Assembly (NCBI GenBank): GCA_012728785.1
Contig: JAAYEK010000170.1
Span: 1 to 46,567 of the forward strand
Direction: 5' to 3'
DNA: 46,567 nucleotides
Source: Bacillota bacterium
GTDB taxonomy: Bacteria; Bacillota; UBA4882; UBA8346
The notes under the pieces were generated by a model. The model was not told where the DNA came from, made no database searches, and saw only the letters and a list, made by a program, of their open reading frames with translations. This document shows positions 1-46,567 of the stretch, piece after piece. Positions within the stretch are counted from its first letter, which is position 1; each line of letters opens with the position of its first letter. Position numbers and translations under genes: made by a program.

Positions 1-79
1 AATGATGCCCGTGACCAGGGTTTAGTTTGTTTAATTTCCTCGAAATCAAGCCGATTGCTCTTTCATACCCGTATATAAT

Positions 80-859
80 TTAAATCGCTTCCCGAAGTTC
101 TTTCACCAATGATTGTACCTTATCCAAACCCGCATTCTCTGCTGCGGCCTTTACAATCGCACTACCGACAATCACCCCGTCCGCTAAACCGGAGACTAAC
201 CGCGCTTGCTCCGGAGTGGCGATACCAAATCCCACCGCTACCGGGCGTTCGCTAAGTCTTTTTACTTGTCCGATAAAATCCGGCAACTCCGGTGGCAGGT
301 TGTTACGGACCCCGGTTACCCCTTTCAGGGAAACCGCATATAAAAAGCCGGTGCTGGCCTGGGCGGCGGCTTTGATCCGTTCATCCTTACTCGTGGGAGC
401 CACCAGAAAATTCAAACCAATCTCAAAATTATTCGCCAATTCCCGCAGTTCGCCCCCTGCATCCGGCGGTAGATCGGGAATGATTAACCCGGCGCAACCT
501 GCCTCTTTTGCCTCTTCCATAAACCGGTTCAACCCCCGTTGTAAAACTTGATTATAATAGATCATTAAGATTACCGGAACCCCAAGTCCAAAAGCAACCG
601 GTTTAAGGGTATCTAAAAGTTTTCCCAAAGTACAGCCGTTCTGCAATGCCCTGGCACCGGCGGATTGAATCACCGGTCCGTCAGCCAACGGGTCCGAAAA
701 CGGAACCCCAACCTCAATCAAATCCACTCCCGATTTAGCCAAACACTCCAATAACCTTGGCAACCGAGCCAAATCAGGGTCACCGCCCATAATATAAGGA
801 ATAAATGCTTTCTTGCCAGTTTCCCGTAATCTTTGAAATTTTAATGCCACCAGGTTCAT
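80..859 (-). CDS. trpA: Tryptophan synthase alpha subunit
   Basis: Cytosolic enzyme that cleaves indole-3-glycerol phosphate to indole and glyceraldehyde 3-phosphate, passing indole to TrpB in the alpha2-beta2 complex. The 259-aa protein has the usual family length. The catalytic Glu49 and Asp60 are visible in the stretch [14 protein letters not shown], and the C-terminal phosphate-binding part of the barrel is present ([10 protein letters not shown], then [10 protein letters not shown]). Its ATG overlaps the trpB stop by 4 bases (ATGA), so the pair is translationally coupled. It is the last gene of the operon. I see no clear terminator hairpin in the 79 bases left of it. Confidence 0.97.
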
Positions 860-2043
860 AGTTTCACCCCCATAACCTCAGCCGCAGTATAGATATCCTT
901 ATCGCCCCGCCCGGATAAATTGATCACCATGATTTCATCCTTTTTCAATTTCCGGGCGATCTTCATTCCCTCGGCAACCGCATGGGAACTTTCCAGAGCC
1001 GGAATGATCCCTTCGGCTAAAGTCAAATACTCAAAAGCCTCCAATGCTTCCCGGTCGTCAATGGCCCGGTAATCCACCCGGCCGTTGTCCTTCAAATAGC
1101 TATGTTCCGGCCCGACACCGGGATAATCAAGTCCGGCCGAGATCGAATAAGCCTCGATTACCTGCCCGTCCGGATCAGAGAGTAAATAACTCTTCGCGCC
1201 ATGCAAGACCCCCGGTTTCCCTCGTCCCAAGGAAGCCGCATGATGACCGGTTTCCAAACCTTTACCGGCAGCCTCGACCCCAACCAATTTAACGCTTGGT
1301 TCCGGGATAAACTCATTGAAGATCCCCATGGCATTACTGCCCCCGCCGACACAAGCCACCACATAGTCGGGAAGCCTGCCCTCAAGCTCTTCCAATTGCG
1401 ACCTTGTTTCCCGTCCAATAATCGCTTGAAAATCACGAACCATCGCCGGGTAAGGATGGGGCCCCACTACCGAACCGATCAAATAATAAGTATCATCAAC
1501 ATTGGTGACCCAGTCGCGAATCGCTTCATTGGTAGCGTCTTTCAGAGTCCTGCTCCCGGAGGTTACCGGACGAACCTCGGCTCCAAGTAGTTTCATCCGG
1601 AACACATTCAACGCTTGCCGGGCGATATCCACCTCACCCATATAAACCACGCATTTTAACCCAAACTTAGCGGCCACAGTCGCGGTAGCCACTCCATGCT
1701 GACCAGCCCCGGTTTCGGCAATAATCCGGGTTTTACCCATCCGCCGCGCCAATAAAATTTGACCCAGAGCGTTATTGATCTTATGGGCCCCGGTATGATT
1801 CAGATCTTCCCGTTTAAAATAAACCTTGCCTTGGCCAAGTTCCCGGCTGAAACGTTCGGCGTAATACAAGGAAGTAGGCCGTCCCGAATAGTAACGGAAC
1901 AAATTGTCCAATTCAGCATTAAATTCGGGGTTCTTGGAATATTTGCCGTACGCTTCCTCCAACTCATCCAAAGCCGCCATCAACGTCTCCGGCACAAACC
2001 TCCCGCCATATTCTCCAAAATACCAGTCTTCATGTTTTGACAT
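856..2043 (-). CDS. trpB: Tryptophan synthase beta subunit
   Basis: PLP enzyme condensing indole with L-serine to give L-tryptophan, partner of TrpA. The 395-aa protein is the normal TrpB1 length. The PLP-binding lysine is Lys88 in [10 protein letters not shown], Glu110 lies in ETGAGQHG, and the phosphate-binding glycine loop GGGSNAMG is near residue 233. It overlaps trpA by 4 bases downstream. A gap of 211 bases, unusual for this tight operon, separates it from trpF and is filled by an inverted-repeat element. This is TrpB1, the type that pairs with TrpA, not the stand-alone TrpB2. Confidence 0.97.
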
Positions 2044-2067
2044 TTGAAAATACCACCTTGTTAAATG

Positions 2068-2253
2068 TAGTCAGAATACAGAATGAAGAAGACAGAATAC
2101 AGAAGTTAGCAGACAAAAGAGTCTTTTATGTGCTCCGAAGCCAAAAAACTATTGAATTTAGGCTGTCCTTGATTCCTATTCTTCAATCTTCAGCTATAAA
2201 ATCCCAAAGATAATCTTTCACTACTGTCTTCTGTCTCCTGTCTTCTGTCTTCC
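2068..2253. repeat. MITE-like inverted-repeat element between trpF and trpB
   Basis: The left arm (about 2068-2105) is built from CAGAATACAGAA / AAGACAGAATACAGAAG units. The right arm (about 2221-2253) is the inverse, CTGTCTTCTGTCTCCTG units. Read on one strand, both ends are purine-rich (C)AGAANACAG repeats pointing inward, about 185 bp in all, with no ORF. A second, shorter relative lies at 4072-4164. This looks like a non-autonomous dispersed element; the family is not recognised. Confidence 0.6.
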
Positions 2254-2254
2254 C

Positions 2255-2866
2255 CTAAAGCCCCCTAATCCTACCCATCAACTTCGTGATCTTCCCCTCA
2301 TCCTTCAACCCCGGCTCCAGTTCCACCCCGCTGGAAAGGTCAATCCCATCCGGCTGTACAGTCCGGATTGCTTGCTCAATATTCTCAGGATTCAATCCTC
2401 CGGCTAAGATTAGCGGGAAACCCAAATTCCGATATTCAGCGGTGAGTTTCCAATCAAAGGTCTTACCGGTACCTCCGGCGGAACCGGCTGAATAGGTATC
2501 TACCAAAATCCCCCGGATCGCCGCTTCTCTCCAGATAGAATCGGGTCGGTCTTGACCGGCCCGGAACCCTTTTATCACCCGACCTTCCAATGGCTCACAA
2601 TCACTTGGAGTTTCTTTCCCATGTAACTGCGCCAGATCCAAGTGGCAGTCCTTCATAATTTCCTTAACCCGGTGCGGATCTTCATCAACGAAGACCCCAA
2701 CCTTGATGATTAAAGGTGAAAGCTGCTTTGTGATCCGGTAAACTTGCTCTACATTTACCTGGCGTTTGGATTCGGCAAAAACAAACCCTAAGGCCGTCAC
2801 TCCAAGTTTTTGACAACATAGGGCATCTTCTAAATTAGTAATCCCGCAAATCTTAACCGGAACCAT
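2255..2866 (-). CDS. trpF: Phosphoribosylanthranilate isomerase
   Basis: Amadori isomerisation of N-(5-phosphoribosyl)anthranilate to CdRP, third step from anthranilate. The start is placed at the ATG at 2866, beginning MVPVKICGIT, because a GGAGGT Shine-Dalgarno lies 5 bases upstream; the reading frame stays open further upstream, but that segment has no family similarity. This gives 203 aa, typical for monofunctional TrpF. Visible motifs are the N-terminal catalytic Cys in KICGIT, LHGKE, VDTYSAGSAGGTGKTFDW, LAGGLNPENI and GIDLSSGVE. It sits 141 bases downstream of trpC, with a stem-loop just before its ribosome-binding site. Confidence 0.96.
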   Translation of the reverse strand: MVPVKICGITNLEDALCCQKLGVTALGFVFAESKRQVNVEQVYRITKQLSPLIIKVGVFVDEDPHRVKEIMKDCHLDLAQLHGKETPSDCEPLEGRVIKGFRAGQDRPDSIWREAAIRGILVDTYSAGSAGGTGKTFDWKLTAEYRNLGFPLILAGGLNPENIEQAIRTVQPDGIDLSSGVELEPGLKDEGKITKLMGRIRGL

Positions 2867-2882
2867 TTTTACCTCCGAATAT

Positions 2883-2920
2883 GTTGTAATAAATTCTTGG
2901 TACACCCGGATTATTACAAC
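2883..2920 (-). other. Stem-loop just upstream of trpF
   Basis: Perfect 10-bp inverted repeat: GTTGTAATAA at 2883-2892 and TTATTACAAC at 2911-2920, with an 18-base loop. In the minus-strand mRNA its 3' arm ends about 16 bases before the trpF GGAGG. There is no U-tract, so it is not an intrinsic terminator. It could be an mRNA processing or stability element, or an operator; nothing in the sequence decides. Confidence 0.45.
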
Positions 2921-3007
2921 ACATTTCCTTGAACCATAAAATGAAATAGATACGGTAATTTGTTCTTTTCCATCCATGGTTTAAGGATGAAAAAGGATAA
3001 TCAAAAT

Positions 3008-3787
3008 TTATTTCATTATAGATAATTCTTCAATTTTAGCTCCGGGATCAGCGGCGGTGACGATTGATTCTCCTACCAACACTCCATTAACACCCGCTTG
3101 AGCCAGTAGTTCAATATCATGGCGATTGGCGATCCCGCTCTCGGAGACCACTACCTTATCTTTTGGAATTGATTCGATCAATTGAAAGGTGGTTTCCAAA
3201 TCAACCTTGAAGGTCTTTAAGTCCCGGTTATTAATCCCGATTAAATCCGCCCCGGATTCCAAAGCGATCTTTAATTCCGTCGCATTATGAACCTCAACCA
3301 AAGGAGCCAGACCTAAATCTTTAGCCTCTTTAATAAAGTTCTTTAACTCCAATTCCTTAAGAGCGGCTACAATCAAAAGCGCTGCGTCCGCCCCATGCAC
3401 TCTGGCTTCATACAACTGGTAACGGTCGATGATAAAATCTTTTCGGAGGATCGGAATCCTCTTGGTCACCGCTTTGACTAACTTTAAATAGTCCAGTGAC
3501 CCTTGAAAAAACTTGTTGTCCGTTAATACCGATATCGCCGCTGCTCTGGAGGCTTCATAAATTCGGGCCAAGTTGACCGGATCAAAGTCCGGGCAAAGCA
3601 ACCCTTTAGAAGGAGAAGCCTTTTTGAGCTCCGCAATTAATTTAATCGAATCGCCAGTGAGGCTTTGCCGAAAAGGCCTTATTGGGGGAGCGTTGCTTAA
3701 CTTTCGCTCCAACTCCAAGATAGACACCTGCTCTTTTCTAATGGCCACTTCGGCATATTTATATTGTAAAATCTCTTCTAAAAACAT
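3008..3787 (-). CDS. trpC: Indole-3-glycerol phosphate synthase
   Basis: Ring closure and decarboxylation of CdRP to indole-3-glycerol phosphate, feeding TrpA. The start is set at the ATG at 3787 (MFLEEILQYK), 6 bases after an AAAGGAG, giving 259 aa; the reading frame is open further upstream but without family similarity. Motifs include IAELKKASPSKG (catalytic Lys), LRKDFIID (second catalytic Lys), LVEVHN, GINNRDL and VSESGI, in the expected barrel order. It lies in the minus-strand trp operon between trpD (upstream, separated by repeat elements) and trpF. Confidence 0.96.
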   Translation of the reverse strand: MFLEEILQYKYAEVAIRKEQVSILELERKLSNAPPIRPFRQSLTGDSIKLIAELKKASPSKGLLCPDFDPVNLARIYEASRAAAISVLTDNKFFQGSLDYLKLVKAVTKRIPILRKDFIIDRYQLYEARVHGADAALLIVAALKELELKNFIKEAKDLGLAPLVEVHNATELKIALESGADLIGINNRDLKTFKVDLETTFQLIESIPKDKVVVSESGIANRHDIELLAQAGVNGVLVGESIVTAADPGAKIEELSIMK

Positions 3788-3872
3788 GAATGGCTCCTTT
3801 TTTTCTAAGTAGTCGCCCACCCCGGCTCGCCGGGGCACATGAAATGATGAAAATAGAAAGAGCGAGCAATCT

Positions 3873-4035
3873 CCGCCGCGGGTTAAAACCGCACGGCTGG
3901 GTATATCAAAACGTTCTAAATCCCATCCGGGATCGGCTACCCTTTGCTATTCGGCTTCGAAGCACCACCGAGCCCGGTGAAACCGGGCTTTAGAATGCTT
4001 TTTACACTTAGCCGTGGGTTTTTAACCCGCGGTGG
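3873..4035. repeat. Palindromic repeat element between trpC and trpD
   Basis: A roughly 160-bp imperfect palindrome. The left end (CCGCCGCGGGTTAAAACC, then CACGGCT) and the right end (AGCCGTGGGTTTTTAACCC, then GCGGTGG) are inverted copies. The similarity continues inward through TTCTAAA / TTTAGAA, and an inner hairpin GCCCGGTGAAACCGGGC is present near 3972-3988. It contains no ORF. It resembles REP/MITE-type elements that fold into one long RNA hairpin. It interrupts the otherwise compact operon in the 385-base trpC-trpD gap. Confidence 0.7.
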
Positions 4036-4071
4036 ACAGAATCAGCTGAAATTTCCCTAGTTATTTTCTAG

Positions 4072-4164
<93 letters not shown>

Positions 4165-4172
4165 TCACTGTA

Positions 4173-5183
4173 CTATCCCGCCACCGCCCGCAACTGTTCC
4201 AACTTGGCGTAGGCTTTCCCTTCATTAACCAATTTTCGCGCCAAAGAAACACCCTCTCGGAGATCGGCAACCAGATTGGTAGCCAACAAAGCCGCTGCGG
4301 TATTAAGTAAGACTACTGCCATTTTCGGTCCTTGCTCGATTCCTTTGAGAATACTCTCGGTAGTCTTGGCGTTTTCTAGCGGTCCTTCACCTCTTAAAGC
4401 TTCTTTCGGCGCGGAGCTTAAACCCAAATCCGCCGCTTTAAACCGGTAATCAACAATCATGCCGTCCTTCAAAATACTGGCTTTATTTTCGCCATCCAAG
4501 GACAATTCATCTAAGCCACCGCCGCCGTGAACTACAACCGCTCGTTCCACACCCAGTCGGCTCAAGACTCTCGCCACAATATTAGTCAATGCCGAATCAA
4601 ATACCCCGACTAGCTGGCAGTTGGCGTTCGCCGGATTGGTTAAAGGCCCAAGCAAGTTAAAAACCGTCCTAAATCCCAGTTCTCGCCGGGGGCCGACAGC
4701 ATGTTTCATTGCCAGGTGAAAGACGGGAGCAAATAAAAAACCAATTCCCGTCTCTTTCAAACAAAACTCCACCTTTTCCGGGGCTAAATCCACCTTAATC
4801 CCTAAAGCCTCCAAAACATCGGCGCTCCCGCACCGGCTGGACATAGCCCGGTTGCCGTGTTTGGCTACGGGAATACCGGCGGCAGCCACGATAAAAGCGG
4901 CGGTGGTTGAAATATTAAAGGTATGGGAACCGTCTCCGCCGGTCCCGCAAGTATCCATCACCACCGGTGCTTTAAAATTCACTTTGAGGGATTTTTCCCG
5001 CATTACCCGGGCGGCCCCTGTTATCTCATCAACTGTCTCCCCTTTCAAACGTAATGCTGTTAAGAAACTCCCGATCTGGGCCGGTGAGGCCTGACCTTCC
5101 ATAATTTCATTAGTAGCCCCGATCATTTCAGTTTCCGTTAAGTCCTCTTGTCGCACTAACTTTGCTAAACTCTCTTTAATCAT
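4173..5183 (-). CDS. trpD: Anthranilate phosphoribosyltransferase
   Basis: Transfers phosphoribose from PRPP to anthranilate. At 336 aa it is the stand-alone type, not fused to TrpG. The PRPP-binding signature CGTGGDGSHTFNIST lies at about 79-93. The NRAMSS motif, the GPLTNPA segment and the VHGGGGLDE block follow in family order. It begins 6 bases after the trpG stop, so the two are coupled. Beyond its stop lie two repeat elements before trpC. Confidence 0.97.
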   Translation of the reverse strand: MIKESLAKLVRQEDLTETEMIGATNEIMEGQASPAQIGSFLTALRLKGETVDEITGAARVMREKSLKVNFKAPVVMDTCGTGGDGSHTFNISTTAAFIVAAAGIPVAKHGNRAMSSRCGSADVLEALGIKVDLAPEKVEFCLKETGIGFLFAPVFHLAMKHAVGPRRELGFRTVFNLLGPLTNPANANCQLVGVFDSALTNIVARVLSRLGVERAVVVHGGGGLDELSLDGENKASILKDGMIVDYRFKAADLGLSSAPKEALRGEGPLENAKTTESILKGIEQGPKMAVVLLNTAAALLATNLVADLREGVSLARKLVNEGKAYAKLEQLRAVAG

Positions 5184-5189
5184 CTTCGC

Positions 5190-5840
5190 TCAGCTCCTCT
5201 CAATCTTTTCTATGTCCGCTGCGTCTGGATCAGTAGCAACCCTAATAACAGGAGGCCCGATCGTCTTTTTAGATTTATTTAAACGCAGGAAATTGGCTAA
5301 CAAGCTTTTACCGACTCCGGTAAAAGCAGATTCCGGGTGAAACTGGACCCCATATGTTGGATACCGGTTGTGTTTAAAACCCATTACCAATCCCTCTTCT
5401 GTCATGGCGGTAATCTCCAAACATTTCGGGAGTGTATCACGTTCCACCACTAACGAATGATAACGGACCGCTTCAAATGGCTGGGCGATATCATCAAACA
5501 AATCCCGGCCGTTATGGTAAATCAAGCTTATTTTGCCATGGACCGGGTGAGGTGCTCGGACCACTGAACCGCCAAATACTTCACCAATACATTGATGTCC
5601 TAGGCATACCCCTAGAACCGGTATTTTCCCTGAAAAATGCCTGATTAGTTCCTTAGAAATACCACTTTCTCTGGGAGTACGCGGCCCCGGAGAAATCACT
5701 AGATACTCCGGGTTCAACTCCTCGATTTCGTCAATACTGACCCGGTCGTTACGGAATATTTTCGGTTTCATCTTCAATTCGCCAAAATATTGGACTAAGT
5801 TGTATGTGAATGAATCATAATTATCGATAATAACCAACAT
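5190..5840 (-). CDS. trpG: Anthranilate synthase glutamine amidotransferase (component II)
   Basis: Hydrolyses glutamine and delivers ammonia to the TrpE domain of the upstream gene product. The class I amidotransferase triad is visible: Cys79 in GVCLGHQC, and His and Glu in GVQFHPES near residue 170. The oxyanion loop SPGPRTP is present. At 216 aa it carries a C-terminal tail about 20 residues longer than a minimal TrpG. It starts 2 bases after the trpE stop, with the ribosome-binding site inside the end of trpE. In some bacilli TrpG doubles as PabA; no pab gene is in this window, so that cannot be judged. Confidence 0.95.
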   Translation of the reverse strand: MLVIIDNYDSFTYNLVQYFGELKMKPKIFRNDRVSIDEIEELNPEYLVISPGPRTPRESGISKELIRHFSGKIPVLGVCLGHQCIGEVFGGSVVRAPHPVHGKISLIYHNGRDLFDDIAQPFEAVRYHSLVVERDTLPKCLEITAMTEEGLVMGFKHNRYPTYGVQFHPESAFTGVGKSLLANFLRLNKSKKTIGPPVIRVATDPDAADIEKIERS

Positions 5841-5842
5841 CC

Positions 5843-8152
5843 CTACCTCCCTCCGGCCCTGGCCAAGGCGGTCAATAAGGCCCCGGCCTTATGCATTGTT
5901 TCATCGTATTCCCGTTCCGGTTGGGAGTCGGCGACGATCCCGGCCCCTACTTGGAGGTGGGCTTTATCATCTTTGAACATAACCGTACGAATGGTGATAC
6001 ATGTATCCATATCACCGTTAAAACCAAGATATCCGACTGAACCGCCGTAATATTCCCGCCTGGTCGGTTCTAGCTCCTCAATGATCTCCATGGCCCGGAC
6101 TTTTGGAGCGCCAGAGAGAGTCCCCGCCGGAAAAACCGCCCGCAACAAGTCGACGCCCGAATAATCGTCAAGTAGCTCACCTTGAATGGTTGAAACAATA
6201 TGCATTACATGGGAATAAAATTCAACCGCCATCAACTCCGTTACCCGAACACTTCCGAATTTACAGACTCGGCCCACGTCATTCCGGCCAAGATCGACCA
6301 ACATTACATGCTCGGCCCTTTCTTTCTCATCCGCCAAAAGTTCCCGGCTAAGCTTTTCATCCTCCTGAACGGAACTACCCCGGGGTCTGGTTCCCGCTAT
6401 CGGTTTTAAGGTGACCATCCCCTCTTCCAAACGAACCATTACTTCGGGTGAGGAACCAGCTAATTGAACCGAACCGAAATCGAGAAAGAATAGGTAAGGA
6501 GATGGATTTATCGTCCGGAGGGTCCGGTAAAACAGAAACGGATCTCCCGGAAAATCTTCAGTGATCCGCTGAGATAGAACAACTTGAAAAGCGTCTCCGG
6601 CGGCAATATAGTCTTTGATTTTCGCTACCTTTGCCCTGAATTCCGTCTTTGAAAGGCTAGTTACCTTAGGTAAATCTTTTTCAAGTTTAATTCCGCCGGA
6701 TATCGAATCCAAACTCAACTCCTGATTGAATTTACTCTGCAAATCAACTAATTTTCGGGCCGCTTTCCCATAAGAACCATCGAGATCAGTCGGGTCAACC
6801 CGGCTTAATATGATCAAAGTGATTTTATGGGATACATGGTCAAAACGAGCCAGGTATCTGGGGACAATCCAATAAATATCCGGTAAATCAGAGACTGTTT
6901 TCGTATCCGTAGGTAATTTTTCAATTTGCCGCACATAATCGTATCCGGTAAACCCTACCGCTCCCCCATAAAATTTGCCCAATTCAGGTATAGGGGCGAC
7001 CTGTAAAGAATCCAATATTTTTTTAATCTCCGCCAAAGGCTCGCCTTGTATTATTGAGATACCATTTTCGTGAATAACGGTCAGTTCGGCGCCGGTGGCT
7101 TTCAAAGTAAGCATTGGGTCCCATCCAATAAAAGAATAGCGGCCCACCTGTTCCCCTCGTTCCACGCTTTCCAGTAAAAACCGTTCCGCACCTTCGGTTA
7201 GCTTGGCAAAAGTAGTGACCGGGGTTTCCGCATCATTAATTGTTTCGGAGTAAACCGGTATATACCGGTATCCCGCTCCCGCCAATTCCCGATAGCGTTC
7301 CGGCATAGTTAAAACCGAATTTGCGGAAGGTTTGTCACCCCGCAGTTTAGTTAATGATAAATCCTTCATTAATTTTTGAAAACTTGAAAAATCAAGGGAT
7401 TGTATCCCATCGGAAAGCGCTGCGGCCGGGTCTGGATGTACTTCAATGATCAGACCGTCGGCTCCGGCAGAAAGCGCCGCCTTGGCCACGGGAATAACCA
7501 AGTCGCTTCGCCCGGTCCCATGGCTGGGATCGGCGAAAACCGGCAGATGAGTGAGTTGTTTTAGTAAAGGAATAGCATTGATATCCAGAGTGTTCCGGGT
7601 TATGGTCTCGAAAGTTCGAATCCCTCGCTCGCAGAGGATCACCCGGGAATTGCCTTCTTTTAGAATGTACTCGGCGGCCTGCAACAACTCTTGAATTGTG
7701 GCTGACAGCCCCCGTTTTAATAGTACCGGAAGATTACAAGCGCCTGCCGCCTTTAATAACTCAAAGTTTTGCATATTTCTGGCCCCGATCTGGATCATAT
7801 CGGCGTATACGGACACATCATCAATCTGAGCGATACTAGTTACTTCGACTACAGTAAATAACCCGGTCAAAGCTTTTGCTTTCGCCAAATATTCAAGGCC
7901 GGAACGGCCCAAGCCTTGAAAACTATAAGGTGAACTTCGCGGTTTATAAACCCCGCCTCTCAAACCATGGCCACCGTTAGTCTTGATAAATTCAGCGACC
8001 TTCAGCAATTGCTCTTCGGACTCAACAGCGCAAGGCCCGGCGATGATCACCGGATGGCCGCCCCCCACCGCAACCTCACCGATCTCGAAACAACTATGGA
8101 CTCCAGTCGCCCGCACAAGTGGTAAACTCTCTAAAAACTCTTCTCGCCTCAA
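5843..8152 (-). CDS. trpE: Fused DAHP synthase - anthranilate synthase component I
   Basis: One 769-aa frame with two enzymes. Residues about 30-267 are a type I-beta DAHP synthase (phosphoenolpyruvate plus erythrose 4-phosphate to DAHP): GPCAVES at 39, KPRSSP at 70, CERG at 174, DPSHGTGR at 208. Residues about 281-769 are TrpE: the feedback-site LLES at 326, then [33 protein letters not shown] and the C-terminal chorismate site. Only about 30 residues precede the DAHP synthase core, so the usual ferredoxin-like or chorismate-mutase regulatory domain is absent. The start is a TTG at 8152 after AGGAGGAG; the frame stays open to 8251, but that stretch is the attenuator. It is controlled by the TRAP leader upstream. 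The fusion puts shikimate-pathway entry and the committed tryptophan step in one polypeptide. Confidence 0.95.
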
Positions 8153-8171
8153 CTCTGCTCCTCCTCTATAA

Positions 8172-8209
8172 AAAATAAAAAAGACCGGACTCCTAAGAGC
8201 CTGGTCTTT
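8172..8209 (-). terminator. trp operon attenuator (intrinsic terminator)
   Basis: In minus-strand RNA the stem AAAGACC..GGTCTTT (8203-8209 with 8180-8186) continues inward with one G-U pair, one mismatch and a CTC/GAG segment around a CTAA-type loop. It is followed at once by TTTTTTATTTTTT. It lies after the TRAP-binding triplets and 28 bases before the TTG start of the DAHP synthase-TrpE gene, exactly where a transcription attenuator is expected. Confidence 0.9.
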
Positions 8210-8233
8210 AAAAAAACCATGCCTACTCAGCTC
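8197..8233 (-). promoter_or_regulatory. Candidate antiterminator hairpin
   Basis: The minus-strand RNA can form an alternative structure that consumes the 5' arm of the terminator. Its inner stem is a 7-bp pairing within 8202-8219 (TGGTTTT with AAGACCA, one U-G). Its outer stem pairs GAGCT (8229-8233) with GGCTC (8197-8201). The outer stem uses one TRAP triplet, and two more lie in the bulge, so bound TRAP would prevent it. This is hand folding and not a computed energy. Confidence 0.55.
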
Positions 8234-8274
8234 GCCTCCGCTAAAACTCAACTATACTCCGCTAAACTATGCTC
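8223..8274 (-). promoter_or_regulatory. TRAP-binding site: 11 (G/U)AG triplets
   Basis: On the minus strand, GAG or TAG triplets occupy + positions 72-74, 67-69, 62-64, 57-59, 52-54, 47-49, 41-43, 36-38, 31-33, 26-28 and 23-25 (each plus 8200). There are eleven in all. Spacers are 2 bases except one of 3 and, at the 3' end, one of 0. The TRAP ring has 11 subunits and binds 11 such triplets separated by 2-3 bases. The mtrB gene for TRAP lies just upstream in the same transcript. Confidence 0.95.
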
Positions 8275-8415
8275 AAATGTCTTTTGTTTGTGCTAATCTT
8301 TGTCTATTGGGCGATTGGTGAATTGCCCCTAATCTTTTCTCTGCCTATTATGGACGATTATGAATCCTCTCTACTCTGCCTTGCTCATATGACCTACAAC
8401 ATTCTATTCTTTATT

Positions 8416-8658
8416 CTATTCTTTGCCGGTCTTAACTGCGCCGTGTTTAGTGAAAACTTCCGCTTTCCCTCTGATCTTCATGGCCGAGGTATGTTCGGTA
8501 AATTGAAAGATCATTACTTCACCTTGGTCTAACTTCTCGGTATGGTGAAATCTGGTATCTCTACCCCTGGTTAAACCGATAATCGTGACTCCGTCCTCTA
8601 AGGCGCGTACTACGATATAATCACCGATGATTGACCCATTGTGTTCAACTTGTTCCAT
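8416..8658 (-). CDS. mtrB: Tryptophan RNA-binding attenuation protein TRAP
   Basis: Small RNA-binding protein that forms an 11-subunit ring. When loaded with tryptophan it wraps trp leader RNA and favours termination. The 80-aa sequence matches Bacillus subtilis MtrB along its length from memory ([33 protein letters not shown]). The RNA-contact residues known as Lys37, Lys56 and Arg58 correspond to Lys42, Lys61 and Arg63 here. Tryptophan-pocket residues Thr30, Gln52 and Thr54 are kept. It has its own promoter and lies 141 bases before the TRAP site of the trp operon, so TRAP mRNA and its target share one transcript. Bacillus instead places it with folE. The Shine-Dalgarno is weak. Confidence 0.96.
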
Positions 8659-8683
8659 TTTTACTTCATCTCGCTTTTCCCTT

Positions 8684-8713
8684 ATTATAGTAGACCTTTA
8701 CCTAGGCTGTCAA
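8684..8713 (-). promoter_or_regulatory. SigmaA-type promoter of mtrB-trp
   Basis: On the minus strand, TTGACA (8713-8708) and TATAAT (8689-8684) match both consensus hexamers, with an 18-bp spacer. Transcription would start near 8677, about 20 bases before the mtrB ATG. No comparably good promoter was seen between mtrB and the TRAP site, so this one probably serves the whole operon. Confidence 0.85.
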
Positions 8714-8748
8714 GGATTAAATTGTCACAATCTAAAAATCTAATCTAG

Positions 8749-9384
8749 TTATCTATTTTTTTGATCGTTAGGTTCCAAAAGATTTGTTTTAACTTGAATA
8801 TCATTATCAAAAATACTATGAAACGAATATAAATCGCCGAACATTACCATCCGGTCTCCGGTGTTCAAAACTTCCAAACCCTTTGGAAAAGTTGTCAGTT
8901 CACCTTGCCGGTCAATCGCCAGCACCAATAAGTTTTTCTTTCGCAAATCCAATTCCGCCAGGGTCTTCAAATTGACACCTGATCCAGCTCCGATTTTCTT
9001 ATAGACAATGCCCCAGTTGTGGTTGAGATTCAGGATCCGGTCAAATTGGTCGCCTTTGCTAACATGACCTTCCAAAAACCAATACATATGAAATAGTCCT
9101 AAGAATATTATCACGGGCAAAAAAGCTAGATCTTGAGAATTAACCCAAGTGACCCCAAAAATTAACAACATCAACCACCATGTCTTTCCTAAAAGCGCCA
9201 TCCATAAAAGAGCTTGATTTGGTTTACTCGCCAGATAGGTCTCCCTCTGAAAGATGACCGTTTCCCAAGTTAATCGAAGTGCTTCCGGGTATTTATGGCC
9301 ATTCTTGACCAACTGTAGAACCAATAAAACCAATCCACAAATATTAAGTCCGATCACAATTAATAATTTTCCGATCGCCGTCAT
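8749..9384 (-). CDS. Membrane protein with C-terminal RCK_C (TrkA-C) domain
   Basis: The 211-aa protein has a hydrophobic segment at the N-terminus (about 5-27) and two more near 60-105, then a cytosolic part from about 115. That part ends in a TrkA-C-like fold (NLKTLAELDLRKKNLLVLAI...GDRMVMFGD). RCK_C domains bind ligands such as cyclic dinucleotides or nucleotides and often gate ion transport, but no transporter domain is recognisable here. It lies upstream of the mtrB promoter on the same strand and is probably a separate unit. The exact function is unknown. Confidence 0.75.
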   Translation of the reverse strand: MTAIGKLLIVIGLNICGLVLLVLQLVKNGHKYPEALRLTWETVIFQRETYLASKPNQALLWMALLGKTWWLMLLIFGVTWVNSQDLAFLPVIIFLGLFHMYWFLEGHVSKGDQFDRILNLNHNWGIVYKKIGAGSGVNLKTLAELDLRKKNLLVLAIDRQGELTTFPKGLEVLNTGDRMVMFGDLYSFHSIFDNDIQVKTNLLEPNDQKNR

Positions 9385-9443
9385 TCTTCCTCACCCTGTA
9401 AATGATATGTCGATCCAGGCGTATAAATGACAGGCTTCTCACC

Positions 9444-10670
9444 TTAGAGTAACCCCCGTTTACTGAGACCTGTTTTTAATTCTTTGAGGGTCTTTGGTTC
9501 TCTGGCGACTCCGGTATCCATAGCCGCTTGGGCAACCGCCAATGCTACCGCCGCGACTACCCGCCGATCGAAAGGTTGCGGGATCACATATTCCGCTGAA
9601 AGCTCCGCTTGGGTGATCAGTCCGGCAACCCCTTGGGTGGCAGCCAGTTTCATTGCTTCGTTTATTTCCGAAGCTCTGACATCCAATGTTCCCCGAAAAA
9701 TGCCGGGAAACCCAAGTAAATTATTGATCTGGTTTTTCATATCGGACCGGCCCGAACCAACCACACCGGCCCCAGCTGCTAAAGCTTCTTCGGGCATTAT
9801 TTCCGGGACCGGATTGGCCATACCGAAAATGATTGCCTTCGGAGCCATGGACCTAACCATCTTTGGGCTAACAATTCCCGGCGCCGATACTCCAATAAAT
9901 GCATCCGCCCCAACCAACGCATCGGCTAAAGAGCCCCGCTCGTCTTGGGGGTTAGTTAAAACAGCAATTTTTTCCTGGTAGGGATTGGTCGTCCCGCCCG
10001 GGTAAAGGATGCCGCCTTTATCACAGATTTTTATATTAGTTGGTATTATCCCGATATTAATTAACATTTTGGAAACGGCGATTCCTGCGGCGCCACCCCC
10101 ACTAACTACTACCTTAGCTCGGTAAATCTCTTTTCCAACTACTTTTAAAGCATTAATCAATCCGGCGCAACAAATGACCGCCGTTCCATGTTGGTCATCA
10201 TGAAATACCGGAATCTTAAGTTCTTTTTTTAGGCGTTCTTCAATTTCAAAACATCTTGGCCCGGAGATGTCCTCTAAATTAATTCCGCCAAAGGTCGGTT
10301 CCAACCACTTGACCGCTTGGACCACTTCATTAACTTCTTTAGTGGCTAAACAAATCGGGTAGGCATCAATATCGGCAAAGGTTTTAAAAAGAATGGCTTT
10401 TCCCTCCATTACCGGAAGCCCCGCTTCGGGGCCGATATCTCCCAAACCCAAAACCGCGGTACCGTCGGAAACAACGGCGACCGCATTACCCCGGTTAGTA
10501 TATTGATAAGCTAAAACCGGATTTGCCTTAATCTCCATACATGGTTCGGCTACTCCAGGGGAATAAGCCAAACTCAGATCAATACTATTCTTAACCTGCA
10601 CTTTACTGACGACACCCAATTTGCCGCAGTTCACCCGGTGTAGTTCCAATGCTTGTTCCCGAATCCCCAT
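9444..10670 (-). CDS. NAD(P)-dependent malic enzyme
   Basis: Oxidative decarboxylation of malate to pyruvate and CO2. The 408-aa protein is the short bacterial type without the phosphotransacetylase-like extension. Visible are [12 protein letters not shown], the Tyr/Lys region [26 protein letters not shown], the metal-binding segment FHDDQHGTA, the Rossmann loop SGGGAAGIA, and [13 protein letters not shown] near the C-terminus. The start ATG follows an AGGTAATAATG-type context at 10670. It is a stand-alone gene between the TrkA-C protein and dnaE. The cofactor (NAD or NADP) cannot be settled by eye. Confidence 0.93.
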
Positions 10671-10704
10671 TATTACCTCCGCGATATAATCCTTGGTCTT
10701 TTTT

Positions 10705-10776
10705 ATAATCCGTGTTAATCCCGTTAATCCTATCTAAGTTCCTTCTCTTTTCGAACAGGATTTACAGGATTCAAGG
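10705..10776. repeat. Short inverted repeat of AATCC(T/C)GTTAATCC type
   Basis: AATCCGTGTTAATCCCG..AATCC (10705-10730) and its near-inverse AACAGGATTTACAGGATT (10753-10772) flank about 22 bases. This matches a common class of small dispersed bacterial repeats of the AATCCTGTAAATCCTG type. It lies in the 220-base gap between dnaE and the malic enzyme. It has no coding content. Confidence 0.5.
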
Positions 10777-10890
10777 AATTTCTTGTTACCCCTTCGATTT
10801 ATTTTACCACTATGAAATTATCTGCTCATCGAATGACTACAAATAATTATAACCTTCTCACTAGCTTTAACCTATTTATGTTACAAGTAT

Positions 10891-13800
10891 TTATCCCAGC
10901 CATCTTACTTGTGCCGCTAAAATTTTAACCCCTTCCTCCTGCCGCTCCAAACGTCCCTTAACCACTACCACCCGATCCGGTAAGTAATCTTCTTTGATCT
11001 CCATATAAAGTTTGGGGAAAATTATTACTTCCAGGGCTCCGGTCCAGTCTTCAAGCCTAGCTCTGGCCATCTGGGACCCATTCTTGGTATTGACTACCCT
11101 CCAACCGCTAACCACTCCTCCAATTAACACCTCTTTGCCATCCGGTTCCTCTTCCAATTCGGCCAGGGACATGACTCCGTTTTGAAGGAACTTTTCCCGC
11201 CATTCATCAAGAGGATGCCCGGAAATAAAAACCCCTAAATATTCCTTTTCCAGTTGAAGCAGTTCATTTTGGAGAAACTCTTCAACATTTCCCGTCCTAA
11301 CCTCCGGAGTCATCGCATCAATTTGAGAAGAGTCTATTAAAGAAAGCTGATTGGCAGCATAATTTCGCTTCATTGTTTTTTCAAGGATCTCATCCAACTC
11401 GGTCAACATTTGTTTCCGCCCAAGACCCGTAAAATCCAGGGCCCCTGACTTGATTAAACTTTCAGCCACCCGCTTATTGACCAGTTGCGAGCTGACCCGC
11501 AGGCAAAAATCAGATAAAGAATGGAATTTGCCTGTTTTGCGACTCTCAATGATTTTATCGATCGCGCCAATCCCGATATTTTTGATACTTAATAACCCGA
11601 ATCTTATCCCCTCTCCCTCCGGAGCAAAAGAAGCCATACTGAGATTGACATCAGGCGGATAGATCGGCAAACCCATCCTACGACATTCTTCAATATAGAG
11701 GCCGATCTTATCACTATTTCCCATCACACTGGTAAGTAAAGCGGCCATGTATTCTTGGGGATAATTAACTTTAAAATAGGCGGTTTGATAACTTACCAAG
11801 GCATAAGCGGCGGAATGAGACTTGTTAAACCCGTAACCCGAAAAATACTCCATTAGATCAAAGATAGCAGCGGTTATTTCTTTTGATAGCCCTTTTCCCA
11901 TCGCTCCGTCGATAAATCGTTCCCTCATTGCCATTAGTACTTCCGGCTTCTTTTTCCCCATGGCGCGTCGGACCAAATCCGCCTCACCTAGAGAGAACCC
12001 CCCCACTTCACTGGCGATCCGCATTACTTGTTCCTGATAAAGGATTACTCCGTAAGTCTCCTTTAAAACCGGTTCCAATGAGGGATGGAGATAGCTGACT
12101 TCTTTTTGGCCATGGCGGACTTTAATAAAATCATCAATCATACCGCTGCCCAGAGGTCCGGGACGGTACAAAGCCACCAAAGCCGTAAGGTCCTCCATCT
12201 TATCCGGCTTTAACCGAACTAAGATTCTTCTGATCCCACTGCTTTCCAACTGAAAAATCCCTAATGTATGTCCGGCCTGTAGTTCGAGAAAAGTCGCCTC
12301 ATCAGTCAAAGGGAGCTGGTCTAGTTCAATTTTAAAGCCCCGATTTTGCCTGATTAATTCCATGGTGTCCCGAAGCACCGTCAAAGTCCTGAGGCCCAAA
12401 AAATCCATTTTCAAAAGGCCCAGACCTTCCACATCTTCCATGGGAAACTGGGTAATTACCTCGTCTTCATTGGAGCGCGCCAAAGGAAGGTAGGCGGTAA
12501 GCGGCTCACCCGCGATAACTACTCCGGCGGCATGAGTAGAGGCGTGTCTGGGAAAACCTTCGATTTGTTCAGCGATTGAAAGTAAATAAGCGATTTTGGG
12601 ATTAGCCTTTGCTAAATTACTTAATTCCTCCGATTGCTGCCTGGCCTCGGCAATTGAGATCCCCAACTCAGGAGGGATCAATTTCGCAACCCGATCAACA
12701 TCACCATAGGGCAGTCCCAAAACCCGGCCCACATCCCTGATTGCCGCTTTAGCAGCCATAGTACCAAAAGTAATAATTTGAGCCACCCGGTCTTCGCCAA
12801 ACCGGTTACGGACATAACTAATCACCTCGCCCCGGCGTTCATAACAGAAATCAATATCGATATCGGGCATGGAAACCCGCTCCGGGTTAAGGAACCTTTC
12901 AAAAAGTAAACCATATTCAATCGGGTCCAAATTAGTGATCCCAAGCAAATAAGCGACCAAACTGCCTGCTGCCGAGCCGCGGCCTGGTCCGACCATAATT
13001 TGATTATCCTTTGCATAATTTACAAAATCACGGACAATCAAAAAATAACCCGGGAATCCCATTTGATTAATAACACTAAGCTCATAGCGAAGCCGCTCTT
13101 CCCGGCCGGCGTCCCAACTTCCACCTCGGGACTGAATTCCTTGCCGGCATAAACCTTCCAAATATACTTCGGAAGTAGTTCCATCCGGAATCCTATATTC
13201 AGGCATATGAAATTTACCAAGTTCCAGCCGGATATTGCAGCGTTCCGCAATTTGAACCGTATTTGCCAAAGCTTCCGGATAATTCAAAAAAAGCTCTTTC
13301 ATCTCCCCTTGGCTTTTCAAATAAAACTCCGGGGTCGAAAACTTTAAACGGTTGGTCTCATCCACTGTCTTCCCCGTTTGAATGCATAGCAGTACATCAT
13401 GGACTGTTGCGTCCTCACGGTTTAAATAATGAACGTCATTGGTCGCTACTAATGGAGCGCCAAATTCCCGCCCCAAATCAGCCATAATCCGGTTAACATT
13501 ACGTTGTTCGGCTAATTGTTGATATTGAAGCTCTACAAAAAAATTTTCTTTTCCGAAAATTTCCTGATAACGAACGATTTGTTTTTTAGCTTCATCAATC
13601 CGGCTCTCCAGAATAGGCCGGGCAATAACTCCGTTAAGGCAGGCCGAAAGGGCAATTAAACCTTGAGAGTGTTGTTTTAAAGTTTCAAGGTCAACCCGGG
13701 GTTTATAGTAAAAGCCGTCCAGATGAGCGATGGAAACTAATTTTAATAGATTTTTATATCCGCTGTTGTCCTCCGCCAACAATACCAAGTGGTAAGGGTT

Positions 13801-14052
13801 ATCATCAACTTTAGCGACTTTTTCCGTTAGTTTTCGGGGAGCGACATATAATTCACAACCTAAAATCGGTTTGATTCCAGCTTTTAAAGCCTGTTGGTAA
13901 AATTTTAAACAGCCGTACATGACGCCGTGATCAGTAATGGCCACAGCCGGCATATTCAATTCTGCGACTTTCTTTAGCAAACGGCCAATCTCAGCTGCTC
14001 CGTCAAGCAGCGAATATTGGGTATGAACATGAAGATGAACAAAGTTAGACAT
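10891..14052 (-). CDS. dnaE: DNA polymerase III alpha subunit, DnaE type
   Basis: Replicative polymerase catalytic subunit. The 1053-aa protein begins with a PHP domain (HLHVHTQYSLLDGA at about 6-19). The polymerase active-site region GPGRGSAAGSLVAYLLG and PDIDIDF follow, then the helix-hairpin-helix region, and it ends in an OB-fold (LIGGVVSGWR...VVKGRL). It stops soon after the OB fold, shorter than E. coli DnaE (about 1160), because the tau-binding tail is missing, as in the DnaE of low-GC Gram-positives. In such organisms it works alongside PolC, which is not in this window. Confidence 0.96.
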   Translation of the reverse strand: MSNFVHLHVHTQYSLLDGAAEIGRLLKKVAELNMPAVAITDHGVMYGCLKFYQQALKAGIKPILGCELYVAPRKLTEKVAKVDDNPYHLVLLAEDNSGYKNLLKLVSIAHLDGFYYKPRVDLETLKQHSQGLIALSACLNGVIARPILESRIDEAKKQIVRYQEIFGKENFFVELQYQQLAEQRNVNRIMADLGREFGAPLVATNDVHYLNREDATVHDVLLCIQTGKTVDETNRLKFSTPEFYLKSQGEMKELFLNYPEALANTVQIAERCNIRLELGKFHMPEYRIPDGTTSEVYLEGLCRQGIQSRGGSWDAGREERLRYELSVINQMGFPGYFLIVRDFVNYAKDNQIMVGPGRGSAAGSLVAYLLGITNLDPIEYGLLFERFLNPERVSMPDIDIDFCYERRGEVISYVRNRFGEDRVAQIITFGTMAAKAAIRDVGRVLGLPYGDVDRVAKLIPPELGISIAEARQQSEELSNLAKANPKIAYLLSIAEQIEGFPRHASTHAAGVVIAGEPLTAYLPLARSNEDEVITQFPMEDVEGLGLLKMDFLGLRTLTVLRDTMELIRQNRGFKIELDQLPLTDEATFLELQAGHTLGIFQLESSGIRRILVRLKPDKMEDLTALVALYRPGPLGSGMIDDFIKVRHGQKEVSYLHPSLEPVLKETYGVILYQEQVMRIASEVGGFSLGEADLVRRAMGKKKPEVLMAMRERFIDGAMGKGLSKEITAAIFDLMEYFSGYGFNKSHSAAYALVSYQTAYFKVNYPQEYMAALLTSVMGNSDKIGLYIEECRRMGLPIYPPDVNLSMASFAPEGEGIRFGLLSIKNIGIGAIDKIIESRKTGKFHSLSDFCLRVSSQLVNKRVAESLIKSGALDFTGLGRKQMLTELDEILEKTMKRNYAANQLSLIDSSQIDAMTPEVRTGNVEEFLQNELLQLEKEYLGVFISGHPLDEWREKFLQNGVMSLAELEEEPDGKEVLIGGVVSGWRVVNTKNGSQMARARLEDWTGALEVIIFPKLYMEIKEDYLPDRVVVVKGRLERQEEGVKILAAQVRWLG

Positions 14053-14319
14053 TGAAAAATCCTAATTATCATTTTTGAGGATACTTCGATATTGGAGTGG
14101 GTGTTACCTGCAGTCGAAGATAAATTTACACCTATCCAAGCAACCGTGATCAAAATTAGGTATTCCGATAAATCACTTTTAAAATTACACATTTATGTTT
14201 ACTTAAACGTTATTAATCAGATCACCCTGATAAATCAAATAAATTTATGAATAGTCAATATAGTTAAATATTAATAGCATAAATCAAATATTACCGCCCA
14301 ATATCCCTTTTAACCGACT
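14053..14319. other. Divergent intergenic region between dnaE and hsp20
   Basis: AT-rich, no ORF with support. It must hold the dnaE promoter (minus). The best candidate, TTGATC-17-TGTAAA near 14126-14155, is weak. A 6-bp inverted repeat CTTCGA/TCGAAG (near 14084-14120) is present. No CIRCE or other heat-shock operator was recognised. Confidence 0.4.
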
Positions 14320-14348
14320 TTGAGTTATTGTCTTCTTTTAGATAAAAT
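14320..14348 (+). promoter_or_regulatory. Promoter of the hsp20 gene
   Basis: TTGAGT (14320-14325) and TAAAAT (14343-14348) are separated by 17 bp, a good SigmaA match, about 35 bases before the AAGGAGG of the downstream gene. No CIRCE inverted repeat or SigmaB-type boxes were seen. Confidence 0.65.
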
Positions 14349-14396
14349 GAACTCAGAAACAATTAACATAGTTAATTATTTAAGGAGGCGATGATA

Positions 14397-14804
14397 ATGT
14401 TTAACCTAGTTCCTCTCAGCTTAAGAAGTATCCACCGCTGGCCTGATCTTTTTTCCGACGACTTTTTTAAAACTAATCTGGATAGTTTTAAAACCGACAT
14501 TAGTGAGACCGACAAGGAGTATGTAATTGAAGCTGAGCTACCGGGGTTTACTAAAGCTGATATTGAGGTAAATTATCGACATGGGGATTTATCCATTTCC
14601 GCCAAACGAGAGGAGCTCTCTGAAGAAAATAACGATACTTACTTACGCAAAGAACGTCGGACCGGTCATGTAATGAGAACATTTGTATTCGAAAATATCG
14701 ACGCGGAAAATATTAAAGCCGAATACAAAGATGGAGTCCTCTATGTTAATCTTCCAAAAAAAGAAGTCACACCGGCGGAAGTACGAAAGATTGAAATTAA
14801 TTGA
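14397..14804 (+). CDS. Small heat shock protein (Hsp20 / alpha-crystallin)
   Basis: ATP-independent holdase chaperone forming oligomers. An N-terminal arm of about 35 residues is followed by the alpha-crystallin domain (about 36-125): YVIEAELPGF, then GDLSISAKRE, then the typical YKDGVLYVNLPK. The C-terminal tail VRKIEIN carries an I-X-I motif (IEI) near residue 133 for oligomer contacts. Of two in-frame ATGs (14391 and 14397) the second is chosen, since AAGGAGG lies 8 bases before it and only 2 before the first; this gives 135 aa. It is monocistronic, with its own promoter and terminator. Confidence 0.93.
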   Translation: MFNLVPLSLRSIHRWPDLFSDDFFKTNLDSFKTDISETDKEYVIEAELPGFTKADIEVNYRHGDLSISAKREELSEENNDTYLRKERRTGHVMRTFVFENIDAENIKAEYKDGVLYVNLPKKEVTPAEVRKIEIN

Positions 14805-14819
14805 ATATTTACTCGGCTT

Positions 14820-14850
14820 GAAAGACCGGGAAACCTCCCGGTCTTTCTCA
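14820..14850 (+). terminator. Intrinsic terminator after hsp20
   Basis: The 11-bp stem GAAAGACCGGG/CCCGGTCTTTC (14820-14847) has a 6-base loop and is followed by TCATTTT on the plus strand. It may also stop the convergent minus-strand gene, although no U-tract follows on that side. Confidence 0.8.
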
Positions 14851-14852
14851 TT

Positions 14853-15731
14853 TTAAACCATCTCCCTGACTTCGGGTAAGAACGCTTGATTGATGATTCG
14901 AACTCCCATTAGTACACTTTCCGCGTTTTTTAACATATCTTTATAATCGAAAACCGTTTGATAACCAGGTAATCCAATCATCTGAACTTTTTTACCCAAA
15001 GCTATGGCTAATCCACAAATAAAGGAGAACCTGGCGTTTACTTCCTGAGCATTATCCCAAGTCGAGCTGACAAATAGAGCTGCTATCACTTTTGCATGAT
15101 TTATCGCATTTAAATACCAAGGCAGTAATTGACAGCGATCCTCGTTCCAATCATCAACTAAAGTATTGGGAAACAATTCTTGAAAAACTTTAAGTGTTGC
15201 AATGGCAATTTCATGATTAGTTATCCCTTTCAAAAAAAGAGCGTCCCCTGCGATACCTGGATTTCCATCCTCGTACATTTCAATTTCAGGTTCTCCCAAA
15301 CAACAATCAGGGCCAGACATTCGAATCGATTCGACCAGTTCATCAGTGTTTTGAACTGAATTAATCTGCAATCCGGTGAGCATTTCGATCATCTCCAGGT
15401 CCCGGTTCCGGTCGCTTTCCGAGTTTCCTTGAATAAAAAGAATTAACCGTTTCCGTTTACCAAAAGCATACCCGGTTTCAAATAGCACATTTGGGTTAAG
15501 TCCTGACAAATCAGCCAATAAGTAATGGGATTCTTCGATTTGCCTGAGGATATTCAGTATAATCCGGGAACTGTTTCTTTTAATCGCTCTCCAAGTATAA
15601 ATTCGGAGTTTGGAATCGGTTGTGTTGTGTAATTGCACGGCCCGTTCAATGATTGCAGCTTGCACTTTATCCTGGCTGGAATAAGCGAAGAACCCCTGAT
15701 AATTCTCAGCCACTGCCTTTTTTTCACTCAC
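14853..15731 (-). CDS. Tandem TIR / nucleoside 2-deoxyribosyltransferase-like protein
   Basis: No close family is recognised. The 292-aa protein appears to hold two Rossmann-like halves. Half 1 (about 10-140) has FFAYSSQ, then ADLSGLNPNVLFETGYAFGK, a pattern shared by nucleoside 2-deoxyribosyltransferases and TIR-like NAD-cleaving folds; Glu85 is the candidate catalytic acid. Half 2 (about 150-285) has HAKVIAALFVSS and NARFSFICGLAIALGKKVQM, a second variant of the same layout. It has no signal peptide or membrane segment, so it is probably cytosolic. The start is the GTG at 15731, 9 bases after AAGGAGG; a TTG at 15737 is too close. The 5' leader carries a GEMM-I riboswitch. It is not in an operon. 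A sensing or defence-type NAD/nucleotide hydrolase role is inference only. Confidence 0.6.
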   Translation of the reverse strand: MSEKKAVAENYQGFFAYSSQDKVQAAIIERAVQLHNTTDSKLRIYTWRAIKRNSSRIILNILRQIEESHYLLADLSGLNPNVLFETGYAFGKRKRLILFIQGNSESDRNRDLEMIEMLTGLQINSVQNTDELVESIRMSGPDCCLGEPEIEMYEDGNPGIAGDALFLKGITNHEIAIATLKVFQELFPNTLVDDWNEDRCQLLPWYLNAINHAKVIAALFVSSTWDNAQEVNARFSFICGLAIALGKKVQMIGLPGYQTVFDYKDMLKNAESVLMGVRIINQAFLPEVREMV

Positions 15732-15864
15732 TTTCAAACCCCTCCTTATTGTATTAGTTTATAGGGCCAAGATACAGATTCGTAAGTATGTAATCCATTA
15801 GTAAAATAGCCCCACTAGAGCCGGGAACATAAACTATGGTTCAATGTTGAACGCCTAATGCTGG

Positions 15865-15981
15865 AAAAAAAAACAACTTGATTTGACGGCTCGGCGATCA
15901 TTGCTTCTCTTATCTAAGAAGCATTAGACCCGTAGCTTTGCGTCCCCGGTTTTCACCGAGTTTGCCTTTTCAAAAAGTTGT
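15865..15981 (-). promoter_or_regulatory. GEMM-I (c-di-GMP-I class) riboswitch with terminator
   Basis: Read on the minus strand: GGCAAAC (from 15966), a 6-bp hairpin CTCGGT-GAAA-ACCGGG with a GNRA loop, then the signature GGACGCAAAGC with CTACGGGTCTAA, a variable hairpin TGCTTCT..AGAAGCA, then ATGATCGCCGAGCCG. These are the conserved blocks of the GEMM / cyclic di-GMP-I aptamer, though the 3' strand differs from the textbook form. The outer arms ACAACTT (15981-15975) and AAGTTGT (15879-15873), plus TTTG/CAAA, close the aptamer and are followed by T9, so the ligand-bound form may act as a terminator (OFF switch). It is located about 135 bases before the TIR/NDT-like gene. Confidence 0.78.
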
Positions 15982-16738
15982 CTAATTAACCTGTTTTCAC
16001 AATAACTATACTCTAAATTCAACCATACTATTGAGCTTAAGTTATAAACTAGGTAAAAATATTGGCCTTCATCTCAAGCCCAGGAATACACTACAAAACA
16101 TATTGTTCACCTACAAATAATTCCTTACCAATTTATAACTAAGTCTATCATGAGCCTTATCGGTTGTCAAATAATATAAAATAATAAATAAATTGTAAAA
16201 TTGGCAAACATTTTTTCCTAGCCACATCATACTCCTTTTCTCTTCATAATCCGCCCTTAATGATTCAAACATTTTCTGGAACTCTTATTCATTATTGCCG
16301 TTACTTATGATTGAAACTTTGATGGACCAAAAGTTACGTTCATCAACAGTAAGCTAATATTGATAATTGTTTACTGTTTGTTGATAAAAAGCCCCCTCAA
16401 AGAAAAACCCATTAAGTATAAAGCGAATTAAATAATTCGTACACTTAAGGGGTTTTTCCCATGGAAAACCAGTCATTACCTCGGTCTCCCATTTGTATTT
16501 TAGTTATTTCCTTTCCTTAAACACAATATCTATGGCGAGTCCTGCCGCTATCAATAACATTTTAAAAACTTTATTATAATTTACTTTTTCCCTATATGTT
16601 CCTTTAATTCTTTTTAATTTTTTTTGCAAAATCACCCTGTCCGCCTTCACCTAGTCCTCAGCCTAAAATTTCCGGTTAAAATTAACGCAGCCGTTTAATA
16701 CTGTTAGTAAGAAAAAGTTAAACCACGGAGGAAATTAA
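15982..16738. other. 757 bases without a recognisable gene
   Basis: AT-rich, with stops in all frames and no tRNA, IS or CRISPR signature. It must hold the minus-strand promoter of the riboswitch transcript (none is convincing) and the plus-strand promoter of the 16739 gene. The one strong structure is the long hairpin described separately at 16402-16458. The low coding density and AT richness compared with the neighbours suggest a decayed or laterally acquired segment. Confidence 0.6.
16402..16458. terminator. 57-base near-perfect hairpin, possibly a bidirectional terminator
   Basis: GAAAAACCC (16402-16410) pairs with GGGTTTTTC (16450-16458), TTAAGT with ACTTAA, and CGAATT with AATTCG around an AAAT loop. 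The A5/T5 tracts are part of the stem, as in bidirectional terminators. However, no gene ends within several hundred bases on either strand, so it may instead be a remnant palindromic element or end an unseen small RNA. Confidence 0.4.
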
Positions 16739-16957
16739 GTGAGTGTTTTAGAAGAAACCAAAGTCAATCAAGCCATCAACCGTTTAGAAAGCGCGCGTCA
16801 GTTATTGGAGGAAATCGGCAAACAAGATAATCGCTTCAACAATTCCTTCGCTAAGATCATTGCCGAACTAGGCAAGTTTGAAGAAGAATTACGCCAGATC
16901 AGTAAAACTTTAAATGAGGAGAATTTAGGTAAGCGGAGTGAAGGTCGAAAGAAGTAA
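16739..16957 (+). CDS. Small coiled-coil hypothetical protein
   Basis: The 72-aa protein is almost entirely predicted helix with heptad-like spacing of Leu/Ile (INRLESARQLLEEI, then IIAELGKFEEELRQI) and a basic tail (GKRSEGRKK). There is no signal peptide, membrane segment or cysteine. The GTG start at 16739 lies 7 bases after GGAGG, which makes translation believable. The next gene starts 73 bases downstream on the same strand. No family is recognised. Confidence 0.65.
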   Translation: MSVLEETKVNQAINRLESARQLLEEIGKQDNRFNNSFAKIIAELGKFEEELRQISKTLNEENLGKRSEGRKK

Positions 16958-17029
16958 AAACTAAAAAAACTTTATTATCAAGAGATAATTCCGGTTGCTC
17001 AACATAAAATGAACCTAGGGGTATGATTA

Positions 17030-17539
17030 ATGGTTAATAACCGGAATTACCTTCAATATAACCGTGAAGCGGCCGTGAACTACGCTACCAAATGGGCTTT
17101 GGTTCGTAATCCTAAGTTTTACGACTATTCCAAGATTGGTGGAGATTGCGCGAACTTCGCTTCCCAGGTCTTACTGGCCGGAGGAGCGAGTATGAATTAT
17201 GATCCGGTCCAAGGCTGGTATTATATTGACCCGAATCAAAAGTCGCCCTCCTGGACCGGGGTTAATTTTTTATATAGTTTTTTAGTTACGAACCAAACCA
17301 AAGGCCCCTTCGGGATTAACACCAATTCAGACGGTGTCGCAAGCGGAGATTTAATCCAGCTTTCTTATGATGAAGGACCCAGTTTCAATCATACATTAAT
17401 AATTACTCACTTAGAACCAAACAACTCCCTCAATGGGATTTATGTATCCGCCCATTCCATCGACAGATATAACGCAAACCTGGTAAAAACTTATTCATGG
17501 AAACAGATTCGTTTTATTCACATTCTCGGAAGCTTTTAA
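17030..17539 (+). CDS. Amidase_6-domain protein
   Basis: The 169-aa protein consists of a single putative amidase domain (Amidase_6, a papain-like/NlpC-like fold). The nucleophile Cys is in GGDCANFASQVLLAGG (about residues 37-52). The family features follow: WTGVNFLYSFL, the histidine-containing FNHTLIITH, and SAHSIDRYN. In Bacillota such domains are often exported and linked to wall or spore functions. No signal peptide is visible here, so the location is open; a cytosolic or spore-coat site is possible. The ribosome-binding site (AGGGG) is modest. It is probably transcribed with the preceding small coiled-coil gene. Confidence 0.85.
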   Translation: MVNNRNYLQYNREAAVNYATKWALVRNPKFYDYSKIGGDCANFASQVLLAGGASMNYDPVQGWYYIDPNQKSPSWTGVNFLYSFLVTNQTKGPFGINTNSDGVASGDLIQLSYDEGPSFNHTLIITHLEPNNSLNGIYVSAHSIDRYNANLVKTYSWKQIRFIHILGSF

Positions 17540-17548
17540 GCTACATCC

Positions 17549-17574
17549 GTCAAATAGCTTTCATCCTATTTGAC
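17549..17574 (+). other. Perfect 9-bp stem-loop after the Amidase_6 gene
   Basis: GTCAAATAG (17549-17557) and CTATTTGAC (17566-17574) with an 8-base loop, 10 bases past the stop codon. There is no U-tract, so it may be a mRNA 3' stabiliser acting with the next hairpin (17590-17613), and not a terminator by itself. Confidence 0.4.
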
Positions 17575-17585
17575 AAATTGAGGTT

Positions 17586-17613
17586 AAAAAAACCGGGATA
17601 ATTAACCCGGTTT
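17586..17613 (-). terminator. Intrinsic terminator of the CBS gene (bidirectional)
   Basis: The 8-bp stem AAACCGGG (17590-17597) / CCCGGTTT (17606-17613) is followed on the minus strand by a T7 tract (17592-17586). It stops the CBS-pair gene and, more weakly, the convergent Amidase_6 transcript. Confidence 0.8.
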
Positions 17614-17647
17614 ATTAGTTCTTCCAATTGACTGGACGGACGGCTAT

Positions 17648-18079
17648 CTAAATTTTTTCCGGCTCGGAAGGTATCGAAATCTCTCCTAAAGTTGTCGACA
17701 CCTCTACATCATACTTGGCTTTAGTCGCCAAGTCGCCTAAAGATACCATCCCAACCAAATGATCCCCTTCGATTACGGGTAAACGCCTAATTTGTTGGGT
17801 AGCCATAATTCCCGCCGCTTGACTAAGACTTGTCTCCGGGCTGATTGACTTAACCTGAGTTGTCATCACATCCCGGACCGATGTATGGTGGGGGTCTTTA
17901 CCATGGGCTATATTTCTTACTACAATATCACGGTCAGTAACCAAACCAACCATATTGGGTCCTTCACATACTGGAACAGCCCCAATGTCGTGTTTCTCCA
18001 TTAACTGGGCAGCCTCAATCACTGTTGCATCCGGCGAGATCACTGCCAAATCATTGGTCATGATATCCTTGATCCTCAA
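17648..18079 (-). CDS. CBS-domain pair protein
   Basis: Stand-alone Bateman module of 143 aa. CBS1 is at about 5-60 (IKDIMTNDLAVISPDATVIEAAQLM) and CBS2 at about 70-130 (VRDVMTTQVKSISPETSLSQAAGIM, then RRLPVIEGDHLVGMVSLGDLA). Such proteins bind adenine nucleotides or similar ligands and act as energy or redox sensors; the partner is unknown. The start is placed at a TTG (18079), preceded by AAAGGGTGA, because the upstream open frame (to 18196) runs through a terminator hairpin and lacks similarity. It ends with a tail of about 15 residues. It is monocistronic. Confidence 0.88.
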   Translation of the reverse strand: MRIKDIMTNDLAVISPDATVIEAAQLMEKHDIGAVPVCEGPNMVGLVTDRDIVVRNIAHGKDPHHTSVRDVMTTQVKSISPETSLSQAAGIMATQQIRRLPVIEGDHLVGMVSLGDLATKAKYDVEVSTTLGEISIPSEPEKI

Positions 18080-18169
18080 ATTAATCACCCTTTCTTTTTT
18101 AAAAGTATCCCCTCCACACGAAAAACTCATACATAACCAAAACAGTTCTGTCCATAATTGTAATGATAT

Positions 18170-18201
18170 AAAAAAAACATTGCCTCCAGTAGACAATGTT
18201 T
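18170..18201 (-). terminator. Intrinsic terminator between the zinc-ribbon and CBS genes
   Basis: AAACATTG/CAATGTTT stem (18175-18201), followed on the minus strand by T8. It is the second of two hairpins in tandem after the zinc-ribbon gene. Since it lies about 95 bases before the CBS start, it could also serve as a leader attenuator, but simple double termination is more likely. Confidence 0.7.
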
Positions 18202-18211
18202 GTTTAAAACA

Positions 18212-18236
18212 ATAAAAAGGCCGGGATTAACCGGCC
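18212..18236 (-). terminator. Intrinsic terminator after the zinc-ribbon gene
   Basis: GGCCGG/CCGGCC stem (18219-18236) with a 6-base loop, then TTTTTATT on the minus strand, 31 bases after the stop codon at 18268. Confidence 0.8.
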
Positions 18237-18267
18237 CATAATTCCTTACTAAATAATCTTAGTATCT

Positions 18268-18543
18268 TTATCTTTGAGATTGAAAGCAATCCCGACAGTA
18301 AACAGGACGATCTCCACTTGGTTTAAAAGGAACTTGAGTTTCAACGCCACAATTCGAACATACTACCGTATACATTTGACGGGGTCCACCGCCACCACGT
18401 TGTTGTTTACGGGTTGCGCGACAGGTTGGACATCTTCCCGGTTCATTTTGAAAGCCTTTACTCGCGTAAAACTCTTGTTCATTAGCAGTAAAAACGAACT
18501 CCTGGCCACACTCTTTACAAGCTAAAGTCTTGTCTTCGTACAT
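18268..18543 (-). CDS. Small zinc-ribbon protein (CxxC-x-CxxC family)
   Basis: The 91-aa protein has three CxxC-type sites: CKEC (about 9-12), CPTC (about 38-41), and CSNC (about 62-65) pairing with CRDC (about 83-86). This matches the small cxxc_20_cxxc-type zinc-ribbon proteins, with a glycine/arginine-rich linker (QQRGGGGPRQ). It is likely a nucleic-acid-binding or redox-sensitive protein; the function is unknown. An AGGAGG is present upstream of the ATG (the + strand reads cctcct). Confidence 0.85.
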   Translation of the reverse strand: MYEDKTLACKECGQEFVFTANEQEFYASKGFQNEPGRCPTCRATRKQQRGGGGPRQMYTVVCSNCGVETQVPFKPSGDRPVYCRDCFQSQR

Positions 18544-18727
18544 TAAAACCTCCTAAGATTCTAGCCCTTTGGGCTGATAATAGGCCTTTTTCCTAGGGCT
18601 AGCCATGGGAAGGAGATTCTGAGTGGTCAGATCTATGAACCATTGCAAACCTAAGTTTAGGCACTAATTATATTGTAACACGAATTCCAAAAAATGCAAT
18701 AGAACAATGGCCCTATTATAATGGCTA

Positions 18728-20794
18728 TTATTCTTCTTCCACCATATGCTTCTTTGCCTCAGCAATAATCTCCTCAGTTTGATGGGCAGGAACTTCCTCA
18801 TAATGGTCAAACTCAACCGAAAAATCAGCCCTTCCTTGTGTCATCGACCGTAAATCAATGGCGTACTTGGTAAGCTCGGCTTGGGGGGCCAGCGCTTTGA
18901 TAATCTGATACTTACCATCCGGTTCCATCCCAAGAATTTTACCTCTTTTTTTATTTAAGTCACCGATTACATCACCCATATACTCATCAGGCGTTCTTAC
19001 CTCTACGCTGAAAATCGGTTCTAATATTATTGGTTTGGCATCTACAAAACCCTTTTTAAAGGCCATTGAAGCCGCAATTTTAAAGGCCATCTCCGATGAA
19101 TCCACTGGATGGTAAGAACCGTCATAAAGGGTAACTTGAATATCGACAACGGGATAACCGGCCAAAACTCCTTTTTCCATCGTCTCACGGACCCCTTTTT
19201 CAACCGCCGGGCGATAGTTTTGAGGTACCGAACCACCAAAAATCTTATCGACAAATTCAAATTCGCCACCTGGTAGTGGATTTAATTCGATCCAGACGTG
19301 ACCAAATTGTCCCCGACCACCACTTTGTTTTTTGTGTTTGCCTTCTACTTTCGTAGAACCCTTGATAGTTTCTTTATAAGCAATCTTCGGGGCTTTTAAA
19401 TTGACTTCAACCCCAAATTTTTTATGCAATTTACTGGTGATCACCTCGATATGCAGATCACCCATACCCGAAGCCACGATTTCATGTGTCACCGGATCTT
19501 TAACAACCTGGAAGGTCGGATCTTCTTCAGTAAGACGGGCCAAGCCGGTTCCAATTTTTTCTTCGTCACCTTTAGCCTTTGGCTCTACCGCCAAGGAAAG
19601 CTTTGGCTTGGGAAACTCAATTGTCGGAAAAACTATTTGTTTTTCCTTGTCACATAAGGTATCTCCGGTGTAAGTTTCCTGGAGCTTAGCGACACCACCC
19701 AGGTCTCCGGCTCCCAACTCAGTGGTTGGTTCTTGGGTTTTTCCTTTGATGATAAACAACTGCCCAATCCGTTCACTCTTCCCTTTGCTGGAATTATAAA
19801 CCTGGGAATCGGATTTTATTACACCGGAAAACACCCTAAATAAAGTAAGTTTACCGACAAAAGGATCGGCCATGGTCTTAAAGACCAAAGCGGAAAACGG
19901 CTCCGCATCCGAAGGTTTTCTTTCACCCTCTTCATTGGCGCCCTTAATCTCGCCCCGATCAACCGGCGAAGGCAGAAATTCAGTAGCAACATCCAATAAA
20001 TTAGTAATCCCAATCGATTTCAAAGAGGATACGGCCAATACCGGCACCAATTGCCCGGTAATTGTTCCCTGGCGCGCTCCACTCAATAACTCTTCAGCTG
20101 ATAATTCTTGCCCATCCAAATATTTAGTGAGTAATTCATCATCAGTTTCAGCAACCGACTCTACCAACATCCCTTTGTATTCTTCAACTTTTGAGGCTAA
20201 ATCAGAGGGGACTGGTTTTTCAACCATTTTCCCACCTTCAAACAGATAAGCTTTATTCTGCAAAACATCGACGATGCCTTGAAACTTTTCAGCGGCTCCA
20301 ATTGGAATTTGGACCGGAATTATACTCGTGCCAAACTTTTCCCGTAACGCTTTAACGGTACCATCAAAGTTAGCGTTTTCCCGATCCATTTTATTAACAA
20401 TAATCACTCGGGGCTTTTTTTGTTCTTCCGTATATCCCCAAGCTTTCTCGGTGCCGACCTCTACTCCGGATACGGAGCACACTACAATCCCAGCCGCATC
20501 AGCCGCCCGAAGAGCGCCATTAACCTCTCCCACAAAATCAAAGAATCCGGGTGTATCTAAAATATTTACTTTGGTATCTTTATATTCCAATGGGGCTATT
20601 GATGTCCCAATAGTAATCTTCCGCTTTACCTCTTCCGGGTCATGATCCATTGTGGAAGTGCCATCATCCACCTTGCCAAACCTTTCAATCGCCTTGGCCG
20701 AATAAAGCATAGCTTCGGCCAACATGGTTTTGCCACACCCGCCATGTCCTAATAAGATAAGATTTCTGATCTGTTCGACTTTGTACCTTTTCAA
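18728..20794 (-). CDS. EF-G-like translational GTPase
   Basis: The 688-aa protein has elongation factor G architecture: P-loop GHGGCGKT near residue 17, switch region ITIGTSIAPLEYK, G3 DTPGFFDF, G4 NKMD, then domains II-V ending DFSVEFDHYEEVPAHQTEEII. The G1 loop GHGGCGKT and the shortened switch differ from canonical EF-G (GHxDxGKT). This points to the divergent EF-G-like group (EF-G2 / FusB-type naming varies), not the str-operon fusA. Its role, elongation or a recycling/stress variant, is unclear. The start is a TTG at 20794 after GGGGGAGGG. It is monocistronic. Confidence 0.85.
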   Translation of the reverse strand: MKRYKVEQIRNLILLGHGGCGKTMLAEAMLYSAKAIERFGKVDDGTSTMDHDPEEVKRKITIGTSIAPLEYKDTKVNILDTPGFFDFVGEVNGALRAADAAGIVVCSVSGVEVGTEKAWGYTEEQKKPRVIIVNKMDRENANFDGTVKALREKFGTSIIPVQIPIGAAEKFQGIVDVLQNKAYLFEGGKMVEKPVPSDLASKVEEYKGMLVESVAETDDELLTKYLDGQELSAEELLSGARQGTITGQLVPVLAVSSLKSIGITNLLDVATEFLPSPVDRGEIKGANEEGERKPSDAEPFSALVFKTMADPFVGKLTLFRVFSGVIKSDSQVYNSSKGKSERIGQLFIIKGKTQEPTTELGAGDLGGVAKLQETYTGDTLCDKEKQIVFPTIEFPKPKLSLAVEPKAKGDEEKIGTGLARLTEEDPTFQVVKDPVTHEIVASGMGDLHIEVITSKLHKKFGVEVNLKAPKIAYKETIKGSTKVEGKHKKQSGGRGQFGHVWIELNPLPGGEFEFVDKIFGGSVPQNYRPAVEKGVRETMEKGVLAGYPVVDIQVTLYDGSYHPVDSSEMAFKIAASMAFKKGFVDAKPIILEPIFSVEVRTPDEYMGDVIGDLNKKRGKILGMEPDGKYQIIKALAPQAELTKYAIDLRSMTQGRADFSVEFDHYEEVPAHQTEEIIAEAKKHMVEEE

Positions 20795-21134
20795 ATGATT
20801 CCCTCCCCCATATTTTAACACCAGACAATCAATTACTTGGAGATAAAGTTATATAATTACTATGTTAATCCAATATATTAGGAATTATAACACTTTAACC
20901 CACTTTGATTGTTCTTAAATTATGAATCCACACCGGATTACTATTCGTTTATTCGATTTAACTAATTATTTTCCTGCCGTTTACTAAATATTTATCAAAT
21001 AACAGGTCCAAAATGAGGTAAGCTCGGTATTTAATAGATTTCTTCGGCCATAAAATGTCAAGAAATTGGATACTCGGCTAGAATCATTTTTTTCTTAGGT
21101 ATAAAATTTCAATCCTTAAACATAATAATAAATG
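20795..21134. other. 340-base intergenic stretch, nothing recognised
   Basis: AT-rich leader and promoter area of the EF-G-like gene (minus) and upstream area of the plus-strand structured RNA. No clear promoter hexamers with correct spacing were found for the RNA; CATAAT at 21121-21126 is a possible -10. Confidence 0.4.
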
Positions 21135-21346
21135 AACTTCCGGTTGAATGGGCCGCCAAAAAACCCTCGAAAGGTATCGTTCTCCATTCGAGCACAATAG
21201 GGAATAAACACGGCGATTGCCGTTGTTTTAGAAAACGCCGGCGTGACTAACGATTGTTAGTTTTTAACGTGTGCGCAGTTTGGTCGAACGTTCAATCCGG
21301 TGGTTAAGCGCCCGTCTTTTTGATAAAAGGCGGGCCTTTATTTTTA
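21135..21346 (+). ncRNA. Unassigned structured RNA with its own terminator
   Basis: No protein frame. A closing helix forms between CCGGTTGAA (21140-21148) and TTCAATCCGG (21291-21300), one bulged base. It encloses hairpin CTCGAA/TTCGAG (21166-21192), inside a possible CCC/GGG; hairpin AACACGGC-GATT-GCCGTTGTT (21207-21227); and ACTAAC-GATT-GTTAGT (21246-21261). A very strong terminator follows (GCCCG..CGGGC, 21310-21335, then TTTATTTTTA). The direction is fixed by the terminator. No plus-strand gene follows, so it is not a cis leader. 6S RNA (size, closing helix, central apical hairpin) and other large structured RNAs such as raiA were considered; neither can be confirmed by eye. Confidence 0.6.
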
Positions 21347-21895
21347 TTCGGTAGTAAGGCCGTTTAACCCTTCCAAGAGATGTAGTTTTTCTTTACCATC
21401 CCGAAACGGGATCCCCTTTTTTAAATCCTCTTTTTCTTCAGCGGGTAATCTATTTAAATCAATTTCGATTTTTTCCATTATCGGGCCGGGATTTGCGGGG
21501 GTTCCTCTAAAAACTGCTATTTGCTGGTGATTAAGACCTAGAAAATGATTATTACGACACGAATCACATAGAGCATGGCAACGTTCTAAATAACGATAAG
21601 ATTGATTACTCACTCTTTTAATCTGCTCCGAATGATTTTTAATTATCGCTTTGAATGAACCTTCTTGTTCATATTCGGTGCGCTTTGATTCCAAATGACC
21701 ACATATAGTATATAATTTTTGACTATCCAAGATCCATCTTTGAGGTGAAACCACTTTGGAAGGAAGCATAATTTGTCTTAATTTGCCGATGGCCCGGGGA
21801 TTATTCTTAAATACCCAAATAACAGCGGTAATAATTAGTAAGCTAATTCCCATGACCCGGAGTAATCTAAGATTTGACCGAAAGTCTCTTCTCAA
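21344..21895 (-). CDS. BofC-like (C-terminal domain) protein
   Basis: The 183-aa protein has one N-terminal membrane anchor (about 12-28) and an outward domain. Its end, IEIDLNRLPAEEKEDLKKG then IPFRDGKEKLHLLEGL, matches the BofC C-terminal domain (family pattern ID..RL....KDL..GIPF....EL...LE). BofC in Bacillus is a forespore protein of the intermembrane space that restrains pro-SigmaK processing. Its position next to yebC fits the yebC-bofC-ruv neighbourhood of Bacillota. Two Cys are near the middle (CHALCDSC). It supports a sporulating host, though the middle of the protein is divergent. Confidence 0.75.
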   Translation of the reverse strand: MRRDFRSNLRLLRVMGISLLIITAVIWVFKNNPRAIGKLRQIMLPSKVVSPQRWILDSQKLYTICGHLESKRTEYEQEGSFKAIIKNHSEQIKRVSNQSYRYLERCHALCDSCRNNHFLGLNHQQIAVFRGTPANPGPIMEKIEIDLNRLPAEEKEDLKKGIPFRDGKEKLHLLEGLNGLTTE

Positions 21896-21967
21896 GGAAT
21901 CACCTCCTCTTTTGGGATAGCTTAACCAAAGCTGGTAAATTTATAATATAACAAAACAAAAACTGAT

Positions 21968-22010
21968 AAAAAAAGGGGCTGTCACAAAAAATAAATTTTG
22001 TGACAGCCCC
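21968..22010 (-). terminator. Intrinsic terminator after yebC
   Basis: Perfect 15-bp stem GGGGCTGTCACAAAA (21975-21989) / TTTTGTGACAGCCCC (21996-22010) followed on the minus strand by T7. The sequence resembles the ends of some insertion sequences, but no transposase lies nearby and it works well as a terminator between yebC and the BofC-like gene. Confidence 0.85.
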
Positions 22011-22094
22011 TAAAATCAATTAAATTCGGCTTTCGAGCCCACTCCGGAGAGATGGTAGCTAATTAACGCTGAAGCTATTTTGCAATAGCCCCTT

Positions 22095-22850
22095 TCATTG
22101 AATTCCCTCCAAAATCGAATCGGGAATATCAAAATTACTGTAAACATTTTGGACATCGTCATTATCTTCAAGGGCATCCACTAGTTTTAATAATTGTTGG
22201 GCTTGATCCACATCCGTAATCGCGACGGTATTGGCGGGAACCATTGTCAGTTCGGCTTCTTTTACTGGAAGATCATTGGTGTCAAAATATTTTCTGACAA
22301 CTTCGAGCTGGGACGGTTCGGTATAAATTTCATAAGCTTCATCAGTGCTTTTTAAGTCTTCCGCACCTGCTTCGATTGCCATCTCAAACAATTCATCCTC
22401 AGTTTTTCCCAGGTTTTCCGCTTCGATAGTAATCAAGCCTTTTTGGGCAAACATCCATGCTACACACCCGGCTTCGCCGAGATTGCCATAATTACGAGAA
22501 AAAATATAACGCATATCCCCGGCGGTCCGATTCCGGTTATCTGTAAGCACTTGGACCAGTAAAGCCGCTCCTCCGGAGCCATAACCTTCATAATAAATTT
22601 CTTCGTATTGATCACTCTCGGTAGCTCCGATACCACGTTTAATCGCCCGTTGAATGTTGTCGTTGGGCATATTTACCGATTTAGCCTTTAAGACTGCCAT
22701 CCGCAGCCTGAAATTATTATCCGGATCTCCTCCACCAGCTTTAGCCGCTACAATAATCTCCCTGGTTACTTTAGTGAAGATCCCAGCTCTTTTGGAATCA
22801 GTAGCTTCTTTTTTACGTTTAATTGTCGCCCACTTTGAATGGCCGGACAT
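22095..22850 (-). CDS. yebC: YebC/PmpR family protein
   Basis: The 251-aa protein starts with the family signature MSGHSKWATIKRKK; the start at 22850 is chosen because AGAGGTG lies 6 bases upstream (an in-frame GTG at 22859 overlaps that site). The motifs NMPNDNIQRAIKRG, EGYGSGGAALLVQVLTDNRN and GCVAWMF are present. Members act as DNA-binding regulators or, as recently shown for some, help translation through proline stretches. It is a single gene with a strong terminator downstream. Confidence 0.95.
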   Translation of the reverse strand: MSGHSKWATIKRKKEATDSKRAGIFTKVTREIIVAAKAGGGDPDNNFRLRMAVLKAKSVNMPNDNIQRAIKRGIGATESDQYEEIYYEGYGSGGAALLVQVLTDNRNRTAGDMRYIFSRNYGNLGEAGCVAWMFAQKGLITIEAENLGKTEDELFEMAIEAGAEDLKSTDEAYEIYTEPSQLEVVRKYFDTNDLPVKEAELTMVPANTVAITDVDQAQQLLKLVDALEDNDDVQNVYSNFDIPDSILEGIQ

Positions 22851-22943
22851 TATTAACACCTCTCTTCCAGATTACCTCTAAAAGTATATCAGAAAGAGCC
22901 CTTAGAAAGCAAGGGGGTTGAATTAGTTAGTATTACCACAAAC

Positions 22944-23627
22944 CTAGCCTCGATAAGACGATTTCCGGACCTGAAATTGCATAACCTGGTACAAACGGAC
23001 CAATAACCCGGCAATTAATAAAATGGCTAACAACGAAGAAATTGGGTTTCTTAAGAACAATAAAAAATCATAAACGCCATGAGTTACCAAGGCGAGTATA
23101 AAACCTTTTCCAAGAACCCTCCATTCTCGATTCGTCGCTAATTTGAATTGTGAAAGATAATACCCCATCCATCCGGTAAAAGAAGCATGAGCTAAAGTGG
23201 TCACCACTGCTCTTAAGATTGCCACTCCTAAACCATAAACGCTGGCCCAAAGAAGGTTTTCCAAGGACGCAAAACCTAATCCCAAAGTAATTCCATATAT
23301 CGGGCCATCGACGGGTTCGTTCAACTCCCGACTATTTCCGATCATCCAAAATAAAACGATGCTTTTTAACCCCTCTTCGATTAAAGCAATTACAATAAAT
23401 GATAATTTTAAAAAACTAACCCAATTGCCGTTTTGAATCGAATTCATTATCGGTTCGCGCCATACTTGTTCTAAAAGCCCGGCTGGAATGACCAATACTA
23501 ATCCCACCAAAAAAACTTTTAAGATCTTTCTGACCGGTTCGGGTTCATAACGGTCCTGTCGATAAAAAAACCATAACCATAGTAAGCCAGGGCCAATTGA
23601 AGCGATGAATAAAACAATAAATCCCAT
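22944..23627 (-). CDS. prsW: PrsW-family intramembrane metalloprotease
   Basis: The 227-aa multispanning membrane protein has about seven hydrophobic segments. PrsW motifs are present: EEGLK (about residue 84), FASLEN (about 120), HASFTGWMGY (about 147) and the C-terminal THGVYDF. In B. subtilis PrsW performs site-1 cleavage of an anti-sigma factor; the substrate here is unknown, and no sigma/anti-sigma pair lies beside it. It is often found in spore formers. Family membership is secure, the role is inferred. Confidence 0.88.
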   Translation of the reverse strand: MGFIVLFIASIGPGLLWLWFFYRQDRYEPEPVRKILKVFLVGLVLVIPAGLLEQVWREPIMNSIQNGNWVSFLKLSFIVIALIEEGLKSIVLFWMIGNSRELNEPVDGPIYGITLGLGFASLENLLWASVYGLGVAILRAVVTTLAHASFTGWMGYYLSQFKLATNREWRVLGKGFILALVTHGVYDFLLFLRNPISSLLAILLIAGLLVRLYQVMQFQVRKSSYRG

Positions 23628-23858
23628 ACCTTCCTCCTCTCAATTGATAAAACTATTATTCCAGCAAAGGGAAGTTTTACTCTCTGAAAAATCTATTTAA
23701 TCCAAATAGGAACTTCTTAAAAATCTGTGAGATTGTTCGATATGACCAAGATCAAAAAAATCATTTCCATTCAAAGAAATGACAAAGTGAAGTAAGGGGC
23801 CAAATTACTATCGACCAATTTTTAGAAGTGATTAAGAGGGAATTAAAAGGAGGAAGAA

Positions 23859-24374
23859 CTATTGCTGTTTCATTTTTAAATACGCAAGATAATAGGTGTA
23901 CAAAGCATAAATCGACATCAAGATCGCTATGGCGATCGCTATTTGCCCGATTAGCTTATGAATAAAAAATAATCCAAATCCCAGGAAAAAGGCTACAGTC
24001 GCGTTTTTTCCACACCGATTGGCCGGAATAACCTGTTTCATTTGTTTTACTATTAACGCTCCGGCCCCGACTTGAATTAACTCTTTAGCTATATAAACCA
24101 CAACCATCCAAAGGGGCAATCCCCATTTTACGGTAAGCGCCAGTAACACTCCCCCGGTCACCAGCTTATCGGCAAGGGGATCGAGAATCTTCCCCAACTC
24201 GCTTACTTCATTACGGGAACGGGCCGCCCAACCATCGGCTACATCGGTTAAACCCGCAATTAATAGCAAGATTAATGCCCAAACAACCCCTGGATTGTTA
24301 CCTCTGGTTAATTGCCAAAAAATCAACGGTGCTAAGAGAAAACGGCTGGAAGTAATCCAATTGGCTAAAGTCAA
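23859..24374 (-). CDS. pgsA: CDP-diacylglycerol-glycerol-3-phosphate 3-phosphatidyltransferase
   Basis: Integral membrane enzyme making phosphatidylglycerophosphate for phosphatidylglycerol. The 171-aa protein carries the CDP-alcohol phosphotransferase signature D-x2-DG-x2-AR-x8-G-x3-D-x3-D, seen as DVADGWAARSR then LGKILDPLADK (about residues 41-68). It has about five membrane segments. Placement 40 bases after guaB is probably chance. It could in principle be another CDP-alcohol transferase, but the N-terminal NWITSSRFLLAP is typical PgsA. Confidence 0.93.
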   Translation of the reverse strand: MTLANWITSSRFLLAPLIFWQLTRGNNPGVVWALILLLIAGLTDVADGWAARSRNEVSELGKILDPLADKLVTGGVLLALTVKWGLPLWMVVVYIAKELIQVGAGALIVKQMKQVIPANRCGKNATVAFFLGFGLFFIHKLIGQIAIAIAILMSIYALYTYYLAYLKMKQQ

Positions 24375-24414
24375 CTTTTACACCTCTAATAGTTTTTGCT
24401 CTTTTTCCTTTTTA

Positions 24415-25902
<1,488 letters not shown>

Positions 25903-25963
25903 TTAGACAAGAACATTAGTTTTATCTATTCTAACACATAAAACCTTTATTGAAGATAAAAAG

Positions 25964-26719
25964 TTAGTTAAAACCAGAGCTAAAAAAATTGAATAAACTT
26001 AAAAGGGCAAAAAATAAAGGTTGGTGGATTAGATAAATCTTCAAGGAATGCCTGCCTAGGAAAGTCAAAAACTTGATAATCCGGAAGCCGGAATAATCTT
26101 TAATACGTAATCTGGAAACCCCATTGGGATAAAGTGTATTCCCTAAAAAAACACCGATTAATATATAGCCGTACCATGGTAATATCGGAAAATAATCAAC
26201 ACTACTGAATCCTCCCTTTGGAATAAAGCCAAGCCATATTAAAAAGGTGAACCCAAAGCGACAACCGCTCAAATAATTCCCCAGTATGATCACGATCATA
26301 CCAAGGATTAAATTTAGATATTTGAGTTTGCGCAAAGGATATTGTAAAAGAGTACAGGTCCCCAACAAGTGCATAATCCCGAAAACTACATATTCCTTTC
26401 GGATAAAAATAAAGGTTATAGCAGTGATTATCATTCCCCAAAGGAATAAAAGGGAACTTTTACGAATAGTTTTTTTGAATACGATTTTTGGTTGAGAACT
26501 ATGCTTGGAAGTACTTAAAACAGTTCCAATTCCAAAAAGCAGCAGGAATAATATTACTGTTCCATCCTGCCACAAAAGATTGATAATTCCGGTGATTAAA
26601 AAAGGGCTTCCTGTAACAAAAGAATAATCAACCAACCCATGATAGACAACCATTAAAACAATTGCTATCCCTCTTAAAAAATCCAATTCCCAATATCTTT
26701 GTAATTTAAAATTTATCAT
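25964..26719 (-). CDS. DUF1624 / HGSNAT-like membrane acyltransferase
   Basis: The 251-aa membrane protein has about seven hydrophobic segments. The N-terminal motif RYWELDFLRGIAIVLMVVYH, with its conserved Asp and His, and the C-terminal GRHSLKIYLIHQP are the hallmarks of DUF1624 (heparan-alpha-glucosaminide N-acetyltransferase-like catalytic domain). It likely transfers an acyl group to a sugar across the membrane; the substrate is unknown. It is divergent from the gal operon. No strong Shine-Dalgarno is seen. Confidence 0.82.
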   Translation of the reverse strand: MINFKLQRYWELDFLRGIAIVLMVVYHGLVDYSFVTGSPFLITGIINLLWQDGTVILFLLLFGIGTVLSTSKHSSQPKIVFKKTIRKSSLLFLWGMIITAITFIFIRKEYVVFGIMHLLGTCTLLQYPLRKLKYLNLILGMIVIILGNYLSGCRFGFTFLIWLGFIPKGGFSSVDYFPILPWYGYILIGVFLGNTLYPNGVSRLRIKDYSGFRIIKFLTFLGRHSLKIYLIHQPLFFALLSLFNFFSSGFN

Positions 26720-26765
26720 CTTAATTATTTTCTACACTGATAATTAATTAACCTTTAAGTAAAAG

Positions 26766-26817
26766 TATTTGAAAGCAATAAAAGATATTTGACAGCAAAT
26801 GAAAATAAACATAAAAT
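26766..26817 (+). promoter_or_regulatory. gal operon promoter with overlapping direct repeats
   Basis: TTGACA (26789-26794) and TAAAAT (26812-26817) have a 17-bp spacer, an excellent promoter. TATTTGAAAGCAATAAAAG (26766) and TATTTGACAGCAAATGAAAA (26786) are direct repeats exactly 20 bp apart, so they face the same side of the helix, and the second covers the -35. This is a likely operator for the DeoR-family regulator encoded next, implying autorepression. Confidence 0.75.
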
Positions 26818-26835
26818 TAAAGTAGAGGGTTTTCG

Positions 26836-27597
26836 ATGTTTCCTGAAGAACGCCGTACAATTATTATTAAGACCTTAAACCATCAAGGACGCTGTCTGGT
26901 TAATGATTTATCCCAACAGATGAGAGTTTCTGAGGTTACTATCCGTCAAGATTTGGATTGCTTGGAACGGGAAGGTTTACTTCGGCGGACTCACAGTGGA
27001 GCGATTCTACCGTCAAAGACCGGCTTTGAACGGTCTTTCCAAGCCGAAGAAACTTCCTTTAGGACCCAAAAAGAACGAATTGCTCAAGCAGCTTCCGAAT
27101 TAGTCTCTCCTGGAGATACGCTAATATTAGATGTGGGGACCACGGTTGCCGAATTAGCGCGGGCTCTCTTAAACCATGAAGATTTGACCGTTTTTACCAA
27201 TGCCTTGAATATCGCCGCTATTCTCGAAGCTAATCCGAGGATTACCACTATCGTTACCGGCGGAACTCTTCGGGCGAAACAACATTCCCTGGTAAACCCA
27301 TTCGCCACTTTAATCTTGGATAAAATCAAGGCCGATCTTGCCTTTATTGGTATTAGCGGCATCGAAGCCAATTACGGCCTAACTAATGTAAATATTCCGG
27401 AAGCCGAAATAAAAGCAATCTTTCTAAAAGCGGCCGAACGTCGAGTGATCTTGGCTGATTCCAGTAAAATTGGAAAAATCGGTTTGATGAAAATATCGGA
27501 AATTGAACAAATTGATTTACTAATTACCGATAAAGAAGCTGATCCTAAAAACATCGCCTCCCTGCGTCAGAAAGGTTTAAAAATAAAACTAGTTTAA
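26836..27597 (+). CDS. DeoR-family transcriptional regulator of the gal operon
   Basis: The 253-aa protein has an N-terminal winged helix-turn-helix (about 5-57; LVNDLSQQMRVSEVTIRQDL, then LLRRTHSGA), followed by the DeoR sugar-phosphate effector domain (DTLILDVGTTVAELARAL, then ADLAFIGISGIE, ADSSKIGK, ITDK). DeoR members sense phosphorylated sugars. As first gene of an operon with galT, galK and galE, its ligand may be galactose 1-phosphate or a glycolytic phosphate. Direct repeats over the -35 of its own promoter suggest autorepression. Confidence 0.93.
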   Translation: MFPEERRTIIIKTLNHQGRCLVNDLSQQMRVSEVTIRQDLDCLEREGLLRRTHSGAILPSKTGFERSFQAEETSFRTQKERIAQAASELVSPGDTLILDVGTTVAELARALLNHEDLTVFTNALNIAAILEANPRITTIVTGGTLRAKQHSLVNPFATLILDKIKADLAFIGISGIEANYGLTNVNIPEAEIKAIFLKAAERRVILADSSKIGKIGLMKISEIEQIDLLITDKEADPKNIASLRQKGLKIKLV

Positions 27598-27622
27598 AGA
27601 AGTAACTAAGGAGGCCCCTGAA

Positions 27623-27781
27623 ATGCAGCAAGCAAAGATTGATTTTAAAAAGGAAAAAGTACTAATGCCCGATGGAAGATACTTATTATTTTTTGATTTC
27701 AACCCCAATGCTAAGGATCAAGTCATCCCTAAGGCAAACTCTATTCAAATCGAGGAAAGTGAAGGAACTAAAGATGTCTGA
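27623..27781 (+). CDS. Small 52-aa protein between the DeoR regulator and galT
   Basis: The frame starts at an ATG 8 bases after an excellent AAGGAGG and ends in TGA, overlapping the galT ATG by 8 bases (ATGTCTGA), typical of translational coupling. The product starts MQQAKIDFKKEKVLMPDG, continues RYLLFFDFNP and has an acidic tail (IEESEGTKDV). There is no cysteine or membrane segment. The reading frame also places the galT Shine-Dalgarno inside it. No family is recognised with certainty. It could be a small protein or a coupling leader. Confidence 0.7.
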   Translation: MQQAKIDFKKEKVLMPDGRYLLFFDFNPNAKDQVIPKANSIQIEESEGTKDV

Positions 27782-28778
27782 ACTACGTTGGCACCCTTTT
27801 TTAGAAGAATGGGTAATCACTGCTACTCATCGTCAGGAAAGGACTTTTCTACCGCCCAAAGATTATTGCCCGCTATGCCCAACCAAACCTGGGGGATTCC
27901 CCACAGAGGTCCCTCGTGAGGATTATGACATCGTGGTCTTTGAAAATAAATTCCCCTCCTTTCGGAGTAACCCATCGCAACCGGTGGTGGAAGCGACAAC
28001 GGTCTCTCCAGTGAAGCCGGCCCAAGGAATTTGCGAAGTGGTTTTATACTCTTCGGAACACTCTGCGACACTGACAACAATGCCCTTAACCCGAATCCGG
28101 AACTTGCTGTTGGTTTGGCAAGACCGGTATCGAGAATTAAGCGCTCTCGACTTTATCAAATACGTCTTGATTTTTGAAAACAAAGGCGAAGCGGTTGGGG
28201 TTACCTTGCACCACCCTCATGGACAAATATACGCTTTTCCTTTTGTACCTCCAAAAATTGAAAAAGAACTGGATGCCTCAGCAAAATATTACCAAAATAA
28301 TAAACAATGTTTATTCTGTGCTACCTTGGAGGAGGAATACCGGGATGGCCGGAGAATCGTCTTTGAAGGCGAAAAATTTGTCGCTTTTATTCCATTTTTC
28401 GCTCGTTACCCCTATGAAACATACCTTGCTCCCAAAAAACATCGCGCATCGATGAATGAATTTATCGCCGAAGATCTGGACGATCTGGCACTAACTCTTA
28501 AAGGATTGTTAGTCAAATACGACTCATTATTTAATCTATCTTTTCCATATATTATGGTAATCCATCAAGCGCCAACCGATGGAAAGGATTACCCTGATTA
28601 TCATTTTCATTTTGAATTCTACCCTCCCCTACGGGCCGCCTCCAAACTTAAATATTTAGCGGGTTGTGAGTCAGGCGCCGGTAATTATATCAATGATACT
28701 TTGGCCGAGGAAAAAGCGGCTGAGCTTCGAGAGATCGGCCCCAAAAATATTAGGGAAGTGTTAGCCCTTGAAAAATAG
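27774..28778 (+). CDS. galT: Galactose-1-phosphate uridylyltransferase
   Basis: Leloir enzyme exchanging UDP between UDP-glucose and galactose 1-phosphate. The start is the ATG at 27774 (MSELRWHPFLEEWV), 7 bases after GAAGGA; the open frame to 27672 overlaps the preceding small gene. That gives 334 aa. A zinc-type CPLCP is near residue 29 and the second pair CLFCATLE is further on. The nucleophile histidine is in the HPHGQ motif (LHHPHGQIYAF). It is coupled to the 52-aa ORF upstream and lies 9 bases from galK. Confidence 0.96.
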   Translation: MSELRWHPFLEEWVITATHRQERTFLPPKDYCPLCPTKPGGFPTEVPREDYDIVVFENKFPSFRSNPSQPVVEATTVSPVKPAQGICEVVLYSSEHSATLTTMPLTRIRNLLLVWQDRYRELSALDFIKYVLIFENKGEAVGVTLHHPHGQIYAFPFVPPKIEKELDASAKYYQNNKQCLFCATLEEEYRDGRRIVFEGEKFVAFIPFFARYPYETYLAPKKHRASMNEFIAEDLDDLALTLKGLLVKYDSLFNLSFPYIMVIHQAPTDGKDYPDYHFHFEFYPPLRAASKLKYLAGCESGAGNYINDTLAEEKAAELREIGPKNIREVLALEK

Positions 28779-28787
28779 GAGTATTTT

Positions 28788-29972
28788 ATGAAAGAACAAC
28801 CGATGAACCTTCAAACGATTTCCAGTGCTTTCTCCTTATTATTTGAAGGCAAAGAACCGGAAGTCATCACCCGGGCCCCCGGCAGGGTAAACTTGATTGG
28901 AGAACATACTGATTATAACGATGGCTTTGTATTTCCCATGGCTATAGATTTCCAAATCATCACCGCTGCGCGTAAACGTCAAGACCGATTGGTGAGAATC
29001 CACTCCTTGGATTATCAAAAAACAGTTGAATTCAGTTTAGAAGAGCCAATTAGCTATGACTATAAACAACGGTGGAGTAATTATCTCCGGGGCGTGCTGG
29101 CAATATTAATGGAAAAAGGGGAATATTTAACCGGTCTGGAGTTGGCTTTTTCGGGCGACATTCCTCAAGGTTCCGGTTTGAGTTCATCTGCTGCCCTTGA
29201 GGTATCCACAGCCCTTGCCCTTCAAGCATTAAATAATTTTACCATGAGCGGACCAGAACTGGCCTACCTCTGTCAAAGGGCGGAAAATACATTTGTCGGA
29301 ATGAATTGCGGAATAATGGATCAATTTATTTCGATGATGGGCCGAAGAGCTCATGGCTTGTTCCTCGATTGCCGTTCTCTACAATACCGGCACATCCCTT
29401 TAGAATTGGGAGAATACCGCTTTTTGATTTGCCACAGCGGGGTTAAGCACTCCTTGGTTGATTCGGAATATAATAAACGGCGTCGGGAATGCGAAACCGC
29501 AGTAGCGATCCTCTCCCAAAAAAAACCTAAAATTAAAGCATTACGGGACGCGACCTTGTCGGAATTGAATGCCTCTAGAAACGAACTCGGTCAGACTATC
29601 TACCGCCGTTGTTATCATGTTATTACTGAGAATCAGAGAGTCCTAGAAAGCATTGAATCTTTAAAAGAAAAAGATTTGGTCGCTTTTGGAAAATTGATGA
29701 ATGGGTCCCACCAATCCTTACGCGACGATTATCAGGTAAGCTGCCCTGAAATCGATCTGCTAGTAGATTTTGCTAGGAACTTTAGCGGTGTATTAGGTTC
29801 CCGAATCACCGGAGGCGGCTTTGGCGGATGTACTGTAACTCTGATTCAAAATTCCTTTATCCCAAACTTTTCCCAACGGATCACAGCGTATTACCAAGAA
29901 AAAACCGGGATTGTCCCGCATTTATATATCAGCCGTCCCGCAGCCGGGGCTGAGCTAATAAAGATCCATTAA
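28788..29972 (+). CDS. galK: Galactokinase
   Basis: ATP-dependent phosphorylation of galactose at C1. The 394-aa GHMP kinase has the galactokinase signature GRVNLIGEHTDYNDGFVFP (about 27-45), the ATP loop GSGLSSSAALEV (about 125) and the third motif ITGGGFGGCTV near the C-terminus. It has normal length. AGGAG lies 8 bases before the ATG. It is followed by galE after 63 bases. Confidence 0.97.
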   Translation: MKEQPMNLQTISSAFSLLFEGKEPEVITRAPGRVNLIGEHTDYNDGFVFPMAIDFQIITAARKRQDRLVRIHSLDYQKTVEFSLEEPISYDYKQRWSNYLRGVLAILMEKGEYLTGLELAFSGDIPQGSGLSSSAALEVSTALALQALNNFTMSGPELAYLCQRAENTFVGMNCGIMDQFISMMGRRAHGLFLDCRSLQYRHIPLELGEYRFLICHSGVKHSLVDSEYNKRRRECETAVAILSQKKPKIKALRDATLSELNASRNELGQTIYRRCYHVITENQRVLESIESLKEKDLVAFGKLMNGSHQSLRDDYQVSCPEIDLLVDFARNFSGVLGSRITGGGFGGCTVTLIQNSFIPNFSQRITAYYQEKTGIVPHLYISRPAAGAELIKIH

Positions 29973-30035
29973 CCATGTCGCAATTAACGCCTATCTATAG
30001 AAGGATTGCGGCCTATCATACGGAGGAGGTAAGCT

Positions 30036-31028
30036 ATGAATATTCTAGTTACAGGTGGAGCCGGTTATATCGGAAGTCAAGTCGTCTTAGATTTGGCCCG
30101 AAACGGACACCAGCCCATCATCTATGATAACTTAAGCAAAGGCCACAAAGAAGCGGTTAAAGCTGGGTTATTAATCGAAGGAGACCTCAGCGATTCGTCC
30201 TTGATCAAAAAAGTGTTAACCGAGGAAAAGATCGATGCCGTCGTTCACTTGGCAGCCTATAGTTTAGTCGGGGAATCAGTTCAGGATCCAGGAAAATATT
30301 TTAGAAATAATATTGGCAACGGACTGATTCTATTAGACGCGATGTTGGCATGTAATGTTAAATACTTTGTCCTTTCTTCAACAGCGGCTGTTTATGGCGA
30401 ACCCGATCAAATCCCAATTACCGAGGATCATCCTAAAACTCATACCAACCCCTATGGTTTTTCCAAATTAACCTTGGAAGGAATTCTCGATGCCTACGAT
30501 CGAGCCTATGGCCTTCGTTATATTTCCTTACGTTATTTTAACGCCGCCGGCGCCGACCCGGATGGGGAAATCGGCGAGGACCACAATCCGGAAAGCCACT
30601 TAATCCCAATTGTATTACAGGCTGCTCTCGGAATTCGTCCCAATATTCAATTGTTCGGTAATGATTATCCGACTCCGGACGGAACCTGTATTCGTGATTA
30701 TATCCATGTGGTGGACCTTTCCCAAGCTCATATTTTGGCTTTACAATCATTAGTTAGGGGCGGATCGTCCACATGTTATAATTTGGGGATCGGTCATGGT
30801 TATTCCAATCTCCAGGTTATTGAAACCGCCCGAAAAGTAACGGGTAAACCAATCAACGTAATTGAAGCCCCGCGCCGTCCCGGAGATCCGTCGGCGCTGG
30901 TCGCCTCCTCTGACCGGATCAAACGAGAATTAGGCTGGAAACCTAAATACTCAGAGCTTGATGCAATTATTGAGACCGCTTGGAAATGGAGTCTTAGTCA
31001 TCCTAACGGATATAATAAAACTAACTAA
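30036..31028 (+). CDS. galE: UDP-glucose 4-epimerase
   Basis: Interconverts UDP-galactose and UDP-glucose, closing the Leloir cycle. The 330-aa short-chain dehydrogenase has the NAD loop GGAGYIGS at residue 7, the active Ser in LSSTAAVYGE, and the YxxxK pair in NPYGFSKL. The C-terminal part has RYFNAAGADPDGEIGE and GTCIRDYIHVVDL. GGAGG lies upstream of the ATG. Together with galT and galK the cycle is complete; galactose transport is not encoded here. Confidence 0.97.
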   Translation: MNILVTGGAGYIGSQVVLDLARNGHQPIIYDNLSKGHKEAVKAGLLIEGDLSDSSLIKKVLTEEKIDAVVHLAAYSLVGESVQDPGKYFRNNIGNGLILLDAMLACNVKYFVLSSTAAVYGEPDQIPITEDHPKTHTNPYGFSKLTLEGILDAYDRAYGLRYISLRYFNAAGADPDGEIGEDHNPESHLIPIVLQAALGIRPNIQLFGNDYPTPDGTCIRDYIHVVDLSQAHILALQSLVRGGSSTCYNLGIGHGYSNLQVIETARKVTGKPINVIEAPRRPGDPSALVASSDRIKRELGWKPKYSELDAIIETAWKWSLSHPNGYNKTN

Positions 31029-31116
31029 GAAAAATCAAACTTTTATAAATTTAAATCAAGTGATATCATTTAGTTATCAAAAATTATGCTAACTTTTTTA
31101 GTTTGAGGAGGACAAG

Positions 31117-32103
31117 ATGAAAATCGGCGTTTTAACCAGTGGCGGTGATGCTCCTGGTATGAATGCGGCAATCAGGGCGGTGGTCCGAAAAGCTCTTTAT
31201 CATGGATGTGAGGCTTTTGGTATTAAAAGAGGATATAGTGGCTTAATAACAGGTGAAATCGTTCCCTTGAATTCCCGTTCGGTAAGTGATATTCTTCAAA
31301 AAGGCGGCACTATTTTACAATCCGCTCGATGTCCTGAGTTTAAAACTCCGGAAGGACAAGCTAAGGCCAGAGAACAACTGGAAAAGCTCGAACTAAATGG
31401 ATTAGTAGTAATCGGTGGTGATGGTTCTTTTCAGGGGGCCCAGCTCCTCAATGAATTAGGATTTTTAACCGTAGGAATTCCAGGTACCATCGATAATGAT
31501 ATCGGTTGTACTGATTATTCCATCGGATTTGATACTGCGGTAAACACAGTCTTGGATTCCTTGAATAAGATTAGAGACACCGCATCTTCTCATAATCGGG
31601 TTTATGTAGTGGAAGTTATGGGTAAAAACGCTGGTTTTATTGCGGTTGGGGCAGGATTGACCGGCGGCGCCGAGGCAATTCTGATCCCTGAAAACCCGGT
31701 GGATCTAGACGAAGTATGTCGAAAAATAACTGAAAGCTCTAAATTAGGTAAGTCTCATTGCATTGTATTAGTTGCTGAAGGCTATTATGAAGATCCGATT
31801 TCCGCCGATCAATCAAGCGGCTTCCGGGTCGGTAAATACCTTGCTGATAAAACCGACTGTGATACCAGGATTACGGTTTTAGGCCATATCCAAAGGGGAG
31901 GAACTCCGACCTTTTTCGACCGTAAACTCGCGACCTTAATGGGTAATAAGGCTGTCGAGATGCTTCTCAACGGAGAAACTGGACAAATGATCGGAATGGT
32001 TAACAATCGAATTCAAACTTTCCCTTTGGAGCAAGCTATTAATACCAAAAAACAAGTTGAACCGTGGGAATTGGAATTGACAGGAATTATGTCCAGTATT
32101 TAA
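31117..32103 (+). CDS. pfkA: ATP-dependent 6-phosphofructokinase
   Basis: Phosphorylates fructose 6-phosphate in glycolysis. The 328-aa protein starts with the ATP-site motif GVLTSGGDAPGMNAAIRA. It keeps GGDGSFQGA, the catalytic PGTIDNDI, the substrate HIQRGG motif and the family length. The Gly in the GGDGS motif fits the ATP-type enzyme, not the pyrophosphate-type one, by the usual rule. It is 88 bases after galE, so it may have an additional promoter. A strong Shine-Dalgarno (GAGGAGG) is present. Its place behind the gal genes sends galactose carbon into glycolysis. Confidence 0.95.
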   Translation: MKIGVLTSGGDAPGMNAAIRAVVRKALYHGCEAFGIKRGYSGLITGEIVPLNSRSVSDILQKGGTILQSARCPEFKTPEGQAKAREQLEKLELNGLVVIGGDGSFQGAQLLNELGFLTVGIPGTIDNDIGCTDYSIGFDTAVNTVLDSLNKIRDTASSHNRVYVVEVMGKNAGFIAVGAGLTGGAEAILIPENPVDLDEVCRKITESSKLGKSHCIVLVAEGYYEDPISADQSSGFRVGKYLADKTDCDTRITVLGHIQRGGTPTFFDRKLATLMGNKAVEMLLNGETGQMIGMVNNRIQTFPLEQAINTKKQVEPWELELTGIMSSI

Positions 32104-32129
32104 TATTACTCCGAAGACAGGCCCGTAAA

Positions 32130-32165
32130 TTAAAAAAGGAGGGGTGCACAACCTCTCCTTTTTAA
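32130..32165. terminator. Bidirectional terminator between pfkA and codY
   Basis: AAAAAGGAG (32133-32141) pairs with CTCCTTTTT (32155-32163), extended by GG/CC inside. It has a T5 tail on either strand and sits between the convergent pfkA and codY genes. Confidence 0.85.
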
Positions 32166-32209
32166 TTCAATTCTTCACTATTATACTCTATTTCATTTCA
32201 AAGCAATTT

Positions 32210-32962
32210 CTATTTTTCATGTTCCAATAACATTTTATAAAAAAGTTGATTCTTAATCTTAATATAGGTCCCTTTAATCCCCAGAGAACGGGACTCGACT
32301 ACCCCTGCACTTTCCAGTTTACGCATGGCGTTTACGATTACCGAACGTGAAATCCCAATTCGATCGGCTATTTTACTGGCGACCAAAAATCCTTCCTGGG
32401 CATTTAAATCCGACAGCACATTTTTTACCGCTTTCAGTTCGGAAAAGGATAAGGAATCCAAGACCATTCTAGCCGTGTCTTCCTGGTTTTTTTCGGCTTC
32501 TTTGAACACGACGCTATTTTCGTACATGTAAATACTAATCACCAAAGCGGCAATTTCGGCCAAAATTAACTGTTCTTCAGTAAATTGTTCTTCCGGTTTG
32601 GTTAACAACAAATGAGTTGAGGTAGATCGGTTAGCCCTTACCGGGGTTATTGTCATATACAAATTAGGACGGATACAAAGATCTTCTTCAAAAAAACAAT
32701 TTTCCATCGGAATATTGGCTGAAGTTTGAAAAATAAAACTGATTCTTTGTTGAAATTCAGGCTTTAAACTACTAGCTTTTTGATTGGGCTTAGTGCAATC
32801 CGCACCCTTAGGCAAAGCTTTTGCCAATATTTCACCTTGGTTTCCGACCAAGTATCCATTACATTCAATCAAGTTTGTGATTAATGCGATTACTTCATTT
32901 AACTCCTTATTCTCTCGCTTTAATACATTTTCTAGTTCGTGAATTTTTGTGAGCAACGACAT
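32210..32962 (-). CDS. codY: GTP- and branched-chain-amino-acid-responsive regulator CodY
   Basis: Global repressor of stationary-phase and amino-acid genes, active with GTP and isoleucine/valine/leucine. The 250-aa protein has an N-terminal GAF-type effector domain (about 1-160). The C-terminal winged helix-turn-helix follows: VASKIADRIGISRSVIVNAM, then LESAGVVESRSLGIKGTYIKI. It is the last gene of the topA-trmFO-xerC-codY run, 43 bases after xerC. In Bacillus, clpQ and clpY stand between xerC and codY; they are absent here. Confidence 0.96.
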   Translation of the reverse strand: MSLLTKIHELENVLKRENKELNEVIALITNLIECNGYLVGNQGEILAKALPKGADCTKPNQKASSLKPEFQQRISFIFQTSANIPMENCFFEEDLCIRPNLYMTITPVRANRSTSTHLLLTKPEEQFTEEQLILAEIAALVISIYMYENSVVFKEAEKNQEDTARMVLDSLSFSELKAVKNVLSDLNAQEGFLVASKIADRIGISRSVIVNAMRKLESAGVVESRSLGIKGTYIKIKNQLFYKMLLEHEK

Positions 32963-33005
32963 TCAATTTCTCCTTATATAATTAGTATTAAATTAAAATT
33001 CAATC

Positions 33006-33914
33006 TTATGCCCGTGGATGACTTTTTAAATAGACGGAACGGATCCTTTCTTTGGTAACATGAGTATAAATCTGAGTAGTGGATAGATCCACATGTCCCA
33101 GAAGTTCTTGGACTACCCTTAAATCAGCCCCGTTCTCCAAAAGGTGGGTGGCAAAAGTATGCCGAAAAGTATGAGGTGTTATCTTCCGTTTTAATAAAAC
33201 TAATTTCTTTAAATACTTTAACACCATTCTTTGAATGCTTCGTCCGCTGAGTCTCGTCCCTCGATAGTTTAGAAAAACGTTATTCTGAGTTTCCGCCAGA
33301 GGAGGTAATTTAGCTACTAAACAAGGCCTCACTTCTTTCAAATAACGTTGTAACGTCCGGTTAGCGACTCCGCCCAAAGGCGCCAGCCTTTCTTTTGCAC
33401 CTTTGCCAAAAACCCTTAGATAACCTCGGGATAGATCCAAATCTTCTATTTTCAAATTAACTACTTCTTGCAAACGCAAACCGCTAGAATAAAGAATCTC
33501 CAAAATCGCTTGATCTCTGATGCCTAACTTTTCGGACTGATCGGGCATAGTTAGCAAAGCCGATACTTCATCAGGATACATAAACTCAGGTAAACGTTTT
33601 TCGCGACGAGGTGAAGCAACCTCTTGAGCAGGATTATCTTGAAGATAACCTTGCTTACATAGAAATTTAAAAAAAGAACGCAAACAGGCCATTTTTCTAG
33701 CAATCGATGTTTTGGCCAATTGGGTCTGTTTTAAGATTGCCAGATATTTTCGGAGTAATAAATGGTCTACGGCTTCCGGCCCAGTTACTCTTTCCTCCTC
33801 CAGAAACTGAAGAAACTGCCGTAAATCCAAGCCATAACTTTCAAGAGTGTGCTTTGAGTAATGGTTACTAACCTTTAAATAAGTCAGGAACTCATCAACC
33901 AAATTCACAAACAT
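33006..33914 (-). CDS. xerC: Tyrosine recombinase XerC (CodV)
   Basis: Resolves chromosome dimers at dif with a XerD partner. The 302-aa protein has a SAM-like N-terminal core-binding domain (about 5-90) and a catalytic domain. The R-H-x-x-R-H-Y set is visible: Arg in SSGLRLQEVVNL, HTFRHTFATHLL, the His in LLGHVDLSTTQIY and the nucleophile Tyr in that last motif (YTHV). The position between trmFO and codY is that of codV in Bacillus, so this is a housekeeping recombinase and not an integrase of a mobile element. Confidence 0.94.
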   Translation of the reverse strand: MFVNLVDEFLTYLKVSNHYSKHTLESYGLDLRQFLQFLEEERVTGPEAVDHLLLRKYLAILKQTQLAKTSIARKMACLRSFFKFLCKQGYLQDNPAQEVASPRREKRLPEFMYPDEVSALLTMPDQSEKLGIRDQAILEILYSSGLRLQEVVNLKIEDLDLSRGYLRVFGKGAKERLAPLGGVANRTLQRYLKEVRPCLVAKLPPLAETQNNVFLNYRGTRLSGRSIQRMVLKYLKKLVLLKRKITPHTFRHTFATHLLENGADLRVVQELLGHVDLSTTQIYTHVTKERIRSVYLKSHPRA

Positions 33915-33987
33915 CGGCTACCTTCCTTTATAATAACATAAATTCAGAATTACAACAATTTATTAAAGTTCGGCAAAATAGGAACAA

Positions 33988-35295
33988 TTATTTCACATCT
34001 AATTCCGTTAAAATTTGCAGTGATCGTTCCGCTATTTTCAAGTGTCTTAACTGTTTTCCTCGACATTCTTCGGTTAGCTCCGGAAATAACCCAAAGTTTA
34101 TATTCATAGGTTGAAAGTATTTAGGATCGGCATGAGTAATATAGTTAGTCAAAGCTCCTAACGCAGTTTCCGGCGGGAAAACCAGCGCCGCTTCGCCGGA
34201 CAACATCCGGGCGCAATTTATACCGGCGACTAAACCGGTTCCGGCCGATTCTACATACCCCTCTACCCCGGTAATTTGCCCGGCAAAAAAAAGGTCGCCC
34301 CGTTTTTTAGTCTGCAAGGTCTCTTTTAAAAGCACCGGAGCGTTAATATATGTGTTCCGGTGCATCACGCCAAAGCGGACAAATTCCCCATTCTCAAGTC
34401 CCGGTATCATTCGAAAAACGCGTTTTTGTTCACCCCACTTAAGGTGGGTCTGAAAACCGACCATATTATATAAGCGGCCTTCCCGATCTTCCGGGCGCAA
34501 TTGTACTACTGCATAAGGACGTTTTCCAGTACCGGGATGGGTAATGCCCACCGGTTTCATCGTCCCATAACGCAAAGTATCGATTCCTCTTTTAGCCAAT
34601 ACCTCAACCGGCATGCAACCTTCAAAAAAGATTACCCGTTCTTCAGAGAGATGGCTTTCGGCGGTTTCAGCGGCAACAAGTTCTTTCCAAAAAAGTTCAT
34701 ATTCTTCTTTAGTAAAGGGGCAGTTAAGATATTCTCCATTTCCCTTATCGTAACGTGAAGCTTTAAAAACCTTTTCTTGGTCCAAGGACTCATTGGTAAT
34801 TATCGGTGCGGCAGCATCGTAAAAATATAAATACCCCTCCCCCATCATTCGTTGTAAAAACTCTCCTAAATCCGGAGAAGTCAATGGTCCGGTAGCAATT
34901 ATCACCGGTCCTTCCGGAGGAGAGCTAATTTCTTCCCTAATAACTTCAACCAACGGATGTTCCGTAAGAGTATCCGTTAACGCTTTTGAAAACTGGTTGC
35001 GATCAACTGCTAAAGCTCCTCCAGCGGGGACTGTAGTCAAGTCGGCGGTTTTAATTATTAAAGAGTCCAACCGCCGCATCTCCTCTTTCAAAAGCCCAAC
35101 CGCATTTTCTATCGCCGCTCCTCTTAGAGAGTTGCTACAAACCAACTCTCCAAAATTCCCGGTATGATGGGCCGGTGTCATTTTACCAGGCCGCATTTCA
35201 TATAAACGGACCGGAATATTCCTCTTAATCAGCTGCCAAGTAGCCTCAGTTCCGGCTAAACCAGCACCCACTACTGTTACTTTCACTAATTTCAC
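33988..35295 (-). CDS. trmFO: tRNA (m5U54) methyltransferase TrmFO
   Basis: FAD- and methylene-tetrahydrofolate-dependent formation of ribothymidine at tRNA position 54. The 435-aa protein has the dinucleotide-binding start [15 protein letters not shown] at residue 7. The family block [13 protein letters not shown]-like stretch ([20 protein letters not shown]) follows, and [18 protein letters not shown] is in the C-terminal part. It is typical of Gram-positives that lack TrmA. It lies 19 bases after topA, same operon. Confidence 0.96.
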
Positions 35296-35314
35296 CTGTA
35301 ATATTAATTAAAAT

Positions 35315-37405
35315 TTAATCCTTCTCAAGCTTTTCGGTATGACCACAACCTGTTTTCAGACAAGTCAATGTTTTGTCAAGTTTTCCACCTTTGACTACCC
35401 TCATCGAACCACATTGAGGACAAGCCGTCTGATACGGACGCTCCCAGCTAAGAAAATCACACTCCGGATAGCGGTTACAACCGAAAAACACCCGGCCTTT
35501 CTTTGATTTCCGCTCTATTATTTCCCCTTCACCGCATTTTGGACATTTAACATTCCAGATTTTACGAATCGCTTTAGTATTTTTACATTCCGGGTAACCC
35601 GGACATGCTAAAAATCTTCCAAAACGCCCATACTTATAAACCATCATTAAGCCGCATTTGTCGCAAGGGATATCGCTCTCTTCCAAAGGAACTTCGACTT
35701 TTTCCAAACTTTCCTTGGCTTCTTCAAGTTCCTGATTAAAGGTCTGATAGAATTGTTCTAATACTTTGACCCATTCAGTTTCACCCTCTTGGACCTTATC
35801 TAATAATTCTTCCAATTCTGCTGTAAATTCATAGTCAACTATTTTGGAAAATTTATCTTTCAACAAATCAACGACTATTTGTCCTAGGTCGGTTGGTTTT
35901 AGTTTCTTTTCTTCTAATAGAACATAGTTCCGTTTAGTAATTGTATCAATAGTCGGAGCGTAAGTGCTAGGACGCCCAATCCCCTTTTCCTCAAGGATTT
36001 TAATTAACGACGCTTCGGTATAACGGGGCGGGGGTTGAGTGAAATGTTGCTTAAGATCAAATTTGATCAGATCTAAAACATCACCAGCCGCCAACTCCGG
36101 CAACCTTTCCTCCTTTTCTTGACTGTCATCGTCTCTGCCTTCCTGATAAACTTCAAGAAAACCCGAGAACTTCAAGGTATTACCATTAGCGCGTAATAAA
36201 TTGGCTCCACCTTTAATATCCGCCACCACTGTATCAAATACCGCAGGACGCATTTGGCTGGCGATAAAACGAGACCATATCAGCTGATATAATCGGAATT
36301 GGTCCCGGGTCAAAAATGCTTTAATACTATCAGGATGACGTGCAATCGAAGTAGGACGGATCGCTTCATGGGCTTCTTGAGCTGAAGTGTTCTTGGTTTT
36401 ATATATCGGAGGGGACTCCGGAAGGAATTTACCACCATAACGTTCCTCAATAACCAGTCTCGCCTCGGTCTGCGCTTCTCCCGCCACCCGCACAGAATCC
36501 GTACGAATATAAGTGATTACACCTTCTATTCCTGACGCGCCTAATTCGATACCTTCGTATAATTGTTGGGCGATCATCATGGTTTTACGAGCGCCAAAAC
36601 CAAGTTTACGACCGGCTTCTTGCTGTAGACTACTGGTATTAAAGGGCGGCGCTGGAGCGCGTAACCGTTCTTTTTTCTTAACTCCTGAAACTTGATATTT
36701 TTCTTGTTTAAGATTACCCTCGATCTCTTTAGCTTGGGCTTCATTAGTAATCTGAATTTTTTCTCCGCCGATCGAAAGCAATTTGGCTTGAAATTGTTGT
36801 TTGAAAGCGGTTTTAAAGTTTCCGTTGATGCTCCAGTACTCCTCGATCACGAAATCTTTAATCTCTTGTTCCCGCTCACAGATTAAACGCAAAGCAACCG
36901 ATTGGACCCTTCCGGCGCTAAGGCCGCGCCGGACTTTCTTCCATAGTAATGGGCTTAATTCGTAGCCAACGATTCGATCCAAAATTCTTCTAGCCTGTTG
37001 GGCATTGACCAAGTTCATGTCAATATCACGAGGATGATTTAAAGAATCTTCAACCGCCCGTTTCGTAATTTCATGGAATTCGATTCGCTTAATATATTTT
37101 GTCCCGCAATCCAAAACATTGGCAAGATGCCAAGAGATAGCTTCACCCTCACGATCAGGGTCAGTCGCTAAATAAACAGCATCCGCCTTATTGGCCGATT
37201 CCTTCAGTTCGTTAATTAGCTTTGCTTTACCTCTGATTTTGATGTATTTAGGTTTAAAACCATTTTTAACGTCTACGCCATATTGGCTTTTTGGCAAGTC
37301 GACAACATGCCCCATTGAGGCCTTAACCGTAAATTTTTTCCCTAAATACTTTTCAATGGTTTTTGCTTTTGCTGGTGACTCTACGATCACCAAGGATTTT
37401 GCCAC
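35315..37405 (-). CDS. topA: DNA topoisomerase I
   Basis: Type IA enzyme relaxing negative supercoils. The TOPRIM domain is N-terminal (IVESPAKAKTIEKYLG, then DPDREGEAISWHL). The active Tyr is in VITYIRTDS (about residue 301). Three C-terminal zinc fingers start with CDKCG, CPKCGEG and CPQCGS. The 696-aa length is normal. The start is a GTG at 37405 after a GGGGGG. It is separated from the upstream DUF494 gene by a terminator, so it has its own promoter, and leads trmFO, xerC and codY. Confidence 0.97.
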   Translation of the reverse strand: MAKSLVIVESPAKAKTIEKYLGKKFTVKASMGHVVDLPKSQYGVDVKNGFKPKYIKIRGKAKLINELKESANKADAVYLATDPDREGEAISWHLANVLDCGTKYIKRIEFHEITKRAVEDSLNHPRDIDMNLVNAQQARRILDRIVGYELSPLLWKKVRRGLSAGRVQSVALRLICEREQEIKDFVIEEYWSINGNFKTAFKQQFQAKLLSIGGEKIQITNEAQAKEIEGNLKQEKYQVSGVKKKERLRAPAPPFNTSSLQQEAGRKLGFGARKTMMIAQQLYEGIELGASGIEGVITYIRTDSVRVAGEAQTEARLVIEERYGGKFLPESPPIYKTKNTSAQEAHEAIRPTSIARHPDSIKAFLTRDQFRLYQLIWSRFIASQMRPAVFDTVVADIKGGANLLRANGNTLKFSGFLEVYQEGRDDDSQEKEERLPELAAGDVLDLIKFDLKQHFTQPPPRYTEASLIKILEEKGIGRPSTYAPTIDTITKRNYVLLEEKKLKPTDLGQIVVDLLKDKFSKIVDYEFTAELEELLDKVQEGETEWVKVLEQFYQTFNQELEEAKESLEKVEVPLEESDIPCDKCGLMMVYKYGRFGRFLACPGYPECKNTKAIRKIWNVKCPKCGEGEIIERKSKKGRVFFGCNRYPECDFLSWERPYQTACPQCGSMRVVKGGKLDKTLTCLKTGCGHTEKLEKD

Positions 37406-37494
37406 ACTGATACCCCCCGATGCTTAAAACGGTCCTAGTATTGGTTACTATTCAAGTTTATCAAATATAGAATGTAGAATCTAACAACATTTTT

Positions 37495-37520
37495 AAAAAA
37501 TAAGGGTTAATAATTAACCC
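37495..37520 (-). terminator. Terminator between the DUF494 gene and topA
   Basis: GGGTTAA/TTAACCC stem (37504-37520) with a 3-base loop. On the minus strand it is followed by TTATTTTTTAAAAA; on the plus strand by CTCTTTTTT. It lies 20 bases after the DUF494 stop. Confidence 0.75.
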
Positions 37521-37539
37521 CTCTTTTTTGGAAACAGCT

Positions 37540-38013
37540 TTAATTTAATAATAATAAAGGTCCGTTACCCGAAGGATAATGGAAGATCATCAATAATCGT
37601 TCCTCATCGTTAATTACTTTATGCAAAATAGACTCCAGTTCTTTAAGGCCGACTTCGTTGGATTCAATTTGCAGTGCCTCGGATAATACTTTTTCCAACT
37701 CATCAGTAGTTAATAAAGAACTATTCATCAGACGTAAAATTTCGCCTTGAAAAGAAAAGGAAAACTTCTTTTTCTCTAAAGGACTAAACACTCGATATCC
37801 CTCTTGGATGTCAACAAAATTATTGACCTCTACTTTGGATTCAAAGTGATTGGGGATCAAACACAATACACTAATTGCCGTTTCTACCTCTTGCTGAGTA
37901 TAACCCAAGCGAAATAATTCAGCAACAATAGTTTGGTCGGAACCAAACTCACCGACGGATTTGGTTAAGTACTGCCGAATAACGTAACTAACGATTTCAA
38001 CCACACGTTCCAT
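37540..38013 (-). CDS. DUF494 (Smg-like) protein
   Basis: The 157-aa protein begins MERVVEIVSYVIRQYL, with a helical N-terminal region and a LGYTQQEVETAISVL block typical of DUF494. An acidic C-terminal half ends near HKVINDEERLLMIFHY. In proteobacteria smg stands between dprA (smf) and topA, and the same position is kept here. The function of the family is unknown. No membrane or signal segments are visible. Confidence 0.82.
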   Translation of the reverse strand: MERVVEIVSYVIRQYLTKSVGEFGSDQTIVAELFRLGYTQQEVETAISVLCLIPNHFESKVEVNNFVDIQEGYRVFSPLEKKKFSFSFQGEILRLMNSSLLTTDELEKVLSEALQIESNEVGLKELESILHKVINDEERLLMIFHYPSGNGPLLLLN

Positions 38014-38197
38014 TTTTTCATCCCCTTAAATCATGGTTGATATTAACTTCTTCGGCAGGATGAATCATTCCCTTTATAAAAAAAGCTTTCCAATATTACC
38101 ACCATTTAAATGGAGGTTTATCTTATTGTAATCATTTTAAAGGAGTATGTAAAGAGCAGTAGTCAGAAGCTTAGTAACTACTATAACTCTCGACAGA

Positions 38198-39286
38198 CTA
38201 TTTCACGCGTAAATATAGCTGTCCCGGATACCGTTTCACCAATCCTCTTAATTCCAACTGAGTCAAGGTCGAACTAACCTGAGCTGGTGCAAGAGCCGCC
38301 AATCTTAATATATGGTCGATATGTTGAGGTTCTCTACTCATAACCTCCATGACTTTTTGTTCCAATTCATTTAAAACCGCATTATCGATTGCTTGAATCT
38401 CCGTTGTTGTCAATTGAGGAATATTCAATTCAGCTAGGATATCTTGATAATTCTCCACCAATTTTGCGCCTTGGCGGATCAATTTATGAGGTCCTTTACT
38501 CCGGTCATTTTCAATATTACCGGGAACGGCAAACACATCCCGGCCCTGTTCCAAGGCAAATCCCGCTGTAATCAAAGAACCACTGTCCTGAGCCGCTTCG
38601 ACCACTACTACACCTAAACTAAGGCCACTAATGATTCGGTTTCGTGCCGGAAAATTCTTGGCATATGGTTCGGTTCCTAGGGGAAACTCCGAAATAACCA
38701 CTCCACGACTGGCGATTTTTTCCATTAGAGGTTCATTTTCAATCGGATAGGGCATGTCTAAGCCGCTACCTAATACCGCAACGGTTCTTCCTTTGGCCTC
38801 GATAGCCCCCCGGTGCGCTTCGGAATCGATTCCCCGAGCCATTCCGCTAATAATCGTCAATCCCTGATACGATAATTGTAAAGCCAAGTCTTTGGAGGTC
38901 ACAGCTCCTATCGGAGTTGGATTCCGAGTCCCCACAATCGCAACAGCGATATCATCACCATATTCAAAGCTTCCCCAGGCATATAACACTGGGGGCGGAT
39001 CGGAGATCTGCTTCAAATTGGCTGGATAATCCGGATCATTAAAACAATAAATCCTAAAACCCAAATGAGCCACTTTTTTCAACTCCAGATCCGGATCCCA
39101 TTCGGTTAACGTAGTTTTGTATCCTGCTAAGGCTTTTGCGCCGATCAACGGCCTAAGCTCACTTTCCCTGGCTAACCAAGCGTCTTTCATGCTTCCAAAT
39201 TTGTCTAGGAGTTTAAAAAACCGATTAGGCCCGATCCCCGGTGCCCTATTCCAACATAACCAGTATTTCAGCTCTTCGCTTTGCAT
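38198..39286 (-). CDS. dprA: DNA processing protein DprA (Smf)
   Basis: Loads RecA on incoming single-stranded DNA during transformation. The start is taken at the ATG at 39286 (MQSEELKYWL), giving 362 aa; the frame is open for 13 more codons but without similarity. The N-terminal helix-hairpin-helix-like region is followed by the Rossmann-like DprA fold: IVGTRNPTPIGA, ISGMARGIDSEAHRGA, AVLGSGLDMPYP and EFPLGTEPYAKNFPARNRII. A C-terminal winged-helix region (about 290-360) is present. With a ComFB-like gene nearby it is consistent with natural competence. Confidence 0.95.
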   Translation of the reverse strand: MQSEELKYWLCWNRAPGIGPNRFFKLLDKFGSMKDAWLARESELRPLIGAKALAGYKTTLTEWDPDLELKKVAHLGFRIYCFNDPDYPANLKQISDPPPVLYAWGSFEYGDDIAVAIVGTRNPTPIGAVTSKDLALQLSYQGLTIISGMARGIDSEAHRGAIEAKGRTVAVLGSGLDMPYPIENEPLMEKIASRGVVISEFPLGTEPYAKNFPARNRIISGLSLGVVVVEAAQDSGSLITAGFALEQGRDVFAVPGNIENDRSKGPHKLIRQGAKLVENYQDILAELNIPQLTTTEIQAIDNAVLNELEQKVMEVMSREPQHIDHILRLAALAPAQVSSTLTQLELRGLVKRYPGQLYLRVK

Positions 39287-39455
39287 TCCGACACCCCCGT
39301 TTTCATACAATTCATTCGGCGGCACAAAATGCCATTCCTGCTTTTTATAGTAAAGAACTGAAACTTTTTAGTATTATCTTTCAACTTGCCAGCATTATAA
39401 AGGTCTCATCTAGAGATAATAGATTTGACGTAAAAGCATAAATGAGGTGCTAAAA

Positions 39456-39680
39456 GTGGAACCAACCGATGTTAATCATATCTATCTTTGCCCCCACTGT
39501 GGCGTGGATACCCTTCATTACGTTAAAAACCGCAATCGCGATTTGGTTGGGATCATTTGTTCCAACTGTAATACACCTTCATTAGTTAAGAAAGAAATCC
39601 TAACATACCATCAATTAAAATGGGAAGATGAATTACGCCAAATCCTAAATAATCTGGAAAATCCCTTTGATGAAAACTAA
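39456..39680 (+). CDS. Small zinc-ribbon protein
   Basis: The 74-aa protein has one zinc ribbon, CPHC (about residue 12) and CSNC (about 36). A basic loop lies between them and an acidic C-terminus follows (LEDELRQI-type helix and ENPFDEN). The start is the GTG at 39456, preceded by GAGGTG at 6 bases; an upstream GTG at 39447 overlaps that site. It is similar in form to the small bh-type zinc-ribbon proteins of Bacillota. It ends 2 bases before the stop of the convergent RNase J remnant. Confidence 0.75.
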   Translation: MEPTDVNHIYLCPHCGVDTLHYVKNRNRDLVGIICSNCNTPSLVKKEILTYHQLKWEDELRQILNNLENPFDEN

Positions 39681-39682
39681 TT

Positions 39683-40065
39683 TTACACTTCCATGATGAT
39701 CGGCAAAATCATAGGACGTCTTTTCATTCGCTCGTAAAGATGTTTTCCAAGGATTTCGCGGATTTGATTTTTAGTGGTGGTCCAATCCGAATAAAATGTC
39801 TTACCCAACTCTTTTTCCGAAGGAGTGTAACCAGTTTTCTCAACATTGGTACTATCGGACAAAATGGCTAGCACTTCTTTATCCCCAAGTTCAGCTAATT
39901 TCCGAAAATCGGTAGCCTTACCGTCAACCGGTGTATAATCAAACTTAAAATCGGCGGTATGAAAAATAATTCCGGCCGGGGTATGTATTGCTAACGCAAC
40001 TACATCAGCGATACTGTGATTGACATGAACAAATTCCACCAAAAAGCTTCCGATTCTATCTTAAA
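39683..40065 (-). pseudogene. Degraded ribonuclease J fragment
   Basis: The translated remnant (VEFVHVNHSIADVVALAI, then HTADFKFDYTPVDGK, SDSTNVEKTGYTPSEKELG) matches the central beta-lactamase part of RNase J. It then jumps directly to the extreme C-terminal end (HLYERMKRRPMILPIIMEV). About 300 residues carrying the beta-CASP and later metal-site regions are missing, as is the N-terminal HxHxDH part. The 5' homology (FKI, then GSFLVEF) needs a frame change near 40050, showing further decay. There is no ribosome-binding site. A functional RNase J is expected elsewhere. Cannot be active. Confidence 0.85.
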
Positions 40066-40198
40066 GCCCCTGCCCTTTACCTGCATCCGAAGCAAAAAAA
40101 AAACCTTTAACGTCCGGTTTTATTTCAAAACGGTTATTCCTATTATAATGACATCTCAAACAACCTACAATTGGTCTCAATCCCAATTTAAAAAGCGC

Positions 40199-40483
40199 TT
40201 AACAACGGACATGGTTAGGCTGTTTGGCGACGACTTCAGCCGCTTCGATGATCATCACCAAAGCATCGGCCCTAACTTGCCGATCCTCTCTAGATAATTT
40301 GGCGAAAATTTCTCCTTCGGGGCTCACCGCATATCTCCCTTTTAACTTGGATAATGCTAATACCAGTATATCGGCGCTACAACGTGGACAGTTACAGTAT
40401 TGGGGATAACCTCTGTAAAATTCCCGGTAGACATCGACAACTACATCTTCCATGTAATTTTTAAAACTGTATTTCTCCACCAT
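40199..40483 (-). CDS. ComFB-like late-competence protein
   Basis: The 94-aa protein has the ComFB pattern: a helical start (YMEDVVVDVYREFYRG), then YPQYCNCPRCSADILVLAL, with three cysteines for zinc, then LKGRYAVSPEG. The start is the ATG at 40483, preceded by GGTGGTG. In Bacillus comFB stands between the comFA helicase and comFC; in other bacteria ComFB-like domains bind cyclic di-nucleotides (c-di-GMP/c-di-AMP in cyanobacteria). That is of interest given the GEMM riboswitch elsewhere in this window. Which ligand, if any, it binds is unknown. It lies 12 bases after the secretin stop, the same transcript. Confidence 0.85.
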   Translation of the reverse strand: MVEKYSFKNYMEDVVVDVYREFYRGYPQYCNCPRCSADILVLALSKLKGRYAVSPEGEIFAKLSREDRQVRADALVMIIEAAEVVAKQPNHVRC

Positions 40484-40495
40484 ATTCACCACCAA

Positions 40496-42199
40496 TTAAA
40501 ATTCGGGATTAACCACATTACGGGCTGGAGAAGGTAGTACTAAAGCCTGACCTTCCTTGACTTTGGTTTGATCATCAATTCCATTCAAGTCCATCAGGAC
40601 TTCAATGGTTGTCCCGTATCGTTTGGCTATTCTCCATAATGTCTCTTTCGATTTAACCATGTATATTCGTTCCACCGGTGTTGGAATGATTAGTTCCGTC
40701 CCAACCTTAATCAGATCAGCACTGCTAATCTTATTCTCGGAAAAAACCGCAGTAAGGTCCGTTCCAAACTTTTTAGCGATCCCGGTAGGAGTATCTCCCG
40801 GTTTAATCAGATATTTAACCTTATAGGTATTAGATGTCTTCCGGACCGGCCCTTCCGAATCTTTTGACACCTGCTGACCGGAATGGTTTTCCGGTATCAC
40901 AACCGCGTCAAAGATTACCACCGGTTTTTCATCCTCCGGTTTGGTTAATCCCTCAATAATCGGTTCCCCTGTCTGTTCCGGGACCTGATCATCTTCAAGG
41001 AAAGGATCGGTTTCCCCAGCAGCATCCTGAAGATTCGCGCCGGGAGCAGTATCTGATCCTTCCTCAATAACCTTCGCTTCGCTTCCATCAGCCAGTTTGG
41101 GAGTAATCAACAGCACAATTCTGCTTGATTGAGCTTGGTCGGGAACGACGTTTTTGGCAAACATATTTTCTAAAATCGGGTACTGATAACCATTGCTTTT
41201 TTGTTTCAAATTAAAATATTCATGCCTTTGCAAAGCGCCGCAAAGCAAAACTGTTTGGTTAAGGTTCATCCCGATCAAGGAATGGATTCCACGGACAACG
41301 GTTTGTTGTTGACCGTTATTATTTTTAATTGTAGTATTAACTTTCAGAATTAATCTGGTACCGTTAACCACCGATGGAGTGATGATCAACCTTGTTCCGG
41401 TCTCCAGATCCTCGGTTGACTTTCTGTTAGCACCCGTGCTTTCTTGGGAAGAATTTACCGCATAATCTCCAATTAATACTCTGGCTTCTTGATTATTAAA
41501 GCAGGTAAGATCGGATCGGCCGAGCAATGATTGGTTAAAATTTACCCCTAATAATCTTTGTTGCTCGCTATTCAATACTACCGCACCCAGCTCCATAGGT
41601 CCCAAGTCGGTTTCCAGGCTTAACTCTCTCCAAAATGAATCAGTTAATTCTTCAACCCGGATCTCCAGATTAATGGAGGAGTTTGAATTATCAAGCCGGT
41701 TTACCAAATCCGAAATATTTTGATGTTCGGCAATATCAGCCGTCACCGTCAATTCTTTTTTGGGATGATCGATTTTAATCCGTTCCCGGGAAATTATAGT
41801 TTGTAACTTTTCAGCAACCAACACCGGATCGGCGTGTTTTAAAGAATGAATCCTGGTAGAACGGGCCGCGAAATTGCCATTAATATAGGCAGAAGTACCA
41901 ATCATCAAAGCAGAGGCATTAAGCCAACGGCTGCTATACCCGTAACCTTTGGCCACTGCCCCAATAGCATCCTTGGCGGTAACTCCCCGCATTAAAGTCA
42001 ATGATACTTCTCCCAGGACCTGTCGGTCCAATATGACCCGAAAACCGCCGATTTCCGCCAAATCTCTGATTACATCTTGCAAATCGGTATTAAGATATTC
42101 CAAATCATAATTTAGGACAACATCGCCATTCGCTTGAATGACCGGAGCAATGGCTATGATCATTACCGCAACCATTACATATTGTAAAAACGATTTCAA
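40496..42199 (-). CDS. Secretin-like protein with C-terminal LysM repeats
   Basis: The 567-aa exported protein starts with a signal peptide (about 1-23). Residues about 30-100 form a secretin/TonB short N-terminal (STN) domain (LNTDLQDVIRDLAEIGGFRV). An NolW-like N1 domain lies at about 115-170. The secretin domain at about 200-375 has ETGTRLIITPSVVNGTRLIL, LNQTVLLCGAL and SSRIVLLITPKLAD. An acidic linker precedes two LysM motifs (about 460-510 and 515-560). Secretins form outer-membrane pores in type II/IV pilus systems; LysM binds peptidoglycan. No other pilus genes are in the window. The start is TTG at 42199, 8 bases after GGAGG. It suggests an outer membrane or a wall-anchored variant. 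Confidence 0.82.
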   Translation of the reverse strand: MKSFLQYVMVAVMIIAIAPVIQANGDVVLNYDLEYLNTDLQDVIRDLAEIGGFRVILDRQVLGEVSLTLMRGVTAKDAIGAVAKGYGYSSRWLNASALMIGTSAYINGNFAARSTRIHSLKHADPVLVAEKLQTIISRERIKIDHPKKELTVTADIAEHQNISDLVNRLDNSNSSINLEIRVEELTDSFWRELSLETDLGPMELGAVVLNSEQQRLLGVNFNQSLLGRSDLTCFNNQEARVLIGDYAVNSSQESTGANRKSTEDLETGTRLIITPSVVNGTRLILKVNTTIKNNNGQQQTVVRGIHSLIGMNLNQTVLLCGALQRHEYFNLKQKSNGYQYPILENMFAKNVVPDQAQSSRIVLLITPKLADGSEAKVIEEGSDTAPGANLQDAAGETDPFLEDDQVPEQTGEPIIEGLTKPEDEKPVVIFDAVVIPENHSGQQVSKDSEGPVRKTSNTYKVKYLIKPGDTPTGIAKKFGTDLTAVFSENKISSADLIKVGTELIIPTPVERIYMVKSKETLWRIAKRYGTTIEVLMDLNGIDDQTKVKEGQALVLPSPARNVVNPEF

Positions 42200-42265
42200 A
42201 ACTTGAACCTCCGTTAATTTTTAAACTCCAGATTTTATGACCAATTTAAAACATCGAAAAATTAG

Positions 42266-43123
42266 TCATTTAAAAACAGTCAAAGCTTCTCTCATAACGT
42301 TTATCGGCGGTTCCATATCAAACCATAACCGAAAACTTTCGGCTCCCTGATATAATAAGAGAGCAAGACCGGATAAGGTATGACAACCGGCATTAATCGC
42401 CTCTTTGATAAGGGTGGTAGCGCCTCCGCTATGGTAAACCAGATCATAAACAAACAATCCGGAATGTAATAATTGCGGTGGTATCAATGAATACTGGTTT
42501 TTCAACCCCACCGAAGTAGCGTTAATCACTAAATCCAAGGAGTCCCATGCCAAAGAACTCAATTGGTTATAATCACCGATTTTCAAGGGGAAACCAATGG
42601 TAGCCAGCAAATTTTCCCTTAGTTCGACGGCTGTTTCGATGGTCCGGTTTAGTAAAGTGATTGACTCGACTCCTTCGGCGATTAACCGGTAAATCACCGC
42701 CCTGGCCGAGCCACCGGCCCCCAGGATTAATACTCTTTTCCCAGCGACTTCAAATCCTGCCTCTTCACGCAGGGAAGTTATCAGACCAATTCCATCGGTG
42801 CTGGTTCCGAGAAGCATCCCGTTTCGGTTAATAACAGTATTGACCGAACCACTTAACAGACTGTCACCGAAAATCTCATCAAGTTCGCCTGTTATTCCTT
42901 GTTTATGAGGGATAGTTATATTAACACCTTTAAAATTGAAAGCTTTGATCCCTAATACAGCATCCTTTAGGCATTCACTGCTAACACGGCAGGGAATGTA
43001 GACACAATTTAAGCCTAAGGCTCGAAAGGCAGCATTATGCATTATCGGTGAAAGACTATGACTAACCGGATCACCGAATACCGCTAAAACTTCAGTGTCA
43101 CCTTTAATAATTAAAGAACTCAT
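42266..43123 (-). CDS. aroE: Shikimate 5-dehydrogenase
   Basis: Reduces 3-dehydroshikimate to shikimate with NADPH. The 285-aa protein shows the substrate block GDPVSHSLSPIMHNAAF (about 17-33), the catalytic Lys in NITIPHKQGI, the NADP loop LGAGGSARAV, the basic NRT motif that selects NADP, NATSVGL and the C-terminal QGAESF. It sits directly after yqeH, as in Bacillus (yqeG-yqeH-aroD). It serves the same pathway as the DAHP synthase domain of the trp operon. Confidence 0.96.
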   Translation of the reverse strand: MSSLIIKGDTEVLAVFGDPVSHSLSPIMHNAAFRALGLNCVYIPCRVSSECLKDAVLGIKAFNFKGVNITIPHKQGITGELDEIFGDSLLSGSVNTVINRNGMLLGTSTDGIGLITSLREEAGFEVAGKRVLILGAGGSARAVIYRLIAEGVESITLLNRTIETAVELRENLLATIGFPLKIGDYNQLSSLAWDSLDLVINATSVGLKNQYSLIPPQLLHSGLFVYDLVYHSGGATTLIKEAINAGCHTLSGLALLLYQGAESFRLWFDMEPPINVMREALTVFK

Positions 43124-43141
43124 TATATTATAAATTCGTCT

Positions 43142-44275
43142 TTACCTGAGAAACTCCTTTTTGTACTCCTGAGATTCTTTTTTACCAACTAACGCCGGTC
43201 TTATTTCCCAACGGATTCCCTCCGGGTGCCAAATTTTTAATTCCGTCGCCGCACCTCTGATCGAAAACCAACCAAGACCAGCGACTGCCAAATCCGTTTG
43301 GGGGTCGACCTTAAGCACAGTTTCTTGCCATTTTAATTTTGAAGCGCACTTCTTACAAGCCTTTCCCAGCCATGAAGGGGCGGTAGTTAATAATTCACCG
43401 ATCTTAGCGCTATCAGTTCGATGAATCTTTAATTCCGGAGAAGCAAAGCTAAGCAAAACCGTTTCCCTTTCGCCTAGTTGGGCTAGGCCGAATAAATTAC
43501 CCCAGATTATGCCTTTTCCCGGTTTTAAGCTCCATAGTTTATGGCTTAATTTAGTAGTTGAAACCAATTGAGTGGCGCATTCAGGACATAGTAGATCTCC
43601 GTACCGATCTCCCGGAGTCAATCCCGGGGTATCGATCAAAGTGTTCCGTCCTTTTAAAATACTCCAATTGCTCAATCCAAGGGTTGTCCCGGGAAATTTT
43701 GAAACGGTAGGAAGTTGGTTTGATTTTTCAGTGGCCAGCATTCGTTTTACTAAAGACGACTTACCCACATTGGTCATACCCAGTAAACTGATGCGGGTCC
43801 CAGGAAGGGTCGCTTTTTTGATTTCCTCTAAAAGTATACCTACGCCGGTTCCCTTCAGCCCGCTGGTTAATATAAGCGTTCTTGGTTTTTGAGCAAACCG
43901 ATCCCGTAGATAATTTTCAAGATATTCGATAATCTCCGGGTATCTGGTCCGCTCCGGCGCCAAATCGAGTTTATTAAGGACAATTAAATATGGCTTATCA
44001 GAGATCCATGAGGACCAAGCCGGTAAAGTTCCGGTTAGATCTGAAAAATCAGCCGTAATAACTGATAATTCACTTAATTGGATTGCCTTTTTAATGTTAT
44101 TTTCGATTTGTTCCGGGTCCAGCCGCACCTTCCCGGTTTTCCCGTAATGCGTCATTTGATAACAACGTTGGCAAACCTGACTCTTTTTAAGAACGTTCTC
44201 CGGGACAAATCCTGGCTGATCCGGTTTGGCGCTTTGCATTACACAACCACAACCACGGCAGTATTTAAGAGTCAT
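43142..44275 (-). CDS. yqeH: Ribosome biogenesis GTPase YqeH
   Basis: Circularly permuted GTPase needed for 30S assembly in Bacillota. The 377-aa protein has an N-terminal zinc finger (CRGCGCVMQ, then CQRCYQMTHY). The permuted order G4-G5-G1-G2-G3 follows: NKLDLAP, TSGLKGTG, GMTNVGKSSLV, PGTTLG, DTPGL. A second CxxC set (LCPECA) is present, and the C-terminal domain follows. It overlaps yqeG by 4 bases (ATGA) and is followed by aroE. Confidence 0.95.
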   Translation of the reverse strand: MTLKYCRGCGCVMQSAKPDQPGFVPENVLKKSQVCQRCYQMTHYGKTGKVRLDPEQIENNIKKAIQLSELSVITADFSDLTGTLPAWSSWISDKPYLIVLNKLDLAPERTRYPEIIEYLENYLRDRFAQKPRTLILTSGLKGTGVGILLEEIKKATLPGTRISLLGMTNVGKSSLVKRMLATEKSNQLPTVSKFPGTTLGLSNWSILKGRNTLIDTPGLTPGDRYGDLLCPECATQLVSTTKLSHKLWSLKPGKGIIWGNLFGLAQLGERETVLLSFASPELKIHRTDSAKIGELLTTAPSWLGKACKKCASKLKWQETVLKVDPQTDLAVAGLGWFSIRGAATELKIWHPEGIRWEIRPALVGKKESQEYKKEFLR

Positions 44276-44778
44276 TTTAAAAATCCTTTCTTCCGAAACC
44301 GCTTAATTACCAATCTTTCAATTTGACGAACCGCTTTAGTGCTTACAAACTCCGTATCACTAAGGGGAGGGGTCCAAATAGTATAAAGCTCCATCCGGTT
44401 GCCTCCCAAAATGTCGGTAAATAATTGATCGCCGACCACCGCGGTTTCTTCGGGATTAGTGCCCATTATCTCCAAAGCCTTTCGAAAAGGCGTCTTCCTT
44501 GGTTTTACAGCTCGTGATACATAAGGTATATTCAAGGCCTGAGCCACATTTTCCACACGGCGCTCCAAAGCATTGGAGAGGATACACAACTTAAAGCCTT
44601 TATCTTTAAATCCGGTAATCAGCTCGATCACTTCTGAGGATAAAGTGTCTTTCTTCCATTCAACCAAAGTATTATCCAAGTCAAAAATAATCCCCTTAAT
44701 CCCGGCTTTTTCCAGTTCCTCAAAATCAAGTTCTAAAATGGATTGTGCTTGATATTTGGGGCATAATTTTTTAAGCAT
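44272..44778 (-). CDS. YqeG-family HAD phosphatase
   Basis: The 168-aa HAD superfamily IIIA protein has motif I FDLDNTLVEW (about residue 33), motif II ILSNA and motif III with GDQLFTDILGGN. The start is placed at the ATG at 44778 (MLKKLCPKYQ), 5 bases after AAGGAGG; the open frame upstream to 44847 lacks support. The family is YqeG, a relative of mitochondrial PGP phosphatase (Gep4). That makes a phosphatidylglycerophosphatase role possible and would fit with PgsA elsewhere in the window. It is the first gene of yqeG-yqeH-aroE. Confidence 0.9.
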   Translation of the reverse strand: MLKKLCPKYQAQSILELDFEELEKAGIKGIIFDLDNTLVEWKKDTLSSEVIELITGFKDKGFKLCILSNALERRVENVAQALNIPYVSRAVKPRKTPFRKALEIMGTNPEETAVVGDQLFTDILGGNRMELYTIWTPPLSDTEFVSTKAVRQIERLVIKRFRKKGFLK

Positions 44779-44881
44779 CCCTACCTCCTTAACTGCGGGT
44801 TTTGAATTCGTTACGCGTTTCGCGTTCAACCTTTCACGGATAACCATCTAAAAATCACTTCGGTCTTACATATTACACTTA

Positions 44882-45736
44882 TTATATTAGCTCCGATTGA
44901 TCATAATGATACAATTGATTGCAAAAATGACAACGCACTTCAATTTTTCCTTGTTCTTTGATTATGCCTTTCAATTCTTGATGCCCTAGACTTAACAAAG
45001 GTCCTAAAAAGCGTTCTCGAGAGCAATCACAATGATACCTGATGTCGATCTTTTCCAAAATTTTGACCCCGGTTTCGCCGGCCACTTCATTGATTAATTC
45101 CGAAGGCGATCCTCCCGAACCCAAGATAGTGGTGACCGGTGGTAGTTGACTTAATTTACCCTCCAGAAACTCAATTTGCTCTTCAGAAGCGCCGGGCATC
45201 AATTGAATAATCAAGCCGCCGGATACCTTAACCGTGCCATCCGGATTGACCAATACCCCTAAAGAGACCGCCGTCGGAGTCTGTTCCGATTTAGCAAAGT
45301 AATATGAAAAATCAGCTGCTACTTCGCCATTTTGAAGAGGTGCTACCCCTTGATAGGGGTTTTTCAAGCCATAATCTTTGATTACGGTAATGATCCCGGA
45401 ACCAATGGCGGCTCCGACATCCAATTTACCGGAAGAGTTCAAGTCCAAATCCACCCGAGGATTTTCGAGATAACCTTTTACTTCTCCCCGCCGGTTGGAA
45501 ACGGCTAATACCGTACCCAAAGGACCGTCCCCGGAAAACTTGACCGTTAACCGGTAAGGATTGTCACTCATCGCCCCGGTGATTAAAGTTCCAGTCAATA
45601 CCCTACCGAAAGCGGCAATCGCTGTTGGCCATGGGTCATGGATCTTACGGGCCGTTTCAACCGTTGCGGAAGAAAGCGCGGCATAAATTCTGATGGTATC
45701 ATTACCACCGGTTGCTATCACCAAATGATCGTTCAT
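44882..45736 (-). CDS. hslO: Redox-regulated chaperone Hsp33
   Basis: Cytosolic holdase activated by oxidation of a zinc-bound cysteine cluster. The 284-aa protein has the N-terminal core (ATGGNDTIRIYAALSSATVE) and the C-terminal zinc module CDC (about 236-238) with CHFC (about 268-271), four cysteines as in the family. AAAGGATGG lies before the ATG. It is preceded by a 140-base leader with small hairpins and followed by the yqeG group after about 100 bases. Confidence 0.95.
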   Translation of the reverse strand: MNDHLVIATGGNDTIRIYAALSSATVETARKIHDPWPTAIAAFGRVLTGTLITGAMSDNPYRLTVKFSGDGPLGTVLAVSNRRGEVKGYLENPRVDLDLNSSGKLDVGAAIGSGIITVIKDYGLKNPYQGVAPLQNGEVAADFSYYFAKSEQTPTAVSLGVLVNPDGTVKVSGGLIIQLMPGASEEQIEFLEGKLSQLPPVTTILGSGGSPSELINEVAGETGVKILEKIDIRYHCDCSRERFLGPLLSLGHQELKGIIKEQGKIEVRCHFCNQLYHYDQSELI

Positions 45737-45802
45737 TAATCCATCCTTTGTTCTGACTTTTCAATCGCTTTTAGCGACAGGCGACACCTACCGAGAAACG
45801 AG

Positions 45803-45835
45803 ACCGGAACTCCGCCTCCGAAGTCCCGGTTTTAT
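45803..45835. terminator. Hairpin between mltG and hslO
   Basis: ACCGGAACT (45803-45811) and AGTCCCGGT (45822-45830) pair fully, one as G-U. The plus side is followed by TTTTATT, the minus side only by CTCGTTTCTC. It is probably the end of the mltG transcript, but the U-tract faces the wrong way, so a leader function for hslO is possible. Confidence 0.4.
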
Positions 45836-45877
45836 TATGAAACCGCCTAAATTAACTCCTGTACCCTTTCGTTATTA

Positions 45878-46567
45878 TTAATTACCCCGTTCGACCATTC
45901 TCTGGGCAATCAGGTGTTGGCGATAAGTACTGCTAAAAACATGACTACCGTCAGGCTTGGCCACAAAATATAGATAATCAACCTCAGCCGGAGATACCGC
46001 AGCCCGGATTGACGCTAAACCGGGGTTGGCAATAGGCCCCGGAGGCAATCCACTATAAAGATAGGTATTATAGGGAGAGTTGACCTCCAAATCTTTATAA
46101 TAGAGTCGTTTCTTATGTTTTCCCAAAGCAAATTGAACAGTGGCACATGACTGTAAAGGATAGCCCCGACGCAACCGGTTATAAAAAACACCGGCGATAA
46201 GCGGCCGCTCATCCTCTTTTTGGGCTTCTTTCTCAACGATAGACGCGATAATAAGTATTTCCCGTTTTTTCAATGGAGCTACACTACCGACTTCGTCCTC
46301 AAAAACCTCGCGGAAACGGGTTAACATTTTGGTGATAATCTCTTCTTCAGTGGCATTAAGACTGAAATCATAGGTGTCCGGGAATAAAAAACCTTCCGGT
46401 GTCCATTGCCACTCCTCACCCATGACACCATTGATAAATTGCTTGTCCTTGATCAACTCCAGGAAACGGTCCCGATTAGCCATACCCTTTCCGGAAAATA
46501 ATGCGGCAACCTCTGAAACGGTTAATCCTTCCGGAACGGTTATTCGAATTTGGCCCGGTATCCCCCG
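45878..46567 (-). CDS. mltG: Endolytic transglycosylase MltG (partial, 5' end outside the window)
   Basis: Membrane-anchored enzyme that cleaves nascent glycan strands and sets their length. Only the last 229 codons are present; the frame is open to the right edge (RITVPEGLTVSEVAALF upstream of the first in-window ATG). The YceG-like catalytic region is seen: FPDTYDFS, ILIIASIVEKEAQKEDE with the catalytic Glu, VFYNRL, LQSCATVQFALG, SPYNTYLYSGLPPGPIANPG, ending in YFVAKPDGSHVFSSTYRQH. The N-terminal membrane anchor and LysM-like part lie beyond the window. Confidence 0.95.
   Translation of the reverse strand, partial: RGIPGQIRITVPEGLTVSEVAALFSGKGMANRDRFLELIKDKQFINGVMGEEWQWTPEGFLFPDTYDFSLNATEEEIITKMLTRFREVFEDEVGSVAPLKKREILIIASIVEKEAQKEDERPLIAGVFYNRLRRGYPLQSCATVQFALGKHKKRLYYKDLEVNSPYNTYLYSGLPPGPIANPGLASIRAAVSPAEVDYLYFVAKPDGSHVFSSTYRQHLIAQRMVERGN

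What the first reader, a model, noticed from the sequence alone, without database searches (positions are those of the whole stretch)
14853..15981. GEMM-I (c-di-GMP class) riboswitch in front of a tandem TIR/deoxyribosyltransferase-like gene
Seen: GGCAAAC, a GNRA-capped hairpin, GGACGCAAAGC and the ACGGGTCTAA block, enclosed by a helix (ACAACTT/AAGTTGT) that ends in T9. The only downstream gene is a 292-aa protein with two Rossmann-like halves resembling NDT/TIR-like nucleotide-cleaving folds. Known: GEMM-I riboswitches bind c-di-GMP, and a subgroup binds cGAMP; they normally control motility, membrane and signalling genes. Inferred: a cyclic dinucleotide would control expression of a possible NAD- or nucleotide-hydrolysing effector. 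The closing helix doubling as the terminator predicts an OFF switch, with gene expression when the ligand falls.
Basis: partly seen in the sequence, partly recalled or inferred. Interest (0 to 1): 0.82.

Follow-up and report, generated by a model that had tools for sequence, protein, structure and literature searches.

The report
c-di-GMP riboswitch before a TIR-like gene
A real c-di-GMP-sensing RNA switch, apparently built so that its closing stem is also the transcription stop signal, lies in front of a lone gene that looks like the nucleotide-cleaving front end of an anti-phage-type protein; this pairing was found in this one genome only, so it may be a local oddity.

Summary
A full-length c-di-GMP-I (GEMM-I, RF01051) aptamer lies at 15976-15882 on the minus strand (76 bits, cut-off 35). 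It is closed by ACAACTT/AAGTTGT running straight into T9. The gene is 292 aa (GTG 15731, AAGGAGG site). It is not proven: no antiterminator is visible, and the stem is predicted to form without ligand. The protein's N-terminal half is NDT/TIR-like, with the catalytic Glu. Its C-terminal half is Rossmann-like without that Glu, so it is not a tandem repeat of the first. Relatives (26-47% identity) carry both halves as the front of ~780-866-aa Sll1717-family P-loop ATPases, one beside an 8xMP gene and a ThsB-like TIR gene. Here the ATPase is absent. None of 17 relatives' loci has a GEMM RNA, and the congener lacks the cassette. One specificity base is unusual: U where C92 is the rule (3 of about 73 copies). 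An engineered C92U aptamer is reported to bind 3',3'-cGAMP. The genome has 17 GGDEF domains, no CD-NTase and no sign of Hypr enzymes, so c-di-GMP remains the likeliest ligand.

The parts
15882..15976 (-). c-di-GMP-I (GEMM-I) riboswitch aptamer
   Evidence: RF01051, 76 bits, 1-87/87
15971..15981 (-). 5' arm of the closing helix P1 (ACAACTT outer, TTTG inner)
   Evidence: complementary to 15885-15873; outer pairs >95% in ensembles without ligand except the innermost (0.77)
15873..15885 (-). 3' arm of P1 (CAAA-TC-AAGTTGT)
   Evidence: CAAC/GTTG outer helix shared by 23 of 37 family and class copies
15865..15873 (-). T9 tract directly after P1: terminator tail
   Evidence: sequence
15966..15966 (-). 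G20-equivalent ligand-contacting base (G, as in c-di-GMP aptamers)
   Evidence: Rfam alignment; numbering from PMC6274999 and PMC9049102
15886..15886 (-). C92-equivalent position, here U; neighbouring C15885 could serve in another register
   Evidence: Rfam alignment; U at this position in 3 of about 73 copies
15741..15747 (-). ribosome-binding site AAGGAGG
   Evidence: sequence
14853..15731 (-). 292-aa gene: NDT/TIR-like domain plus second Rossmann-like domain
   Evidence: PF05014 E 2e-4 (below cut-off), PADLOC TIR effector PDLC00733 8e-6, AlphaFold2 pLDDT 84 / pTM 0.87, Foldseek to NDT, DNPH1, SARM1
15297..15731 (-). domain 1 (residues 1-145), catalytic-type Glu85 in NVLFETGYAFGK
   Evidence: aligned to E88 of C. 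thermalis NDT; invariant in 15 relatives
14856..15269 (-). domain 2 (residues 155-292), Rossmann-like without the Glu
16142..16170 (-). promoter-like TTGACA-17-TAGACT with TG, upstream of the riboswitch (consensus match only)
14820..14847 (+). terminator hairpin of the convergent hsp20 gene, just past the end of the gene of interest

Best explanation
A transcriptional c-di-GMP riboswitch controls a stand-alone, two-domain TIR/NDT-like effector module. When the ligand binds the three-way junction, P1 is clamped shut; because P1 ends directly in nine U's, it acts as an intrinsic terminator and the gene is off. When c-di-GMP is low (motile, planktonic state), P1 closes too slowly or too weakly across its ~85-nt loop and polymerase reads through into the gene. 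The protein probably cleaves a nucleotide or NAD-type substrate through Glu85 and belongs to the front-end modules of Sll1717-ATPase defence-like proteins. Shown: the aptamer, the helix and U run, their recurrence in the family, domain 1 homology with the Glu, and the missing ATPase. Inferred: ligand, OFF direction, kinetic switching, enzymatic activity and a defence role.
For: RF01051 at 76 bits. G20 kept, as in c-di-GMP rather than A20-type aptamers. Outer helix CAAC/GTTG plus U run in 23 of 37 copies from this family and class, with compensatory A:T to G:C in L092 and L104. Helix abutting the T run unlikely by chance. 17 GGDEF domains in the genome; the 15 read keep the Asp that Hypr enzymes change (the position of that Asp is from my own knowledge). 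Another copy in this genome precedes an HD-GYP-like gene, and copies in the family precede chemoreceptor-like, CheD/CheW-like, HD-GYP-like and pilin-like genes, a typical c-di-GMP regulon (assignments by eye). Gene: all 15 relatives match PF05014 and the PADLOC TIR effector model; Glu85 aligns to NDT E88; confident model matching NDT, DNPH1 and SARM1. Relatives carry the Sll1717 ATPase, one in a locus with 8xMP and ThsB-like TIR genes.
Against: No antiterminator is visible, and P1 is predicted to form in over 95% of the ensemble without ligand, so switching must be kinetic or the element may simply attenuate. The base at position 92 is U rather than C. The RNA-gene pairing is absent from the loci of all 17 relatives examined and from the congener. 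No Sll1717 ATPase is present in this genome.
Confidence: 0.55

Rival explanations
1. The riboswitch is an inherited leader left at a rearrangement point; the effector gene landed behind it by chance, and the RNA works mainly as a constitutive attenuator with no selected link between c-di-GMP and this effector.
For: The cassette sits at a synteny break: in the congener dnaE-hsp20 is followed by a GntR-like gene and the amidase/CBS/zinc-finger block is elsewhere. No relative has the RNA. P1 is predicted to form without ligand. Position 92 departs from consensus.
Against: Aptamer and P1 are intact with a strong score, and the gene is intact with a good ribosome site.
Confidence: 0.28
2. The U at position 92 shifts the aptamer to 3',3'-cGAMP, or makes it accept both ligands, so that a cGAMP signal controls a CBASS-like TIR effector.
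For: An engineered C92U class I aptamer is reported to bind 3',3'-cGAMP (PMC12032345 citing Shanahan 2011); C92U structures exist (PDB 3MUR, 3UD3).
Against: No SMODS CD-NTase. None of the 15 GGDEF domains read shows the Hypr change. U can wobble-pair with G. C15885 next to it may take the ligand-binding role in a shifted register, because J1/2 here reads as 4 or 5 nt depending on the first P1 pair.
Confidence: 0.07
3. An ON switch: ligand binding blocks a downstream terminator and raises expression.
For: A weak terminator-like hairpin lies at 15826-15808 (-); ON GEMM switches exist (pilM, PMC9262584).
Against: That hairpin has a poor U tail and does not overlap P1. The strong U9 follows P1 itself, and the layout is shared across the family.
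Confidence: 0.1

Closest known systems
c-di-GMP-I riboswitch (GEMM-I, RF01051), e.g. C. difficile Cd1, a transcriptional OFF switch (PMC9262584)
   Same: Same aptamer family, full model length, G20 kept; transcription-level OFF control is known for Cd1.
   Different: Cd1 uses a separate terminator and an antiterminator; here P1 itself runs into the U tract. Position 92 is U. The target gene type is unusual.
GEMM-Ib 3',3'-cGAMP riboswitch (Geobacter, 4YAZ)
   Same: Same fold and junction.
   Different: GEMM-Ib carries A20 and C92; this one has G20 and U92.
Nucleoside 2-deoxyribosyltransferase / TIR superfamily (PF05014, PF10137, PADLOC CBASS TIR effector)
   Same: Domain 1 fold and the NVxFExGxA(x)GK motif with the catalytic-type Glu.
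   Different: Below Pfam cut-offs; fused to a second Rossmann-like domain.
TIR/NDT-Rossmann-Sll1717 P-loop ATPase proteins (NF047389), e.g. L110, L. noguchii plasmid p1, Leptolyngbya pLBX
   Same: Both N-terminal domains along their whole length, 26-47% identity.
   Different: The window gene stops before the ATPase, and no such ATPase occurs in the genome.

Membership tests
c-di-GMP-I riboswitch (RF01051) | covariance-model match above gathering over the whole model | tested here: met
   76 bits versus 35, 1-87/87
c-di-GMP-I riboswitch (RF01051) | G at position 20 and C at position 92 contacting the two guanines | tested here: inconclusive
   G20 present, U at 92; a register shift is possible
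c-di-GMP-I riboswitch (RF01051) | binds c-di-GMP | not testable with these tools
   needs in-line probing or ITC
GEMM-Ib (cGAMP) | A20 | tested here: not met
   G at 15966
Intrinsic-terminator expression platform fused to P1 | stem abutting a U tract, conserved in related copies | tested here: met
   23 of 37 copies, compensatory changes in L092 and L104
NDT/TIR-like nucleotide-cleaving superfamily (domain 1) | fold and catalytic Glu | tested here: met
   Foldseek to NDT, DNPH1, SARM1; Glu85 aligned to NDT E88
PF05014 Nuc_deoxyrib_tr | score above the Pfam gathering cut-off | tested here: not met
   22 bits versus 28.8
Tandem of two NDT/TIR domains | second half homologous to the first, with Glu | tested here: not met
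   no Glu, no family hit, hhalign probability 2%
Sll1717 P-loop ATPase defence-like proteins (NF047389) | C-terminal P-loop ATPase | tested here: not met
   ORF ends before it; none in the genome
CBASS | CD-NTase in the genome | tested here: not met
   no PF18144 match
NADase / anti-phage effector | enzymatic activity or protection | not testable with these tools
   needs assays

The most novel reading that the evidence does not exclude
A natural GEMM-I variant with U92 senses 3',3'-cGAMP (or reads c-di-GMP and cGAMP together) and gates a TIR-type immune effector at transcription, an RNA-level counterpart of CBASS or TIR-STING signalling.
Probability: 0.06. Interest if true: 0.85.

Novelty: new member of a known kind. 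Interest (0 to 1): 0.42.

Why it matters
If c-di-GMP really controls this gene, cells would set the dose of a nucleotide-cleaving, defence-type effector by the motile/sessile second messenger through RNA; I found no precedent in the open literature searched. The fused aptamer-terminator layout shared across one bacterial family also offers a compact OFF-switch design, and the natural U92 variants allow a direct test of how GEMM-I aptamers change ligand.

Tried and rejected
P0001 alone found no relative in genome contigs or viral contigs, no phage hit and no PDB sequence hit. The match to the designed armadillo repeat 5mfi in profile searches was rejected as a spurious repeat match. Whole-model Foldseek hits with low TM and rmsd near 20 were ignored; only single-domain hits were used. 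A split ATPase elsewhere in the genome was rejected. Decay of a longer gene: no ATPase remnant in any of the three minus-strand frames downstream. My first ungapped own-versus-swapped arm test was uninformative (own mean 6.2, swapped 6.0, shuffled 5.8 of 7), because the arm picker often took the wrong U run; it was replaced by the anchored count, which selects for CAAC/GTTG and so tests only the neighbouring pairs. Regex parses at L022, L046 and L099 were discarded by eye as misparsed ends.

Full report
Observation. The Rfam scan of the window returns a single hit above threshold, c-di-GMP-I (RF01051), at 15976-15882 on the minus strand, 76 bits against a cut-off of 35, covering the whole model. 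It is followed by a helix arm and nine T's. The closing helix is ACAACTT (15981-15975) with AAGTTGT (15879-15873), extended inward by TTTG/CAAA after a two-base bulge. The chance of such a helix abutting a T run in shuffled flanks was about 2 in 10,000. The downstream gene starts most plausibly at GTG 15731, behind AAGGAGG, and ends at 14853, giving 292 aa.

Expression platform. Among 37 GEMM-I copies from this taxonomic family and a few class mates, 23 show the same CAAC/GTTG outer helix directly followed by a U run, with the outermost pair changed from A:T to G:C in L092 and L104 and an inner pair changed in L092 and L096. The count selects for the CAAC/GTTG core, so only the neighbouring pairs are independent evidence, and the compensatory cases are few. 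Two cautions apply. The nearest-neighbour model closes P1 in more than 95% of the ensemble without ligand, and no competing antiterminator was found in the leader or downstream, so the ON state would have to be kinetic. The canonical aptamer fold is only 0.3 kcal/mol from the best fold.

Ligand. The position that contacts one base of the ligand (G20; numbering from PMC6274999 and PMC9049102) is G here, as in c-di-GMP aptamers and unlike the A20 of the cGAMP type. The position that pairs with the other base, C92, is U in the Rfam alignment. U was seen at this position in only three of about 73 parsed copies: this one, L074 and L091. A review states that a C92U mutant binds 3',3'-cGAMP, citing Shanahan 2011; the primary paper was not available. 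An alternative register in which C15885 takes the ligand-binding role cannot be excluded. The genome has 17 GGDEF domains; the 15 that I could read keep the Asp that Hypr enzymes replace, and there is no SMODS CD-NTase. c-di-GMP is therefore the likeliest ligand, perhaps with reduced affinity.

The protein. Domain 1 matches nucleoside 2-deoxyribosyltransferases weakly (PF05014, E 2e-4, below cut-off) and a PADLOC TIR effector model (8e-6). All 15 members of the relatives' alignment match both families. The profile aligns Glu85 with E88 of C. thermalis NDT, the residue changed in the E88A and E88Q structures. The AlphaFold2 model is confident (pLDDT 84, pTM 0.87), and single-domain Foldseek hits are NDT, DNPH1 and the SARM1 TIR. 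Domain 2 is a Rossmann-like alpha/beta domain in the model, but it lacks the Glu, hits no family and is not detectably related to domain 1.

Relatives. Full-length relatives sit on plasmids of Leptospira and Leptolyngbya and in 16 genome contigs from several phyla. Where intact, they are about 780-866 aa with a C-terminal P-loop ATPase; the two plasmid proteins were tested and match the Sll1717 family. The closest (L110, Bacillota MAG, 47%) lies next to an 8xMP membrane protein gene and a ThsB-like TIR gene, a defence-like setting. The window gene is the two-domain front end only; no ATPase remnant follows it and none is encoded elsewhere in the genome.

Conservation of the pairing. None of 17 relatives' loci carries a c-di-GMP-I RNA. 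In the only congener available, dnaE-hsp20 is followed by a GntR-like gene and the genes on the other side of the cassette are on another contig. The cassette thus sits at a synteny break and the pairing is known from one genome. Other GEMM-I copies in the genome and family precede ordinary c-di-GMP targets such as HD-GYP-like and chemoreceptor-like genes (assigned by eye).

Conclusion. The riboswitch is real and ordinary in class, with an apparently fused aptamer-terminator platform. The target is unusual, and the pairing has no support from conservation. I hold an OFF switch on a TIR/NDT-like effector module most likely (0.55), a chance association next (0.28), and a cGAMP-sensing variant possible but unlikely.

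Noticed in passing
L083, L090, L094, L095, L100, L102 (A20); L084, L108 (C20); L109 (U20): GEMM-I copies in family members G003 and G008 vary at specificity position 20, including rare C and U: candidate ligand variants.
   Followed up: partly
L074 and L091: Two further natural GEMM-I aptamers with U at position 92.
   Followed up: partly
L110:2913-6460: Operon-like set of 8xMP membrane protein, ThsB-like TIR protein and TIR/NDT-Rossmann-ATPase protein; possible undescribed defence system.
   Followed up: partly
L116 (3992-5118): A Bryobacteraceae relative also ends just before the ATPase, followed by what reads as a transposase start; probably interrupted by an insertion.
   Followed up: partly
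window 16402-16458: 19-bp imperfect AT-rich inverted repeat (89% complementary) in a gene-poor stretch of about 1 kb upstream of the riboswitch.
   Followed up: no
L041 (Rhodococcus qingshengii plasmid): The relative is broken by an in-frame stop and lies near a TIR-domain gene and a DUF4062 gene.
   Followed up: no
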